This document shows, piece by piece, positions 1-64,000 of a stretch of DNA of 64,000 nt. Each line of letters starts with the position of its first letter. The first letter of the stretch is position 1. The notes under the pieces are model-generated. The model was not told the origin of the DNA. It saw only the letters and a list, made by a program, of their open reading frames with translations, and did no database searches. This DNA comes from Pseudoalteromonas luteoviolacea (GTDB lineage Bacteria > Pseudomonadota > Gammaproteobacteria > Enterobacterales > Alteromonadaceae): the NCBI RefSeq assembly GCF_018100925.1, contig NZ_JAGJEH010000003.1, positions 248,001-312,000 of the forward strand, in the 5' to 3' direction. The translations under genes were made by a program, and so were the position numbers.

Positions 1-735
1 GCTACCAGCGATCTTACCGCCTTCGCCTGCAACTGTTTTTTTGCTGCTGATTTCACCCAAGTTGCTTTGTGCTACACCTTTACCTTCTGTAAACGTGAAA
101 GCAGAGCCGTGGAAGCTCTCATCTTGCGCTAAGATGAAACCTTCAGCTACCGTAAGTGTTGTATTACGGTCTTCAACACTTACATCAGTCGTCAGCTTAC
201 CAAGCAGAGACTTAGCTTCAGCCATAGCGGCATGACGAGATGTTTGACCTGAGTAAGCTACGCTTGAATTACCATTATTTTCAAATGCATACAGATTTTT
301 ACCAGCTGTAGGCTGCATATCAGTGATAGCAACTTCGATTGCCTGCTCAACTTTTTCGCCAGCAGAGTCAGTTGCAGTTACTGTTAAGCTAACTTTTTGA
401 TCAGCTTCTTGCTCGAAGTTTAATGCGTTAGTAGCTTTTAGTTTTAACTTACCTTCAACAACCTCAAAACGACCGTCACTTACTGTAAATGTAAGTGCAG
501 CTGCATCATCATTGTCATCCGCAATAGTGATACCTGTAATTTCGGCGCCCAGCGTATCTTCCATAACACTTGCTGTTTCAACAGTAATAGTTGGTGCTTT
601 GTTTGAAGGAGTTGTAGGTGCTGGAGTTTCTGGTGTAGTTACTGTGTTGTTATCACTACTAGAGCCACCACAACCTGTTAAACCAACTGTAGCTGCCAAA
701 ATTGCAGTTGCAAGCAGAGACTTTCTTAATGCCAT
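1..735 (-). CDS. Lipoprotein with cadherin-like repeat (3' part missing)
   Basis: Only the N-terminal 245 codons are present; the gene runs off the left edge. It begins with a lipoprotein signal whose lipobox is LTGC (Cys22), followed by a Gly/Ser/Asn and Thr/Pro-rich linker. Residues of roughly 48-140 look like one cadherin-type or Ig-like repeat, with an acidic DDNDD stretch of the kind that binds calcium and an alternating beta pattern ending in VAITD. The rest is not recognised. It is probably an outer-membrane-anchored surface protein; the catalytic or binding part, if any, lies outside the window. The ATG is the only plausible start because it gives an intact lipoprotein signal. Confidence 0.7.
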   Translation of the reverse strand, partial: MALRKSLLATAILAATVGLTGCGGSSSDNNTVTTPETPAPTTPSNKAPTITVETASVMEDTLGAEITGITIADDNDDAAALTFTVSDGRFEVVEGKLKLKATNALNFEQEADQKVSLTVTATDSAGEKVEQAIEVAITDMQPTAGKNLYAFENNGNSSVAYSGQTSRHAAMAEAKSLLGKLTTDVSVEDRNTTLTVAEGFILAQDESFHGSAFTFTEGKGVAQSNLGEISSKKTVAGEGGKIAGS

Positions 736-998
736 TAGACGTCTTCCTATGAAAATTATTTGTATTTGCATTCAATTCACGGAGCAAGTATACACTGACC
801 TAAATAGCAATCAATATTATTTGCGTTGTTAAAAGTATACAAATTGACAGGTAGAGTTAGGACTAAATATAGAAGAGAAAATGAGAGTCAGTAGTATTTG
901 TAACGAAATATTTTATAACTTAATGTTTTTTAATGGATTTGAAATTTTGTATACAAATTATAGATTATTTCGTTTTATATTTTTCACAGGGTTTAGTT

Positions 999-1031
999 GA
1001 TTTATAGTTCGAAAAATTCGAACTATAAATC
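999..1031 (-). terminator. Perfect 15-bp hairpin just after the response-regulator gene
   Basis: Two 15-base arms (999-1013 and 1017-1031) are exact reverse complements separated by AAA. The hairpin begins one base after the stop codon of the regulator gene on the minus strand. The stem is AT-rich and no T-run follows it, so it is not a classic intrinsic terminator. It may act as a transcript-end stabiliser or a protein-binding palindrome. Confidence 0.5.
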
Positions 1032-1032
1032 C

Positions 1033-1740
1033 TTACCAAGCTTCTTTCACAAAGAGGTAACCTTGTCGCCACACGGTTTTTATCTTTTGTGGGCTCGATG
1101 CATTGTCTCCTAGCTTTTTCCTTAAACAAGAGACGCGTACATCAACGGTGCGGCTACTAACTTGATAACCTTGACCAATAATTGTTTGGTAAATTTCTTC
1201 ACGACTTACTACTTTTGGTGCTCGGGACGCCAATAACCAAATTAGATCAAATTCGTGGGTTGTCAAACTTACGCGCTTGTTGTCAATCAATACAGTGCGC
1301 TCATCACCTTTAATTGTCAAAGCGCCAAATGACAGGTTTGTCTCTTTAACATTGCTTTTATTTGGCGTAACAATCTGCCTATTGCGTAATATTGCGTCTA
1401 GTCGTGCCCGCCATAACCTAGGCTTTGCATTTGTCGCAATCACATCATCCGCTCCCAACTCCAATAATAGACTCTGCATATCGTCATTATTGTCATCGAC
1501 AGAAACTAAAACGGGTGCTTGATAATACGTCCTCAGTGTATTAATGGTATCGAACTTTGCACTGGTTGCAATTGCCTGATCAATCACAATGCTACTCACA
1601 AGTCCTTGATTGTTTTTATGGTTAATGTGATCCAAGCTTTCTAGCACCAATTTTTGCACATCAAACCCCTGACCTTGAAGTGCGGCTTGTGGCACGGCCA
1701 AACTATTACTTTTACTCTCAGCGATCAGTACGGTATGCAC
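1033..1740 (-). CDS. OmpR/PhoB-family response regulator, orphan
   Basis: A 235-residue protein with an N-terminal receiver-like domain (about 1-120) and a C-terminal winged helix (about 130-233) typical of OmpR-type regulators (LTTHEFDLIWLLA, then RTVDVRVSCLRKKLG). The receiver has diverged: the usual acidic pair after strand 1 is reduced to Ala-Glu, although Asp54 sits at the phosphoacceptor position and a Lys is kept near NAKP. The start is GTG, supported by AGGGG six bases upstream. No histidine kinase gene is adjacent, so the partner is unknown. It lies 64 bases downstream of ilvY on the same strand, but nothing ties it to branched-chain amino acid synthesis. Confidence 0.8.
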   Translation of the reverse strand: MHTVLIAESKSNSLAVPQAALQGQGFDVQKLVLESLDHINHKNNQGLVSSIVIDQAIATSAKFDTINTLRTYYQAPVLVSVDDNNDDMQSLLLELGADDVIATNAKPRLWRARLDAILRNRQIVTPNKSNVKETNLSFGALTIKGDERTVLIDNKRVSLTTHEFDLIWLLASRAPKVVSREEIYQTIIGQGYQVSSRTVDVRVSCLRKKLGDNASSPQKIKTVWRQGYLFVKEAW

Positions 1741-1804
1741 TACCTACCCCTGTTCATGGCACCTAATTTTTTGCGAGTCTACTCCTTTTAACTGAACATC
1801 AGCT

Positions 1805-2698
1805 TTACGAATTAAATATTCCACAAGAGACTGAAAACAATTTATTAATTACCGGATCTTGTAGCCGTTTTTTCTTTGTAACCAATCCAATATCAATCTC
1901 TTCGGATTGCAAATTTAGCTGCTGAACTTGGTTTTTAAATGGGCTTTGTGAGAGTACGATCTCGGGAATGTATGCAACACCAAACCCTAAACTTGCCAAA
2001 GCGACCATCGCTTCATGACCTGAGACATGTGCATACACTTGTGGTTGAATGCCTTTACGTTTAAAAAAATGGTCGATCCTCTCTTTCAACACCCCTTGCT
2101 CTGGCACAATGTAAGGCAGAGCCCCCCACGGCATATCGCCAGCACTATGATTGTCAATTAAGTCAGTTAACGGGCACGTCATGGTCGGTGCGATAAATAC
2201 CAATCTGGAGCGACCAATAGATTGATACTCAAGCCCTTGTGGTAACGATGCAGGTTTTACTGCAACGGCTACATCAGCCAAATCCCCCTGTACTTGAGAA
2301 ATTGAAAACGCGGGATCTCCCGTCATCAGGTTCAATTCAACCTGAGGGTACTCCTTGCGGTATCGCGCAAACAAATCATATATAAAACTGTAGGATGCAG
2401 TAACCGAGCAATATAAACTCAATTCACCTGTGAGCGGTTTAGACTCATCCTGACATTCACTTTTAAACTGTCGCCAACTAGCTAAGGTAGCCTGAGCATA
2501 GTGGACAAAAGCCTTACCTTGAGGCGTTAAAGACACACTGCGATTGTCTCTAATAAACAGCGGGGCACCCACTTCACTCTCTAGCTGTTTTATCTGTCGA
2601 CTCAAGGTCGGTGGACTGATATAGCATCGTTCACTTGCGCGTGAAAAGTGCAATGTATCTGCTAACGCTAAAAAGTAATTAAGTTGTTTGTGGTCCAT
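1805..2698 (-). CDS. ilvY: LysR-family activator of ilvC (IlvY)
   Basis: A 297-residue LysR-type regulator with an N-terminal helix-turn-helix (FSRASERCYISPPTLSRQIK) and a C-terminal inducer-binding domain. It matches IlvY along its length, including SVTASYS, the GHEAMVALASLGFGVAY region and the KKKRLQDP segment. It is transcribed divergently from ilvC, the arrangement in which IlvY activates ilvC in response to acetolactate or acetohydroxybutyrate. I chose the ATG at 2698, with AGG seven bases upstream, over an in-frame GTG at 2704 that would sit almost on the ribosome-binding site. Confidence 0.92.
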   Translation of the reverse strand: MDHKQLNYFLALADTLHFSRASERCYISPPTLSRQIKQLESEVGAPLFIRDNRSVSLTPQGKAFVHYAQATLASWRQFKSECQDESKPLTGELSLYCSVTASYSFIYDLFARYRKEYPQVELNLMTGDPAFSISQVQGDLADVAVAVKPASLPQGLEYQSIGRSRLVFIAPTMTCPLTDLIDNHSAGDMPWGALPYIVPEQGVLKERIDHFFKRKGIQPQVYAHVSGHEAMVALASLGFGVAYIPEIVLSQSPFKNQVQQLNLQSEEIDIGLVTKKKRLQDPVINKLFSVSCGIFNS

Positions 2699-2711
2699 TA
2701 GCACGCCTAAA

Positions 2712-2732
2712 GTATTTCATAATATGAAATAC
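2712..2732. promoter_or_regulatory. Palindromic IlvY operator candidate
   Basis: The arms GTATTTCAT and ATGAAATAC (9 bases each, exact reverse complements) are separated by AAT and lie 14 bases upstream of the ilvY ATG and about 100 bases upstream of ilvC. The palindrome contains the T-N11-A core expected of LysR-family sites. Assignment to IlvY is inferred from position. Confidence 0.6.
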
Positions 2733-2829
2733 AATAATTTAAATATATCATTTTACGCAAGCACATTATCTCTCTATCTTAGAGTAAACACATATACAGT
2801 TATTTTAAGACGATAAAGCAGGATCTGAC

Positions 2830-4302
2830 ATGGCGAATTATTTCAACTCTTTACCTCTACGTGAGCAACTTGCTCAATTAGCTCAATGTAATTTTATGGA
2901 CCCATCAGAATTTAGTGAGGGCGTAGATGTATTGAAGGGCAAAAAGTTGGTGATTGTTGGTTGTGGCGCACAAGGTTTGAACCAGGGCCTTAACCTAAGA
3001 GACTCAGGTTTGGACGTTACTTACGCACTGAGACAATCTGCGATTGATGAAAAAAGACAGTCGTTTCTTAATGCTAGCGACAACGGCTTTGTTGTTGGTA
3101 CTTATGAAGAGCTGATCCCAACAGCAGATCTAGTACTCAACTTAACACCAGACAAACAACACTCAGCTGTTGTTAATGCAGTTATGCCACTAATGAAGCA
3201 AGGCGCTACACTTGCCTATTCTCATGGTTTTAATATCGTCGAAGAAGGCATGCAGGTGCGTGAAGACATTACGGTTATAATGGTAGCCCCAAAATGTCCA
3301 GGTACTGAGGTACGTGAAGAATACAAACGTGGGTTTGGCGTGCCTACACTCATTGCGGTGCACCCTGAAAACGACCCCCAAGGTAAAGGTTTAGCACAAG
3401 CCAAGGCTTATGCGGCAGGTACAGGTGGAGACCGTGCTGGCGTCCTTAACTCTTCTTTTATCGCCGAAGTAAAGTCCGATTTAATGGGTGAACAGACCAT
3501 TTTATGTGGCATGTTACAAACAGGCTCTTTACTGTGCTTCGATAAAATGGTTGAACAAGGCATCGCACCAGACTACGCGTCAAAGTTGATTCAGTATGGC
3601 TGGGAAGTCATCACTGAAGCGTTAAAACATGGTGGGATTACCAACATGATGGACAGGTTGTCAAACCCTGCGAAAATTAAAGCTCATGACCTCAGTGAAG
3701 AGCTTAAGACCATTATGACACCACTTTACAATAAACACATGGACGACATCATCAGTGGTGAATTTTCAACTGGCATGATGGCAGACTGGGCTGAGGGTGA
3801 TGCTAAACTACTCGCTTGGCGTGAAGAAACCGCGCAATCCGCTTTTGAAAAGCAGGCTAATACTGAGCAACATATCTCTGAGCAGACGTTCTTTGACAAA
3901 GGTATTCTGATGGTTGCGATGGTTAAAGCGGGTGTAGAACTTGCGTTTGAAACAATGACAGCCGCAGGGATCATCGCCGAGTCAGCTTATTACGAGTCTT
4001 TGCACGAAACACCACTTATTGCTAACACAATTGCACGCAAAAAGCTCTTTGAGATGAATAGAACCATCTCAGATACAGCTGAATATGGATGCTACCTTTA
4101 CAACCATGCTTGCATACCTCTGCTTCAGCCGTTTATGAAGAAAATCAATACGGATGTGATCGGTGCAGGTTTGGACTCACAAGACAACCATGTTGATAAT
4201 CAAAAACTTATCGCAGTTAACAGTGCAATAAGAAATCACCCAGTTGAAATTATAGGTACAGAATTGCGAGGTTATATGTCCGCAATGAAACGTATCGTAT
4301 AA
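2830..4302 (+). CDS. ilvC: Ketol-acid reductoisomerase, class II (IlvC)
   Basis: Converts acetolactate or acetohydroxybutyrate to dihydroxy acids using NADPH and Mg2+, the second common step of valine and isoleucine synthesis. At 490 residues it is the long class II form with a duplicated C-terminal knotted domain, like the E. coli enzyme; class I enzymes are about 330 residues. The nucleotide-binding loop is seen as [17 protein letters not shown] near residues 45-61. AGGAT six bases before the ATG is the ribosome-binding site. It is divergent from ilvY, which should activate it, and is followed by an intrinsic terminator, so it is probably monocistronic. Confidence 0.97.
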
Positions 4303-4323
4303 ATCAGTTCGCTTGTTAGAACC

Positions 4324-4356
4324 AAGGCCCATTAGTGAAAACTTTGGGCTTTTTTT
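4324..4356 (+). terminator. Intrinsic terminator of ilvC
   Basis: A 7-bp stem (AAGGCCC with GGGCTTT, one G-T pair) with a 15-base loop is followed by a run of T. It starts 22 bases after the ilvC stop. Confidence 0.75.
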
Positions 4357-4484
4357 CATACATTTACATGATAAAAACCATCACAAGCTAATAAATCTAT
4401 ACGATAAAATTAATAAATCTATATGTGTTAATTATTGACCATGCTAGAATTATCGCCATGCGGTTATCAATTTTAGAAGGCTAA

Positions 4485-6389
4485 ATGAGTAACACAAGCT
4501 TTACAATCACTCAAAAAATCACCATTCTCGGCAGCGCCACTGCAATTGTAGTTGCCTGTTTAATAGGATTTATTTCGATTTTTCAATCTAAATCCATGGT
4601 AGAGTCGAGGATGCTCGGTTCCGAATTGCCCAGCAAAGTTGAAAGTATTACAAAGTCTATTGAACAAGAAATTGTGGTACTAAAAAATGCAGCGGAGCAG
4701 CTTTCTAGCAACAAGTTTATCGTTGACTCGGCAAAAAATGGTCAACTAAATGAGCCTTTGTTACTCGCAGAGCTAAATCGGTTACAGCAACAGTATGGCT
4801 TAGCAACGGCCTCTTGGGCCAACAGACAAAACCATAAGTACTGGAATCAAAATGGCTTTTTGAGAGTGTTAAATAAACAGCAAGACAATTGGTTTTTTGC
4901 TTTTACCAACAGTAACCAAGCTTACTCAATTAGTATCTTTCAAGAAGCGCCTGGTGATGTAAAAATGTTTGTTAATCATCAGCAAACCAACGGTATTGGG
5001 CTAGCAGGCCTCGCAAAAAGCATTGATGAAATGCAGCGAAAACTTGCCAATATGCGCATCGAACAAAGTGGCTTTGTATTTGTCGTTAACCAACAAGGAC
5101 TCGTACAGCTTCACCCAGATGCCAGTTTGGTCGCCACCTCAAACCTCGATGACTTCTACGGAGCCCGTTCAGTTAGTGCATTATTGAATAGCTCCAAACT
5201 CAATATCCTCGAGATGTCAGCCAACGGCCAAGACGTTTTGGTTGCGGCCAATCGCATTCCTGAAACCGATCTATATGTAATAGCGCAAGTTCCGCAGCAA
5301 GAAGTATTTGCCCAAGTTACCGAATTACAATGGCAAATTGTGACCTTTGCCCTGATAATAGCTCTGGTGGCTAGTGTCATCAGCGTACTCCTCGCTCGTA
5401 CCCTGAGCGCCCCACTGCTGAAAATGGCCGACGTGTTTAAGCAATTGGGAAGTGGTGATGCCAATCTAAACTATCGTGTACCGCGCTCAGAGCAGCCTGA
5501 ACTTGCGGCGCTAGGTGATGGGTTTAATCAATTTATCGATAAAATAGACAGTGCAATTAGCAATGTAGCGACTGAAAGCCGTGATATTCGCGCGGCCAGT
5601 GAATTGGTATTCGAGCAGTCACAACGCAACTCACAGTCATTAGACGAGCAAAAAAACCAGACGCTTTCTGTGGCAGCAGCAATCAATGAGATGGCGGCCA
5701 CAGTACAAGAAATTGCAGGCAGTGCAAACAATACAGCTAAGTTGACACTGGCGAGTAAAGAGAGCTCGCAAGAGAGCCATGACTGCGTACAGACCAGCCA
5801 AGAAACGCTTATGGAACTGGCAACTGATATACAAAATATGGCCTCTCAAGTTGAAACACTCGCGAGTAAAACACAATCTATCGCCAATATTCTTGACGTG
5901 ATAAGGGCGATATCTGAGCAAACTAACTTGTTAGCACTTAATGCCGCGATAGAATCAGCACGCGCCGGTGAGCATGGCAGAGGATTTGCTGTGGTGGCAG
6001 ATGAAGTACGCGCGCTTGCCAGCCGCACATCTCAATCCACAGATGAAATTCAAGCCACGATCACTGAGCTCACAGCTGCATCTGATTCCATCGTCGAACA
6101 AATCGCACTATCCTCGCAGCAAGCGGAGCAAAGTGTCTCACAAATGCAAACTTCTGTTGAATTAATGGATAAGATCACTGAAACAGCCAATCAAATCAAT
6201 GATATGACAACACTTATCGCCACGGCGACAGAGCAACAAAGTAATGTTGTGGTTGATGTAGGTAGAAGTATCGAACAGATCAGTGTCATTAGTGACGAAG
6301 TGATGAATGACCAGCTTAGTACCGAGCAAGCAATTCAACGACTCGCTGACTCAGCAAAAGCGTTGGATAAATTAGTGGCGAGCTTTTAA
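4485..6389 (+). CDS. Methyl-accepting chemotaxis protein
   Basis: A 634-residue transmembrane chemoreceptor. A first membrane segment lies near 11-33, a periplasmic Cache-like sensor covers about 35-280, a second membrane segment is near 284-304, and a HAMP domain follows (305-360). The C-terminal signalling domain carries the conserved hairpin tip ([19 protein letters not shown]), which contacts CheA and CheW. No CheR-binding pentapeptide is visible at the C-terminus, which ends in DKLVASF. It is a single gene with its own upstream region and no chemotaxis operon nearby. The ligand cannot be inferred from sequence. Confidence 0.92.
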
Positions 6390-6491
6390 TAAGCTAGGTC
6401 GAACTTTAAGCAACGCTTTGTAACAATTTTTTCTTTATTTACTCTCAAGTTTCGCTAGTCTAATAAGAAAGGGCGTTTGGGAGTAAATAAT

Positions 6492-7679
6492 ATGAAGTTA
6501 TGTTATCAAAGCGTTTTACTAAGTTTGTTTATCATCACGACCACAGTCTTTATAAGTGGGTGTCAGTCAAGCAAGAATGTTGCCCCTGAAAGTTTAGCTT
6601 TACTCAATCAGGCTCCGTTTAAAACACTAGAAGTTGAATCACAATCAGAGATATTCGTCTTAGATGAGCAAATCATTAAATCCCTTGAGAAATACTTTAA
6701 AAAGGATGCCCCCCCTGAGTTAAAGCACGCTGAACTCATTATGCAGTTCTTATTAGAAAACGGGGATGCCTCACTCTCCTATATGAGTGATGCCAATCTC
6801 ACAGCCTCGCAAACATACCAAAACCTAAACGCGAACTGCTTGTCTCTCTCAATTTTGTCTTACAGTTTGTCTGAGTTTTTGAACTTGGGCGCTGAATTTC
6901 AAAAAGTACATGTACCAGAATACTGGGCAAGTAGCCGCGGGTATAATTTTTTAAGTGGCCATGTCAATGTAAAAATTCACGAAGACCGATCTCGGTACTT
7001 CACTAAAAAGGTACTGCATACCGCACCAAAAACCTTAACCATTGACTTTGATCCAAATAGCCGTCGCCAAGCCTTTAAAACCACCCCGATTAGCAAAGAT
7101 CGCGTCACAGCCATGTTTTACAACAACAAAGGGGCACTCAATATGGTTGAGAACCGACATGATCTCGCATTTAGCTATTTTCGAGCGGCCATAGAGATGG
7201 ACAACTACTATTCCAGTGCATGGGCAAACCTTGCCATACTCTACCGTATTGCGGGGCAGTATAATACGGCTGAAAGGCTATATGACCAAGCAATAGTACT
7301 AGACCCCGATAACAACACAGCAAAAGGTAATTTAGCGTTGCTGTATGAATTAACCGACAGACGCAAACAAGCGGAAGATATTAGGGCTAGTCTCCATCAA
7401 ATACGCAGAAATAACCCGTATTACATATTAACAGTCGGTCATGAGGCCATGGCGCAAGGTAGCTTTACAAAAGCAATCAAACACTATAGAAACGCACTCA
7501 AAATAAATAACCGCCTCCATGAGGGCCACTTTGCTCTCGCAAAGGCATATTACAGCTTGGGCAATTTAAAGCTTACCCGACTTCACATGAAGCGAGCCCT
7601 AGCACTGGCTGAATTTGAACACAACCAAAAACAATATAAAGGCAAATTGGAATGGCTAGATGCAGTGGCTAAGAATTAA
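6492..7679 (+). CDS. Lipoprotein with transglutaminase-like core and TPR repeats
   Basis: A 395-residue lipoprotein (signal peptide ending ISGC, Cys24). The middle region resembles a transglutaminase-like or cysteine-peptidase fold: Cys116 in NCLSLS, His157 in SGHVNV and Asp185/Asp187 in TIDFDP could form a Cys-His-Asp triad. From about residue 205 onward there are several TPR units (ALNMVENRHDLAFSYFRAA, AWANLAILYRIAGQYNTAE and later copies). The start is the ATG at 6492 with GGGAG eight bases upstream; an earlier in-frame TTG at 6477 lacks support. Its last 20 bases overlap the next gene, suggesting translational coupling to the M28 peptidase. The function is unknown. Confidence 0.75.
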   Translation: MKLCYQSVLLSLFIITTTVFISGCQSSKNVAPESLALLNQAPFKTLEVESQSEIFVLDEQIIKSLEKYFKKDAPPELKHAELIMQFLLENGDASLSYMSDANLTASQTYQNLNANCLSLSILSYSLSEFLNLGAEFQKVHVPEYWASSRGYNFLSGHVNVKIHEDRSRYFTKKVLHTAPKTLTIDFDPNSRRQAFKTTPISKDRVTAMFYNNKGALNMVENRHDLAFSYFRAAIEMDNYYSSAWANLAILYRIAGQYNTAERLYDQAIVLDPDNNTAKGNLALLYELTDRRKQAEDIRASLHQIRRNNPYYILTVGHEAMAQGSFTKAIKHYRNALKINNRLHEGHFALAKAYYSLGNLKLTRLHMKRALALAEFEHNQKQYKGKLEWLDAVAKN

Positions 7680-8553
7680 TTTCACTTTATTGTTTTTGTT
7701 TAGCTGTCAGAGCTACTCTCTAGAAAGAGATATGCTAATTTTAACTAGCCCCGAGTTTGAAGGTCGACCTTCAGGCGGGGCTCAACCACACCGCAGCGCC
7801 TACTATATTACTCGCCAATTCGAAAAATATGGGTTAGAAGTACGATTTGATCAGTTCGAATTTGAATACGGCTTCTTTGATTCTGCGACTGGCCACAACG
7901 TAGTCGCGACTCAGTACTGTACTCGGATGCAATGCCATTCACCCATTGTCATCACCGCGCATTATGACCACTTAGGCACCCGTGGTAGTAGGTACTTTCC
8001 TGGCGCAAATGATAATGCATCCGGTGTTGCAGTGATGATTGACATTGCCAGGCAGTTGCAAGGCATCGACGTAAATCGTGACGTTATTTTCGTCGCTACG
8101 GACGCCGAAGAAAAAGGCCTCCACGGTGCCAAAGCGTTCGTTAAGCAACTATCAGACACCCAAATACATATGAACATCAATCTAGACATGCTCGACCTAC
8201 AAAGAAAAAACAAGCTTTATGCGCTTGCTTCAAGGTCATTACAACCAATGAAAGAGACAATCACCTCTACATTTGCCAGTACTCCAGTTAAGTTCCAGCT
8301 TTATTTTTCAGCGAAAATAATGGCTAGACGGCTAAATGCACCTCAAATCGATTGGTTACGGGCCAGTGATCACTACCCATTCTACAGAGCAGACATCCCG
8401 TTTATCTATTTTGGTGCAGGAGTGGATAAGCATCATCACTCAGTCAATGATTCACTAGATAAAATTAACTTTGAAAAGCTCACACAAGTGTCGAATGCGA
8501 TAACCAAGTTTGTGCTATCGCAAGTTTCCAACAATGCTGCGGCAACCAGCTGA
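7660..8553 (+). CDS. M28-family zinc peptidase, exported
   Basis: A 297-residue protein with an N-terminal hydrophobic export signal (a Cys16 in FLFSCQ leaves a lipoprotein possible). The M28 zinc-site motifs are in order: AHYDHLG (His101), GANDNASG (Asp118), DAEEKG (Glu150/Glu151, the general base and a ligand), NLDMLD (Asp176), and a late HHHSVNDS segment supplying the last His. It probably acts as an aminopeptidase or carboxypeptidase in the periplasm or outside the cell. It starts inside the 3' end of the TPR lipoprotein gene (20-base overlap). Its 3' end is overlapped by an antisense GIY-YIG gene. Confidence 0.88.
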   Translation: MQWLRINFTLLFLFSCQSYSLERDMLILTSPEFEGRPSGGAQPHRSAYYITRQFEKYGLEVRFDQFEFEYGFFDSATGHNVVATQYCTRMQCHSPIVITAHYDHLGTRGSRYFPGANDNASGVAVMIDIARQLQGIDVNRDVIFVATDAEEKGLHGAKAFVKQLSDTQIHMNINLDMLDLQRKNKLYALASRSLQPMKETITSTFASTPVKFQLYFSAKIMARRLNAPQIDWLRASDHYPFYRADIPFIYFGAGVDKHHHSVNDSLDKINFEKLTQVSNAITKFVLSQVSNNAAATS

Positions 8554-8834
8554 CACTTCTTCTTTTTACTCAAACGTTTAACTTGCCATTCTAATTTTGC
8601 AGCCTCAACTTTAGTGAGACCAGACAATGCAATTTGCAGTTCAATTGGACCTTTGCCACGCAAGCTTTTAGCGCCTGTCCCGTTGCGGTGCTGCTCTAAC
8701 CTTCTTGTTAGGTTGTTGGTGATCCCGGTATACCACTGCCCTAATTTGTTTTCGACAATATATAGGTACCAATCTCTTTTTACTTGCTCATGTTCACTCA
8801 AATTTAAATTTCTCAAATCTAGAACTTTTATCAA
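8436..8834 (-). CDS. GIY-YIG domain protein (UPF0213/YhbQ-like)
   Basis: The GIY-YIG core is seen as WYLYIVENKLGQWYTGITNN followed by a conserved Arg (NLTRRLEQH) and the usual end WQVKRLSKKKK. Members of this small family are typically near 95-100 residues; here the frame runs on for about 35 residues past that point, through 118 bases antisense to the 3' end of the M28 peptidase gene. No ATG is available upstream of the domain, so a TTG start at 8834 or slightly downstream is assumed; no clear ribosome-binding site was seen. The family is linked to nucleic-acid cleavage, but the role of this branch is unsettled. Confidence 0.75.
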   Translation of the reverse strand: MIKVLDLRNLNLSEHEQVKRDWYLYIVENKLGQWYTGITNNLTRRLEQHRNGTGAKSLRGKGPIELQIALSGLTKVEAAKLEWQVKRLSKKKKCQLVAAALLETCDSTNLVIAFDTCVSFSKLILSSESLTE

Positions 8835-8920
8835 AATGCGCAGTCGAAATGCACAATCTACTTTACCTTCTTAGTGCAATCTGTATCATTCGTAATAACC
8901 TAAAATAAGGATACACATAC

Positions 8921-9280
8921 ATGCAGTACAATAAACCCCTTTTGACTTGGCTCGTAGCAGCCATGATGACTATTTTTCTGTCCGGTTGTTCAAGCTGGGT
9001 TTATAGAATAAATGTGCCTCAAGGCAATTTCTTAGAGCAATCTGATGTAGATAAGCTCAGAATAGAAATGACAAAAGAACAAGTCATGTTCGTATTGGGC
9101 ACGCCAGTTGCTAAAGATGCTTTTGACTCTTCAAAGTGGCACTATAAATATGTATTTAACATAGACAGAGACTCTGAAGTGCGTAAAAGTTTAGTGATCC
9201 ATTTTGAGAACGACAAACTGGTTAAGTTATCAGGCGATTTTGAAACACCAGCTGAGTTCAACACGCCACTCGATAACTAA
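8921..9280 (+). CDS. bamE: Outer membrane assembly lipoprotein BamE
   Basis: A 119-residue lipoprotein (FLSGC, Cys23) of the SmpA/OmlA family. The family signature is clear: VPQGNFL, then the EMTKEQVMFVLGTP helix-turn and WHYKYVF. BamE is a small accessory lipoprotein of the BAM complex that inserts beta-barrel proteins into the outer membrane; bamC lies 3.3 kb away on the other strand. It has a weak upstream AAGGATA ribosome-binding site. It looks monocistronic and is followed by a short inverted repeat. Confidence 0.93.
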   Translation: MQYNKPLLTWLVAAMMTIFLSGCSSWVYRINVPQGNFLEQSDVDKLRIEMTKEQVMFVLGTPVAKDAFDSSKWHYKYVFNIDRDSEVRKSLVIHFENDKLVKLSGDFETPAEFNTPLDN

Positions 9281-9295
9281 GTTATTGCGCTTTGT

Positions 9296-9316
9296 GGCAG
9301 GTAATCCTAACCTGCC
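9296..9316. repeat. Short inverted repeat after bamE
   Basis: The arms GGCAGGT (9296-9302) and ACCTGCC (9310-9316) are exact reverse complements with a 7-base loop. No T-run follows on either strand, so it is at best a weak terminator between convergent bamE and the ankyrin gene. Confidence 0.4.
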
Positions 9317-9348
9317 TCACACCTAAACGCTAAAGTAACCGCATAAAA

Positions 9349-10698
9349 TTAAATACTGACCACAGCCAAACACATCACTACCGTAAATATTGCTTGAATA
9401 GACAGACTCAACCAGCTCAACACCCCTATACAGCGCAAGCTCAAAGGCAGTTTTGTGGTAGGAAAAAGTCGCCTTCTTTTCAATAATCTCGCCAAAGCAA
9501 ATATAAATAATGTGCAACTTGACAGTAGTAACACCATTGATAGTTTATTGTCTCGTGAGGCATCTAAAAAAAGTGCTAATTGCAGAGGCAAAAATAGTAC
9601 AGCAAATGCTTTTAAAACATACACCCTAAAAATTCTCTGGTACTTTGCTTCCTCACTGAGTTCAATGATGCCACGCTTTTCCAGGTACTTCTTCGAATTT
9701 ACAGACTGATTCTCTGTTGCCAATCGATAAGGGGTACAACCTGACGCATCTGCTAATCTTGGGTCTACACCCATATCTTCAATCAACTCAAGCATGGGTC
9801 TAGAATTTGATAGCACCGCATAATGCATCAGGTTCCTGCCCAAATCATCCAGTGAAACACCACAGTGAAACTCTCGTAAGGCCTTGGCTGCACTAACAAA
9901 GCCTTTTTCAACGATCCACATCATCGCTGATTTACCAGCACTGTCCGCGCCATGACCTCTGGCTCCCTTCTCTATTAAGGAGAGCATACTCGACTGTTTC
10001 GCAGCACCTGACATAACCTGCTCCAATAGTGCATTGTCGAGTATTCGTAAGCGTTCTTCTTCGTTGCACAGGAGTGTAAGCAAACCTTCGCAGTCCTGTC
10101 CTTCATTTAAGTATTTGACCGCTTCTGCCTGGGTTAACGAGGTATTTTCTAAGATACCCTGATAACCCTCTTGTATACATCGCCTACTACTCTCTTCACC
10201 ATAAAGCCAAAGCTCACAAGTTTGTGCTGGCGTAAGCTTAAAGCCATTCGGTAACAGCCAACATAGCGTCTTAAACTGTTTATACTTGAGCAATAAATCG
10301 ATAAATGAAATTTTGTTTTGAATTTTAGCCTGTGATGCAATGCTTGAATACTGAGACAAGCATCCCAGTAACTTCAAGGTTAACTCGTCTCGAGAGATCC
10401 CGGCTTGCTCAATATGATTGAGCAACTGAATAACATAGTTGTGCTGTTCATCATCATATTCATCAATATGTTGAAAAAAGCAGGATTCGAATGGATCCAG
10501 AGGTTTTAACCATGCAACGTAAAATATGGGAGGCAAGACTTGAGATATGACTCCTTGCTCATCCTTTACCACGTCGCACTCAGGCCACGCTTCGAGTGCA
10601 TCAAGAATGAATGCACCATTGTCTTCCACTAGGCCTTTTAACAAAAGTGGAAATTGAGAAGGCCAAATTAAAACTTGCTCCATGGATGCACAAACCAT
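9349..10698 (-). CDS. Ankyrin-repeat protein with C-terminal membrane segments
   Basis: A 449-residue protein without a signal peptide. The N-terminal half is an unrecognised helical region. Around residues 240-345 there are ankyrin-like units (MWIVEKGFVSAAKALREFH; NLMHYAVLSNSRPMLELIED, then GVDPRLADASGCTPYRLA). The last 100 residues hold about three hydrophobic segments separated by a basic KRRR stretch, so the protein should be anchored in the inner membrane with the ankyrin part cytoplasmic. A second in-frame ATG five codons later is also possible. The partner and function are unknown. It is convergent with bamE and appears monocistronic. Confidence 0.65.
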   Translation of the reverse strand: MVCASMEQVLIWPSQFPLLLKGLVEDNGAFILDALEAWPECDVVKDEQGVISQVLPPIFYVAWLKPLDPFESCFFQHIDEYDDEQHNYVIQLLNHIEQAGISRDELTLKLLGCLSQYSSIASQAKIQNKISFIDLLLKYKQFKTLCWLLPNGFKLTPAQTCELWLYGEESSRRCIQEGYQGILENTSLTQAEAVKYLNEGQDCEGLLTLLCNEEERLRILDNALLEQVMSGAAKQSSMLSLIEKGARGHGADSAGKSAMMWIVEKGFVSAAKALREFHCGVSLDDLGRNLMHYAVLSNSRPMLELIEDMGVDPRLADASGCTPYRLATENQSVNSKKYLEKRGIIELSEEAKYQRIFRVYVLKAFAVLFLPLQLALFLDASRDNKLSMVLLLSSCTLFIFALARLLKRRRLFPTTKLPLSLRCIGVLSWLSLSIQAIFTVVMCLAVVSI

Positions 10699-10958
10699 TT
10701 AATAAAATCACCAAATTTACTTTTACTAAGAACTAAAATTATCACGATGCTTAGTCAGCAAGATAATACCAAGTGTAAACAGAAAAAGCTGCGAATATCT
10801 CACACTATTTACATGCATACCAAGCAATGAGCATGAGTAACGTATCAGTCGTACAATGACACTGAATTTAGTAGACTGTGATCCATGTAATAATACAACC
10901 TAGCAATAGCCTATGGATCGTAAGTTTATCTAGGCTGAATAGGTACACCGGAGTTATT

Positions 10959-11138
10959 TTGGAAAAATTAGAAACTTGGAAAGTTATCCTCATCATCGTC
11001 GCTGTTTTTGGCTATGTTATTGGCAATATTATGCTGCTTAAATATGCGAATAAATTTAACGTCAAAGACAAGATTAATAAGCAAATCAAACCCGAACAAA
11101 GTGATGAGAAAGAGAAAGAGAAAGAAGAACCTAAATAG
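10959..11138 (+). CDS. Small membrane protein, DUF2897-like
   Basis: A 59-residue protein: one membrane segment (VILIIVAVFGYVIGNIMLL) followed by YANKF and a very charged Lys/Glu tail. The pattern of a short N-terminus, one helix ending in GNI and an LKY segment resembles the DUF2897 family of marine gammaproteobacteria. I chose the TTG at 10959 because GGAG lies five bases upstream; the frame stays open to an ATG at 10878, but that extension is not hydrophobic and lacks a ribosome-binding site. The function is unknown. Confidence 0.55.
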   Translation: MEKLETWKVILIIVAVFGYVIGNIMLLKYANKFNVKDKINKQIKPEQSDEKEKEKEEPK

Positions 11139-11175
11139 GCAGTGAGTATCTAGCAATACTCACTGCACAGACTTA

Positions 11176-12549
11176 TTAGCCCACTAACCAGTGTGCCATC
11201 AGCGCAATCACTGGCAAAGTAACCAATGTTCTCAAAATAAATACTGCAAACAACTCAAAAATGTTGACCGGTATTTTGCTGCCTAATAGCAAAGCGCCAA
11301 CTTCAGACATGTATATCAATTGTGTCACACTAAGCGCAGCTACAATAAAACGCGTTACATCACTTTCTATATTACTAGCAGCCAGAATCGACGGAATAAA
11401 CATATCAGCAAAACCTACAACAATTGTTTCAGCAGCTTTTGCGGCTTCAGGCACCTGTAGCAACTCCAAATAAGGAATGAAAGGTTGACCTAAGAATTGA
11501 AATATAGGCGTTTCTTCGGCAATGATTAGGGCAAATGTACCAACGGCCATAACAACTGGAAGAACCGCAAATAGCATATCTAGGGCATTGTGAACACCCT
11601 CTTTAACAGTCCCTTTTACACCAGGGGCCTTATGTGCTTTTACCAGCGCGACATCTAAAGCATGGCCAAATAGGGTTTTGCCTTCAGGCACAGCTTCAGA
11701 GTCTTGATTATGTGTACTGCCATCAACGTAAACGTCTTTTTTGAAGCTTAACGGCGGTAGTCTAGGCACTATGATGGCCGCTACAACACCCGCAGCACAA
11801 ACGGTCAAGTAAAACGGTGCAAACAAGTGCTCTAGTTTAACTTGGCCAATGACAACGAGACAAAACGTAATCGATACCGCTGAAAACGTGGTACCTATGA
11901 TTGCAGCTTCTCTTTGTGTGTAATGTTTGTCTTCATATTGACGAGAAGTCATCAGAATACCAACGCTACCATCGCCCAACCATGATGCAACACAGTTCAC
12001 TGCGCTTCGCCCAGGTACACCAAACAAAGGCCTCATAACTTTGGTCAGCAAGGTGCCCACAAGTTCTAACAAACCAAAGTTGAGCAATAAAGGAAGGAGC
12101 AGGCCCGCAAATACAAATACTGAGAATAGTACAGGCAATAGGTCATTTAAAACTAAGGCTCCCGTACCACTTGAGTGGATAAGCTCAGGGCCAACCTGAA
12201 AGAAAGTCATTAGAATGAATGCCATACCAAAAAGTCTGGTAGTAACCCACAACCAGCTTACATCAAACAAGTGCTTAATAAGTTCGTTGTTTAGCAATAT
12301 CCTTGGTTTAAAGAGTTTAATCACTAAACTAAACACACCGGTAATACACACGATGGTCACAATCAGCGCGTGTATAAAAGGACCAGTCAATTGCTGCAAC
12401 TCTTTTGCCAACACCGCGATTGGGATTGTCATTGCATCGCCGACAGCAACAGGCGTCATAAATAAAAATACACCTATTAGTGACGGCACAATAAATGCGA
12501 ACCATGTTTGCCAATTCACAGGCGACGTTTGCGTTGTATCTGACATCAT
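11176..12549 (-). CDS. yjiH: YjiH-type membrane protein with nucleoside-recognition (Gate) domain
   Basis: A polytopic membrane protein of 457 residues with roughly ten hydrophobic segments, matching the YjiH family whose central part contains the Gate or nucleoside-recognition motif (around GRSAVNCVASWLGDGSVGILMTS, cited in part). These are presumed transporters, but the substrate is not established. I start it at the ATG at 12549, with GGA eight bases upstream; a TTG four codons earlier would lie at the edge of the bamC terminator. It is downstream of bamC on the same strand but separated from it by that terminator, so it probably has its own promoter or depends on readthrough. Confidence 0.8.
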   Translation of the reverse strand: MMSDTTQTSPVNWQTWFAFIVPSLIGVFLFMTPVAVGDAMTIPIAVLAKELQQLTGPFIHALIVTIVCITGVFSLVIKLFKPRILLNNELIKHLFDVSWLWVTTRLFGMAFILMTFFQVGPELIHSSGTGALVLNDLLPVLFSVFVFAGLLLPLLLNFGLLELVGTLLTKVMRPLFGVPGRSAVNCVASWLGDGSVGILMTSRQYEDKHYTQREAAIIGTTFSAVSITFCLVVIGQVKLEHLFAPFYLTVCAAGVVAAIIVPRLPPLSFKKDVYVDGSTHNQDSEAVPEGKTLFGHALDVALVKAHKAPGVKGTVKEGVHNALDMLFAVLPVVMAVGTFALIIAEETPIFQFLGQPFIPYLELLQVPEAAKAAETIVVGFADMFIPSILAASNIESDVTRFIVAALSVTQLIYMSEVGALLLGSKIPVNIFELFAVFILRTLVTLPVIALMAHWLVG

Positions 12550-12560
12550 TTCTTTATCCA

Positions 12561-12590
12561 AAAAAAAGAAAAGAGCATTCGCTCTTTTCT
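12561..12590 (-). terminator. Intrinsic terminator of bamC
   Basis: A perfect 10-bp stem (12567-12576 with 12581-12590) with a 4-base loop is followed on the minus strand by a run of seven or more T. It begins 21 bases after the bamC stop and ends 12 bases before the downstream ATG. Confidence 0.88.
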
Positions 12591-12611
12591 GAACTACTTA
12601 GCGGTTTGTAT

Positions 12612-13673
12612 TTATATACTCAGTCCGCGATTACGCAGGGCCTCGACCAACCCTTTTTGAAGTGCTTCCATAGCCACTGAGTCAAGTACATTCCCCTCAG
12701 CATCTGACCAGGTTAACGAGGTTTGCCCATCGTCTGTTGTACCCACTTCAATCGTATAATCGCCATTTTCAATGGCAAGCGTTGTTACTTCGTCACCCCA
12801 TATAGAGTCCCAAACACTATTTTCTGGCGCTTCGTATCTAACGAACACTTCATTTTTTTCTTCGTCAAGACGAATAACTGTAAAGCTCAGCTTTTCTAAG
12901 AAGTTAGAGAGTCGTTCCATGACAGAACTTCTATCTGCAAGTGTAATAAGCGCCGCCTCGCCGTCTTTATCGAAGCCTAATTCAAGTGACAGTACACCTT
13001 GTTGTTTACGCAACTCGACTTCAAGTAAGCGGTATCTGTAGTCGAATTCTGCAACAACTTCATTCAACGCACGTACTTCAAGCTGCTGCTGCAACATGTC
13101 GTCAAGTTCAACCTTGTCACTTTGGTAATCAACCAGTTTTGCTTCTAAAGAGGCTGTGCGCTGATGTTCCTCTTGTGACAATGTAAATTCAAACTTCTGC
13201 CTTGAAACCTCAGTAACTGTTTCCCAAAACCAACCTTCTTCAGCTTTGATTATGGAGTACCAACCTGTGGTGAGCTTGCCGTTGGCACGATCATCTGCAC
13301 TAATTGAAGACTGATGGTTTTCAATCACGCCTTCAACTGCTTGCCAAATAAATGCATCAAGTGCGTCTATACCATCATTTTTATCAAAATATATACGCGC
13401 AACATCTTCTTTGTCCTCAGCCCAGCTGCCTTTGGCAAGTGTCAGTACTTGTTGAGGTGGTCGAAAACTCAGTGGCTCAGCGTCATTGTTATAGACGGCC
13501 ACATTCATTTGGAATTCTTTATCTTGATAAGGTTGCTCGAGATCTGCTGGAACTTGCACAGCCTCGTGGACACGATAGTTTTTCTTTTGATGCGTGTCAT
13601 TGGTAAAAACACTACAACCTGATAAACCGAGTATAACGCTTAACGTTAGCGCTTTAGGGACCCAATACTGCAC
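12612..13673 (-). CDS. bamC: Outer membrane assembly lipoprotein BamC
   Basis: A 353-residue lipoprotein (LGLSGC, Cys20). It fits BamC/NlpB: an extended N-terminus after the lipid anchor (residues 21-85) that in E. coli lies along BamD, then two helix-grip domains, the last containing the WSDAEGN and final LRNRGLSI segments. It belongs to the beta-barrel assembly machinery in the outer membrane. In E. coli bamC follows dapA, and that pair diverges from gcvR-bcp; here gcvR-bcp is still the divergent neighbour but dapA is absent. Confidence 0.92.
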   Translation of the reverse strand: MQYWVPKALTLSVILGLSGCSVFTNDTHQKKNYRVHEAVQVPADLEQPYQDKEFQMNVAVYNNDAEPLSFRPPQQVLTLAKGSWAEDKEDVARIYFDKNDGIDALDAFIWQAVEGVIENHQSSISADDRANGKLTTGWYSIIKAEEGWFWETVTEVSRQKFEFTLSQEEHQRTASLEAKLVDYQSDKVELDDMLQQQLEVRALNEVVAEFDYRYRLLEVELRKQQGVLSLELGFDKDGEAALITLADRSSVMERLSNFLEKLSFTVIRLDEEKNEVFVRYEAPENSVWDSIWGDEVTTLAIENGDYTIEVGTTDDGQTSLTWSDAEGNVLDSVAMEALQKGLVEALRNRGLSI

Positions 13674-13984
13674 TAATAAAACTCCTTAGCAAACCCACTA
13701 TGTAATTATTCTTTCACTTAAGATTAAGGAATGCTGAAATGGTTCACTGCCATTTACACTAATTTTCTATTTAGCCAGACAAGTAAATTTCAAAAAATCT
13801 GCACTATGTTACTTGGCAAACTTGGCAAACACAAGAATCACGCGTTTGAATTGTCTATACTTCACCTCAACACAATCGCTGACAACGTGTAGGACTCGTT
13901 TATAAACTGTGATAGTATTCGCCGCTATAAATTTAAAAACAGCCTCTATGACTCACTTTGGCGCAAGCTCACTAGGACGTCGGT
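13674..13984. other. Divergent promoter region between bamC and gcvR (no gene)
   Basis: These 311 bases hold no convincing reading frame. They contain a near-tandem repeat of CTTGGCAAA around 13812-13830 and a TATACT element near 13856. This must include the promoters of both bamC and gcvR-bcp; I could not place either with confidence. Confidence 0.5.
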
Positions 13985-14518
13985 ATGACTACTTTTACTT
14001 CACATCAACTTGTTTTAACAGCAATAGGGGAAGATAGATCAGGCATTGTCGGTGAACTCACTCAATTAGTCAGTGAGTGTAATTGCAATATTATTGACAG
14101 CCGCATCGCGATTTTAGGAAATGAATTTACATTTATAATGCTGCTGGCTGGTGATATGGCGGCAATTAGTCGAGTCGAGCATACATTGCCCGTGAAAAGT
14201 ATGGAGCTTGGTTTGTTAACCATGATGAAGCGTACTTCAAGCCACACTGAAAGTGACTACAGCGCCGGATATACATTGGAATACACAGGCATTGATACGC
14301 AGGGTACGTTAAGCCGAGTCACCCGTTTTCTTGCCGAGCAAAATATCAGTATTTGTTCTCTTAAATCAGATACTTTTGAAGAAGAGAAGCAACTACACAT
14401 GCGCTGTGTACTCGAATTTAACACGCCATCAGAGCTGAATTTTGACCAGTTTAAAATAAAGTTTGAAGAACTTTCTAGCATTTCAAACGTACAGTATGTT
14501 TTCAGACGCATTCGCTAA
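13985..14518 (+). CDS. gcvR: Glycine cleavage system regulatory protein GcvR
   Basis: A 177-residue protein with two ACT domains: the first at about 8-80 (LTAIGEDRSGIVGELTQLV, with the usual Asp-Arg-x-Gly-Ile) and the second at about 92-175 (TGIDTQGTLSRVTRFLAEQ). In E. coli GcvR binds GcvA and represses the glycine cleavage operon, with glycine relieving the repression. It is followed nine bases later by bcp on the same strand, the pairing seen in E. coli. Confidence 0.92.
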   Translation: MTTFTSHQLVLTAIGEDRSGIVGELTQLVSECNCNIIDSRIAILGNEFTFIMLLAGDMAAISRVEHTLPVKSMELGLLTMMKRTSSHTESDYSAGYTLEYTGIDTQGTLSRVTRFLAEQNISICSLKSDTFEEEKQLHMRCVLEFNTPSELNFDQFKIKFEELSSISNVQYVFRRIR

Positions 14519-14527
14519 GGATCATTA

Positions 14528-15001
14528 ATGAATACATTAAAAGCAGGTGATAATGCACCTAGTTTTACATTAGAAAATCAAAATGGCGACGCAGTAGCAC
14601 TCAGTCAGCTACTTGAGTCAAACCAAGTGTTGGTTTACTTCTACCCAAAAGCTTTGACGCCTGGGTGCACAGTCCAAGCTGAGCAGCTTCGCGATCACAA
14701 AGAGCAACTGGCACAACTAAACACTGTTGCAGTTGGGATTAGCCCTGATCCAGTTAAAAAACTAAAAAACTTTGAGACGAAAAAAGAGCTCAACTTTGAC
14801 CTACTATCTGATGAAGATCACGCAATTGCCGACGCGTTTGGCGTGTGGGGGCTAAAGAAGTTTATGGGCAAAGAGTACGACGGTATTCATAGGCTCAGCT
14901 TTTTAATTGGGCAAGACGGCGTAATTAAACACGTCTTTAATAAATTCAAAACCAAAGAACACCACCAAGTGGTGATAGACCACTTAAACGCACAGCAATA
15001 A
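14528..15001 (+). CDS. bcp: Thioredoxin-dependent peroxiredoxin Bcp, single-Cys form
   Basis: A 157-residue peroxiredoxin that reduces hydroperoxides. The peroxidatic site is ALTPGCTVQAEQLRDH with Cys47. In E. coli Bcp a second Cys lies five residues further on, but here that position is Glu52, and there is no other Cys in the protein. It must therefore work as a 1-Cys enzyme resolved by an external thiol or glutathione-like reductant. It forms an operon with gcvR (nine-base gap) and ends in a strong bidirectional terminator. Confidence 0.93.
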   Translation: MNTLKAGDNAPSFTLENQNGDAVALSQLLESNQVLVYFYPKALTPGCTVQAEQLRDHKEQLAQLNTVAVGISPDPVKKLKNFETKKELNFDLLSDEDHAIADAFGVWGLKKFMGKEYDGIHRLSFLIGQDGVIKHVFNKFKTKEHHQVVIDHLNAQQ

Positions 15002-15002
15002 C

Positions 15003-15031
15003 AAAAAACCCAGCTCTACGCTGGGTTTTTT
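15003..15031. terminator. Bidirectional terminator between bcp and pdxJ
   Basis: A perfect 12-bp stem (15003-15014 with 15020-15031) has A-rich and T-rich ends and a 5-base loop. It serves both convergent transcripts, bcp on plus and the lepA-pdxJ block on minus. Confidence 0.92.
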
Positions 15032-15052
15032 AATTCTCAAGTCAGCCTCTAC

Positions 15053-15787
15053 TTACGCTTGCCTAGCTTCAAGCATAATGCGTTTCATATCTCTGACCGC
15101 TTTCTCTAGTCCATCAATCGCAGCGCGTGCAATGATTGCATGACCAATATTCAGTTCATAAATCTCTGGCATTTGCGCAATTGGTTTAACGTTATGGTAA
15201 TGCAGCCCATGGCCGGCATTGACAACGATGCCGTTTGCATGTGCATATTGTACGCCTTCTCTAATGCGCTCAAGTTCTGCATTTTGCTCGCTATCAGATT
15301 CAGCATCCGCATAAGCTCCGGTATGAATTTCAATATACGGAGCCTTAGTCGCCTTCGCCGCGTCAATTTGTCCCTTGTCCGCGTCGATAAACAATGAGAC
15401 TTTAATTCCTGCAGCAGTTAACTTTTCGACCGCTTCGGTAATTTTTTGCTGGTTTGCTATGACGTCTAAACCGCCTTCAGTTGTCAGCTCTTCACGCTTT
15501 TCTGGCACCAAGCAGACGTATTCAGGCTTGACTTCACACGCAATGTTGAGCATTTCTTCTGTAACCGCAATCTCTAGATTCATGCGTGTTTGAATAGTCT
15601 TTGCCATGACATATACATCACGATCTTGAATATGACGACGGTCTTCTCTCAAGTGAATTGTGATCCCATCGGCACCAGCGTGCTCTGCGACAGCTGCAGC
15701 GTGAGCTGGATCTGGGTAACTCGTACCACGTGCTTGTCTTAAGGTTGCAATATGGTCAACATTTATGCCCAATAAAATATCTTTCAT
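15053..15787 (-). CDS. pdxJ: Pyridoxine 5'-phosphate synthase
   Basis: A 244-residue TIM-barrel enzyme that condenses 3-amino-2-oxopropyl phosphate with deoxyxylulose 5-phosphate to make pyridoxine 5'-phosphate. The N-terminal signature [20 protein letters not shown] is intact, as are [19 protein letters not shown] and the C-terminal [10 protein letters not shown] region. It is the last gene of the minus-strand block and follows recO by four bases. In E. coli acpS follows pdxJ; here a terminator follows directly. Confidence 0.97.
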
Positions 15788-15791
15788 TACT

Positions 15792-16541
15792 CTACCTTGG
15801 TTGAAAAAGTTCTCTGCTTTTTAGTGGTTTATTTCCAAGCAGTGGTTTTAATAAATAGCGGCTTAGTGCCTTCGCTTGCCTGCGAGATACTACGGAATCG
15901 TAGTCTCCATGAGCAATTGCAAGCAGTGTTTTTCCTGAAAAGCTGCGATGTATGTCTTCACTAGGACAAAAGCCAACTTCTCTTACAAACTGGTAATAAC
16001 TTCCTTCATCAATGGGTGTGCCAAATGCATCGAAATCAAATTCAACACCGACACCCAATTCGTACAATAACTGAAACTCATATGTACGAAGGATCTCTTC
16101 AATTTGTTCGCTGTTGTTTTGTTTTTTAGGCTGTTGGCTATTTACACTAATGGCAAGGCCATTATCCCCATCATTGTACAATCGCTTGAGATGGTCTTGA
16201 TACAAACAAAATACATGATCAAGTGGTTCATTGATAGGAATTATTCGATGAGACAATTCGTTAAGATAAAAAGCACAATACAAATGTGTGCCTTTAAACA
16301 TCAAAGGGGGTGATTGAATTTCGAAATCGTTTAAATACTTTAAGTCATATTTACCCGCATAACGGATCAGCAAGCAAGTAAACGGCTGCAAAGCAGCATT
16401 CTGTTTGAGCGCACGCTTACCTTTAATCCTAGCGAGCATGGATAGTTGACCAACGCCTTCAACGAGCATATTTAACATCACTTGCGAATCTCTATATGGT
16501 CGCCGATGAAGCAAATATGCTTGTCGAAAGTCACTATCCAA
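15792..16541 (-). CDS. recO: DNA repair protein RecO
   Basis: A 249-residue RecF-pathway protein that loads RecA onto SSB-coated DNA together with RecR. The N-terminal OB-fold begins [20 protein letters not shown], a typical start, and the helical part contains the [16 protein letters not shown] segment. No zinc-binding Cys cluster is present, as in other gammaproteobacterial RecO. It abuts era with no gap and is probably translationally coupled. Confidence 0.93.
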
Positions 16542-17441
16542 TCAGTCTTCTCCGTAGCCTAAGCTTCTTAGAGCACGCTCATCATCCGCCCAGCCAGACT
16601 TAACTTTTACCCACAGCTCCAAGAACACTTTGTTGTCCAACATGTCCTCTAAATCACGTCGCGCTTCGCGGCCAATGACTTTTAGCTTTTCGCCTTTATT
16701 GCCGATCACCATGCGCTTTTGTGACTCACGCTCTACCAAGATCAGCGCATTAATTTGCCATACACCATTGTCTTGCCACTTGAACTGCTCAATTTCAACG
16801 GTGACAGAGTAAGGTAATTCATCACCCATAAAGCGCATCAGCTTCTCGCGGACAATTTCCGCCGCAAGGAAGCGCATAGAGCGATCTGTCACATAGTCTT
16901 CAGGGAAGTAAAATTCACACTCCGGTAAGCGATTTTTAACTTCCTCTTTGACCATATCAATATTTTTACCGATCTTCGCAGAAACTGGCACGATACCAAC
17001 AAAGTCATGCTGTTCGGCTAGCCATTGCATATGATGCAAAATGGCTTCTTTCTCTTTGACCTGATCACTTTTGTTCATTACGACCAAAACTGGACGACCG
17101 CTCTCTTTAACTTTATTTAGAACCATTTCATCGTCCTGGTTCCACAATGTTCCTTCAACGACAAAGATAATCAGCTCGACATCACCAATCGAGCTACTTG
17201 CTGCACGGTTCATTAAACGGTTGATAGCGCGCTTTTCTTCGATATGAAGACCTGGTGTATCAACATACACAGCTTGGTAATTGTCCTCAGTATGTATCCC
17301 CATAATTCTATGGCGAGTCGTTTGAGGCTTACGAGATGTAATACTGACTTTTTGCTCAACAATTTTATTGAGCAAAGTCGATTTACCTACGTTTGGGCGG
17401 CCGACAATCGCAATCATGCCGCAGTGGGTGTTAGGATTCAT
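16542..17441 (-). CDS. era: GTPase Era
   Basis: A 299-residue GTPase that binds 16S rRNA and takes part in maturation of the small ribosomal subunit. G-domain motifs are all present: [12 protein letters not shown] (G1), DTPGLH (G3) and NKSD (G4), followed by a C-terminal KH domain with [13 protein letters not shown]. It overlaps the 3' end of rnc by 11 bases, the order conserved in E. coli. Confidence 0.97.
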
Positions 17442-18108
17442 CTTTTAATATCTTCAATGCTTGCTCTGCGGCTTTTTGCTCTGCCTTTCGACGTGAACTA
17501 CCGACAGAAATAATACTATCCATACCCTTTACAGTACACTCAACCGTGAATGTCTGATTGTGTGCTTGCCCTTTTGTATCAATAACTTGATATGCAGGTA
17601 ATGGTAATTTTCGCGCTTGCAGATATTCCTGCAACAGCGTTTTTGGATCTTTTTGATTGTGTCCTGGAGAAATGGCTTCTAAACGGCTTTTATACCATTT
17701 AAGCACAAGCGTCTTACAGGTCTCGATGTCTGAATCTAGAAACACCGCGCCAATAATCGCTTCTACCGCATCAGCCAGCGTTGACTCCCTGCGATAACCA
17801 CCACTTTTAAGTTCGCCAGGGCCTAACCTCAGATAGTCCCCTAAACCAAATTCAACACCAAATTCAGCCAGTGTTTGACCGCGTACTAAAGTCGAACGCA
17901 TGCGGCTTAAATCACCTTCACGCGCCTTTGGAAACTTGTGGTACAACGCATCTGCGATAACAAAGCTTAAAATAGAATCGCCTAGAAATTCTAGGCGTTC
18001 ATTATGCTGACCTTTGTGGCTACGATGAGTCATTGCCTGTTCAAGCAGTGCTTGATCAGCAAAGTCGTAGCCTATTTTTTTATATAATTCTGTGACGTTC
18101 TTTTTCAT
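17431..18108 (-). CDS. rnc: Ribonuclease III
   Basis: A 225-residue double-strand-specific endoribonuclease that processes rRNA precursors and structured mRNA. The signature [11 protein letters not shown] is seen near residues 38-48 with the acidic Mg2+-binding residues, and a double-stranded RNA-binding domain covers about 155-225 ([26 protein letters not shown]). Its stop lies inside the start of era. The upstream lepB ends two bases before its ATG. Confidence 0.97.
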
Positions 18109-18110
18109 TG

Positions 18111-19046
18111 TTACTGAATATTACCTAGGCGTTCGAAACGAACCCCTGTTGGAACCCAGCCTGGCAATAAGCTATTTGGACCATTTTCGAAATCAAAACT
18201 CATCCAGATAAATACAGCTTTTCCAACTAAGTTTTCTTTAGGAACAAAACCCCATACGCGGCTGTCCTGACTATTATTACGATTGTCGCCAAGAGCGAAA
18301 TAGCTACCTTCTGGAACGACCCACTCATCGCGTCGCGTACCTGGTTGTTGGTAATAGCGCTCTGACAATTCCAGTGCTTTCGGGTTAATTAAAATATCGT
18401 GCTCAACATCAGGTAGAGATTCTGTCAAACGTACTAGTGGCATTGAACCTTGCTTAAACTCATCGCGATTAACAATTTCTACGTCAATCTTGTTGAACTC
18501 TCCACACGCCAACCCATCTCGGCTTTGCTCACCCTCTTCACATTTTGGGTTAATGAAAAGCTGACGATTGCGATACACAATACGATCACCAGGCAAACCG
18601 ACAATACGCTTGATAAAGTCAATACGTTCGTCTAACGGAAATTTGAATACAGCTATGTCTCCTCGCTTTGGGTCATCCACATCAACTAACTGTGAACGCC
18701 AAACCGGGTCTTTAATGCCGTACGCATACTTTTGCACCAAAATAAAGTCACCATCCAACAATGTTGGCATCATAGAGCCTGACGGTATTTGAAACGGCTC
18801 GAAGATAAATGACCGAAACACAGTAATTGCCGCGATCATTGGAAAGATAGACTTTGCACTATCAGTTATGGCAGGTACCGGTGCAATCTGGTCAATAACT
18901 TCTTGGTCCAGCGGTTGCTCCGATGCTCCTTGTGCAAGCGCTATACGCTCCTTACGCTTTGGTGCATAAACTAAGTGATCTATTAACCAGATCAGGCCCG
19001 ATCCCAAAGTCAACAGCACGAGAAAGACCGAAAAATAACCTGCCAT
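18111..19046 (-). CDS. lepB: Signal peptidase I
   Basis: A 311-residue inner-membrane protease that removes signal peptides from exported proteins. It has an N-terminal membrane segment (about 4-26), a second near 66-82, and then the catalytic sequence [14 protein letters not shown] with Ser91. The general-base Lys is Lys146 in [12 protein letters not shown]. Conserved box E ([15 protein letters not shown]) is also present. It lies between lepA (15-base gap) and rnc (2-base gap). Confidence 0.97.
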
Positions 19047-19061
19047 AAATAATAATTCCTG

Positions 19062-20849
19062 TTACTTACCTACTTTTAATATTGCAAGGAACGCATCCTG
19101 AGGTACTTCTACGTTACCCAGTTGCTTCATGCGTTTCTTACCTTCTTTTTGCTTTTGTAATAGCTTTTTCTTACGACTCACGTCACCACCATAACATTTT
19201 GCAATTACGTTTTTACGTAACTGTTTCACTGTTGTACGGGCAATTACGTGGTTGCCAATTGCAGCCTGAATCGCAATATCAAACATCTGCCTTGGAATTA
19301 GCTCTCTCAAAGCATCAGCCAGCTGACGGCCTCGGCTCTGTGCATTATCACGGTGAACAATGATCGCAAGTGCGTCCACTCTATCACCATTAATCAAAAT
19401 ATCACAGCGAACCATGTCAGATACTTGGAAGCGTTTAAAGTTATAATCGAGTGAAGCAAAACCACGACTAGTCGATTTGAGTTTATCGAAAAAGTCCATA
19501 ACCACTTCAGCCATAGGTAATTCATAGGTTACGGCAACCTGATTACCATGATAACTCATCTTAGTTTGTACACCACGCTTCTCGATACATAGCGTAATTA
19601 CATTACCTAGGTATTCTTGTGGTACCAAGATGTTAGCTTCTACAATTGGTTCTCTGATTTCTAATATGTCATTGACCGGCGGTAAATCTGACGGGTTATC
19701 AATTTGAATTACGCCATCTTTAGTTTCAACTTCGTACACAACGGTTGGCGCTGTCGTGATAAGATCCATGTCATATTCACGCTCTAAACGCTCTTGGATA
19801 ATTTCCATGTGCAGCATGCCTAAGAAGCCACAGCGGAAACCAAAACCTAGTGCAGTCGAATTTTCAGGCTCGAAGAACAAAGATGCGTCGTTCAAGCTCA
19901 GTTTATTCAGTGCATCACGGAAGTTTTCGTAATCATCTGAAGAAATCGGGAACATACCAGCATACACTTGCGGCTTCACTTTTTGAAAGCCCGGTAATGT
20001 TTCTTCTGCAGGCGATTTTGCAAGCGTAATAGTATCACCAACTGGTGCACCATGAATGTCTTTAATGCCTGCTATGATAAAGCCAACTTCACCACTCGTT
20101 AGTACACCCGTATCGGTTTGCTTTGGCGTGAAAATACCAATTTTATCTACGATATGAACTTGCTCCGTAGACATAATTTTGATTTTTTCACCTTTACGTA
20201 ATTGACCATGCTTAATGCGTACAAGTGATACAACCCCTTGGTAAGGGTCAAACCATGAATCGATGATCAGCGCTTGTAATGGCTTATTCACATCACCTTC
20301 AGGTGGTGGGATCTCCTTTACAATCTCTTCAAGAACAGCATCAATACCAATACCGGTCTTCGCGCTACATTGAACAGCTTCTAATGCATCAATACCTACA
20401 ATTTCTTCGATCTCTTCTGCAACGCGCAGTGGGTCGGCTTGTGGTAAGTCAATCTTATTCAGAATTGGAACGACTTCTAAGTCCATTTCAATTGCTGTGT
20501 AACAGTTAGCAAGCGTCTGTGCCTCAACACCTTGACCTGCATCGACTACTAATAATGCACCTTCACATGCAGCCAATGAACGTGACACTTCATAAGTGAA
20601 GTCAACGTGTCCTGGTGTGTCGATAAAGTTTAATTGATAGGTTTCGCCATCTTGTGCGGTATAGTTCAAGGTAACACTTTGCGCTTTAATCGTAATACCG
20701 CGCTCACGCTCGAGTTCCATTGAATCCAGTACTTGCTGCTGCATTTCGCGGTCTGACAAGCCACCGCATACCTGGATTAAGCGGTCCGAAAGTGTCGATT
20801 TTCCATGATCTATATGGGCTATAATTGAAAAGTTACGGATATGCTTCAT
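19062..20849 (-). CDS. lepA: Elongation factor 4 (LepA)
   Basis: A 595-residue translational GTPase that acts on stalled or mistranslocated ribosomes. G1 is [15 protein letters not shown]3 DTPGHVDF and G4 NKID. The EF-G-like domains follow, and the C-terminal domain unique to LepA ends with the Lys-rich [14 protein letters not shown] segment. It is the first gene of the lepA-lepB-rnc-era-recO-pdxJ block and lies 67 bases downstream of rseC. Confidence 0.97.
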
Positions 20850-20916
20850 ATACTGGATTCTAAACTTCTGTTATTCACAAATAGAGATTAAACGCCCATT
20901 TTACAATTTATTTGAC

Positions 20917-21366
20917 TCAATCACCATCTATTTGCGTGACTGGAAGGCTAATTGGATAAATTTTTATCACTTTTACCTCATGTTTTAGGCTTTGCCCCTT
21001 CATTTTCGCTATCACAAACCCAATGGCAGCAAACACTATGGCAAAGCCTATCTGACCAAGTTCAGGTAAAGAAAAAATAAGTAACGCGCTAAACATGCCT
21101 AAAAACGCCATTAACAAGGGTAGCAAATAGACCCACAAGGCATGCTGTACAACTTTACTGTCATCCAATGCGAGTTTCACTTTTTGCCCGACGTTGAGTT
21201 GGTATGAATTTGGTAAGGGGAATGCTTTTTTGTGAGTACCAAAAAGCTTGCTAAACACTTGAGAGCCACATTTACCATTGCAGCCCTCGCATGCGGGTTT
21301 CTGTTCTGAAATCAGCCAAGCTGTGTTTCCTTTTAGCTCAGACACCGTGAGTGTTTGTTCTATCAT
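20917..21366 (-). CDS. rseC: SoxR-reducing / sigmaE-linked protein RseC
   Basis: A 149-residue inner-membrane protein. The N-terminus carries a Cys cluster (Cys26, Cys29, Cys33 in PACEGCNGKCG), and two membrane segments lie at about 70-115. RseC affects sigmaE activity weakly in E. coli and is related to RsxC-associated reducing proteins. Its start overlaps the rseB stop by four bases, so translation is likely coupled. Confidence 0.92.
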   Translation of the reverse strand: MIEQTLTVSELKGNTAWLISEQKPACEGCNGKCGSQVFSKLFGTHKKAFPLPNSYQLNVGQKVKLALDDSKVVQHALWVYLLPLLMAFLGMFSALLIFSLPELGQIGFAIVFAAIGFVIAKMKGQSLKHEVKVIKIYPISLPVTQIDGD

Positions 21367-22316
21367 AAGGAACGCTTTACAGATTCAGCAATAATTTTAG
21401 CCGTTTCTACAGGAATTTTACCGACCACAGAGACATCAAATGCCCCGGCGTTGTGCACATACACGGTGGTCGCGCCAGAAGTAAGTGCACCACTCGCTCG
21501 CTGCCCAGTCAATGGTCTTTGAACAAATACAGACACTTCAACCAATCCATCCGAATAGAGAAAATAATCCGCAAGCTCATTATTCAAATCTAGCTTGTGC
21601 CTGTCAGCTTTAAGTAACTTAAAGCCACTCGGTAGCCATCCAATTTGCCAATTATTTTGTTGCTTGACAGGTCCGTCATCAGACAGCGCTGCAATTGGAG
21701 TTGGCAGCGTCTTCTCTTTCAATTCCAGTAGCTGGCTAGCTGGTCGCTCTGTGACTGAGATATGAGTCAACTGCAGCTGCTCTAATACCTCTGAGTCTTG
21801 ATTAACATACGCGGCTTTCAATAATAGCGCTGATTGCAAATCAACCCACAGCCAATAGTTAAATTTACTTTCATCTTTCGCCACCAGCCTAACCAATTGA
21901 GCAGGCCTGCCGGCAATACGCTCTTTCCCTCCAAGGACAAACTCATAGCTCGAGTCCAATGTACTAATATCGCGTAGCAGTACCTCAGGAATTGGCCCGG
22001 CGATCACATCTGTACTTAAAGAGTAAGGCTCTGTTTGTGGTTCAAAGTAAGTCACCACATCGTCTACTCTCACAACTTCTAAGCCAGCGCCGTTTAATAA
22101 AGTCAGAATTTCTAAATCAGTTTGCTCTACTTGCCCATGTAACCACCGATATGGTTCCATGCCTTTGCCTTTAACAACGACAAAAGATGCGTCAAAATTT
22201 CTCTCTTGCACCGCTGAAGACATATCTTTTAGGAGTTGCCGTGCATTGATAGTTTCGTTGGCGAATACCTGAGTGCTTAGCACGACACTCAGTACAACCG
22301 CGAGCCATTTAATCAA
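21363..22316 (-). CDS. rseB: Sigma-E negative regulator RseB
   Basis: A 317-residue periplasmic protein with a signal peptide ending near VFA. The MucB/RseB fold is recognised by the LLKDMSSAVQERNFDASFV start, the PYRWLHG segment and the YFLYSDGLVEVSVFV region. RseB binds RseA and shields it from DegS; misplaced lipopolysaccharide and unfolded porins release it. It sits three bases after rseA. Confidence 0.95.
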   Translation of the reverse strand: MIKWLAVVLSVVLSTQVFANETINARQLLKDMSSAVQERNFDASFVVVKGKGMEPYRWLHGQVEQTDLEILTLLNGAGLEVVRVDDVVTYFEPQTEPYSLSTDVIAGPIPEVLLRDISTLDSSYEFVLGGKERIAGRPAQLVRLVAKDESKFNYWLWVDLQSALLLKAAYVNQDSEVLEQLQLTHISVTERPASQLLELKEKTLPTPIAALSDDGPVKQQNNWQIGWLPSGFKLLKADRHKLDLNNELADYFLYSDGLVEVSVFVQRPLTGQRASGALTSGATTVYVHNAGAFDVSVVGKIPVETAKIIAESVKRSL

Positions 22317-22319
22317 GAT

Positions 22320-22925
22320 TTAATTTTCCTCTTGTTTATCCTTTTCTGTCTGTTTTGTATTCTTAGACAGAGCATGTGCCATTCTAGATTGGCGTTGGTG
22401 TTCTAATACCAGGGCACCAATGCGTTGCTTTTGCAATTCTCTAACACCGCGCTCTGCTGATTGCATTGCCGGTTCTGACGATAAGCTCACTGGCGCAACA
22501 GTGCCTGTTAAAGGCATTGATTGTAACATAGGCGCTTGTGCATCAATGTTATTTTGAGGTGTAAAGTTGTTAACCCCAATGACAGTACATAATGCAACAC
22601 TCGCCGCTATAGCTACTTGAGATAAAGGCCGGCGCCAAAAAGACATTTGCACCACATTGCTATTTTCACTTTGCTGCTTTTGTGCGTGCTCTTCTTCAGT
22701 CATGTTGTAAACAGGTTCATCTGCAATCGCAGCAGCGACACTCGCTGTAATATCGATACACGGCGTCGATTGCTCTTTTTGCCTCATAACATCGCCAATC
22801 AGCGCGTAGCGAGCAAATTTATCTGCATCTAATTGAGCTTGGTTCCTCATATTGAGTTCACGCTCTGCGTCTAAAATCTCAGACGTCATTTGCTCATTGT
22901 TTACATCAAACTTTGACTGCGTCAT
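22320..22925 (-). CDS. rseA: Anti-sigmaE factor RseA
   Basis: A 201-residue single-pass inner-membrane protein. The cytoplasmic sigma-binding domain is at 1-98, with the membrane segment near 102-119 (LSQVAIAASVALCTVIGV) and the rest periplasmic. The C-terminus is highly charged (KNTKQTEKDKQEEN). It holds sigmaE inactive until cleaved by DegS and RseP. It follows rpoE with no intergenic base, the classical coupled arrangement. Confidence 0.95.
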   Translation of the reverse strand: MTQSKFDVNNEQMTSEILDAERELNMRNQAQLDADKFARYALIGDVMRQKEQSTPCIDITASVAAAIADEPVYNMTEEEHAQKQQSENSNVVQMSFWRRPLSQVAIAASVALCTVIGVNNFTPQNNIDAQAPMLQSMPLTGTVAPVSLSSEPAMQSAERGVRELQKQRIGALVLEHQRQSRMAHALSKNTKQTEKDKQEEN

Positions 22926-23507
22926 TTAATCTTTACCTATGAGTGGGTTAATATTTTTATCAATGGCTTCACGTGCCCGAAAAATCCGCGACCTGACGGT
23001 TCCGACAGGACACTCCATTACCACAGCGATTTCTTCATAACTCATCCCTTCGATTTCCCTTAAAGTGATCGCTGTCTTCAAGTCATCTGGTAACTCGTCT
23101 ATGGTTTTAAAGATGACTGCTTTAATTTCATCGCTCAATAACAGACTTTCCGGCGAAGCATTAGACCGTAATTGATCTGCTCCATCGTAAACCTCTGCTT
23201 CTTCAGCATCGATATCGCTCGCAGGCGCTTTTCGCCCCTGAGATACTAAATAATTTTTAGAGCAGTTTACCGCGATCCTGTACAGCCAAGTATAAAAAGC
23301 ACTGTCTCCGCGAAAGTTTGGCAATGCCCTATACGCTTTGATAAATGCCTCTTGGGCCACATCGGCCACATCACCTGAATTAGATACATATCGAGAGATC
23401 AACGCCGCCACCTTATTTTGATATTTGGCAACCAATAAGTTAAAGGCGTTTTTATCTCCTTGCTGAACTTTTCTAACTAATTCTAAATCCAAATCCTGCT
23501 CGTTCAT
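22926..23507 (-). CDS. rpoE: RNA polymerase sigmaE factor
   Basis: A 193-residue ECF sigma factor. Region 2 contains DVAQEAFIKAYRALPNFRGDS and the following FYTWLYRIAVNCSKNYL; region 4 contains LREIEGMSYEEIA and GTVRSRIFRARE. It controls the envelope stress response. It leads the rpoE-rseA-rseB-rseC operon and is divergent from nadB, as in E. coli. A sigmaE-type promoter upstream suggests that it activates itself. Confidence 0.97.
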   Translation of the reverse strand: MNEQDLDLELVRKVQQGDKNAFNLLVAKYQNKVAALISRYVSNSGDVADVAQEAFIKAYRALPNFRGDSAFYTWLYRIAVNCSKNYLVSQGRKAPASDIDAEEAEVYDGADQLRSNASPESLLLSDEIKAVIFKTIDELPDDLKTAITLREIEGMSYEEIAVVMECPVGTVRSRIFRAREAIDKNINPLIGKD

Positions 23508-23572
23508 TCGAGCCGGTACTCCTCTTTGTTATTACTTATATTTGCGCAGTGTTGCCATCATTTTACAGCTAG

Positions 23573-23599
23573 TCTGACTGTACCATGAATAAAAAGTTC
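23573..23599 (-). promoter_or_regulatory. SigmaE-type promoter of rpoE
   Basis: Read on the minus strand: GAACTT (23594-23599), a 16-base spacer, then TCAGA (23573-23577). This matches the sigmaE pattern of an AACTT -35 and a TC-based -10 with 16-base spacing. It lies 66 bases upstream of the rpoE ATG, where an autoregulatory promoter is expected. Confidence 0.6.
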
Positions 23600-23754
23600 T
23601 GTTTTTTTAATATTTTTTTTAAAATACTCCGTATTACTTCGTCGTAGACGATACACAACTACTATTTTTATCTCGTACCAGCGAACATTATTGATATATG
23701 ATAGACGCAATTTTTGTAGTTGTAATAAAACTTTAAAAGCTAAGAACCACTAAC

Positions 23755-25350
23755 ATGAAGAAAAAAATGCAGCATCAGACAGATGTAATTATTGTCGGTA
23801 GCGGCGCAGCCGGACTAAGCCTCGCTCTTTCTTTGGCAAATCATTGCCAAGTTACTGTAATCAGTAAGGGGGATTTAAAGGAAGGTTCAACACTTTACGC
23901 CCAAGGCGGCATTGCAGCTGTGTTTGACAAAAAGAACGACAGTATAGAATCTCATGTTGAAGATACCTTGAAAGCCGGTGGTGGTTTGTGCGACAGAGAA
24001 GCCGTTCATTACACAGCTTCTAACGCAAAAAAATGCCTCAAGTGGTTAATTGAGCAAGGCGTGCCATTTGATATGGAGTTTGATAGCAAAGGCAAAGAAC
24101 GCTATCACCTCACTCGCGAAGGCGGTCACAGCCATAGACGCATTTTACACGCAGCCGACGCGACAGGAAAAGCGGTGCAAACAACCTTGGTTGACCGCGT
24201 ACTCGAACACGCCAATATTACCGTGCTTGAGCAATACAATGCGATTGATCTCATCACCGACAAAACCGCTGATGATAAAAGGGTCAACGGACTTTATGTA
24301 TACAACCGTAAACACAACTGTGTAGAGTCTATTGCAGGAAAATATGTCGCCCTTGCCACAGGTGGTGCAAGTAAAGTTTACCTGTATACATCAAACCCAG
24401 ATGTTTCAAGTGGGGATGGTATAGCCATGGCGTGGCGCGCAGGCTGTAAAGTCGCCAACATGGAGTTTAACCAATTCCACCCTACCAGCTTGTACCACCC
24501 TGAATTGCAGAACTTTTTGATCACCGAAGCTATGCGAGGTGAAGGTGCGCATTTAAAACGCCCTGATGGCACGCGATTTATGCCCGACTTCGATGAGCGA
24601 GAAGAGCTTGCTCCACGAGATGTCGTAGCCAGGGCAATTGACTACGAGATGAAACGATTAGGTGCGAATTGTGTATATTTGGATATCTCACATAAGAACA
24701 AAGATTTCATTATCGAACACTTCCCGACTATTTATGCAAAATGTCTAAGTGTCGGGCTAGATATCACCAAAGAACCTATTCCTGTAGTACCCGCGGCACA
24801 CTATACGTGTGGCGGCGTAATGACTGATTTTAATGGTAAAACGGATATATCAAACCTCTATGCGATAGGTGAAGTCGCTTACACGGGTCTGCACGGCGCA
24901 AACCGTATGGCAAGTAATTCACTGCTTGAGTGTATTGTATTCGCCCATGCAGCAGCTCAGGATATTCTTTCAAATATAGATACTCAACCCGACATATCCG
25001 CTTTGTCCCCTTGGGATGAAAGTAAAGTTAGTGACTCTGATGAAGAGGTAGTCATCACACACAATTGGCATGAGCTTAGACTGTTTATGTGGGATTATGT
25101 TGGTATTGTCCGCTCAACAAAACGATTGGAGCGAGCGCTTAGACGGGTTGAGTTGTTACAACAAGAAATACACGAGTATTATGCAAACTTCCGAGTCAGC
25201 AATAATCTATTGGAACTTAGAAACCTTGTGCAAGTCGCTGAGCTTATCATTCGCAGCGCATTGGCAAGAACGGAAAGTCGAGGTCTTCACTACACTCTAG
25301 ATTATCCAGAGCAACACAGCCAGCCCAAGCCAACAATTTTGACGCCCTAG
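23755..25350 (+). CDS. nadB: L-aspartate oxidase
   Basis: A 531-residue FAD enzyme that oxidises aspartate to iminoaspartate, the first step of de novo NAD synthesis. It has an N-terminal dinucleotide-binding motif ([15 protein letters not shown]) and the succinate dehydrogenase-like signature around [18 protein letters not shown], and it aligns closely with E. coli NadB throughout. A second ATG at codon 5 is also possible. It is divergent from rpoE and convergent with ygfX, with one base between the stops and no terminator hairpin visible. Confidence 0.97.
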
Positions 25351-25351
25351 C

Positions 25352-25762
25352 TTACTTGGCTTGCAAGGCAATGCGGCTCAGGTGTGACCAAGCATCCGAG
25401 CCCATTGCACTAGCCATAAACGCTAACCTAACCTTCTCGCCAGACTCGCAACGCACTTCCACAATTAATAACGACGCAAATACTTTGCCGTAGCTTATCG
25501 TACCTTCGCTATGCTTAGCTTCACTGGCTAATTTAAACCAGATATCCTTTTCAATCAGTGTAATATCGCCCTCTTTGGGCATTATTTTAGTGCAGGTAAA
25601 CAATGCATGACGATAACCCAAATAACAGAGTGTTAAATGTAACCACCACAGTTCTGGAATTAAGACGAGTAACAAGAAGGCAAAAATCACAAAAAAGACC
25701 GCAAGCACTTTGCGGTCTACATAATTATTTTTAAAAGCAATGCTATACGCGAACTCGGTCAA
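25352..25762 (-). CDS. ygfX: YgfX/CptA-like membrane protein
   Basis: A 136-residue protein with two closely spaced membrane segments (AVFFVIFAFLLLVLIP and the following hydrophobic stretch) and a soluble C-terminus. It sits directly after sdhE and overlaps it by 20 bases, the position of YgfX. In E. coli YgfX/CptA was reported as an inhibitor of cytoskeletal proteins and is also linked to SdhE. The apparent start is TTG at 25762, with no upstream ATG in frame. Assignment relies on context and topology as much as on sequence. Confidence 0.75.
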   Translation of the reverse strand: MTEFAYSIAFKNNYVDRKVLAVFFVIFAFLLLVLIPELWWLHLTLCYLGYRHALFTCTKIMPKEGDITLIEKDIWFKLASEAKHSEGTISYGKVFASLLIVEVRCESGEKVRLAFMASAMGSDAWSHLSRIALQAK

Positions 25763-25994
25763 GAATAAATTGCACCATTTTGCTTAAATCCGGGTGCGGG
25801 CATTTCTCGTGTCCCATAAACCATGCAAATAAGTCCGGATCCTCAACTTCTAACAAACGCTGAAAAGTGAGTTTATCTGTATCGCTGAGTTGATCATAAG
25901 CTTCATCAACGAATGGCTCAAGCAATACATCTAGCTCTAACATGCCTCGACGACAGGCCCACTTAATGCGGGGTTTAGGATACAATTGTTCCAT
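25743..25994 (-). CDS. sdhE: Succinate dehydrogenase flavinylation factor SdhE
   Basis: An 83-residue protein that helps attach FAD covalently to SdhA. The family motif RGMLELD (RGxxE) is intact near residue 16, and the downstream DPDLFAWFMGH segment is conserved. The ATG at 25994 gives a protein of usual length; an in-frame TTG 33 bases upstream would add 11 poorly conserved residues. It is followed by ygfX. Confidence 0.93.
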   Translation of the reverse strand: MEQLYPKPRIKWACRRGMLELDVLLEPFVDEAYDQLSDTDKLTFQRLLEVEDPDLFAWFMGHEKCPHPDLSKMVQFILDRVRV

Positions 25995-26233
25995 ATTGCT
26001 TAAATACCTCTTATCTAGAACATACAAATCTCGCCAAGCAGTATAACCGCAATTAGTCGTTGGGGAAAATCAGATCGCTACTCATTTGCGCTAACTCAAC
26101 AAGCGCAGTTAAAAAGCAGCTGTACACTGCATAGTCATTGTTAAGAATTATTGTCATTTGATCTTGCTTTTGCCTACCTCAAGACCCATTTATCAGGTAA
26201 CATAATCTAAAATATTTACGCAGGATCAGCTTG

Positions 26234-27142
26234 ATGGCCACAGTATACCAACTCCCTCTTCGCTTGCTCTTAGTATCCGGACAAGACAAACTCAGCTACC
26301 TTCACGGACAAGTAACACAAGATATGAACTTAGTTCAAGATAATAACTTTCTTTGGACTGGTCACTGTAGCCCGAAAGGTAAGTTATGGGCGGCGCTGCG
26401 CGTATTGCGTTTAGATGATGCATTTTGCTTGTTAGGCTCACAGCCAGAGGCCGAAGCAGCATGTCGTGAGTTAAGTAAATACGGCGTCTTTGCTAAGGTA
26501 GACATTAACTTGTCCGAACACCAATGTTTTGGTGTACTGGCCGATTCATTTGATGAAGTTTGCCACACCTTCAATTTGCAGTTTGATACAGACAATAATG
26601 CCTGTTCATTTAATGGCGGTAAAGCCTTAAAAATAGATGACAGTAGCCTAATTTTAATTCTCGAAAATACGACCTCTCTACCTACAGAATATACCGTAGA
26701 GCTTGATTCTACCACGTTTGAGGTCCGTGATATTCTCGCTGGTGAACCGCAACTCGGTGAGCATGGCATAGATGAATTTGTGCCACAAATGGTCAACCTA
26801 CAAGCGCTAAACGGCATTAGCTTTAAAAAGGGCTGCTATACTGGTCAAGAGACTGTTGCCCGTATGCGTTATTTAGGTAAGAACAAACGCGCCATGTTCA
26901 TTGTTCAAGGACAATCAGAATCAAGTATCGAAGTACAAGATCTTGAAATGCAGCTTGATGAAGGCAATTGGCGCCGGGCTGGCAAGGTTATCCGCCAAAC
27001 ATATGATGCGGCAACAAAAACATACTATGCATTGGCCGTTTTACCTAACGACCTAGAAAATTCAGCTGTACTGAGGCCGAAAGATAACCTTTCAGTATCG
27101 CTAAACATCAAGGCTTTGCCTTACTCTATAGAAGATAATTAA
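26234..27142 (+). CDS. ygfZ: tRNA-modifying / folate-binding protein YgfZ
   Basis: A 302-residue protein related to glycine cleavage T-protein, binding folate and needed for normal activity of some iron-sulfur enzymes such as MiaB. The family hallmark KGCYTGQE with its conserved Cys is present (about residue 198). I chose the ATG at 26234, with AGGA eight bases upstream, rather than the TTG one codon earlier. It is divergent from sdhE, a common gammaproteobacterial arrangement, and followed by slyD after ten bases. Confidence 0.93.
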   Translation: MATVYQLPLRLLLVSGQDKLSYLHGQVTQDMNLVQDNNFLWTGHCSPKGKLWAALRVLRLDDAFCLLGSQPEAEAACRELSKYGVFAKVDINLSEHQCFGVLADSFDEVCHTFNLQFDTDNNACSFNGGKALKIDDSSLILILENTTSLPTEYTVELDSTTFEVRDILAGEPQLGEHGIDEFVPQMVNLQALNGISFKKGCYTGQETVARMRYLGKNKRAMFIVQGQSESSIEVQDLEMQLDEGNWRRAGKVIRQTYDAATKTYYALAVLPNDLENSAVLRPKDNLSVSLNIKALPYSIEDN

Positions 27143-27152
27143 CGGAAATACT

Positions 27153-27638
27153 ATGAAAGTTGCTCAAAATGCAGTGGTAAAAATGCATTACGCGGTTTTA
27201 GATGATGACCAAAATACCATTGATAATACATTTGATGAAGATCCACTAGAATTTATCATCGGCACTGGTTTTTTAATCGAAGGCTTAGAAAATGCACTTA
27301 TTGACAAACAAGCTGGTGACAAAGTCAGCGTGACTGTAAAACCAGAAGAAGGCTACGGTGAGCGCAATGACAACCTAACTCAAGCAGTACCAAAGAGCAT
27401 GTTTGAAGGTATTGATGTTGAAGTCGGTATGCAATTTCGTGCCACTACAGATGAAGGTGAGCAAGCTGTTATTGTGATAGGTGTCGAAGGTGATGAAGTC
27501 ATAGTCGATGGTAACCACCCTCTGTCAGGTCTTACTTTGCATTTTGATGTCGAAATTTTGGAAGTGCGCGAAGCAACAGCTGATGAGCTAGAGCATGGTC
27601 ACGTGCATGGCGCGGGCGGCTGCGGCCACGACCATTAA
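27153..27638 (+). CDS. slyD: FKBP-type peptidyl-prolyl isomerase SlyD-like
   Basis: A 161-residue FKBP with the inserted-in-flap domain of SlyD. The N-terminal FKBP half contains FIIGTGFLIEGLENAL and the insert YGERNDNLTQAVP. The C-terminal tail is His-rich with Cys (GHVHGAGGCGHDH), a potential Ni2+ site as in SlyD proteins that aid hydrogenase maturation. It probably acts as a folding chaperone and prolyl isomerase in the cytoplasm. It forms a transcription unit with ygfZ and ends at a terminator. Confidence 0.93.
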   Translation: MKVAQNAVVKMHYAVLDDDQNTIDNTFDEDPLEFIIGTGFLIEGLENALIDKQAGDKVSVTVKPEEGYGERNDNLTQAVPKSMFEGIDVEVGMQFRATTDEGEQAVIVIGVEGDEVIVDGNHPLSGLTLHFDVEILEVREATADELEHGHVHGAGGCGHDH

Positions 27639-27640
27639 AA

Positions 27641-27661
27641 AAAGCGCCTACGAGGCGCTTT
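27641..27661. terminator. Terminator between slyD and the convergent PH-like gene
   Basis: An 8-bp stem (27641-27648 with 27654-27661) with a 5-base loop is followed by a T-rich stretch on the plus strand and preceded by an A-run. The stop codon of the convergent gene lies inside the hairpin. Confidence 0.85.
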
Positions 27662-28106
27662 CTTCTTGTACTTCTTGTTTAACTTTTTCTTTTAACGCTT
27701 CGAGCAAGCCAGCTTGATCTGATGTGCCTAAACGATATTTAGTGCCATCCACCATATTGACTTCTATCGCTTTAAACCCAGACACACTATAAACCCAACC
27801 ATCATGGGAAATTCTTATTCCGATACCATGTCTAAATGAGTTGGTGACTGCGCGCACGGATTCAATGTCTTCAAAGCGAATTGTTTTTTTCGCCACTTTT
27901 GGCCCAAACCACCAGCTCAACTGTTGTGCCGTTGTATCAACTTTAATCGTCAAACCATAGAAGGCAATTGCAACCAGAACTAAAATGATGCCAAAGGCAA
28001 TAACCCCTACATTTTCGCCAAGCAGTATAAACCCCATCACAACAAAAGTACTTAGCCAAGCCAAGATCCCAAAAATTGCCCATGCGAGCTGCGTTTTTTG
28101 ATACAT
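27648..28106 (-). CDS. Membrane protein with bacterial PH-like domain
   Basis: A 152-residue protein. Two membrane segments fill residues 8-52, followed by a soluble domain whose beta-strand pattern (TTAQQLSWWFGPKVAKKTIRF, EDIESVRAV, GIGIRIS, YSVSGFKAIEVNMVDG) resembles the bacterial PH-like (bPH) fold. The role is unknown. It is encoded six bases downstream of the DUF481 gene and is probably cotranscribed with it. Confidence 0.6.
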   Translation of the reverse strand: MYQKTQLAWAIFGILAWLSTFVVMGFILLGENVGVIAFGIILVLVAIAFYGLTIKVDTTAQQLSWWFGPKVAKKTIRFEDIESVRAVTNSFRHGIGIRISHDGWVYSVSGFKAIEVNMVDGTKYRLGTSDQAGLLEALKEKVKQEVQEESAS

Positions 28107-28112
28107 ATTGCC

Positions 28113-28937
28113 TCAATCAAAACCATAAACAAATGTCACACCAAACTCGGTATCTACTTTGCTTTTATTTTCTTCTGGATCGGAATTATACCGATAAGTA
28201 TACGAAACCTTAAGTGACAAGCCTTCAATAACTTGGCTAATTAATGCTGTTTCAGAAAAACTCCTAGCACCGAGTCCAGACACAGATCTTTCGTAGCTAA
28301 AATCTTGATTAAACCGCGTCCGTTTTGAAATATTGCGCTCCCATTGCAGTGAGGCACGCAATAAGTACCCTCGTTCGACTCTCTCTTGGTGTGGAAGCAA
28401 TTCAGATTCATTGTCAACCCGGTATATTAGGACACCAGGTCCAAAATGAAAGTCGACTGTATTCTTACGTCCTTCAAATATGCGGTTGCCATACCCTACA
28501 ACAAAGGTCGATGTATATTCTCGGCCATTAAACTCATCAACTTCGTAATCACCGTAAAGAAAAAATGATTCGTTATCTATGCCAAACTTATAACTTGTTT
28601 GCGCAGACACAAAGTAACGTGACGCAGTTTCATCTTCAATACCGGTTTCAATATCTGTTTCATCTGCGTAGTGACCATCAATTTTAAATTGGTTACGCCA
28701 ATGTTGAAAATCCTGATAGAGGTTACCTTTTAATTTAAATGAGGAGTTTTTAGTATTACCACTGTTCGCAATAAACCCAAACTCAACATCACCATATAAA
28801 AATTCACCTTTATGCAATTCGTGGATCTCTTCTTCAGATAACTCGCCATATTCATGAAAGTCTTCAAAAGGATCAACAGCATACGCCTGAGTACAGCATA
28901 ATGCAGATATAAATAGGAGTAACTTCTCTTTTTTCAC
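28113..28937 (-). CDS. DUF481 outer-membrane beta-barrel protein
   Basis: A 274-residue exported protein (signal peptide ending near AYA). It has the DUF481/YdiY pattern: GDVEFGFIANSGNTKNSSF, followed by repeated amphipathic strands and a C-terminal aromatic residue (FVYGFD), typical of a porin-like outer-membrane barrel. The substrate is unknown. It lies between a DUF440 gene and a PH-like membrane protein on the same strand. Confidence 0.82.
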   Translation of the reverse strand: MKKEKLLLFISALCCTQAYAVDPFEDFHEYGELSEEEIHELHKGEFLYGDVEFGFIANSGNTKNSSFKLKGNLYQDFQHWRNQFKIDGHYADETDIETGIEDETASRYFVSAQTSYKFGIDNESFFLYGDYEVDEFNGREYTSTFVVGYGNRIFEGRKNTVDFHFGPGVLIYRVDNESELLPHQERVERGYLLRASLQWERNISKRTRFNQDFSYERSVSGLGARSFSETALISQVIEGLSLKVSYTYRYNSDPEENKSKVDTEFGVTFVYGFD

Positions 28938-28955
28938 TCGACAACAGACTCTTTT

Positions 28956-29273
28956 TTATTGCTTCCAAACTACATGGCAAAATGGCGCATCTAAGTCTCG
29001 ACTGATCAATACCTTTGCAAACACCTCATCACCGTCTTCAAATTCAACGCCGATTGTGACCTGTACAAAATGCTCACGTTCAGCTTCTTGCTCAAATGCC
29101 ACGACAGCGTGCCAACTATCATCGACATCCGCTTCTTCAATAAAGCCAAACTCTTCTCTGTGTTCATTAAATACATCGATATCTTCTTGAGATAAATTTT
29201 CTGGAGCCAACTCAAGAAAAATATCATATGCCTGATGTGTTACTTCTTCAATACTGCTTAGTCTTGCTGACAT
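28956..29273 (-). CDS. DUF440 / HI1450-type acidic protein
   Basis: A 105-residue strongly acidic protein matching the YciU/HI1450 family along its length (EEVTHQAYDIFLELAPENL; the C-terminal CHVVWKQ). HI1450 was proposed to mimic double-stranded DNA because of its surface charge; this role is not firmly established. The ATG at 29273 with AGGGG seven bases upstream is preferred to the start at 29288. It heads a likely three-gene unit with the DUF481 and PH-like genes. Confidence 0.85.
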   Translation of the reverse strand: MSARLSSIEEVTHQAYDIFLELAPENLSQEDIDVFNEHREEFGFIEEADVDDSWHAVVAFEQEAEREHFVQVTIGVEFEDGDEVFAKVLISRDLDAPFCHVVWKQ

Positions 29274-29415
29274 GTCCTCACCCCTCATTTATAACCAGCC
29301 CCATGATACCAAATCCGTAATTTCGTTTTCTACAAGGATAGGGTGTAATGAATAAATTTAACGCTAAAGTGCATTAACTAAATTAACACAGTAACGCTCA
29401 TAAAACGCAATTATG

Positions 29416-29459
29416 TCCACTGAGGCTTATTAAATCTATACTTAATAAGCTTCAGTGGA
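29416..29459. repeat. Long inverted repeat in a divergent promoter region
   Basis: Two 18-base arms (29416-29433 and 29442-29459) are reverse complements except for one position that would be a G-T pair; the loop is ATCTATAC. It lies between the divergent DUF440 and crotonase genes, so it is not a terminator. It could be an operator or a mobile palindromic unit. Confidence 0.7.
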
Positions 29460-29521
29460 TCGATTAACGTTAATGCTCTAATATTTACCAAAAAGAAAAA
29501 TAACAATATACAGGAGCCACC

Positions 29522-30319
29522 ATGGTTCAGTACAAAGTCATCGATAACATCGCATGGGTAACATTAAACCGCCCTGACAAACAAAATGCACTCAACTATG
29601 ATATGTTTCGACAGCTAGCTCACTCAATCAAACAGATCAAATCGAACCGCCAACTCAGAGCTGCTGTTATACAAGGAGAAGGACTGCACTTTTGCTCTGG
29701 ACTAGATGTACAAAGTGTCACCAAGCACCCCTCGCAAATATTTAAGTTGTTATTCAAATTGCTCCCGGGAAACCAAAACCTGGTACAAAAAGTTGTATTA
29801 GGTTGGCGTACTCTCCCAGTACCTGTATACGCCATCTTGCAAGGTAATTGCTTAGGGGGTGGCCTGCACATTGCACTGGGCGCAGACTTTAGAATTGCCC
29901 ACCCCGATACACAGGTCGCTATTATGGAGTCCCGTTGGGGGCTCTGCCCTGACATGGGCACTAGCATTGTTTTGCCATCCTACGTCAAACAAGACCATGC
30001 TTTAGCTATGGCACTGAGCGCCGAGCGAATTCCTGCTGTACAAGCATTGGAGTTTGGTCTTATTAGTAAAATTGATCAAAACCCACTGGCATATGTAAAA
30101 CAACACATCGACTCTTTAAGTTGCCATTCGCCCGATGCATTAGCCGCGATCAAGCAACTCTACAATCGTGCCTACCAACCAGTTACTCGTCAGCTATTAT
30201 GGCTGGAAACCAGGTATCAAATTAAGCTTTTATGCTCAAAAAACACTCGTATCGCTATGAAAAATGGTGTAAAAAATAACGAAAAGCAACCTTACTTTGA
30301 GCGTGCAAAATGGAAATAG
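29522..30319 (+). CDS. Enoyl-CoA hydratase/isomerase family protein
   Basis: A 265-residue crotonase-fold protein. Both oxyanion-hole segments are recognisable: FCSGLDVQS (near 57-65) and QGNCLGGGLHIALGADFRIA. A catalytic-type acidic residue occurs in the MESRWGLCPDMG stretch. GGAG precedes the start by five bases. The substrate cannot be read from sequence. It is encoded alone upstream of cidA-cidB and has a long inverted repeat in its promoter region. Confidence 0.88.
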   Translation: MVQYKVIDNIAWVTLNRPDKQNALNYDMFRQLAHSIKQIKSNRQLRAAVIQGEGLHFCSGLDVQSVTKHPSQIFKLLFKLLPGNQNLVQKVVLGWRTLPVPVYAILQGNCLGGGLHIALGADFRIAHPDTQVAIMESRWGLCPDMGTSIVLPSYVKQDHALAMALSAERIPAVQALEFGLISKIDQNPLAYVKQHIDSLSCHSPDALAAIKQLYNRAYQPVTRQLLWLETRYQIKLLCSKNTRIAMKNGVKNNEKQPYFERAKWK

Positions 30320-30346
30320 CATCCTATTCGTGCCCTTACCCTTTGA

Positions 30347-30712
30347 GTGAATAAGGTAGTGGAAAAGTTCAATTACATCATCGGCATGTTTTATGTACTT
30401 ATATGCCTATATAGCGCCAAAATGCTTATCCTATTGACCGGGCTAAACATTCCCGCCCCTTTAGTAGGCTTGATCATACTGTTTCTGTTGCTCAAAGGTC
30501 GTATACTTGCGCCACAAAGGTTGGCTGCGACATGTCAATCACTGATTGCATATATGGCACTATTTTTTATCCCTGTAGGAGTTGGCTTTATTGAGCACCT
30601 ACAGCTAATAGCACAGCATAAACTTTTAATATTATCGTTACTTTTTCTGCTTCCCTGCCTTGTTCTATTCAGTGTTGGTAAACTTGCCGCAAAAGGTAAG
30701 TACCGTGACTAG
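30347..30712 (+). CDS. cidA: CidA/LrgA-family holin-like protein
   Basis: A 121-residue membrane protein with four hydrophobic segments, including the family sequence LLTGLNIPAPLVGLIILFLLL (cited in part). CidA/LrgA proteins resemble phage holins and were first linked to control of autolysis; later work ties them to transport of small metabolites. The start is GTG at 30347 or GTG at 30359; neither has a strong ribosome-binding site. It overlaps cidB by eight bases. Confidence 0.82.
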   Translation: MNKVVEKFNYIIGMFYVLICLYSAKMLILLTGLNIPAPLVGLIILFLLLKGRILAPQRLAATCQSLIAYMALFFIPVGVGFIEHLQLIAQHKLLILSLLFLLPCLVLFSVGKLAAKGKYRD

Positions 30713-31394
30713 TATACTTGTTTGTATTCTGACAATTGGCTTATTCTTAGTTGCGCGACAAGTTTATAAAAGCTGGCCGAGCCCTTTGCTCAACCCTGTA
30801 TTAATTTGTATCACTATAATCACTTTAGTATTGCTGTTAACCGGTTATAAATACCCGACCTATTTCCAAGCCAGTATACCCATAGATTGGTTTTTGGAAC
30901 CCGCAGTTGTGGCCCTCGCTTACCCACTGTATCAGCAGTACACCCATATAAAATCGGCATTTAAACTATTGATCTTTTGTGCTTTCATTGGCGTATCCGT
31001 GTCTACTATTTTTGCATATGCCTTATGTGTATTCATGCAAGCAGACAGTGATTTAACCAGCACTATGATGGCACTGTCGGTCACATCCCCTATCACATTG
31101 CTCATCACAGAGTCGCTGGGGGGAGTACCAAGTGTAGCTGCTGCTATGGTTATTTTAATCGGCGTATTTGGCGGCGTTTTTGGCCTTAAACTGCTTACAT
31201 TGCTCAATATTTCTCAACCCCAAGCAAAAGGGGTTGCATTGGGTGTCAGTTGCCATGCGATTGGCACTGCTGCTGCAATGGAATACCACCCGCTAGCCGG
31301 TGCTTTTGCATCCGTCGCTATGATCTTAAGCGCCATAATAAGCGCTTTTTGGGTTCCGATACTTTTTACTATACTCAATAGCTTATACGCCTAA
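30705..31394 (+). CDS. cidB: CidB/LrgB-family membrane protein
   Basis: A 229-residue protein with about six hydrophobic segments and the LrgB-family sequences LNPVLICI, FLEPAVVALAYPLY and GVALGVSCHAIGTAAA. I take GTG at 30705 as the start: AAGG lies eight bases upstream and the start overlaps the cidA stop. Upstream in-frame codons would lie within cidA. The partner protein is CidA. Confidence 0.87.
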   Translation: MTSILVCILTIGLFLVARQVYKSWPSPLLNPVLICITIITLVLLLTGYKYPTYFQASIPIDWFLEPAVVALAYPLYQQYTHIKSAFKLLIFCAFIGVSVSTIFAYALCVFMQADSDLTSTMMALSVTSPITLLITESLGGVPSVAAAMVILIGVFGGVFGLKLLTLLNISQPQAKGVALGVSCHAIGTAAAMEYHPLAGAFASVAMILSAIISAFWVPILFTILNSLYA

Positions 31395-31428
31395 CAGGCA
31401 CTAAACATGACGTTCAAAGGAGCTCAAC

Positions 31429-32268
31429 TTGATAGAGCAAGAAATAGAACAGTTTGAAAAGTACTACGATATGATCCGTACTTATTTACTTACCTACAGT
31501 ATGCAACTAATAGCTGCTTTGTTGATCTTAGTTGTAGGCTTATGGCTTGCTAAGAAACTAGCCTCAGCAACCCATGCAGTGATGATACGACACAATATTG
31601 ATATTACCTTGACCAATTTCGTATCAAATGTTGTTAAAGTCTTAGTTGTTACCATGTTTATTATCATTGCTTTAGGAAAGGTTGGGATCAGTGTCACACC
31701 TTTTGTCGCGGCAATTGGTGCAGCCTCTCTTGGGGCCGGCTTAGCAGTACAGGGTATGCTATCAAACTATGGCGCAGGTCTTGCGCTGATTGCAACTCGC
31801 CCGTTTGTTGTTGGTGACACTATCGCCATAAAAGGGGTCAGTGGACAAGTTAAGTCCATAGAGCTCGGTCATACAATTTTAATCAATGAACAAAAAGTCG
31901 AAATCACGGTGCCCAATAAACACATTATTGGCGAGGTATTACATAACTCTTTTAACTATTCTCATATCGAGGGTCAGGTCGGTATAGCCTATGATGCACC
32001 AGTCGACCTAGCAATATCTGTTATCCAAAAAATACTGGTTGATGATGATAATGTCGCAGATAATCCAGCCCCGCAAGTTGGCATAGAAGCATTTTCTGAT
32101 AGCGCGATCACTATCAGCTATCGATATTGGACACCCACCACATCTTTGATTGAAAATAAGCTCAATGTCAATCAAGCAATCTACCAAGGTTTTAAAGACA
32201 AAAATATCGAAATTCCGTTCCCTCAACGAGTTGTCACTATTAAATCAAACACATCAAAGCCAGAATAA
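31429..32268 (+). CDS. mscS: Small-conductance mechanosensitive channel MscS
   Basis: A 279-residue protein with three membrane segments. The pore-lining third helix is GAASLGAGLAVQGMLSNYGAG, cited here in part, with the Gly/Ala packing of MscS, followed by the cytoplasmic beta domain and the C-terminal vestibule (PFPQRVVTIKS). It opens under membrane tension during hypo-osmotic shock. The start is TTG, but AGGAG lies six bases upstream, giving confidence in that codon. It is encoded after cidB (34-base gap). Confidence 0.93.
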   Translation: MIEQEIEQFEKYYDMIRTYLLTYSMQLIAALLILVVGLWLAKKLASATHAVMIRHNIDITLTNFVSNVVKVLVVTMFIIIALGKVGISVTPFVAAIGAASLGAGLAVQGMLSNYGAGLALIATRPFVVGDTIAIKGVSGQVKSIELGHTILINEQKVEITVPNKHIIGEVLHNSFNYSHIEGQVGIAYDAPVDLAISVIQKILVDDDNVADNPAPQVGIEAFSDSAITISYRYWTPTTSLIENKLNVNQAIYQGFKDKNIEIPFPQRVVTIKSNTSKPE

Positions 32269-32276
32269 ACCTTTGT

Positions 32277-32304
32277 GCTGCAGGTGGTATAAACCAACTG
32301 CAGC
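32277..32304 (+). terminator. Hairpin after mscS
   Basis: Two 12-base arms (32277-32288 and 32293-32304) pair with one mismatch around an ATAA loop, starting nine bases after the mscS stop. Only a short CCCCTTTCT tail follows, so termination strength is uncertain. Confidence 0.5.
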
Positions 32305-32414
32305 CCCTTTCTGCATTATAGCGTTCATAAAAAAAGCCATTGATTAACCCTTTACATAGTTCTATGCTGGAAACGTTTTGTTCACAAAACATACAACATG
32401 TAAGGAGAAAAACA

Positions 32415-34961
32415 ATGAGAAATAGTAATATTAGTTACTTGCTCGGCAGTGGCGTGCTGTTGCTATCTAGCATGCAGACACTGGCAGCAAATTGTACCGG
32501 CTTGACCACTTGGCAAGCTTCCGATGTGTATCGCGCTGGTGATCAAGTAAAACATTTAAACAGTGCCTTTGAAGCAAGGTGGTATAGTCAAAATGAAGAC
32601 CCACAGCAAAATTTTGGCGATTTTAAGGTCTGGAAAAACTTAGGTGCGTGTGGTGGCAACCAAAACCCAGAAGTTACATTAGTAACACCTGCTCAAGGAA
32701 GTGTTTTCACCCTTAATGACAGCGTTGTCTTATCAGCTGATGCGGCAGATATAGATGGTGCAGTAGGCCAGGTAGAGTTTTTCGTCGATGATGTGTCTGT
32801 CGGTTTTGACAATCAAGCCCCTTATCAGGTCACATGGTCAGCACAGCTCGGCCCGCATGTAGTTTCAGCCGTGGCAACAGATGATCAAGGCGCTGTCAGC
32901 CAAGCTAGCTCGGCAACAATCGAGGTTACCGATGGAACAATCAATACACCGCCGGCGATCGAGCTAACATCTCCCGGCAATAACAATCAATTTACGCTGG
33001 GTGATACAGTAAGCATCAAAGCGACAGCAACAGATCAGGACGGCTCTATTTCTGGGGCATCAATATCCATCAACAATTTAGAGGTTGCGACATTTGCAAA
33101 TGGAAATATCTCTTATAACTGGGTAAGTGATACAACCGGCCAAGTGCAAATAAAGATATCTGCCGTTGATGATAAAAATGCCAGCAGTAATGCAAGCGTT
33201 AATATCAACATCGCATCGTCCAACCAAGGTGGATGTAAAGGTCTTAAATCATACCTAGCAGGCCAGACATACCAAACTGGTGAGCTGGTTTCCCATAACA
33301 ATAGGAAATACCGCTGTGATGTTGGTGGCTGGTGTAGTTCGAATGCACAATGGGCATACGAACCAGGCGCGGGCCAACATTGGCAGGATGCATGGAGCGA
33401 TCTTGGTATTTGCGCAATAGCACCTGAAATTCGCTTCGTTTCGCCAGAGCCAAACAGTACACTTCTTCAGGGGCAAAGCAGTGAAGTCAGCATTGTAGCA
33501 ACAGATGCAGATGGTACTGTGGCACAACTGGAGCTTTATGCAGATCAAACATTGCTGGGTAGTTTTACCAGTGGAACGGGCTCGGTCAATTGGCAGCCTG
33601 TTACGCTTGGTGCTGTGACTCTATCAGCGAGTGCTACAGACAATGAAGGGAATGTTAGCACTGAGCAAATTCAAGTGAATATCACGGATAAGCCTGTAGT
33701 TGTGGACTTAACTTCACCGACAGCAGGTACACAATACACACTTGGTGACTCGGTTAATATTAAAGCGCAGGCTCAAGCACTTACAGGTACAGTTAGCAGT
33801 GTGGAATTTTATGCCAACGGCACACTATTAGGTAGTGACACAACGTCGCCATACAGTTGGGTATACACACCTGCAGTGCTTGGCACTCAGACACTTACAG
33901 CTGTTGCAAAAGACAGTGCCGGGAACCAAGCAAGCAGTGCTGGCACCACGATTAATGTCATCGATAAGCCGATAGGTAAGACACACAAATTGATCGGTTA
34001 TTGGCATAACTTTGTCAATCCAGCTGGCTGCCCTATCCCACTCGCGCAGATGTCACCTGCATGGGATATTATCGATATTGCGTTTGCAGAAAATGACCGA
34101 AATTCCGATGGCACGGTTCACTTCCAGCCATTTGAAAAAGACATTCGCTCCAACTGCCCACCGATTGACCCGGTGCAATTCAAAGCAGATATGAAAGCAC
34201 TACAAGCACAGGGTAAAGTATTCGTCTTAAGCCTAGGTGGTGCAGAAGGTACCATTACACTTAATACCGATGCTGATGAGGCAAAGTTTGTATCTAGCCT
34301 AACCAACATCATACAAGAGTGGGGATTTGACGGGCTGGATATCGATTTAGAAAGTGGCTCTAACCTAGTACATGGTTCACAAATACAAGCTCGTCTACCT
34401 CGTGCACTCAAACAAATCGAACAAAATATCGGCGGCAATATGGTACTTACCATGGCACCGGAGCACCCTTATGTTCATGGAGGTATGGTAGCATATACCG
34501 GCATTTGGGGTGCCTATATTCCTTTAATTGACGCACTTAGAGATACATTAGACTTACTGCACGTGCAACTTTACAACAATGGTGGTTTACCTAACCCATA
34601 CGAGCCAGGTAGCGCACCAGAGGGCTCCGTTAATATGATGGTCGCTCACGCTAAAATGCTCATAGAAGGATTTGACCTAGCCGATGGCACACGCTTTGCG
34701 CCACTAAGAGATGACCAAGTTGCTATCGGTTTGCCATCTGGTCCGAAATCAGCTAACTCAGGACAAGCACCAACAGCAAACATCATCGCAGCGTTGGACT
34801 GCTTAACCAAAGGCCTCAGCTGTGGCACTATCAAACCCGCATTTAACTATCCAAAGTTTGGCGGTGTGATGACTTGGTCAATCAATTGGGATAAGTATGA
34901 TGGGTATAACTTCTCAAAACCAATTGGCGACAAGTTAACTCAAATGAACCAAGGAAATTAA
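32415..34961 (+). CDS. Multidomain GH18 chitinase, secreted
   Basis: An 848-residue secreted enzyme. The signal peptide ends near LAA (residue 25). A chitin-binding module of the CBM5/12 type follows (27-78); then two Ig-like domains (85-173 and 180-267), a second CBM5/12 (274-333), two more Ig-like domains (336-425 and 428-516) and a C-terminal GH18 catalytic domain (522-848). The catalytic motif FDGLDIDLE places the acid at Glu646. The start is the ATG at 32415 with AAGGAG seven bases upstream; the longer open frame upstream lacks a signal. It hydrolyses chitin outside the cell. It is a single gene, flanked by a hairpin and a terminator. Confidence 0.92.
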   Translation: MRNSNISYLLGSGVLLLSSMQTLAANCTGLTTWQASDVYRAGDQVKHLNSAFEARWYSQNEDPQQNFGDFKVWKNLGACGGNQNPEVTLVTPAQGSVFTLNDSVVLSADAADIDGAVGQVEFFVDDVSVGFDNQAPYQVTWSAQLGPHVVSAVATDDQGAVSQASSATIEVTDGTINTPPAIELTSPGNNNQFTLGDTVSIKATATDQDGSISGASISINNLEVATFANGNISYNWVSDTTGQVQIKISAVDDKNASSNASVNINIASSNQGGCKGLKSYLAGQTYQTGELVSHNNRKYRCDVGGWCSSNAQWAYEPGAGQHWQDAWSDLGICAIAPEIRFVSPEPNSTLLQGQSSEVSIVATDADGTVAQLELYADQTLLGSFTSGTGSVNWQPVTLGAVTLSASATDNEGNVSTEQIQVNITDKPVVVDLTSPTAGTQYTLGDSVNIKAQAQALTGTVSSVEFYANGTLLGSDTTSPYSWVYTPAVLGTQTLTAVAKDSAGNQASSAGTTINVIDKPIGKTHKLIGYWHNFVNPAGCPIPLAQMSPAWDIIDIAFAENDRNSDGTVHFQPFEKDIRSNCPPIDPVQFKADMKALQAQGKVFVLSLGGAEGTITLNTDADEAKFVSSLTNIIQEWGFDGLDIDLESGSNLVHGSQIQARLPRALKQIEQNIGGNMVLTMAPEHPYVHGGMVAYTGIWGAYIPLIDALRDTLDLLHVQLYNNGGLPNPYEPGSAPEGSVNMMVAHAKMLIEGFDLADGTRFAPLRDDQVAIGLPSGPKSANSGQAPTANIIAALDCLTKGLSCGTIKPAFNYPKFGGVMTWSINWDKYDGYNFSKPIGDKLTQMNQGN

Positions 34962-34990
34962 TCAGGTATTGTTATCTGTGCAAAATCGTA

Positions 34991-35014
34991 AAAAGGCACC
35001 AAATGGTGCCTTTT
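34991..35014. terminator. Bidirectional terminator between chitinase and aroC
   Basis: A perfect 10-bp stem (34991-35000 with 35005-35014) with an AAAT loop, A-rich on one side and T-rich on the other; it sits between convergent genes. Confidence 0.92.
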
Positions 35015-35015
35015 C

Positions 35016-36116
35016 TTATTTTACTTGAGCAGGAATTGGTCCTTGAGGAACTTCAACATGCGGGTTTTGTCCACGCTGCCTCAGTAGGTGGTCCATAATT
35101 GTGATAGCCATCATGGCTTCAGCAATGGGGATCGCCCGAATACCTACGCAGGGATCATGACGGCCTTTGGTGATCATTTCCACAGACTCGTTCGCGGTAT
35201 TGATACTCTGGCCTGGCACTGTAATGCTTGATGTTGGCTTTAAGGCAATAGAAGCGATGATGTCTTGCCCTGTAGATATACCCGCAAGCACACCACCGGC
35301 ATGATTACTAACAAAACCTTCAGGCGTCAGCTCATCTCGATGCTCAGAACCCTTTTGCTCGACTACGTCAAAACCATCACCAATCTCGACGCCTTTCACC
35401 GCGTTAATGCTCATTAATGAATGCGCAAGTTCGGCATCCAGTCTATCAAAAACAGGTTCGCCAAGGCCTACAGGGACATTTTTAGCAACTACTTTGACTT
35501 TAGCACCGATTGAGTCGCCCTGTTTTTTAAGGTCTCTCATATACTCATCAAGTGCGTCTAACTTGCTTTCATCGGGGAAGAAAAAAGCGTTTTGCTCAAC
35601 ACTATCCCAATTATAAGATTCAGCTTTAATCGGTCCTAGTTGAGACAAACATGCTCGAATTTCAATACCATGAACTTGCTTTAAGTACTTTTTAGCAATA
35701 CCGCCCGCAGCTACACGAATAGCCGTTTCACGTGCAGATGAGCGGCCCCCACCACGATAGTCACGATGCCCGTATTTATGCCAATAGGTATAGTCACCGT
35801 GACCAGGACGAAATACATCCATGATCTTGCTGTAATCTTTTGAGCGTTGATCGGTATTCTCAATCAACAATCCAATACTAGTTCCTGTGGTTTTTCCCTC
35901 GAATACTCCGGATAATATTTTAATTTCATCCCCTTCACGACGCTGTGTCGTGTAGCGGCTTTGTCCGGGTTTCCTTCTGTCTAGATCAACCTGTAAATCT
36001 GCCTCATTGATTTCAAGCCCTGCCGGTACACCATCGACAACACCACCAAGTGCTGTACCATGACTTTCACCGAATGTCGTGACCCGAAACAACTGGCCTA
36101 TGCTATTGCCTGCCAT
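35016..36116 (-). CDS. aroC: Chorismate synthase
   Basis: A 366-residue FMN-dependent enzyme that makes chorismate from EPSP, the last common step of aromatic amino acid synthesis. Signatures [18 protein letters not shown] near the N-terminus, the [12 protein letters not shown] segment and the C-terminal [17 protein letters not shown] are all present. It lies downstream of prmB on the same strand, matching the E. coli prmB-aroC order with smrB divergent. Its products feed pheA and tyrA further along this window. Confidence 0.97.
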
Positions 36117-36270
36117 TAACTTTCCTCATTCCTCGTTACGGTTTTGGTTCATCTGAACCTATGTGGGGTAAACATCCCCCGAATATTCGACAAATTTCTC
36201 TGCGCATCTCCCTTTGCCGTACCAAACCAACAATGGATATCGTCCACGGTCAAGCAATGTACCGCAAAGG

Positions 36271-37206
36271 TTAATCGTTAAAATAGGCAACCAACTCTTG
36301 TTTACTGATCATAAACACGCCTAAACCGCCGTGTTCAAACTCGAGCCAAGTAAATGGTGCACCTGGATATAATGCTTCCATATGTACCATAGAATTACCC
36401 ACCTCGACAAATAGAATACCACTCTCCGTTAAGTGTTCAGCCGCATCTCGGAGCAATATACGTGTAACATCGAGACCATCATCGCCAGATGCAAGCCCTA
36501 ATTCTGGCTCATGGTGGAATTCATCTGGTAAATCGGCCATATCTTCGGCGTCAACATAAGGTGGATTTGCGACAATCAAATCGTATTTCTGACCCGGCAC
36601 ACCACTAAAGACGTCTGATTGAATTGCAAATACACGATCATCCATCATATGATCGTTAATATTCATCTCGGCTACGGCTAACGCATCAAATGAAATATCT
36701 ACCGCATCTACTTGTGCATTTTCAAAGTATTTTGCCAAAGCAATCGCAATACACGCCGAGCCTGTGCACATATCTAAAATGCGAGTTACCTCTTCAGGTG
36801 CTTGTACCCAAGGTTGAAACTGCTTTGTAATTAACTCTGCAAATGGTGATCGAGGCACCAATACTCGCTCATCCACATAAAAAGGCATACCTGCAAACCA
36901 CGCTTGATTTGTTAAATAAGGCACTGGAATTCGCTGTTCAATGCGAAGCTTTATCACCTCAACTAAACGCCTTTTCTCCGTACCTGTTAGTCGGGCCTGC
37001 ATTAAATCTTTAGGTGAATCAATAGGTAGATTAAGGGTAGGTAAGAGTAAATTCACCGCTTCATCCCAAGGGTTATCGGTACCGTGACCAAAAAATAGTC
37101 CACTTGAAACAAACTGGCTTGCAGTCCAACGCAGCCAATCTTGTATCGTTACCAAATCTTCATAAGCCTCTTGGGCGATTTCGTTGGTTATTGATAATTC
37201 ACTCAT
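36271..37206 (-). CDS. prmB: Ribosomal protein L3 glutamine methyltransferase PrmB
   Basis: A 311-residue SAM-dependent methyltransferase. The class I motif [14 protein letters not shown] and the substrate-side NPPY (VANPPYVD) are intact; the NPPY motif identifies it as an N5-glutamine methyltransferase and the long N-terminal region points to PrmB rather than PrmC. It methylates a glutamine on ribosomal protein L3. I start at the ATG at 37206, with GAG eight bases upstream, not at the GTG four codons earlier. Confidence 0.93.
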
Positions 37207-37289
37207 GATAATTCTCACACTATGTAGATAGCGGCATTGTAGCGGTTTTTAGGCTAGGTTTTTATGCTTTTTTTATTTAAAATACGTAA

Positions 37290-37844
37290 ATGACTAGAGA
37301 ATACCCTGAAGTAGCTATGGCCTCTGACGACTTTGACTTATTCCGCGATGCGATTTCCGGAACACAACCACTTAAACAAGACACCGTGGTACACAAACAG
37401 AAAGCAACGCGCTTCAAAGGCGAAGTAATTGCAGAACAAAAAAAGCAGCATCAAGCCGAGTTCTACTTTTCCGACGAATACGTGCCCGATATTGATACCA
37501 ACGGAACCGTTAACTACGTCAGGCCTGGTGCTGATAAATACCTTGCAAAACAGCTCAGACGTGGGGATTACGCGCCCGAATTGATCTTAGATATGCACGG
37601 TATGAATAAAGAAACAGCTAAAGATGAACTCGCAGCTCTCATTCATGCATGTAAAAAACAGCACGTCAGCTGCGCATGCATTGTACATGGCATAGGTGAG
37701 CGTATTCTAAAACACAAAGTTCCACATTATTTAGTCCAACACCCCGACATTCTTGCGATGCATCAAGCTCCACTGGAATATGGTGGAAAAGGGGCGATTT
37801 TAATCTTGGTTGATTTGCCACAAAATTTAGAGTTTCGTAGATAA
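37290..37844 (+). CDS. smrB: Ribosome-rescue endonuclease SmrB
   Basis: A 184-residue protein with a C-terminal Smr domain (LDMHGMNKETAKDELAAL; HGIGERILKHKVPHYL). In E. coli SmrB cleaves mRNA between collided ribosomes. The N-terminal part (DDFDLFRDAISG, QDTVVHK) matches SmrB. The first ATG lacks a clear ribosome-binding site, and a second ATG at codon 10 also fits the family length. It is divergent from prmB, as in E. coli. Confidence 0.9.
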   Translation: MTREYPEVAMASDDFDLFRDAISGTQPLKQDTVVHKQKATRFKGEVIAEQKKQHQAEFYFSDEYVPDIDTNGTVNYVRPGADKYLAKQLRRGDYAPELILDMHGMNKETAKDELAALIHACKKQHVSCACIVHGIGERILKHKVPHYLVQHPDILAMHQAPLEYGGKGAILILVDLPQNLEFRR

Positions 37845-38013
37845 TCGTTAACAACTATTAACGCAGTTACTCAACCAAGCTAGCCTGAGATTTACAAATA
37901 AGCTATATTAGCTGAACAATACGAAGTCAGCGGGAAGGTTGTACCCACAACGGGTGCTACATAAAAACGCGGGCCTTGTACATTTAGTTTCTGCTACTAC
38001 CCTCAGGCTTAAA

Positions 38014-38814
38014 ATGAACGATTTACTCAGTACAGATTTGACGATATTACTCGTCGAACCTTCAGTTACCCAAAGAAAGATTATTGCCCATGAGCTCCAA
38101 CAAGAAGGCGTGCAAAATATTGATTTTGCTGACTCTGTTAGCACAGCAATTGACGCATTGAACCAAAACCTCCCCGACTTGATCATCTCTACCCTGTACC
38201 TTGCTGACGGAGATGCACTTAAATTACTCGACCACGTGCACACACATTTTAGCGATCATCAGCTGCCCTTTATGTTGGTCTCAAGTGAAACTCGCAGACA
38301 GCAGCTTGAGGCATACAAACAATCTGGAGTGGTTGCAATTCTACCTAAGCCATTTACAAAGGAGCATTTAGGCAAAGCAATCAATGCAACGCTTGATTTG
38401 TTGTCGCCACAGGAACTTGAGCTTGAGCTATATGATATTCAAGATTTGAGAATTTTGGTGGTAGATGACTCCAAGTTGGCCCGCAACCACATACAACGGG
38501 TTTTGCAAAACTTGGGCGCAACACGGATCAGCGAAGCAGAGAATGGCGCGCAGGCATTAGAGGTATTACAGCAGAGCATGTTCGACCTCATAGTAACAGA
38601 CTACAATATGCCAGAAGTAAATGGACAAGAACTTACTGAAGCCATTCGCCGCTCAGACGAGCATGCCCACGTTCCTGTACTCATGGTGACTTCTGAAGCA
38701 AACGAGACACACCTTGCCAACGTCGCACAATCAGGTGTCAATGCTATGTGTGATAAACCATTTGAGCCAAATATCGTTAAACAGCTCATTTATCAAATGC
38801 TTGAACAAAATTAA
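38014..38814 (+). CDS. Tandem-receiver response regulator, first receiver degenerate
   Basis: A 266-residue protein made of two receiver domains and nothing else. The first (about 8-130) has Glu15 in place of the acidic pair and Thr60 where the phosphoacceptor Asp should be (DLIISTLYLADG), although the conserved Lys-Pro of the last loop is kept. The second (about 145-266) is canonical, with Asp151/Asp152 and phosphoacceptor Asp196 in DLIVTDYNMPEVNG. No output domain is present, so it resembles a CheY-like relay or phosphosink. The ATG at 38014 has AGG seven bases upstream. No kinase is encoded nearby. Confidence 0.82.
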   Translation: MNDLLSTDLTILLVEPSVTQRKIIAHELQQEGVQNIDFADSVSTAIDALNQNLPDLIISTLYLADGDALKLLDHVHTHFSDHQLPFMLVSSETRRQQLEAYKQSGVVAILPKPFTKEHLGKAINATLDLLSPQELELELYDIQDLRILVVDDSKLARNHIQRVLQNLGATRISEAENGAQALEVLQQSMFDLIVTDYNMPEVNGQELTEAIRRSDEHAHVPVLMVTSEANETHLANVAQSGVNAMCDKPFEPNIVKQLIYQMLEQN

Positions 38815-38843
38815 CTATATATTAGTTATTTTAACCACTTCCC

Positions 38844-38876
38844 TTGGCCAAAAACACCAAATTGATTTTTGGCCAA
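38844..38876. repeat. Inverted repeat TTGGCCAAAAA-N11-TTTTTGGCCAA
   Basis: Two exact 11-base arms with an 11-base spacer lie 29 bases after the tandem-receiver stop. The centre is about 99 bases upstream of the transcription start predicted from the sigma54-like element, the usual distance for an enhancer-type activator site. It could also be a T-less terminator of the upstream gene. Confidence 0.65.
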
Positions 38877-38933
38877 TTAGATCACAAATTTAAAATCACA
38901 ATAAAATCAAACGCTTAAAATAAAGATTCAAGC

Positions 38934-38949
38934 TGGCACAACCTTTGTA
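38934..38949 (+). promoter_or_regulatory. Sigma54-like promoter of the small-gene cluster
   Basis: TGGCAC, a 5-base spacer, then TTGTA. The spacing between the -24 GG and the -12 element is exact. The match to TGGCAC-N5-TTGCA is complete except for T in place of the -12 C. It lies about 39 bases before the ATG of the 81-residue exported protein. Confidence 0.5.
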
Positions 38950-38987
38950 ATAGTTATTACGTCTAAACAATCAAAGGGAACAACGCC

Positions 38988-39233
38988 ATGAACTTATTTA
39001 CTAAATTACTAACTACCAGCCTTTTCATTGGAATATCTGCGTCAGCAAATGCGAACACCATGACCAGTGATATGCTAAGTGATGTACAAAATCGAGTGAG
39101 TGAGAATATTCAATCGAGCCTAGTTGAGTTAAAGCTTAATACTAAAAAGGCACTAGTAGATAGTTTCATCCGTACAAATAAGGACATTAAAACCACTCAA
39201 CCTGAAACTGAGCAGGTTCAAAAGGAAAACTAA
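38988..39233 (+). CDS. Small exported protein of unknown function
   Basis: An 81-residue protein. A signal peptide (FTKLLTTSLFIGISASANA) is followed by a helical charged mature part of about 58 residues, rich in Ser, Asn, Lys and Glu with no Cys. AAAGGGA lies upstream at a suitable distance from the ATG. I do not recognise a family. Its stop is separated by one base from the start of a 40-residue membrane-protein gene, so the two are probably coupled. The upstream region holds a sigma54-like promoter and a long inverted repeat. Confidence 0.6.
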   Translation: MNLFTKLLTTSLFIGISASANANTMTSDMLSDVQNRVSENIQSSLVELKLNTKKALVDSFIRTNKDIKTTQPETEQVQKEN

Positions 39234-39234
39234 T

Positions 39235-39357
39235 ATGTTTAGTGAAGTAACATTGATTAGCTTATTAGCGATGCCAGTAGTGAGCTTATTGCTGGCTTAT
39301 TTTTCAATAGAAACCATTAAGATGATCAGTCATAAATGGTTTGCGGAGAGAACTTGA
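39235..39357 (+). CDS. Very small membrane protein (40 residues)
   Basis: A 40-residue protein with a single predicted membrane helix (about 6-28: TLISLLAMPVVSLLLAYF) and a basic C-terminal tail. AAGGA lies eight bases before the ATG, an excellent ribosome-binding site, and the ATG is one base after the upstream stop. The stop overlaps a further possible ATG (TGATG) that opens a 16-residue frame running through the terminator (39357-39407), also with GGAG eight bases upstream. No homologue is recognised from memory. Confidence 0.55.
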   Translation: MFSEVTLISLLAMPVVSLLLAYFSIETIKMISHKWFAERT

Positions 39358-39380
39358 TGAAGTGGTTATTGACGAAGACA

Positions 39381-39405
39381 AAAAACCCGCACAAGGCGGG
39401 TTTTT
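39381..39405. terminator. Terminator between small-gene cluster and peroxiredoxin
   Basis: A 10-bp perfect stem (39381-39390 with 39396-39405) with ACAAG loop, A-rich at the left and T-rich at the right. It can stop both convergent transcripts. Confidence 0.9.
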
Positions 39406-39427
39406 AAACGATGGACGCAAATGCTAA

Positions 39428-40033
39428 TTATAGCTCGCCTTCGTTTTCAGATAGGAACTTAGCAACACCTTCAGGGCTTGCGTCCATACCTGATTTACCT
39501 TCAGTCCAACCTGCAGGACAAACTTCACCGTGCTCTTCGTGGAACGCTAGTGCGTCAACCATGCGAAGCATTTCATCGATGTTACGACCTAGAGGTAGAT
39601 CGTTAACTACTTGGTGACGAACGTTACCTTCAGCGTCAATTAGGAAAGAACCACGGAAAGCAACACCAGCTTCTGGGTGCTCAACGTCGTATGCTTGACA
39701 GATTTCGTGCTTAACGTCAGCAACTAGGTCATATTTAACTGGACCGATACCGCCTTCGTTTACTGGTGTGTTACGCCATGCGTTGTGTGAGAATTGAGAA
39801 TCGATAGAAACACCGATAACTTCAACGCCACGCTTTTGGAATTCTTCGAAACGCTTGTCGAACGCGATAAGCTCTGAAGGACAAACAAAAGTGAAGTCTA
39901 GTGGGTAAAAGAATACAACCGCTTTTTTACCTTTGATACGCTCATGTAGATTATAGCTATCTACGATTTCACCATTACCTAGTACTGCTGCTGCTGTAAA
40001 GTCAGGAGCCTGACGGCCAACTAATACACCCAT
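39428..40033 (-). CDS. Typical 2-Cys peroxiredoxin (AhpC/Prx1 type)
   Basis: A 201-residue peroxiredoxin that reduces hydrogen peroxide and organic peroxides. The peroxidatic Cys is Cys51 in FTFVCPSEL and the resolving Cys is Cys172 in EVCPAGW. The C-terminal extension typical of 2-Cys enzymes is present. I start at the ATG at 40033 with GGAG six bases upstream; the frame stays open for 30 codons before it without a signal. It likely uses thioredoxin or AhpF as reductant. It is a single gene; the region upstream may hold an oxidative-stress regulator site, but I could not identify one. Confidence 0.94.
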   Translation of the reverse strand: MGVLVGRQAPDFTAAAVLGNGEIVDSYNLHERIKGKKAVVFFYPLDFTFVCPSELIAFDKRFEEFQKRGVEVIGVSIDSQFSHNAWRNTPVNEGGIGPVKYDLVADVKHEICQAYDVEHPEAGVAFRGSFLIDAEGNVRHQVVNDLPLGRNIDEMLRMVDALAFHEEHGEVCPAGWTEGKSGMDASPEGVAKFLSENEGEL

Positions 40034-40230
40034 TGTTTTCTCCAAATAGTTAGGTTTAGTTCCAATATACAAATCATTTTGTAATTTGATTCTAATTATT
40101 GAGGCGCTGTTTAAGAAAAACAACCCCTTGAAAAAATTTGCCTAAGTTTATTCAGCTCTGGAGAAAAATAACAATCGAATTATCCGATAGGTACAATCTA
40201 AAAATTCGATGAGGTTAAACTTTAGACATA

Positions 40231-40254
40231 AAAAAGCCCCTTGCGGGGCTTTTT
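40231..40254. terminator. Terminator of fadR
   Basis: A perfect 10-bp stem (40231-40240 with 40245-40254) with a TTGC loop and A/T-rich flanks, starting six bases after the fadR stop on the minus strand. Confidence 0.92.
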
Positions 40255-40259
40255 CTGAA

Positions 40260-40973
40260 TTAGTCCATAATATCATTTGGCATATCTGCACGTATATGCT
40301 GCCAAAGTTCACCTGACTGATGACCATATTTACGTATCAGTGATATCGCGCGATCATGATCGCCCTGCTGAGCAAGTTCTGTTAGATCGCGATAAAACTC
40401 TCTGGTGATTTTTCGAATTTTTGGCTCTGAAAAGTAATGACAGCCGATTTTCGAGTACAAACCTCTAAAGCCATTCAGAATAAGGACATAAATTTTATTC
40501 CCACCAGCAATGGCAAGCTGATGATGCACTTGATAATCATAGTCCGCAAAGGCTTCTGCTGTATCTGGTAACTCTGCGTATTGCGCTAGTATTTCGATCA
40601 CTTTTTCTGGGTTCAGCTTGATCGCCGCACGTGTATAGATAGCACTAATGTTGGTTCTGGCTGACAACAACTGATCTGTCAACTCAGGGACTTTGTCTTC
40701 ATCAAGTCGAGCCAGAGCTTCTAGAATATTAAGGCCTGACGTTTCCCAAAAATTATTAACTCTGGTTGGCTTACCATGTTGGATTGTTAGCCATCCATCA
40801 CGGGCCAATCGCTGTAAAACTTCTCTTAAGGTTGTGCGAGTCACACCGATTAGCTCTGATAGTTCACGCTCAGCCGGTAAAATAGACCCTGGTGGAAACT
40901 CTCCATTCCAAATCGATTCAACTATATATTCCTCAGCGAATCCCGCTGGGCTCTTGGCTTTAAAAATTCTCAT
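40260..40973 (-). CDS. fadR: Fatty acid metabolism regulator FadR
   Basis: A 237-residue GntR-family regulator. A winged helix at 1-75 ([20 protein letters not shown]) binds DNA and the C-terminal helical domain binds long-chain acyl-CoA ([19 protein letters not shown] style segment is present as [17 protein letters not shown]). It represses fatty acid degradation and activates synthesis genes. It is divergent from dsbB across a 445-base gene-free stretch in which a FadR-like operator occurs, suggesting autoregulation. In E. coli nhaB lies between fadR and dsbB; here it does not. Confidence 0.95.
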
Positions 40974-41418
40974 TTAGCACCACTTAATTTACAACCTAAG
41001 GCCAGATACATTCAACGCAAGCGACTCTCGAAAGCAGGCGGAGCATGATACTGCAACTCGTTAATCTACTGATTGTACCAGATGGATATAAAGTAACAAG
41101 CGCAACTGCAAATTGATGATGTCGTTATTGACAATTATCACCCTAAAGCACTCGTCTACTTTCCATGAGAGTGCACTTCCTGCTTTTACCAGCATACATC
41201 ACCACAATGAAACCCCTGTTACAAAGTAACTCGTACTTAAAGTCAATCCAAATAAAAATGGGAACTTAATGACAAGCCCACAGCCTAACTCTCTGCATTT
41301 ACAGCGATATAAGTACATGAATTAGTATCGCATAGCTTTTTTAAGGCGATGCAAATCGTAAATATCTTGATGCCTTAACACTAGATAGCCATAATAGCGA
41401 CCAAAAAAGGAGACATAC
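40974..41418. other. Gene-free divergent region between fadR and dsbB
   Basis: 445 bases with no reading frame that looks coding. It contains a candidate FadR operator at 41067-41083 and should contain the promoters of fadR and dsbB. I see no trace of nhaB, the gene that occupies this place in E. coli. Confidence 0.5.
41067..41083. promoter_or_regulatory. FadR operator candidate
   Basis: On the minus strand the 17 bases read ATCTGGTACAATCAGTA; they match the consensus ATCTGGTMCGACCAGAT at 13 positions, including all of the left half. It lies about 94 bases upstream of the fadR start. Assignment is by pattern and position. Confidence 0.45.
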
Positions 41419-41925
41419 ATGTTTGATAGACTCGCGAGCTTTTCTCGTTCCACCACAGCTTGGGCCCTTCTGTTTATGAGTGCATTTACTCTTGAGGTTG
41501 TCGCTCTTTACTTTCAGTATGCTATGGGTTTAGAACCTTGCGTGATGTGTATCTATCAACGTACAGCTATGTTAGGCGTTATGATTGCTGCTTTGATTGG
41601 CCTGTGTAGCAAAGGTAACTACATAGTCCGGCTCGTGGCGACAGCTGGTTGGGGTGTTTCCTCTATTTGGGGCTGGCTGCTCGCACGTGAACACATCTCT
41701 ATGCAAACCACGACTGATCCTTTTGCCTTTACGTGTGCCTTTGAACCAGATTTTCCAGTTCCTTTGCACGAATGGATCCCATCGTTTTTCGCTGTGACAG
41801 GCAGCTGCTCTAGTATAGACTGGTCGTTTGCTGGTTTATCAATGCCTGGCTGGATGGCTGTGGTATTTGCAGTGTATGCGATTAGCTTTCTAATCTTTGC
41901 GCCATTGATTATTTTTAAGAAGTAA
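41419..41925 (+). CDS. dsbB: Disulfide bond formation protein DsbB
   Basis: A 168-residue inner-membrane protein that reoxidises DsbA and passes electrons to quinones. Four membrane segments are visible. The first periplasmic Cys pair is in EPCVMCIYQR and the second pair is the Cys in FTCAFEPDFP together with the Cys in TGSCSSIDW. GGAG is upstream. It is followed by a 100-residue membrane-protein gene after 13 bases. Confidence 0.95.
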   Translation: MFDRLASFSRSTTAWALLFMSAFTLEVVALYFQYAMGLEPCVMCIYQRTAMLGVMIAALIGLCSKGNYIVRLVATAGWGVSSIWGWLLAREHISMQTTTDPFAFTCAFEPDFPVPLHEWIPSFFAVTGSCSSIDWSFAGLSMPGWMAVVFAVYAISFLIFAPLIIFKK

Positions 41926-41938
41926 ATTTGAGAGAAAT

Positions 41939-42241
41939 ATGATTTTTAGACTGAGTCAGGTTACTGAACTTTCAACCCTGTCGTTACGTGACAAACAGAA
42001 AGTTAAAGCAATTGCATTGTCGATGTTGTCGGCGAAAAGTAAGGTATTTTTAGCAGTATGTAAGCTGACATTGTTAACACCTCTTTTTATGGCATTGGCA
42101 TACTTTGAAGGATGGGCACTGTTACCTGTACTTTTAGTAGCGGGCCTCGCTTACCCACTGCTCACTGCGCCAATCGAAATACAGTTTGCGTTAAAAAATA
42201 TAGACCAAGCGCTTGAACAGTTTAAGCAGAGCCAAACATAG
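41939..42241 (+). CDS. Small membrane protein, unrecognised
   Basis: A 100-residue protein with one hydrophobic region that may form two segments (about 40-82: KSKVFLAVCKLTLLTPLFMA, then WALLPVLLVAGLAYPLLTAP) and hydrophilic helices at both ends. Nothing in it defines a function. A GAGA element precedes the ATG. It is 13 bases downstream of dsbB and is probably cotranscribed with it. Confidence 0.6.
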   Translation: MIFRLSQVTELSTLSLRDKQKVKAIALSMLSAKSKVFLAVCKLTLLTPLFMALAYFEGWALLPVLLVAGLAYPLLTAPIEIQFALKNIDQALEQFKQSQT

Positions 42242-42259
42242 GCTCTGCGAGGTACTGAC

Positions 42260-42553
42260 TTACTCAAATACGACGTGAGCTTTTAGCTTTTCAATTAGGC
42301 CCTTGCCTATCCCCTTCACTCTCTCTAATTCCTGCACATCCACAAATCTACCATTTTGCTCCCTAGACAAGACAATTGCCTGCGCTTTTGCCTCACCAAT
42401 CCCGGGTAGCTGGATCAGCTCGTTAACTTGCGCTGTGTTTACATTTACAACCAATGGCGCTTGTTCAGACGGGTTTACATCTTGTGCCTGAACCAAATTA
42501 CTCAACAAAAGTACCGCTACTATAAGTCCAAGAATCCATGTATGTCTTCGCAT
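42260..42553 (-). CDS. ComEA-type helix-hairpin-helix protein
   Basis: A 97-residue exported protein (signal peptide ending near VQA) with two helix-hairpin-helix motifs (VNTAQVNELIQLPGIGEAKA and VQELERVKGIGKGLIEKL), the arrangement of small ComEA-like proteins. ComEA binds incoming DNA in the periplasm during natural transformation. Other competence genes are not in this window, so a competence role is likely but not proven here. Confidence 0.82.
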   Translation of the reverse strand: MRRHTWILGLIVAVLLLSNLVQAQDVNPSEQAPLVVNVNTAQVNELIQLPGIGEAKAQAIVLSREQNGRFVDVQELERVKGIGKGLIEKLKAHVVFE

Positions 42554-42730
42554 TTAATTTTCCTTAAAATTTTATGAAACTAACACTGCTTAAAAATACT
42601 TAATAAGCTATCTAACCATAAGATTTAACGATTACTTTTGTAAAATACTTACTAATATTTTCATTGTGTTTTTTTCATATGGATCGTCTAATGAAGTGCC
42701 TTTAAGTTGCATTAATAACAAATACAGTTT

Positions 42731-42750
42731 ACTGTATAAAAAAACAGTGT
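42731..42750 (+). promoter_or_regulatory. LexA box of yebG
   Basis: TACTGTATAAAAAAACAGTG contains CTGT-N8-ACAG, the conserved LexA operator pattern with exact spacing. It lies 17 bases before the yebG ATG, so LexA would block the promoter. The left end also belongs to a second inverted repeat, TACAGT-TT-ACTGTA (42724-42737). Confidence 0.8.
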
Positions 42751-42766
42751 TTTATGGAGGGTCATC

Positions 42767-43093
42767 ATGGCTGTTATAGTAAAGTATGTGGTTGAAAGAA
42801 ACGGAGTAGAGCGAATGACATTTACTAGCAAAAAAGAGGCGGATGCCTACGATAAAATGCTGGATGTTGCAGAAGCGCTTGAAGCAATGCTAGATAAGGT
42901 TGATGTACCACTTAGCGAGCAACAAGTTGAATCACTTGCTCTAGAAATGGCAAAGTATAAAGACGATTTTATTTCTGTACTCAAAGGCAGTAAACCATCA
43001 GCAGAAAAAGACAATAAAAAGACGTCCAAGAAAGCCGAAGAAGTTACTGACGAAGCCGCCGAAGATAAGGTCACTGCTATTAAGCAAGCATAA
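42767..43093 (+). CDS. yebG: SOS-induced protein YebG
   Basis: A 108-residue protein. The N-terminal core (AVIVKYVVERNGVERMTFTS, KKEADAYDKMLD) is the YebG family; the C-terminal 30 residues are low-complexity and charged. In E. coli YebG is induced by DNA damage, with an unsettled role. A LexA box sits just upstream, and GGAGG precedes the ATG by seven bases. It is a single gene ending in a terminator shared with the convergent aminotransferase. Confidence 0.92.
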   Translation: MAVIVKYVVERNGVERMTFTSKKEADAYDKMLDVAEALEAMLDKVDVPLSEQQVESLALEMAKYKDDFISVLKGSKPSAEKDNKKTSKKAEEVTDEAAEDKVTAIKQA

Positions 43094-43134
43094 TTCTATA
43101 TTACCTTTACTGGCTTATTCGTTCCAAAAACGCA

Positions 43135-43168
43135 AAAACGCCGCACTATTGATATAGTTCGGCGTTTT
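43135..43168. terminator. Bidirectional terminator between yebG and aspC
   Basis: AAAACGCCG (43135-43143) pairs with CGGCGTTTT (43160-43168), and inside it ACTAT pairs with ATAGT after one C-T mismatch; T-rich sequence follows. Confidence 0.9.
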
Positions 43169-43192
43169 AGTTTTATATAATCGTCGTAGCGA

Positions 43193-44386
43193 TTATTTTA
43201 AAACAGCAGCCACTGCATCAGCAAAGTAATCAATATTGCTTTGGCTGATACCCGCAACATTTACGCGGCTAGAACCCACGATATAGATTGAGTACTCCTC
43301 ACGTAGGCGGTTAATTTGCTCTTTATTAATACCTAAGAATGAGAACATACCGTGCTGACGCTCAATGAATGAGAAATCATGTCCAGTATTTCTCTGCGCT
43401 AAGCTATCCTTCACAAGACTACGTAAACCGTTAATACGATCACGCATTTCAGCAAGCTCTTGATGCCACTCTTGCGTTAGCTCATCACTTGAAAGGATCG
43501 TATTTACAATATCGGCACCGTGTGCCGGTGGCATTGAGTAGATACTACGTACTACGCTCAATAAAACTGAGTTAGCAACATCTGCATTTGCTGCATCTTT
43601 AGAAATAACAGAACATGCGCCGATACGCTCACGGTAAAGACCAAAGTTTTTAGAGCATGAAGAACAAATGATCATCTCTTCCACTGTTTGAGCTAGCAAA
43701 CGTAGACCGTTAGCATCTTCATCTAGGCTGGTACCAAAACCCTGGTAAGCAATGTCTACCAGTGGCGTAAAGCCAACTTCTTTTGCAAGATCCGCAAAAA
43801 TTTGCCACTGTTCGGCATTCAGATCCATACCACTTGGGTTGTGACAACATGCATGAACTAAAACAACATCACCTTTTGGCACTTGCTTCAGCGTATCAAT
43901 CATCTCGTCAAAAAGTAGCCCTTTATTCTCGTAGTCGTAGTAAGGGTATTCTTTTACAGTCAAGCCAGCAGCTTCAAATAGGCTAATATGGTTCGCCCAA
44001 GTTGGAGTAGTCACCCAAACCGTCGCATCTTTATTACAACGCTTGATGAACTCAGCAGCTACACGCAAAGAGCCTGTGCCTCCAGGAGTCTGCGCCGTAC
44101 GCACACGATCGGCAAGTAATGTAGTGTGACTATTGCTTAGTAACAACTCTTCCATCTTAGCGCAAAAATCTAAGTTACCAGCTAACCCAATGTACGATTT
44201 TGTGGTTTCGTTTTCTAATCGAAATGCTTCTGCTTTTTTAACCGCTTTTAAAACCGGAGTAGCACCTTGCTCATCTTTATATACACCAACACCTAAATCT
44301 ATCTTTTTAGGGTTATCGTCTTGCTTATAAGCTGCCATTAGGCCCAAAATTGGGTCTGTAGGAAGTGGTTTTAGTTCTGAAAACAT
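43193..44386 (-). CDS. aspC: Aspartate / aromatic aminotransferase, class I
   Basis: A 397-residue PLP enzyme. The N-terminus (DPILGLMAAY, then DLGVGVYKDEQGATPVL) and the PLP-lysine region SCSKNFGLYRERIGA match the AspC/TyrB group, and the overall pattern is nearer AspC. It transfers amino groups between aspartate or aromatic amino acids and 2-oxoglutarate. The ATG at 44386 gives the family's usual length; the open frame starts further upstream at a GTG. It is not next to pheA or tyrA, but it would be able to finish Phe and Tyr synthesis. Confidence 0.92.
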   Translation of the reverse strand: MFSELKPLPTDPILGLMAAYKQDDNPKKIDLGVGVYKDEQGATPVLKAVKKAEAFRLENETTKSYIGLAGNLDFCAKMEELLLSNSHTTLLADRVRTAQTPGGTGSLRVAAEFIKRCNKDATVWVTTPTWANHISLFEAAGLTVKEYPYYDYENKGLLFDEMIDTLKQVPKGDVVLVHACCHNPSGMDLNAEQWQIFADLAKEVGFTPLVDIAYQGFGTSLDEDANGLRLLAQTVEEMIICSSCSKNFGLYRERIGACSVISKDAANADVANSVLLSVVRSIYSMPPAHGADIVNTILSSDELTQEWHQELAEMRDRINGLRSLVKDSLAQRNTGHDFSFIERQHGMFSFLGINKEQINRLREEYSIYIVGSSRVNVAGISQSNIDYFADAVAAVLK

Positions 44387-44560
44387 GTGTATTTTTTTCC
44401 TATTAAAACTAGTACGCAAAAACACAAGGCCGCAAAAATTCGCTCAAGCGTATTCAAGCTCACCTTCATTTCTCTAAGTATTCAACTCGATAATACGTAG
44501 CAATCGTGGGGGTTATAGTTGCCATAATACTAACACAATTTAACGAGAACACGAGCCCTC

Positions 44561-45220
44561 TCACTCAGGAAGGTAATGTGTTATTTTCATGCAAGCGGCA
44601 ACCAGTACAGATAAATTGTCAGGAGTAAAAAAGTCTTTACTAAATGCCTCTGCATCAATGATCCCTACACACTCAAAACTGTCGTTTAGCAATGGAATAC
44701 AAACCTCGGCTTGAACTTTTGGATCACAGGTATAATACTCACCGCCTGTTGCAATATATTCGGGAATATCATTGATAATACGGGATTTCTCTGACAATAC
44801 AGTTTGAATGTTATTTGAAGTCGCTGCGAATTGTTCATTTATGGGAAAGAGAGGACGACTTGGCGCACCATTGTAAGCCAATTTCAAGAGCTGATTTTCA
44901 CCGTCTATTGATCTCGACTGATAGATACCAAACCAATCGACACCGGTTTTATAGGTAACAAACTCCACAATAGCTTGCAGTTTAGCTAGCAGCTCTGCGT
45001 TTTTGTCACTTTGTGAAATATAAGAATTCAATTCAAAAGGTGCTTCTTGTAGATGGCCAAACAAGCTACAGCTTCCTCCTTCGCCAAGCTCTGGAATTTG
45101 ATAAGACCATACCGGTTTGGCTTGGTTACCTGCCAAAAATGCTTCAAGAGAGTCTAGTTGCAACTTCACCAATGAAGGTTCTACTGGGGTTATTGTTTTA
45201 TCTAAGTATGCAGAAATCAT
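44561..45220 (-). CDS. GAF-domain protein related to free methionine-R-sulfoxide reductase
   Basis: A 219-residue protein. An N-terminal part (1-75) is unrecognised. The rest is a GAF domain. Near the end, EYYTCDPKVQAEVCIPLL contains Cys165 at the place of the catalytic Cys of fRMsr (the ACD motif in YebR), and the strand FECVGIIDAE follows as in fRMsr. It may therefore reduce free methionine sulfoxide or sense a small redox ligand. It is encoded downstream of the receiver-PP2C gene (137-base gap). Confidence 0.7.
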   Translation of the reverse strand: MISAYLDKTITPVEPSLVKLQLDSLEAFLAGNQAKPVWSYQIPELGEGGSCSLFGHLQEAPFELNSYISQSDKNAELLAKLQAIVEFVTYKTGVDWFGIYQSRSIDGENQLLKLAYNGAPSRPLFPINEQFAATSNNIQTVLSEKSRIINDIPEYIATGGEYYTCDPKVQAEVCIPLLNDSFECVGIIDAEAFSKDFFTPDNLSVLVAACMKITHYLPE

Positions 45221-45357
45221 TTAGCCATCCAAACATCTATATATCTAAACCAAATTTAACACGCAATTATGCCGTTGACTATAGGAAAGTGCATGTTTTT
45301 TATTTTGAGGGATAGTAGAAAGGAATAAGTTAAAAAAAATTTCAATGTCTCAGGCGA

Positions 45358-47007
45358 CTAATCGAGGGAGTAAACAAGCTTTACTTCATTGCCAATTTGA
45401 TTGTAGCTCACACTATCCGCAATCTCTGAGAGCAATTGAACACCACGCCCATGCTCATTAGATAGAGAATTGTCGTGTTGTACTTCTGGCTGCATAAATC
45501 CGCTACCAGAATCTTTAATATCAAAGGTAATCGAACGCTTCTCGGGAGAATAAGAGGCCGATATTTGAATCGATGCATTGTTCAGTTCAGCCAATGCCTC
45601 GGCTCGTTGGGTGTAATACTCTAAAAACCCATCTTCTTGGTTTTTCAGCTCAGAGCTTATCCCCAATACGCCATGGTCTAAAGAGTTATTGTATGCTTCC
45701 GACAATAACAGGAATATATTGGACCTGTGCGCATCCACTCCCTCAACATTGCTTAATACATTGACCACTTCCAATACAGGATCCGTTACTTTCATTTGCT
45801 GGGCGTCTAAAGAAACGGACACATCAAAGGGCAAACAAGAATAATGTGTTTCACTTGAACTCTCTACCTCGGCAGCCAAACAGTTAACGATTGCAATACT
45901 CAAGTCATCCTGTTGCTCCGCATGTTGAGCAAACCCTCTTACCGTGTCTATCACTTCCTGAGTGGTAATAGCATGTTTACTTTGCAAAGTATCGATGAAG
46001 CGCCCTTCACCAAACATTTCGCCATCTGGCCCTTCACTTTCGATGATCCCGTCGGTGGCCATCACCAACCGCGTGCCACGCTCTACCTCAAAGTGCAAAA
46101 TGGTTCGCTCGAATTCCTCATCGTCCAAAATCCCCAGCGCCATGTGCTGTGACTCAACGGTTTTTAATACCTTACCCTGCTCATTGATCAAATAAATGTC
46201 TGGCAATCCACCCAACCAAGCAGAAATATTTTTACCTGAGCTACTCAGCTCAATAATCGCTGCGGCACAAAACATATGGCCAGGTAGCAAGGTATATAAA
46301 GAGCTGTTTAGCTCCGTTGCAATATCACCTACAGCCATTCCCTTTTGTACCATAGTGTAAAAAATCTTTGAGGCTGGCAGGGCCCCAACGGCAGCCGCTA
46401 AGCCGTGACCGGTAAAGTCGCCCAACAAACAATAAAAACCGCCAATAGGGCTTTTGGCCATTAAAAACATGTCGCCATTGAACATTGAGGCAGGAGAGAG
46501 ATGAAAGTCGCACAGCGTATCAAACCTTTCTTGGCCTGACAGGGCATTTCTGAATATATGCTCTACAATTTCATGCTCTCTTTCAGTTTGATTGTAATGA
46601 TATTGAAGCTGTTTCTTTTGTTCGTTTGCTTCTTTGCTAAGCTTTCTTGTACGGGCATGAGCACGAATTTTCGCAGAAAGAATAATTCTGTCAAAAGGCT
46701 TATGGATGAAATCATCCCCGCCAACTCGCAGACACTTTTCAAAACTTGCATGATCTTCAAGCGCGGTTATAAAAATAATAGGTAAGTACACATCCCCTGC
46801 GTACTCCTTGATCTTAGGTGCCGTTTCAAACCCGTTCATAACGGGCATCATGACATCAAGCAATACAATATCTACCTCGTGCTGCTGCAGTAAGTCCAGC
46901 GCTTCTTGCCCATTGTTTGCAACTAATACATCATAGTGTTGTTGCTCTAACATGGCAGTGAGCAATCGGCAGTTAAGAGGCTGATCATCAACCACTAAAA
47001 TAAGCAT
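45358..47007 (-). CDS. Receiver-PP2C phosphatase-ATPase fusion (HsbR/CrsR-like)
   Basis: A 549-residue cytoplasmic protein with three domains: a receiver (1-120; phosphoacceptor Asp51 in DIVLLDVMMPVMNG), a PP2C/SpoIIE-type serine phosphatase (about 165-370; FTGHGLAAAVGALPAS, VMATDGIIESEG) and a C-terminal HATPase_c kinase/anti-sigma domain (about 405-549; N-box SEAYNNSLDHG, G1 DIKDSGSGF). This is the architecture of HsbR in Pseudomonas and CrsR in Shewanella, which both phosphorylate and dephosphorylate a STAS partner. The partner gene lies 14 bases upstream. No histidine phosphotransfer protein is seen nearby. Confidence 0.9.
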   Translation of the reverse strand: MLILVVDDQPLNCRLLTAMLEQQHYDVLVANNGQEALDLLQQHEVDIVLLDVMMPVMNGFETAPKIKEYAGDVYLPIIFITALEDHASFEKCLRVGGDDFIHKPFDRIILSAKIRAHARTRKLSKEANEQKKQLQYHYNQTEREHEIVEHIFRNALSGQERFDTLCDFHLSPASMFNGDMFLMAKSPIGGFYCLLGDFTGHGLAAAVGALPASKIFYTMVQKGMAVGDIATELNSSLYTLLPGHMFCAAAIIELSSSGKNISAWLGGLPDIYLINEQGKVLKTVESQHMALGILDDEEFERTILHFEVERGTRLVMATDGIIESEGPDGEMFGEGRFIDTLQSKHAITTQEVIDTVRGFAQHAEQQDDLSIAIVNCLAAEVESSSETHYSCLPFDVSVSLDAQQMKVTDPVLEVVNVLSNVEGVDAHRSNIFLLLSEAYNNSLDHGVLGISSELKNQEDGFLEYYTQRAEALAELNNASIQISASYSPEKRSITFDIKDSGSGFMQPEVQHDNSLSNEHGRGVQLLSEIADSVSYNQIGNEVKLVYSLD

Positions 47008-47021
47008 TCGACTGAACTCAG

Positions 47022-47327
47022 TTAGTCAATTTCAAACTTTTTATCAAACCGAGATATTTGTAAAATCTTTTTTAACTGTGGTCGACAGTTGCTGATCTGT
47101 ATGCTTCCGACAGAGTCACCAAGAGTCTTTTTCATATTTAATAGCATGCCTAAAGCCGAGCTATCCATGTAGTCCGTATCACGTAAATCTACAACTACTT
47201 TTTCTGTTTCGGCGTTCACCTCTGCATAGGCTTGGCGAAATGATTGTACTAAATTAAAGTCAAACTTCCCTTTAATCTGAATTGTTAAGGTCTTTCCGTC
47301 GGCTGAAGCATTTTTGCTCAGGCTCAT
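47022..47327 (-). CDS. STAS-domain anti-sigma antagonist (HsbA/CrsA-like)
   Basis: A 101-residue single STAS domain. The SpoIIAA signature DSSALGMLL is at residues 55-63, with Ser57 the likely phosphorylated residue. It precedes and is probably cotranscribed with the receiver-PP2C-ATPase gene, which would switch its phosphorylation. In related systems the unphosphorylated STAS protein frees RpoS or a flagellar anti-sigma factor, or in Pseudomonas binds a diguanylate cyclase. The target here is unknown. Confidence 0.88.
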   Translation of the reverse strand: MSLSKNASADGKTLTIQIKGKFDFNLVQSFRQAYAEVNAETEKVVVDLRDTDYMDSSALGMLLNMKKTLGDSVGSIQISNCRPQLKKILQISRFDKKFEID

Positions 47328-47472
47328 TGCAAGCTCCTACTTTGAATTTGGTATTGTTATCCATCTTTATGTTTTAAATATAATCGTATTACGTAATTTC
47401 GCCAAAAAAATATAACAGCACAAAACACTTTTTGTTAGTATCCAAGGTGATAAAACTAGTTTGGAGTAAGCC

Positions 47473-47802
47473 ATGTCAGAAGGTCGTTTAGTATATTCTA
47501 CCGAGCTGGGAAGAATTAAACAGCAAGATGAACAACCGCAACAAGAAGTAAAGCTTTTTAAAGACGGCCACATTCGTATTGAACGTCAAACCAAAGGAAG
47601 AAAAGGTAAAGGCGTGATGCTGGTAGTCGGCATTGATCCTGAGCAGCATGATCTAAAAAAATTAGCTAAAGTACTGAAAAGTAAAATGGGGCAAGGTGGC
47701 GCTGTAAAGGATGGTGTGATTGAGATTCAAGGCGATGATCGTGAAAAGCTAAAAGGTCTATTAATTGCTCAAGGATTCAAAGTCAAAATAGCAGGGGGTT
47801 AA
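47473..47802 (+). CDS. yciH: SUI1-family translation factor YciH
   Basis: A 109-residue protein with the SUI1/eIF1 fold (VMLVVGIDPEQHDLKKLA; the GAVKDGVIEIQGDDREK segment). In E. coli YciH affects start-codon fidelity. It is divergent from the STAS gene and its last four bases overlap the end of the convergent GGDEF-EAL gene. Confidence 0.93.
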   Translation: MSEGRLVYSTELGRIKQQDEQPQQEVKLFKDGHIRIERQTKGRKGKGVMLVVGIDPEQHDLKKLAKVLKSKMGQGGAVKDGVIEIQGDDREKLKGLLIAQGFKVKIAGG

Positions 47803-50777
47803 TTCCCTGCTACTCTCATAATACTTGGCTCTTGAGCAAATACTTGTTGCTCTGTCAGCGGTGCGCTGTAGTAATAGCCTTGTACAATATGACAATTGTT
47901 CCGCTGTAAAAAAGCGACTTGCTCTGCTGTTTCCACCCCTTCAGCAACCACCTTCATACTTAGCTTCTGCGCCATCGCAATGATTGCAGCAGTAATTTCC
48001 ATGTCATTACTATCTTCTGGTATATCCTTTACAAAAGATCTATCCACTTTGAGTACATCGACAGGGAAACGCTTTAGATAACTGAGTGACGAGTAGCCTG
48101 TTCCAAAATCATCAATTGATAGAGATACACCTAATTTTTTCATCTCCTTGAGCTGTTCTATTGCTGCCTCAACATCACCCATTAACATACTTTCTGTCAA
48201 CTCAAGGTGAAGCATTGAAGGTGGTAGGCCTACTTCATCCAATGTGTGAGAAATCGTCTCTATTAGATTTGCATCCTTAAACTGTCTCGCAGACAAATTA
48301 ATAGAAATATCCGCAGTATACCCTTTTGATTTGAGCACAGATGAGAATCGACAAGCTTCTTTCAAAACCCACGTACCTATTTCAACAATGAGTCCCGTCG
48401 CCTCCGCAATAGGGATAAACTTAGTCGGCGGGATCCCTCCTTCAGTTGGGTGGTTCCACCTAATTAACGCCTCATAGCCAACGATTTTCCCACTTCGACT
48501 ATCTATTTGGGGTTGATACTGCAATGAAAATTGTTGGCTCTTAATCGCCTGTCGTAATTCATTTTCTATATGCAAGCGCTCATTCGCTGCCGCATTTAGC
48601 TCTTGAGAGTAAAAATGGAAGGTATTTCGCCCTTTAGCTTTGGCTTCATACATGGCCAAATCAGCGTGTTTTAATAATTGCTCTTCTTCTTGACTATCAA
48701 ACGGTGCCAAAGTGATACCAATACTGGCACTGACAATGACCTCGTTGTTACCTAGCGAAATAGGTTGGCTCAGGGTTTTTTGTATAGTGTGTGCAACATC
48801 CATTGCGTTGTCTCGAGTGCTTATCCCACTTAACAACACAGCAAATTCGTCGCCACCTAGTCGAGCAATTGTGTCCTCAGCTCTTAATCGCTGTTTTAGT
48901 CTGTCGGCAACCTCTACGAGTAACCGATCTCCGGCATCATGGCCGAGTGTATCGTTAATACGTTTAAATTCATCGAGGTCAAAGTAAAATAGCGCAAACG
49001 CGTAGTGTCCACGAGAGGCCAATGCCATAGATTTACGCAGTTGCATGCGGAAAAATGTACGATTAGCTAAACCTGTTAAAGTGTCAAAATAGGCCAGCTC
49101 TTCCATCTTCCTTTGACTTTCTTTTACAAATGAAATGTCTTGTGCTGATGCGACATAACTTGAAATGCGTCCACCATTTTCCCGAATTGGAGAAATACTC
49201 AAACTCACCCAAATTTGATCATTGTTGCTACTTTGCAGCAAAGTATCACCACGCCAGTAGTTGCGACTTTTGAGGTCAAAATCTATATCATCGATTAAAA
49301 TAGCCATCTCGCTAGAGATAATATCTAGCAGTGGCGCATCCAAAAAGTGAGATTCAGAAAACCCGGTCATTTCAACCATTTTTGGATTCACATATTCAAT
49401 TTTGAATCGCTCATTGGTGATCACCACCCCGGTACCTGAAAAGGCAACCGCTTTGGATAACCGATTTGCCGCCTTCTCTGCAATTTCTTTTTCATTGATA
49501 CGTTGATTCAATCCATTGACGAGTTTTTTTATATCGTCACTCATGTCATTGAATGACGCATTCAATAGACCAATTTCATCATCACTATCTGCGAGTTTTG
49601 GATGATCCCATTGACCTCTGCCAAAACTGATTAGCACTTTAACTAATTGATTAATACGCTTCAAAATCAAATGGTAAATGACTTGATGTAGTAGCATGGC
49701 GACAAAGCCAGCATAGAGAACAAACAAGCCGAAAAACTTGACCTTTAGTTCTTCAAGCGCGTGCAAAGCCGTATCTCGGCGCTTGTACATACCGACATAC
49801 CAATCAAGTTCCCCTAAATGCATCACATTTGCGATATGGCCTGCTTTATCATGGACAAACTCATCTTGATAGCTAGGTAAGTTCACCTTAAGCGCAGTGT
49901 CTATAACGCGTTGTATTGGGCTCGGTAATACGTCTTTTGTTAACAGTTCGGAACGCTCGGTATCTTTGAGCAAGTTTGGCGCAGATATAATCCGGCCCTG
50001 TTTGTCAAAAATAATGTAACTTTGCTCTGCGGTCGGCTTTGGTAACCTAGAAAGTAAGGTTTCTAACTCTAAATCACTTCCTGTAAAGCCTCGATACACA
50101 TCGCCTTCATATAGCGGAACTAAAATACTCACAACCCATTTGCTCCAAATTGGATCATGATGTACATCAGACCAAACAGCTTCTCTGGTAGGGTTTAACT
50201 CCTCTCGTAACAGCGGTTGAGCGTGAATATTAGCCTGTCTATTTTGTGCACTGTCCAACAGGACCGAGTTAGGTGGTGCTATTCGTACAAAGTTCTCTGT
50301 CGTGTAAATATAAAAATTGAAAAAATCTTGAAGTAAAATAGGTGACAGAATATTCCAAAGGTTTTCTGACTTTTGAAATAAAGCTTGATCGCTTTCACTT
50401 AAGGTCTCTTTCAAGATATAAGCTGCCGACATGCCATTAGCGGCAACGCTGTGCATTCTGCCATTGCTTGTAGTAAGGGGTAACTCGGTATTTAGCGGTA
50501 TCTCTGTTGCTGATAGAAGCTTTTTTGAAACAACGGCATTAGTTTGTTGAGCAAGGCTCTTCTTAAGCTCTAAATAGTGAGAAAACTGCTGTAATACTTG
50601 CTCACTTAAGCCGTGTAATTGGACAAATTCAGCCTCAACAAGATGCTTTTCCTCAGATTTCAACATCAACGCGGCTGCAAATACACCAGCAATGACACAC
50701 ACAGCGGAAATTAAAATTGATAATTTCACACTTAGAGAATTAGCACCAAAACGCGAAGGAGGACGACGGTTGCCCAC
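47799..50777 (-). CDS. Membrane sensor with dCache, HAMP, PAS, GGDEF and EAL domains
   Basis: A 992-residue protein. Membrane segment 1 lies near 20-40, then a periplasmic sensor of dCache type, segment 2 near 349-372, HAMP (372-425), PAS (437-555), GGDEF (558-720) and EAL (740-985). GGDEF is intact (RLGGDEF, 641-645) with an intact inhibitory site RAED at 632-635. The EAL site GYEALIRW is also intact. It may therefore both make and degrade c-di-GMP; which activity dominates cannot be read from sequence. It overlaps convergent yciH by four bases and shares a neighbourhood with the STAS/PP2C pair. Confidence 0.93.
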   Translation of the reverse strand: MGNRRPPSRFGANSLSVKLSILISAVCVIAGVFAAALMLKSEEKHLVEAEFVQLHGLSEQVLQQFSHYLELKKSLAQQTNAVVSKKLLSATEIPLNTELPLTTSNGRMHSVAANGMSAAYILKETLSESDQALFQKSENLWNILSPILLQDFFNFYIYTTENFVRIAPPNSVLLDSAQNRQANIHAQPLLREELNPTREAVWSDVHHDPIWSKWVVSILVPLYEGDVYRGFTGSDLELETLLSRLPKPTAEQSYIIFDKQGRIISAPNLLKDTERSELLTKDVLPSPIQRVIDTALKVNLPSYQDEFVHDKAGHIANVMHLGELDWYVGMYKRRDTALHALEELKVKFFGLFVLYAGFVAMLLHQVIYHLILKRINQLVKVLISFGRGQWDHPKLADSDDEIGLLNASFNDMSDDIKKLVNGLNQRINEKEIAEKAANRLSKAVAFSGTGVVITNERFKIEYVNPKMVEMTGFSESHFLDAPLLDIISSEMAILIDDIDFDLKSRNYWRGDTLLQSSNNDQIWVSLSISPIRENGGRISSYVASAQDISFVKESQRKMEELAYFDTLTGLANRTFFRMQLRKSMALASRGHYAFALFYFDLDEFKRINDTLGHDAGDRLLVEVADRLKQRLRAEDTIARLGGDEFAVLLSGISTRDNAMDVAHTIQKTLSQPISLGNNEVIVSASIGITLAPFDSQEEEQLLKHADLAMYEAKAKGRNTFHFYSQELNAAANERLHIENELRQAIKSQQFSLQYQPQIDSRSGKIVGYEALIRWNHPTEGGIPPTKFIPIAEATGLIVEIGTWVLKEACRFSSVLKSKGYTADISINLSARQFKDANLIETISHTLDEVGLPPSMLHLELTESMLMGDVEAAIEQLKEMKKLGVSLSIDDFGTGYSSLSYLKRFPVDVLKVDRSFVKDIPEDSNDMEITAAIIAMAQKLSMKVVAEGVETAEQVAFLQRNNCHIVQGYYYSAPLTEQQVFAQEPSIMRVAGN

Positions 50778-50947
50778 GATAAACCCTTTACCCTGTTATG
50801 TTTTTTTTCATATATTGACCTGAATATATCAGATCACGTAATTCGTAGCCAATGCAATTAGAGTATAATTTAAAATACCTAGTTGTAATTGGTTCAATAT
50901 CTGTGTTAATAATACTGCCAATACTGATTTTTAGATACGAACAGATT

Positions 50948-50998
50948 ATGAACTTTTTCACGCGCCGTTATTTTTTCTTTTTTAGCTTCTTTAGGTGA
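50948..50998 (+). CDS. pheL: pheA leader peptide PheL
   Basis: A 16-residue peptide with eight Phe (including FFFF at 9-12), matching the role of the E. coli leader. When Phe-tRNA is scarce the ribosome stalls in the Phe codons and the antiterminator forms: AGGCTTA at 51001-51007 can pair with TAAGCCT at 51034-51040. When Phe is plentiful the terminator forms instead. It lies 90 bases before pheA. Confidence 0.92.
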   Translation: MNFFTRRYFFFFSFFR

Positions 50999-51034
50999 AG
51001 AGGCTTAACTGTTTGCGCGTAAAAACGAATAGCT

Positions 51035-51066
51035 AAGCCTCCCACCATCTGGGAGGCTTTTTTTTT
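51035..51066 (+). terminator. pheA transcription attenuator
   Basis: A 9-bp stem (51035-51043 with 51051-51059) with a 7-base loop is followed by a run of T. Its left arm overlaps the sequence that pairs with 51001-51007, so the two structures are mutually exclusive. Confidence 0.93.
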
Positions 51067-51087
51067 GGCACAATGGGAGTGAGGACC

Positions 51088-52242
51088 ATGACGCAAGATA
51101 CTTTAGATGCATTGAGGACAGAGATTAATGAGATTGACTCTGAGTTATTAGTACTTTTGGCAAAGCGTAGACGTATTAGTCACGGGGTATTGGAGTATAA
51201 GATTAACAACAATAAACCGATCAGAGATGAAGAGCGAGAGCTTGCCCTATTAGAAAAGCTAATTCGATACGGTAAGTCTCTAGGGCTAGATCAATTTTAC
51301 ATCAACAATGTTTTTCAGGTAATTTTGGAAGACTCTGTACTCAATCAGCAGGCACTTCTGCAAAAAAGCTTGAACCCCGATACCGTCAATGATACTCATC
51401 GAGTTGCCTACCTAGGTGGACAAGGCTCATATAGTCAGTTGGCGTGTCACAAGTATTTTAGTCGCCGCCCTGGGAAAGTCGTTGAAATGGGCTGCCAGTC
51501 ATTTGAAGATATCACCAATTCAGTTGAAAAAGGCAAGGCCGATTTTGGTATTTTACCAATCGAAAACACCAGCTCAGGCAGTATTAATGAAGTATTTGAC
51601 TTAATGCAGCATGCTCAAGTCTCTATCGTTGGGGAAGTCACTCACAGTGTAGAGCACTGTCTACTCGCCAAATCCGGTATCGAGCTTAAAGATGTGAAAA
51701 AAATCTATGCCCACCCGCAACCCTTCGCACAGTGCAGCCGTTTCTTACAAAGCCTTGCAGACGTTACCCATGAAACATGTGACTCTACATCAAGTGCTAT
51801 CAAGGCTGCTGCGGAGTGTGACCAAAGCGCGGCGATTGGCTCAGCACAAGCTGGACGTTCACAGGGCTTGGAAGTCATCAAAAGTGAACTTGCCAATCAA
51901 GCTGAAAACCACAGTCGCTTTATTGTAGTCGCAAGAAAACCGCTTCAGGTATCTACCCAAATTCCTACGAAAACCAGTCTTATCATGGCGACAAAACAGC
52001 ATGTCGGTTCCCTTGCAGATGCATTGATGGTATTCAAAGAAAACAGCATTAACATGACAAAACTTGAATCGCGTCCTGTTCCTGGCAATCCGTGGGAAGA
52101 AGTCTTTTACGTAGACTTACAGGCAAATATTGCAGACCCTCAAGTGCAAAAAGCACTAGAAGCACTCAAAGAACATACTCAGACGGTCAGAATTTTAGGT
52201 TGCTACCAAAGTGAGTCACTCAAAGCAGTGGAACCTATCTGA
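51088..52242 (+). CDS. pheA: Bifunctional chorismate mutase / prephenate dehydratase
   Basis: A 384-residue enzyme that converts chorismate to prephenate and then to phenylpyruvate. The N-terminal chorismate mutase (1-90, starting DALRTEINEIDSELLVLLAKR, cited in part), the dehydratase (about 100-280) and a C-terminal ACT regulatory domain (about 293-375; LESRPVPGNPWEEVFYVDL, the feedback Phe site) are all present. The ATG at 51088 has GAGG just upstream; the earlier ATG at 51073 lacks a ribosome-binding site. Expression is under the pheL attenuator. Confidence 0.96.
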   Translation: MTQDTLDALRTEINEIDSELLVLLAKRRRISHGVLEYKINNNKPIRDEERELALLEKLIRYGKSLGLDQFYINNVFQVILEDSVLNQQALLQKSLNPDTVNDTHRVAYLGGQGSYSQLACHKYFSRRPGKVVEMGCQSFEDITNSVEKGKADFGILPIENTSSGSINEVFDLMQHAQVSIVGEVTHSVEHCLLAKSGIELKDVKKIYAHPQPFAQCSRFLQSLADVTHETCDSTSSAIKAAAECDQSAAIGSAQAGRSQGLEVIKSELANQAENHSRFIVVARKPLQVSTQIPTKTSLIMATKQHVGSLADALMVFKENSINMTKLESRPVPGNPWEEVFYVDLQANIADPQVQKALEALKEHTQTVRILGCYQSESLKAVEPI

Positions 52243-52310
52243 TGCTATAAGCCCAGCTATTGGGCTGGGCGCTCCTCCTAACTTAGTACGCACTGTCTCT
52301 TCAGAGTAAT

Positions 52311-52332
52311 ATGCGCTACCAATGTAGCGCAT
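52311..52332. terminator. Hairpin between convergent pheA and tyrA
   Basis: ATGCGCTAC (52311-52319) and GTAGCGCAT (52324-52332) are exact 9-base arms around CAAT. It starts 12 bases after the tyrA stop on the minus strand; the following T content is modest, so efficiency is uncertain. A second, GC-rich hairpin (GCCCAGC with GCTGGGC) lies just after pheA at 52251-52270. Confidence 0.6.
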
Positions 52333-52343
52333 TAACGCACTGC

Positions 52344-53495
52344 TTATGAAGCTAGCTCGTCGAGCACTTTGGCATCATTAGCCTTATTTAAAATACCTCT
52401 ACTCTGTGCTAAGAAGGTGTGGGCACTGTCAGAGAAATAGCTCTGCGCTTTATCAAACCCTTCTATCAATGCTTTTTTGTCACGTTGTTTCAAGTTTTGA
52501 AGTGTTTGTGCAAAGGTATCCTGATAGCTGGCGAGCAACCCTTCAACGTCGTCAAACTGAGCAAGCATTATATCGGCATATAACTCGGGGGACTGTGCAA
52601 ATAAACGGCCAACCATCATCAACTCCAATTGATAGATAGGTGAAGAGCAACTGCGAAGCTCTTCCAGTGTGTGACACTGTTTTGCTAAAAACTGGCCATA
52701 AACAAATGTAGTCAAGTGCCGCATGACCTGAATGATTTGCATCGCTTGGTCGTGCTTTTTCGCTTCCATAGAGACAATATGACATCCCCAGATTTGAAGT
52801 TGCTTCAATAAACCATCATATGCGGCTTGATCTCGCCCGTGACAAGCTACCACAGTTTGCTTAACCCAGTGAGAGATATCTGGGCCAAACATTGGGTGTA
52901 GGCCAACCACAGGGCCCGGGTGTTTTTTGAGTAGGCTTTTAAGTGGGGCTTGCTTTACAGATGTAATATCCGCCAAAATGCATTCGGGATCCAGCGCAGG
53001 TAAATCTTCGATAACTTGTTCTAGACTATTTATAGGCACACTCACAAGCACGAGCTTTGCACCGGACAAAATATCTGCGGCATCTTCTTGATGGCCTTTA
53101 TCGAGCACTTTAACTTCGTAACCTGAACGTCTAAACTGCTTCGCAAATAACTGACCCATTGCCCCCTCACCACCGACTATCACAATTGGCGAAAGCTCGG
53201 GTGCTGTACACGCTAATTTACTTTGCTGATTTTCGTATGCTTCACGCATCATTCTGCGCAAAATATCTTCCACCAACTCAGGGTTCACCCCCTTCTCTTG
53301 TGCTTGCTGACGACGTGCCGCGATTAAAACCGCTTCTCTGTCTGGAGCGTGCAGTGCTGCGCCCTGTTGCTGCTTAATTTGCCCAACCTGCTCTGTTAGT
53401 TTTCTGCGCTCAGCAAGCAAGCTAACCAGTTCACTATCACAGCGATCTATTTGGACACGCAGCTCATCTAGACTCAAATTATCTCTCATTCCCAT
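52344..53495 (-). CDS. tyrA: Bifunctional chorismate mutase / prephenate dehydrogenase
   Basis: A 383-residue enzyme of tyrosine synthesis: chorismate mutase at 1-90 (DELRVQIDRCDSELVSLLAE) and NAD-dependent prephenate dehydrogenase (about 100-370; IVGGEGAMGQLFAKQFRRSG, GLHPMFGPD). A fused mutase-TyrA and mutase-PheA pair side by side is typical of this group. AAGG lies eight bases before the ATG at 53495. It is convergent with pheA. No attenuator-like leader was found before it. Confidence 0.96.
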   Translation of the reverse strand: MGMRDNLSLDELRVQIDRCDSELVSLLAERRKLTEQVGQIKQQQGAALHAPDREAVLIAARRQQAQEKGVNPELVEDILRRMMREAYENQQSKLACTAPELSPIVIVGGEGAMGQLFAKQFRRSGYEVKVLDKGHQEDAADILSGAKLVLVSVPINSLEQVIEDLPALDPECILADITSVKQAPLKSLLKKHPGPVVGLHPMFGPDISHWVKQTVVACHGRDQAAYDGLLKQLQIWGCHIVSMEAKKHDQAMQIIQVMRHLTTFVYGQFLAKQCHTLEELRSCSSPIYQLELMMVGRLFAQSPELYADIMLAQFDDVEGLLASYQDTFAQTLQNLKQRDKKALIEGFDKAQSYFSDSAHTFLAQSRGILNKANDAKVLDELAS

Positions 53496-53695
53496 ACCGT
53501 AAACCTTAATTTACACCAGTAAATATTTAATTACACCTAGTCTAACAGGACGAATTTTATTAAGAAAGTAACATTTCGTTACTTCATGAAATTATAAGGT
53601 ACAAACCAATGGGTTTTAAATTTACGTGTCAGTAGGTGAGTATTAAGACAAAAGATAGCAGACAATCAATGAATTGAAATATGAGGGGAGAAACC

Positions 53696-53722
53696 AAACA
53701 GGCCGCATAAAGCGGCCTGTTT
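53696..53722 (-). terminator. Terminator of the rpsP-rplS operon
   Basis: An 11-bp perfect stem (53696-53706 with 53712-53722) with an ATAAA loop and T-rich continuation, 25 bases after the rplS stop. Confidence 0.9.
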
Positions 53723-53747
53723 GTTAAGCATAGGTAGTATGCGCGTA

Positions 53748-54107
53748 TTAGTTAAGTTTCTCTTTAATACGTGCAGATTTACCAGAACGCTCGCGTAAGT
53801 AGTAAAGCTTAGCGCGACGAACCGCACCACGACGCTTAACTGTAACGCTGTCAACCAGTGGGCTGTGTGTTTGGAAAACACGTTCAACACCTTCACCGCT
53901 TGAGATCTTACGAACAGTGAAAGATGAATGAAGGCCACGGTTACGCTTAGCGATTACAACACCTTCAAAGGCCTGTAGACGCTCTTTGTTACCTTCTTTA
54001 ACACGTACTTGAACAACAACTGTGTCACCAGCGCCGAACGCAGGTACGTCTGTTTTAAGCTGCTCTTCTTCAAGCGCTTTAATAATATTTTGGTTTACTT
54101 TTGCCAT
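53748..54107 (-). CDS. rplS: 50S ribosomal protein L19
   Basis: A 119-residue ribosomal protein at the 30S-50S interface. The N-terminus ([21 protein letters not shown]) and the [21 protein letters not shown]-type C-terminus are unmistakable. I start it at the ATG at 54107 (MAKVNQ), which fits the family; an in-frame GTG lies four codons earlier. It is the last gene of rpsP-rimM-trmD-rplS. Confidence 0.97.
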
Positions 54108-54140
54108 TTTATTTCTCACATTCCTAGGAGTAACTGTCTT

Positions 54141-54905
54141 CTAGCCACAAGCTTCATGTTCTTGCTGAAATTCAGCAAGGAGCTTTGCTTGCTCCTCAGT
54201 CAGAGCTAGGTTACGCAACAAGTCCGGACGGCGTAGCCAAGTCCTGCCTAATGACTGCTTTAAGCGCCATTTTGCAATTTCTTTGTGGTTCCCACTGAGT
54301 AATACAGCAGGGACCTGCTTTCCATCCAATATTTCAGGCCGAGTATAGTGAGGGCAATCTAACAGGCCATCCGAAAATGAGTCCTGCTCAGCAGACTGAT
54401 TGTGACCAAGTACACCAGGCACTAATCGAGCAACTGCATCGATAAGCGTCATAGCGGGCAATTCGCCACCACTGAGAATAAAATCACCAACGGACCACTC
54501 TTCGTCTACATGAGACTCAATGATCCGTTCATCTATACCTTCATATCGACCCGCAACTAGAATCAATTTTTCAGACTGTGCTAATTCAGCAGCGCCTTTT
54601 TGATCCAGTTTGCGTCCCTGTGGAGACATATAAATTACTTTTGCGCCATCACCTGCTGCAGATTTTGCATCAAGTATGGCTTTTTCAAGCGGCTCTACCA
54701 TCATCAACATACCTGGACCACCGCCATAAGGACGATCATCTACAGTACGATGTTTGTCAGTAGCATACGCTCTAGGGTTCCAACAATTGAACTCAATCAA
54801 GCCGTTTTTCACAGCTCGACCAGTTACACCTTGCTGAGTAACTGCATCAAACATTTCAGGGAACAGCGATACAACGCCTACCCATAGTTTTTGCTGATCA
54901 CTCAT
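54141..54905 (-). CDS. trmD: tRNA (guanine37-N1)-methyltransferase
   Basis: A 254-residue SPOUT-family enzyme that methylates G37 of tRNAs reading CNN codons and prevents frameshifting. The knot-forming motifs [15 protein letters not shown] and [13 protein letters not shown] are intact. The ATG at 54905 overlaps the rimM stop by one base (TAATG), so translation is likely coupled; the open frame begins six codons earlier inside rimM. Confidence 0.97.
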
Positions 54906-55438
54906 TAAAATGCAGGATCCCAATCAACCGTAATTTCACGTTCATCATGCTTAACTTCAATAATGACAGAATCTGTCAAAAATGGAATTAAGCGCTCAGT
55001 CTGGCCAAATGCATCTTTTTTGTTTGCTTTCACAACCAAAACATCATTTGAGCCAGTCTCCATCAGGTCATCGACATGACCTAAGTTGTAACCTTTATTA
55101 GTTACAACCGTCATACCAATTAAGTCTCGCCAATAAAACTCCCCTTCAGGTAATTCAGGAAGCTGCTCACTATTAACGGCGATTTCAGCATTGGTATAAG
55201 CCATTGCTTCATCTCTATCGTTAATGTTTGCAAATTTAGCGATGAAACCCTTGTTGTGGCGACGCCAGTCGCTCACTTCAAGTGCTTGCCATTTACCTTG
55301 TTGCCCTATCAACCATGGGCTGAAATCGAAGATCCCTTGGGGATCATCAGTAAATGAATGCACCTTAAGCCAACCCTTAATACCATAAGGGGCACCTAAT
55401 TTGCCGACAACAAGTGTCGAGGTGTTATCTTGACTCAT
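54905..55438 (-). CDS. rimM: Ribosome maturation factor RimM
   Basis: A 177-residue protein that binds ribosomal protein S19 and helps assemble the 30S head. The N-terminal barrel begins [20 protein letters not shown], a typical RimM start, and the PRC-barrel half includes [11 protein letters not shown] and the [15 protein letters not shown] segment. It is the second gene of the operon, 17 bases after rpsP. Confidence 0.97.
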
Positions 55439-55455
55439 GGTTACACTTACGCCTA

Positions 55456-55704
55456 TTAAGCCGCTTTACGAGCGTCTTTAACTAACTTAGCTACGCGATC
55501 TGAAAGAGATGCGCCTTGACCTACCCAGTGATCAACACGAGCAAGATCTAGACGAATTTTTTCTTCCTGACCAGAAGCGATTGGGTTAAAGAAACCTACT
55601 TTCTCGATGAAACGACCGTCACGCGAGAAACGGCTATCCGCAACCACGATTTGATAGAATGGACGCTTTTTAGCGCCGCCACGTTGCAAACGAATAGTTA
55701 CCAT
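55456..55704 (-). CDS. rpsP: 30S ribosomal protein S16
   Basis: An 82-residue ribosomal protein needed for 30S assembly. The N-terminus [20 protein letters not shown] is the family signature. It leads the operon; a sigma70-type promoter lies about 70-100 bases upstream and the leader contains a short hairpin (CTTCCC-ACTAC-GGGAAG at 55750-55766). Confidence 0.97.
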
Positions 55705-55772
55705 ACCGTCCTCTACATAGATTGACTGTTTTCATTAATAAGATATAACTTCCCACTACGGGAAGCTGGGGA

Positions 55773-55800
55773 ATTGTACGAGTTTTTCTCAACAATGCAA
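55773..55800 (-). promoter_or_regulatory. Sigma70-type promoter of rpsP
   Basis: Read on the minus strand: TTGCAT (55795-55800), a 16-base spacer, then TACAAT (55773-55778). The -10 matches five of six consensus bases. It would give a leader of about 60 bases that includes the hairpin at 55750-55766. Confidence 0.5.
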
Positions 55801-55895
55801 GCATGTTTTGGATTTAATTCTCAATCTTGACATACCTAGGTCAGTTTGGACCTAAAACGCACTCATTGTTTGGCTTCGCACACGCCAAAATAAAG

Positions 55896-55923
55896 AAACG
55901 GGTGCAGTTAAAAACACCCGTTT
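55896..55923 (-). terminator. Terminator of the haem receptor gene
   Basis: A 9-bp stem (55896-55904 with 55915-55923) with a 10-base loop is followed on the minus strand by TTTCTTTATTTT, 51 bases after the receptor stop. Confidence 0.8.
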
Positions 55924-55974
55924 AAAAGCTCAAGCAAAGCATTAATTACTTTGCTCGCAGGGAGGCATTAAACC

Positions 55975-58077
55975 TTAGAACGTATATTTCGCATTTAGTG
56001 CAAAATTACGCCCTGGTTGCGTATACTGTCCTAGCGCTGCGTCAGCCGACTGCCCAGCGACGCTCTCATATGGCGTGTATTCCTTATCCAATAAGTTAAA
56101 GACGCCCGCATTAAGTCTAAAGTTGCCAAAGTCGTATTCAGCGAAGAGATCAACTGTCCCCCAACCCGCTGTTTTGACCTTGTCATCAGCTGGTACCTTA
56201 GTCATACGTTTGGCAGCTTTAAATGCCGCAGTAACGGACCAGTTGTCTAACTCATAGCGTGCCTTTACAAAACCATTTAGCGGGCTAATAGTACTAATAT
56301 AGTCATTAGTTTCTTTGTCTTTACCCTGTACATAGGAAAAACCAGAATTAAACGACACATTGTCATTCACCCAAATAGTGAAGTCAGCTTCTAGTCCTTT
56401 GATCTCTACTTCTGCAATATTTTGGTACTGATAATAAGTCTTAGGAGGCATACCTGGAATTTGGCTTGGCTCAACACGCACTATTTTGTTTGAGATAAAA
56501 TCATCAAATTTTGAATTAAATACCGTGACAGAGAACTGTTTCGACTCAAAATCACCTTTAACGCCGAATTCAACGCTGTCGCTTGTTTCTGGATCTAGCT
56601 CAGAGTTCGGTAGAATTTGATAAAATGGCTCAACACCGTGACTTTGGTATGCAAGATCATGAGGTGGAATTTTGAAACCACGAGAATACTGAGCAACAAC
56701 GTTCAAGTTTTCTGACACAGAGTAAACCACGCCCAGTTTTGGCGACAGAGCCGTTTCACTGATGTCTCCAAATTCTGTGCCCGCGTATAATTCGCTTTGT
56801 TTAGCATCCATCTCATAGCGGTCTATGCGTAGGCCAGCATTGAGCTTAAGTGTATCAGGTATCAAGGTAATATTGTCTTGAACAAATAAACCTAGCATAG
56901 TTGTGTCTGCACCAGGGAACGTCTTTTGCCCTTCTCTATCTAGGGTTTTGTTTCCCTGTGTATCAATTCGTGTTTTATAGCGAGGACGAGCCGTCTCATA
57001 GCTATCGTAATCAAAGCCGTAAACCAATTGATGAGACAAAGAGCCAAATTCAAGCTGCTTATCAAGGACTAAACGCGTGCCGAAAATAGATTGCTCAAAG
57101 CGATAGTCATTGAAGTCAGTATATGGACCAGTGCGACTGCGGCTGCCATCATTTGCGCGGATCTGATCGCTTAATTGCTCAAAGTCTGTGTAATAAACTT
57201 GTGCGCTTAGATTATCGTAAAAACTGGTTGCACTCGCTGTATCAAACTCTAGAGAGAATGAAATGCTTTCATTATCATCTCTTGTTTCATAAGCATTTTC
57301 AGTAACAATTTGCTCAACATCTTGGTCAAAGTAGTCCACTGTCGCCAAGATACGCTCATTGTCAGTAATTATGAATTCAGATTTGAGTAGCAGTGCATTT
57401 GATGTGTAGTCAAAACCGGGCAAATCTTCCGCATAGTTTTGGGTTTCTTCACCATCTCGACGTGTGACCTGAATCGATGTCGCGTTAGAATTACTCAGTT
57501 GCTTGGCGAATGTCGCCGTCGCACTTTTTTCTGCGTTCACGCCATAATACCCAAGACCAACTTGCGCGTACGTATCATTACCCGATAAATAATCAGACGG
57601 ATTTTTTGTCGAAATCACAACAATACCGCCAAGCGCATCTGAACCATATAGCGACGACGCAGCACCTTTGGCAACTTCGATTTGCTTAACATTGTCCACG
57701 TCAAAGTAACCACGGCCGATAAGTAAGCCACCGCCCCCTGCGTAAGCATCATTTAAACGGCGACCGTCTTTGACATACACCACCCGGTTTCCACCGATAC
57801 CACGAATATTGAGCGCTTGGGCTTCACCTGTAGAGCCCGTAGTTGTAATCCCTGTTTGATACTTAAATGCGGTATTTAAGTCAACTGCTAACTCACGTTC
57901 AATCTCTTGTTCGGTGACAACATTTACAGTACCCGCAACATCTTCAAGCTTTTGCTCAATACGCGACCCTGATACTACGATTACTTCGCTATCTTTTTCA
58001 AATTGTTCAGCAACAACATTAGGCGCAGTAAAGACTGCTGCCGCAATACCTAGCGAAAGAGTAGTTCTTTTAAACAT
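55975..58077 (-). CDS. TonB-dependent haem/haemoglobin receptor
   Basis: A 700-residue outer-membrane receptor. The signal peptide ends near VVA; a TonB box (SEVIVVSG) follows, then the plug domain (about 45-165) and a 22-strand barrel ending in the aromatic residue of KYTF. Two haem-receptor signatures are seen together: FKIP (a FRAP-like motif) and PNSELDPE (an NPNL/NPDL-like motif). It takes up haem or haemoproteins with TonB energy and is divergent from the haem ABC transporter. A Fur-box candidate lies in the shared upstream region. Confidence 0.9.
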   Translation of the reverse strand: MFKRTTLSLGIAAAVFTAPNVVAEQFEKDSEVIVVSGSRIEQKLEDVAGTVNVVTEQEIERELAVDLNTAFKYQTGITTTGSTGEAQALNIRGIGGNRVVYVKDGRRLNDAYAGGGGLLIGRGYFDVDNVKQIEVAKGAASSLYGSDALGGIVVISTKNPSDYLSGNDTYAQVGLGYYGVNAEKSATATFAKQLSNSNATSIQVTRRDGEETQNYAEDLPGFDYTSNALLLKSEFIITDNERILATVDYFDQDVEQIVTENAYETRDDNESISFSLEFDTASATSFYDNLSAQVYYTDFEQLSDQIRANDGSRSRTGPYTDFNDYRFEQSIFGTRLVLDKQLEFGSLSHQLVYGFDYDSYETARPRYKTRIDTQGNKTLDREGQKTFPGADTTMLGLFVQDNITLIPDTLKLNAGLRIDRYEMDAKQSELYAGTEFGDISETALSPKLGVVYSVSENLNVVAQYSRGFKIPPHDLAYQSHGVEPFYQILPNSELDPETSDSVEFGVKGDFESKQFSVTVFNSKFDDFISNKIVRVEPSQIPGMPPKTYYQYQNIAEVEIKGLEADFTIWVNDNVSFNSGFSYVQGKDKETNDYISTISPLNGFVKARYELDNWSVTAAFKAAKRMTKVPADDKVKTAGWGTVDLFAEYDFGNFRLNAGVFNLLDKEYTPYESVAGQSADAALGQYTQPGRNFALNAKYTF

Positions 58078-58147
58078 TATCTTTTAACCTCAAACAGGAA
58101 GAATGAATAATTTTCGCTGTGCACTATAAAGGTATTTTCACCCGATC

Positions 58148-58166
58148 GCAAACGATAATTATTTGC
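58148..58166. promoter_or_regulatory. Fur box candidate of the haem locus
   Basis: A 19-base imperfect palindrome, GCAAACGATAATTATTTGC, with seven of nine positions matching between the arms and a GATAAT-T-ATT centre of Fur type. It lies between the divergent receptor and transporter genes, 71 bases from the receptor start and about 155 bases from hmuT. Confidence 0.65.
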
Positions 58167-58320
58167 ATTTCTATAATCATATAGATTTTATTTTCTGTAG
58201 AATGTATTATTGCCGTTATTGGATACATGTACTCATAAGGGATTTGCTAGTCGCTCAAACTGAGGCAATTGCAGCGCAGTTTTGGGTCAAATACTCAAGT
58301 ATCAAAACGTGAGAAGAACA

Positions 58321-59139
58321 ATGAAACATACCTTTTTTATCGGTATTTTACTGATGCTAAACAGCTTTATGGCTAACGCAGAACGTTTAGTTGTTGCAGG
58401 CGGTACAATTACTGACATCGTTTATGCGCTAAATGCTGGTGACAAAGTTGTTGCCGTAGACACCTCAAGTACTTGGCCTCCTAAAGCAGCTGCCCTACCT
58501 AAAGTTGGCTACTATAGAGATCTCGCTGCCGAAGGTATTTTGTCGCAAAAACCGACCATGATTTTGACTTTAGAAGGTGCTGGTCGCCCAGAAGTGCTTA
58601 CACAAATAAAAAGTACAGGTGTACCGGTTCATCATTATGACAAGCCAGATAAAGTTGATGACCTTTACACTTTAATTAACCAAGTCGCAAAAGAGCTAAA
58701 AAAAGAGCACCAGGCGGCTACATTGATTAAATCGCTCAAGTCCCAGCTACCAGAGAAGCCTAAGCCTTCAAATACCAAAGCCTTATTTATTCTCTCCGCA
58801 GGTGAGCGTGGTGTGATGGTCGCAGGTAAAGAAACTGTACCTGAGGTGCTGTTTAACTACACAGGCATTAAAAACATTGCGACACATAACGGATTTAAGC
58901 CAATTAATCGAGAGTCTATGCTCGTCGCCAACCCCGATTTTATCATCGCGCCCAGCCACGTTGTATACGGAGCCGGTGGTCCAGAAAAGTTTTGCAATCA
59001 AGCTGCACTGGCTTTGATCCCCGCTGCGAAGGAATGTCGTCTTTTAGTTATGGATTCATTAATGGCATTAGGTATGACCACACGCTTACCTGAAGCCATT
59101 GCCAAACTAGACGCATTTCACCGTAAGCAGGCACTATGA
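58321..59139 (+). CDS. hmuT: Haem ABC transporter substrate-binding protein
   Basis: A 272-residue periplasmic protein with a signal peptide ending near ANA. It belongs to the cobalamin/haem-binding class III fold (RLVVAGGTITDIVYALNAGD, then GYYRDLAAEGILSQKPTMIL). It carries haem to the permease. I start at the ATG at 58321; the frame is open for 13 codons before it without a signal. Its stop overlaps the hmuU start by four bases. Confidence 0.93.
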   Translation: MKHTFFIGILLMLNSFMANAERLVVAGGTITDIVYALNAGDKVVAVDTSSTWPPKAAALPKVGYYRDLAAEGILSQKPTMILTLEGAGRPEVLTQIKSTGVPVHHYDKPDKVDDLYTLINQVAKELKKEHQAATLIKSLKSQLPEKPKPSNTKALFILSAGERGVMVAGKETVPEVLFNYTGIKNIATHNGFKPINRESMLVANPDFIIAPSHVVYGAGGPEKFCNQAALALIPAAKECRLLVMDSLMALGMTTRLPEAIAKLDAFHRKQAL

Positions 59140-60185
59140 GTAATATTACGCTCCCTATTTTAAATTCAAAACAACATTTAAAATGGTACTGGCTAAGCAT
59201 TTTTTTGCTGCTTAGCCTAGCTTGGCTTTCACTAAGCAGTGGCCCTGTTGGCTGGGATTGGAAAATGCCCATCGTATGGCTGCTACCAAATTCAATGACA
59301 ACCGACATTAATGACCTACATATAAGCGTTGTGTCACAAATTAGACTACCAAGGCTCATGCTTGCCATTTTAGTCGGCTCGGTACTTGCCTGCAGCGGTG
59401 CTGCAACCCAAGCTCTTTGCCGAAACCCATTGGCCGATCCAAGCCTTATGGGTGTCACTGGCGGTGCAGCGGTAGCAGCTATTGCTGTGATAGCACTGGC
59501 CCCTAAGGTCAGTTTTATAAATGAAGCTATGGTTGCACCTGCCGCATTTATAGGCGCATTAACCATTACCTCTGTCATATATCGTCTAGCGAATCATCAA
59601 GGGCAAGTGCAAATCACCACTTTGTTACTCGCTGGCGTAGCTATCAATGCCATAGCCATGGCAATTATAGGCTTGTTTAGCTTTTTTGCGGACGACAGTT
59701 CATTGCGCCTAATGACATACTGGCAAATGGGCTCTCTAGGGGGGGCTAGCTGGTCAGCAATGACTTATGGTGCGCCATTGATCATCATCAGTACAATTAC
59801 GTTGCTGTTGAAAAAGCGTCAAATCAACGCGTTGATGCTAGGAGAGCGAGATGCGAGACATCTAGGTGTCAACGTTAAACGTCTTAAAACCGAAGTAGTA
59901 TTCTTGGTTGCTTTGGGCGTTGGTGGCGCCGTAGCAATGGCTGGTATGATTGGCTTTGTAGGCTTAGTTGTGCCACATATCGCGCGCTTATTGGTGGGCC
60001 CCGACCTACGCAAAATGTTACCACTAAGCATGCTCTTAGGCTGCTTACTCATGCTCTTGGCTGATTGGATTGCACGCTTAATTGTTGCGCCATCTGAATT
60101 GCCAATTGGCATAGTCACCGCTTTATTTGGCGCACCATTTTTTATCTACCAGTTAATCAAACAAAAGCGAGGTGCACATGCTTGA
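59136..60185 (+). CDS. hmuU: Haem ABC transporter permease
   Basis: A 349-residue FecCD-family permease with about nine to ten hydrophobic segments. Family sequences include RLPRLMLAILVGSVLACSGA, QALCRNPLADPSLMGVTGGA and GFVGLVVPHIARLLVGPD. Its start overlaps hmuT by four bases and its stop overlaps hmuV by eight, showing tight translational coupling. Confidence 0.95.
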   Translation: MSNITLPILNSKQHLKWYWLSIFLLLSLAWLSLSSGPVGWDWKMPIVWLLPNSMTTDINDLHISVVSQIRLPRLMLAILVGSVLACSGAATQALCRNPLADPSLMGVTGGAAVAAIAVIALAPKVSFINEAMVAPAAFIGALTITSVIYRLANHQGQVQITTLLLAGVAINAIAMAIIGLFSFFADDSSLRLMTYWQMGSLGGASWSAMTYGAPLIIISTITLLLKKRQINALMLGERDARHLGVNVKRLKTEVVFLVALGVGGAVAMAGMIGFVGLVVPHIARLLVGPDLRKMLPLSMLLGCLLMLLADWIARLIVAPSELPIGIVTALFGAPFFIYQLIKQKRGAHA

Positions 60186-60975
60186 ATGCAAAAACATTAG
60201 CATTACTCGTGGTACCAAGCGTATTATTCACGATCTCTCGTTTACTGCCCATCAAGGTGAATTTATTGTCTTGCTGGGGGAAAATGGCGCGGGTAAATCA
60301 ACCTTGTTGAGTGCAATATGCGATGATTTGTACTACAGCGGTGAGGTATTATTGAATGAGCAGTCGATTCACGTCCTTGATCCTCAAACACTCGCAACCC
60401 AGCGAGCAATGCTACTACAAAACAACCGAGTCAACTTCGCATTTAGTGCCGCAGAACTGATTGCTATGGGTCGCTACCCTTACCATGAAACAGCGCAAGC
60501 ACAAGCGGACGTTGTCAACGATATTATTACGCAAATGTCTCTTGAAGCTTTGGCTGATAGAGATGTCACAGTGTTGTCTGGGGGCGAATTTCAACGCGTA
60601 CAATTTGCGCGTTGTATTGCACAATTAAATGCACATAACACTCAAACTACGGGTAAACTGATGTTGCTAGATGAACCGACATCTGCGCTCGATCTTCACC
60701 ATCAACACGTTACCCTGAGCAAAGCCAAATCGTTTGCTGAACAAGGCAATACCGTGATTGCCGTTTTGCATGATTTGAACCTCGCATCTTTATATGCTGA
60801 TAGAATTTTACTGCTACATCATGGCATTATTTACCATGACGGAAAACCGCAAGACGTATTGCGCCCAGAAGTATTACAGCCTATCTATCGTGCTGGCATG
60901 CAAATTAACTTGCACCCCAGCTTTGAAATCCCTATGATTTTTTCAGAACCGCTAACAGGAGCCTCCAATGCGTGA
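60178..60975 (+). CDS. hmuV: Haem ABC transporter ATPase
   Basis: A 265-residue ABC ATPase. Walker A is GENGAGKST, the signature motif is LSGGEFQRVQFAR, and Walker B is LMLLDEPTSALD. It powers haem import through HmuU. I use the ATG at 60178, with GAGG five bases upstream, in place of the GTG at 60172. It overlaps the next gene by eight bases. Confidence 0.95.
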   Translation: MLECKNISITRGTKRIIHDLSFTAHQGEFIVLLGENGAGKSTLLSAICDDLYYSGEVLLNEQSIHVLDPQTLATQRAMLLQNNRVNFAFSAAELIAMGRYPYHETAQAQADVVNDIITQMSLEALADRDVTVLSGGEFQRVQFARCIAQLNAHNTQTTGKLMLLDEPTSALDLHHQHVTLSKAKSFAEQGNTVIAVLHDLNLASLYADRILLLHHGIIYHDGKPQDVLRPEVLQPIYRAGMQINLHPSFEIPMIFSEPLTGASNA

Positions 60976-61717
60976 ACAAGCCGCTTTTGAAGCACGCACC
61001 CTAGTAAGACAGTCATCTGTCTGTGTGATCTCAACCCTTTCTAAAAACCTACAGGGCTACCCTTTTGGATCTGTGTCTCCTTTTATGACGGACAGCCAAG
61101 GTAGGCTGGTATTTTATATTGCCGGCATCGCTCAGCACTCGCGCAACCTAACTGAAGACAGCCGCATGTGTGCCACGGTTTTTGACGCTGCTGAACAAGG
61201 TGACCAAAACGCCCACGCACGCGTGACTATCGTCGGTGATGCCGCACCAGTGCCAGCCGAGGAATCAGACGCACTGCTAGAGCGTTATGAACGTCAATAT
61301 CCGGAAGCGATTTCTTACCGACAAGCTCATGATTTCCAGCTATGGCGTATGGACGTAAAACGCGTTCGCTACATTGGTGGTTTTGGTCATATCTTCTGGA
61401 TAGAACAAAATGAGTGGGACGCGCAAGAGCCTGAATGGACGTTAGAAGATGAAAAAAGAATGGTTGAGCATATGAATGACGACCATGCTGACGCTAACCA
61501 ACTAATGCTCAAGCTTATCCATCAGATCGAAGCGGAACACGTTATTATGACGACCATAGTGCCTGATGGCTGTTACCTACGAGCCAATGAGAAAAACTAC
61601 TACATTCAATTTGAAAATGTGTGCATGGATAGTCAAGCTGTTAGAATGGAGTTAGTCAGACTCACTAAGTTGGCCAGAAAAGAGCTCAACACCAGCACTG
61701 AAACTGCTCAAGATTAA
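60968..61717 (+). CDS. hugZ: HugZ/HutZ-family haem utilisation protein
   Basis: A 249-residue protein. The N-terminal split-barrel of the pyridoxamine-phosphate-oxidase fold (about 10-145; GYPFGSVSPFMTD, NAHARVTIVGDA) is fused to a C-terminal DUF2470 domain (about 163-240; MVEHMNDDHADANQLML). HugZ/HutZ proteins bind haem and degrade it to release iron. It is the last gene of the haem operon, overlapping hmuV by eight bases, and ends in a strong terminator. Confidence 0.92.
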   Translation: MREQAAFEARTLVRQSSVCVISTLSKNLQGYPFGSVSPFMTDSQGRLVFYIAGIAQHSRNLTEDSRMCATVFDAAEQGDQNAHARVTIVGDAAPVPAEESDALLERYERQYPEAISYRQAHDFQLWRMDVKRVRYIGGFGHIFWIEQNEWDAQEPEWTLEDEKRMVEHMNDDHADANQLMLKLIHQIEAEHVIMTTIVPDGCYLRANEKNYYIQFENVCMDSQAVRMELVRLTKLARKELNTSTETAQD

Positions 61718-61752
61718 ATTGAAACTCAGCTAAATTGAGCAACGTTAGATCA

Positions 61753-61780
61753 AAAAGGGAAGTGTCACCACTTCCCTTTT
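61753..61780. terminator. Bidirectional terminator between hugZ and ffh
   Basis: A perfect 12-bp stem (61753-61764 with 61769-61780) with a TCAC loop, A-rich to the left and T-rich to the right, serving convergent transcripts. Confidence 0.93.
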
Positions 61781-61794
61781 CACATTTTGGCAAA

Positions 61795-63174
61795 TTAAAA
61801 TTTAGGGCCACCGCCGCCAAACATACCCGGTGGCATCATACCTTTCATGCCTCGCATCATTTTCATCATGCCGCCTTTGCCTTTCATCTTTTTCATCATT
61901 TTCTGCATTTGTGTAAATTGCTTTAGCAGCTTATTGATGTCTTGTACCTGAGTACCTGAGCCAGCTGCAATACGCTTTTTACGCGAGCCTTTGATGATTT
62001 CAGGACGGGCACGCTCTTTCGGCGTCATAGAGCTGATAATCGCTTCCATTTGATTAAAGGTTTTGTCGTTAACTTGCCCTTTAACCGCATCCGGTAAATT
62101 ATTCATACCAGGCAGCTTTTCAAGCATGGACATCATGCCGCCCATGTTTTTCATTTGCTTCAACTGCTCAGCGAAGTCTTCAAGGGTAAAGCCATCCCCT
62201 TTAAATACCTTTTCTGCAACCTTAGCCGCTTTATCTTTGTCAACTTTTGCTTCGACTTCCTCGATCAGTGATAAAACATCACCCATACCAAGAATACGAG
62301 ATGCGATACGATCAGGGTGGAATGGCTCTAATGCGTCAGTACGTTCACCGACACCCATAAATTTAATTGGCTTACCCGTTATATTACGGATTGACAGTGC
62401 AGCACCACCGCGAGCATCACCATCAGTTTTCGTTAAGATCACACCTGTCAGCGGTAGCGCTTCATCAAATGCTTTTGCCGTGTTTGCCGCATCTTGACCG
62501 GTCATGGAGTCAACAACAAATAGGGTTTCAATTGGGTTTATCGCCGCGTGTAGCGCTTTGATCTCTTCCATCATGTCACTATCGACATGAAGACGACCAG
62601 CGGTATCCACCAGCACCACGTCGATGAATTTTTTCTTGGCGTGACTTACTGCATTGTTTGCAATATCAACAGGCTTTTGTGAAATATCACTGGGGAAAAA
62701 CTCAACATCAACTTCTGAAGCTAAGGTCTCAAGCTGTTTGATTGCGGCAGGACGATAAACGTCGGCACTGACAACCAATACAGATTTTTTCTTTTTCTCT
62801 TTCAGAAATTTAGCAAGTTTACCGACACTGGTCGTCTTACCAGCACCTTGTAAACCAGCCATCATGACAACTGCTGGCGGCTGTGCGTTGAGGTTAAGCT
62901 CTTCGTTAGCTTCACCCATCGCTTTCTCAAGTTCTTCACGAACAATTTTAATGAAAACCTGACCAGGACTTAGACTTTTGGTTACTTCTACACCAACAGC
63001 ACGCTCTTTAACTTGCTTTACAAACTCGCGTACCACAGGCAATGCCACATCAGCTTCCAGTAAAGCCATGCGCACTTCGCGTAGTGTTTCTTTAATATTG
63101 TCTTCGGTCAGTCGGCCCCTGCCACTGATGTTTTTAAGCGTTTTTCCTAAGCGTTCTTGGAGGTTCTCAAACAT
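61795..63174 (-). CDS. ffh: Signal recognition particle protein Ffh
   Basis: A 459-residue GTPase that, with 4.5S RNA, targets inner-membrane proteins to FtsY. It has an N domain (1-90), a G domain with GLQGAGKTTSVGKLA, DTAGR and TKTDGDARGGAAL, and a Met-rich C-terminal M domain that binds signal sequences (MQKMMKKMKGKGGMMKMMRG and beyond). It is divergent from the ypjD-like gene, as in E. coli. Confidence 0.97.
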   Translation of the reverse strand: MFENLQERLGKTLKNISGRGRLTEDNIKETLREVRMALLEADVALPVVREFVKQVKERAVGVEVTKSLSPGQVFIKIVREELEKAMGEANEELNLNAQPPAVVMMAGLQGAGKTTSVGKLAKFLKEKKKKSVLVVSADVYRPAAIKQLETLASEVDVEFFPSDISQKPVDIANNAVSHAKKKFIDVVLVDTAGRLHVDSDMMEEIKALHAAINPIETLFVVDSMTGQDAANTAKAFDEALPLTGVILTKTDGDARGGAALSIRNITGKPIKFMGVGERTDALEPFHPDRIASRILGMGDVLSLIEEVEAKVDKDKAAKVAEKVFKGDGFTLEDFAEQLKQMKNMGGMMSMLEKLPGMNNLPDAVKGQVNDKTFNQMEAIISSMTPKERARPEIIKGSRKKRIAAGSGTQVQDINKLLKQFTQMQKMMKKMKGKGGMMKMMRGMKGMMPPGMFGGGGPKF

Positions 63175-63337
63175 GTATCGCTTCCACTATCTCGTAATTA
63201 CGCAACATTATACTGATATGCGCGCAACTAATACAGTATTCAAGTTATACAAAGATTCTTTTTACAAAGTCTATGCAAGCGGCGAGGCTTAAAATACAAT
63301 AGCCTATTAAAGGACCACGAAAGTAGACACAAAGTTC

Positions 63338-64000
63338 ATGATCATCATTTTGTCATTGTTGGCGAGCCTGTTTTATATACTAGCAACCGGACACGTGCTT
63401 TCACGTTTATTCCACAAAGAGGGCCCAAGTCAGAAGCTAACCGTTATTCTAAGCACGGTTGCAATTTTGAGCCATATGCTGGTTTTAGTGAATTCGGTGT
63501 TTACTCAACACGGGCAAGATTTGAGTACCATCAATATTGCGCTGTTGACTTGCTGGGTCATTGTGGTTTCTGTCACAACAGTTTCATTGAAGTTTCCCGC
63601 GACTTTACTTTTACCCGTTGTCTACGGCTTTGCAGCTATTCTATTGATTGCAAGTTTGTTTATTCCACATCACATTATTATGGATGATATCCATGTCGAC
63701 ATTGGCCTGGTCACACATATTTCATTATCACTGTTGGCCTATTGTATTCTGATCATCGCCACGCTATACGCTGTCCAATTTTATTTCATCGACAAACGTC
63801 TAAAAAGCAAAGACCTTGCAATTATGAATAGTCACCTCCCCCCATTAATGCAAGTAGAGTCCCAACTTTATCAACTGCTTACAGTGGGAACAGGACTCTT
63901 AACCTTGGCGTTGTTGGCCGGGTTTGTATTTTTAGATGGCATGTTTGCCAAAGCTTCTATCCACAAAACAGTGCTTTCTCTAATCGCATGGACTATTTTT
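63338..64000 (+). CDS. ypjD: YpjD-like inner-membrane protein (cytochrome c assembly family), 3' part missing
   Basis: The frame is open from the ATG at 63338 to the right edge: 221 codons, no stop. It is strongly hydrophobic, with about seven segments, and shows the CcmC/CcsA-type pattern (VTHISLSLLAYCILIIATLYA, cited in part) that defines YpjD/HemX-like proteins. This gene commonly lies divergent from ffh. Its role is unclear: a function in haem handling or cytochrome assembly is presumed from the family. An AAAG element lies close to the start; AAGGA is further upstream. Confidence 0.85.
   Translation, partial: MIIILSLLASLFYILATGHVLSRLFHKEGPSQKLTVILSTVAILSHMLVLVNSVFTQHGQDLSTINIALLTCWVIVVSVTTVSLKFPATLLLPVVYGFAAILLIASLFIPHHIIMDDIHVDIGLVTHISLSLLAYCILIIATLYAVQFYFIDKRLKSKDLAIMNSHLPPLMQVESQLYQLLTVGTGLLTLALLAGFVFLDGMFAKASIHKTVLSLIAWTIF

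Follow-up and report, generated by a model that had tools for sequence, protein, structure and literature searches.

In a 64,000-nucleotide stretch of a Pseudoalteromonas luteoviolacea genome (hereafter the window), two small genes, P1 and P2, form what is, as judged from the sequence and its relatives, a real two-gene operon behind a conserved sigma54 promoter. The operon is very probably a further target of PspF, the activator of the phage-shock (Psp) response to envelope stress, acting on the sigma54 promoter, and a role of the two proteins as partners of the Psp system is reasonably likely. Both proteins appear to represent undescribed families within a known regulon, and their relatives point to a second Psp branch across the bacterial family.

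A conserved operon of two small proteins

The initial annotation of this DNA had described a sigma54-like promoter about 99 bases past the centre of an inverted repeat, followed by an 81-residue exported frame and, one base later, a 40-residue membrane frame. All of these elements are present (Table 1), and the promoter and both frames proved to be conserved. With up to three mismatches allowed, 47 of the 99 genus genomes contained the promoter string, compared with 0 of 99 for a reversed control, and the adjoining start region is unusually well conserved along with it. The predicted first base of the transcript follows from the position of TGGCAC-N5-TTGTA and therefore lies about 99 bases from the repeat's centre. 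The P2 frame is preceded by AAAAGGAAAAC and begins one base past the P1 stop, while prxC (convergent) and fadR lie 3' of the pair. At one locus (L102, genome G079), the operon and its promoter occur in two copies with identical P1 and P2, the promoters lying at 2163 and 3585 (0-based), 1,422 bp apart.

Table 1. Features of the P1-P2 locus, in window coordinates.
Feature	Position	Strand	Observation
REC-REC (double receiver-domain) gene	38014..38814	+	Pfam Response_reg, 7.5e-41, 2 stretches
Predicted PspF site TTAGTTATTTTAACCAC	38822..38838		112 bp before TGGCAC; rank 5 of 63,984
Predicted PspF site TTGGCCAAAAACACCAA	38844..38860		90 bp before TGGCAC; rank 4 of 63,984
33-bp inverted repeat TTGGCCAAAAA-N11-TTTTTGGCCAA	38844..38876		lineage-specific; arms co-vary
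Sigma54 promoter TGGCAC-AACCT-TTGTA	38934..38949	+	47/99 genus genomes at <=3 mismatches, control 0
Conserved start region ATAGTTATTACGTCTAA / TAATAGTTATTRCGWCTAA	38950..38966	+	spans predicted first base, ~38960
P1, 81-aa predicted exported helical protein	38988..39233	+	relatives, dN/dS, structure model
P2, 40-aa single-span membrane protein	39235..39357	+	conservation, dN/dS
Third frame, 16 codons	39357..39407	+	unsupported as gene; enters hairpin
Terminator-like hairpin AAAAAACCCGCACAAGGCGGGTTTTT, between operon and convergent prxC	39379..39404		sequence

The closest named relatives of P1 come from four Pseudoalteromonas luteoviolacea genomes (79-94% identity). Comparison of the window with L177 gave dN/dS values of 0.097/0.934 for P1 and 0.032/0.318 for P2; against the four named relatives the ratio was 0.10-0.15 for P1 and 0.09-0.11 for P2, and among these four themselves it reached up to 0.30. 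By this codon-level measure, both frames are under purifying selection. Conservation in related genomes, which the initial annotation had named as a check on the small frames, was thus found for both, with dN well below dS.

A P2 profile matched 58 of 60 genus genomes, 54 strongly (E<=1e-9) and four weakly (G003, G015, G016, G033), with no match in G001 and G002. The four weak matches and a P2-like frame spotted by eye in G002 all adjoin pspA2, which leaves G001 as the sole genome of the 60 in which no P2 was found. P2 consists of one hydrophobic helix, in which M1, P14, V15, S17 and Y22 are invariant among 19 genus sequences; across 23 sequences, Pro14 never varies and Val15 hardly does. P1 carries an N-terminal hydrophobic stretch ending in ANA, and its structure model, built on an alignment of 5 sequences only, has an N-terminal helix (residues 3-20) and a long helix (residues 26-70), with a mean pLDDT of 83-92 at residues 31-60 and of 71.5 overall.

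Protein-level conservation of P1 and P2 extends across genera. A family-wide search at E<=0.1 gave matches in 62 of 118 genomes, many of them weak. Order-wide, the first profile matched 5 of 295 genomes at E<=0.01, the genuine ones being the own genome, G073 and G270; class-wide, matches at the same threshold came from 6 of 321 genomes, including the own genome and G123, and the remaining four were short or interrupted. Outside the own family, these order and class searches yielded only doubtful P1-P2 matches. P1 and P2 have no NCBIfam match and none above cut-off in Pfam, in agreement with the initial annotation, which could not place them in a family; the cluster as a whole can nevertheless be placed, through its psp linkage in other genera. 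A search of one open-access library found no description of P1-P2.

The third, 16-residue frame that had been counted with the cluster is present, but is unsupported as a gene and could be one at most in the closest relatives. Its second half coincides with the hairpin AAAAAACCCGCACAAGGCGGGTTTTT, which is common to the convergent prxC. Among 71 distinct P1-P2 pairs, a start codon at -7 to +2 of the P2 stop was seen in 25, yet only 5 of the 71, all of the window's close kind, have a 15-16-codon frame ending in KNPHKAGF, and the other 20 of the 25 show a different reading. The first half of the KNPHKAGF frames differs in 3 of the 5, and the shared ending is dictated by the hairpin sequence.

Predicted PspF sites upstream of the promoter

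Because the pspA gene at locus L101 has a similar upstream site, we tested PspF as the regulator of P1-P2. A 17-bp dyad, [GT]T[AG]GT-N8-CTA[AT], was present in all 31 pspA1 promoters read (12 distinct sequences). From these we built a symmetrised matrix of 11 distinct pspA1-promoter sites from other genomes, leaving out the own genome's site, and scanned the window with it. The positions 38844 and 38822 scored 13.54 and 13.52, respectively, and the two predicted sites lie 22 bp apart; the first doubles as the left part of the 33-bp inverted repeat, and the repeat's right arm (AATTGATTTTTGGCCAA) scored -9 as a third PspF site. Three other window positions (16134, 30063 and 61652) outrank this pair, with PspF-matrix scores of 13.6-14.9.

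A matrix of all 12 pspA1 sites was then used for P1-promoter counts, in which promoters with identical P1 were merged. The best site scored at least 8 in 44 of 56 P1 promoters, compared with 7.4% of shuffles (preserving single-base composition only) and 2.2% of window stretches, and at least 13 in 28 of 56, compared with 0.6% and 1.0%, respectively. The remaining 12 of the 56 had no site of at least 8 (e.g., L010, 2.1; L105, 4.0). Among 76 P1-type promoters, a set that includes the P1' promoters of pspA2 operons, sites cluster near -132, -111 and -90 from TGGCAC, and 20 carry paired sites 20-22 bp apart. The same 12-site matrix was applied to E. coli, where TTAGTGTAATTCGCTAA, upstream of pspA, topped the 2,785 positions around that gene (score 20.7, next 7.8) and GTAGTCAAATTCACCAC, upstream of pspG, topped a 5-kb stretch (score 13.6, next 7.8).

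A 16-bp pattern was designed to include both the window site at 38822..38838 and the pspA1 sites; across the 6.5-Mb own genome it had four exact matches, namely P1-P2 (at that window site), pspA1 and two positions within coding genes. With one mismatch allowed, it matched 74 positions versus 55 for the reversed control, so that single weak sites mean little. Inspection of 30 of the 74 matches found a sigma54-like promoter 20-190 bp away at P1-P2 and pspA1, and a third among these 30 had a poorer promoter (TGGCAC-N5-TTT).

These observations argue for an enhancer upstream of the promoter, as the initial annotation had proposed, although it is better described as the 17-bp dyads at 38822 and 38844 than as the inverted repeat. 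The cognate regulator, which that annotation had left to a genome search, can now be named as very probably PspF, by way of a matrix derived from the pspA promoters of other genomes. The PspF of the own genome passes model TIGR02974 (558.6 versus a cut-off of 443.55 bits) and falls under the cut-off of the narrower PspF model NF008622 (502.1 versus 529 bits); its gene adjoins pspA-pspB-pspC.

The inverted repeat and the REC-REC gene

The 11-N11-11 inverted repeat exists as first described. It is specific to a lineage and coincides in part with one PspF site. An inverted repeat at this place occurred in 27 of the 30 P1-type promoters that have a REC-REC gene upstream (one of the 27, at L008, being a weak repeat of another form) and in only 1 of 46 without, and hence is not the conserved element. 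The REC-REC gene itself, not found upstream of P1 for 46 of the 76 promoters examined, adjoins the P1-P2 operon in some members of the genus and stands outside it. The repeat may have enlarged the enhancer in one lineage, or it may be a hairpin that ends the REC-REC transcript.

That it is a separate hairpin of the latter kind, overlapping one PspF site and compatible with PspF control, has a substantial chance, somewhat short of even. Its arms change together (TGGCCAA, TGGTTAA, TGGTGAA and TGGTCAA, each with its mirror), it is almost confined to positions after a REC-REC gene, and downstream of 6 of the 15 REC-REC relatives at other loci there is an inverted repeat of a different kind (arms >=8). 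However, no T-run follows the repeat, so that it was rejected as an intrinsic terminator, and none of these 15 relatives has a downstream repeat of the TGG..CCA form, which could thus equally be a lineage-specific form of the enhancer.

The tie between repeat and REC-REC gene could also suggest that sigma54 control is exerted by another activator with a PspF-like site, for instance one tied to REC-REC, the closeness to psp genes being incidental. We consider this improbable: the REC-REC protein has no DNA-binding family over cut-off except a FleQ receiver model, the many promoters that lack the gene upstream speak against it, and both E. coli sites, that of pspA and that of pspG, fit the same matrix.

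Linkage to dusA and a second psp operon in relatives

A pspA gene over cut-off was found in all 46 genomes searched, and a second match (pspA2) in 43 of them. The pspA2 gene adjoins dusA, as checked with family models in L137 and L164 and by eye elsewhere. In six loci (L138-L143; genomes G015, G016, G033, G003, G270 and G002), the interval from dusA to pspA2 contains a sigma54-like promoter and P2, with P2 accompanied by P1 or another small exported frame. In more distant genera, the order is P1'-pspA2-P2'-pspC2 (L152, L153, L164, L171 and L174); L169 has P1' before and P2' after pspA2, with pspC2 not listed. DusA of L164 and PspA2 of L164 and L171 pass curated cut-offs. PspC scores of 43-52 bits, under the 104-bit full-length cut-off, were obtained for the products of pspC2 in L152, L164 and L171.

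We further analyzed 20 loci from the family-wide matches, in which pspA lies on the same strand in 16 (not a random figure, since most of these loci were picked among higher-scoring matches beyond the genus) and a sigma54-like promoter with a site of at least 8 stands upstream of P1/P2 in 14. For pspA2 promoters, the best site was at least 9 in all 17 loci with a promoter found, among 19 examined. At L157, L163, L164, L165, L167, L172 and L174, P1-P2 and the pspA2 operon are separated by a sulfurtransferase-like gene; the L164 copy matches a 3-mercaptopyruvate sulfurtransferase model at 201 bits, under its cut-off of 250, and the other loci were assigned by eye. The pspE gene of the E. coli psp operon encodes a thiosulfate sulfurtransferase.

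This genetic linkage to pspA and pspC is seen in relatives and is absent in the window's own genome, where P1-P2 lies on contig C23, unlinked to either pspA. Its pspA2, unlike that of the linked relatives, is on another contig (C72), and the PspA2 protein (L137, G000 C72) is strongly diverged, at 79 bits versus 310 for PspA1. A membrane protein of about 107 aa in the pspA2 operon resembles PspG by eye and was rejected as such, the own copy having no family match; the Pfam PspG model (PF09583) was over cut-off in 0 of 18 genomes.

Comparison with known Psp systems

In published accounts, PspF is restrained by PspA and set free by membrane stress, after which it activates the sigma54 promoters of pspA and pspG (PMC9239133, PMC3709507); its binding to both promoters in E. 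coli is described in PMC3709507. The E. coli regulon is given as small, comprising pspABCDE and pspG (PMC2763126), and PMC9239133 states that the PspF of the Psp response had earlier been described only in Enterobacteriaceae. A Shewanella paper lists pspF and pspABC by annotation (PMC2262068), and the words Alteromon- and Shewanella are absent from the main text of two comparative Psp papers.

One of the closest known counterparts of P1-P2 is E. coli pspG, a PspF/sigma54 target apart from pspABC, as P1-P2 very probably is too. The pspG site (GTAGTCAAATTCACCAC) resembles sites in P1 promoters, for example CTGGTCAAATTCACCAC, and the pspG product is a small inner-membrane protein, as is predicted for P2. 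In E. coli, pspG sits directly 3' of dusA, which together with the arrangement in this family suggests that a PspF-driven unit beside dusA is common to both, with different proteins. In contrast to P1-P2, PspG has two predicted spans, according to PMC2763126, and no exported partner in its unit, and neither P1 nor P2 matches the PspG family. With pspABC, the operon shares the type of enhancer site and of promoter, but P1 and P2 match no PspA, PspB or PspC model; P2 was rejected as a PspB homologue (PF06667), with no PspB match and an hhalign probability of 1.2%. The pspA2-pspC2 operon beside dusA has the same kind of site, with P1/P2 homologues near or inside it.

Possible roles of P1 and P2

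On damage to the inner membrane, PspA would be expected to release PspF, which may then bind the two phased 17-bp sites (38822 and 38844) and make the sigma54-RNA polymerase transcribe P1 and P2. P1 would be exported as a small helical protein at the outer face of the inner membrane or in the periplasm, and P2 would insert into the inner membrane as one transmembrane helix. Both may act with PspA2 and PspC2 as membrane-protecting or signal-relaying partners, with P2 perhaps taking a PspB-like place; in Pseudoalteromonas, P1-P2 may instead act alone rather than serve the PspA2/PspC2 branch. More tentatively, one could envisage a Psp system with two branches across this family. P1 and P2 would replace PspB and PspG in it and serve PspA2/PspC2 as a module that senses or seals between periplasm and membrane, and in Pseudoalteromonas this module would have broken away and become independent; we regard this wider scheme as possible, with the odds against it.

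A small hydrophobic protein paired with a small exported helical one could also be toxin-like or pore-forming rather than protective, which is very unlikely given that strong matches are near-universal in the genus (54 of 60), dN/dS is low, homologues are embedded in psp operons and no family match exceeds its cut-off. That P1-P2 is untranslated and its conserved sequence a regulatory RNA, as the unusually conserved start region might hint, is hardly credible with dN far under dS in both frames and conservation at the protein level across genera.

As partners of the Psp system, P1 and P2 would gain a class of function, although they are too small for most annotation. To our knowledge, it is not settled how the Psp system detects damage from the outer face of the inner membrane. 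An exported partner driven by PspF across a bacterial family would be a concrete candidate for a periplasmic Psp component, and the PspF site with its dusA-adjacent place spans E. coli and this family. If this holds true, a periplasmic Psp partner of the P1 kind would be new.
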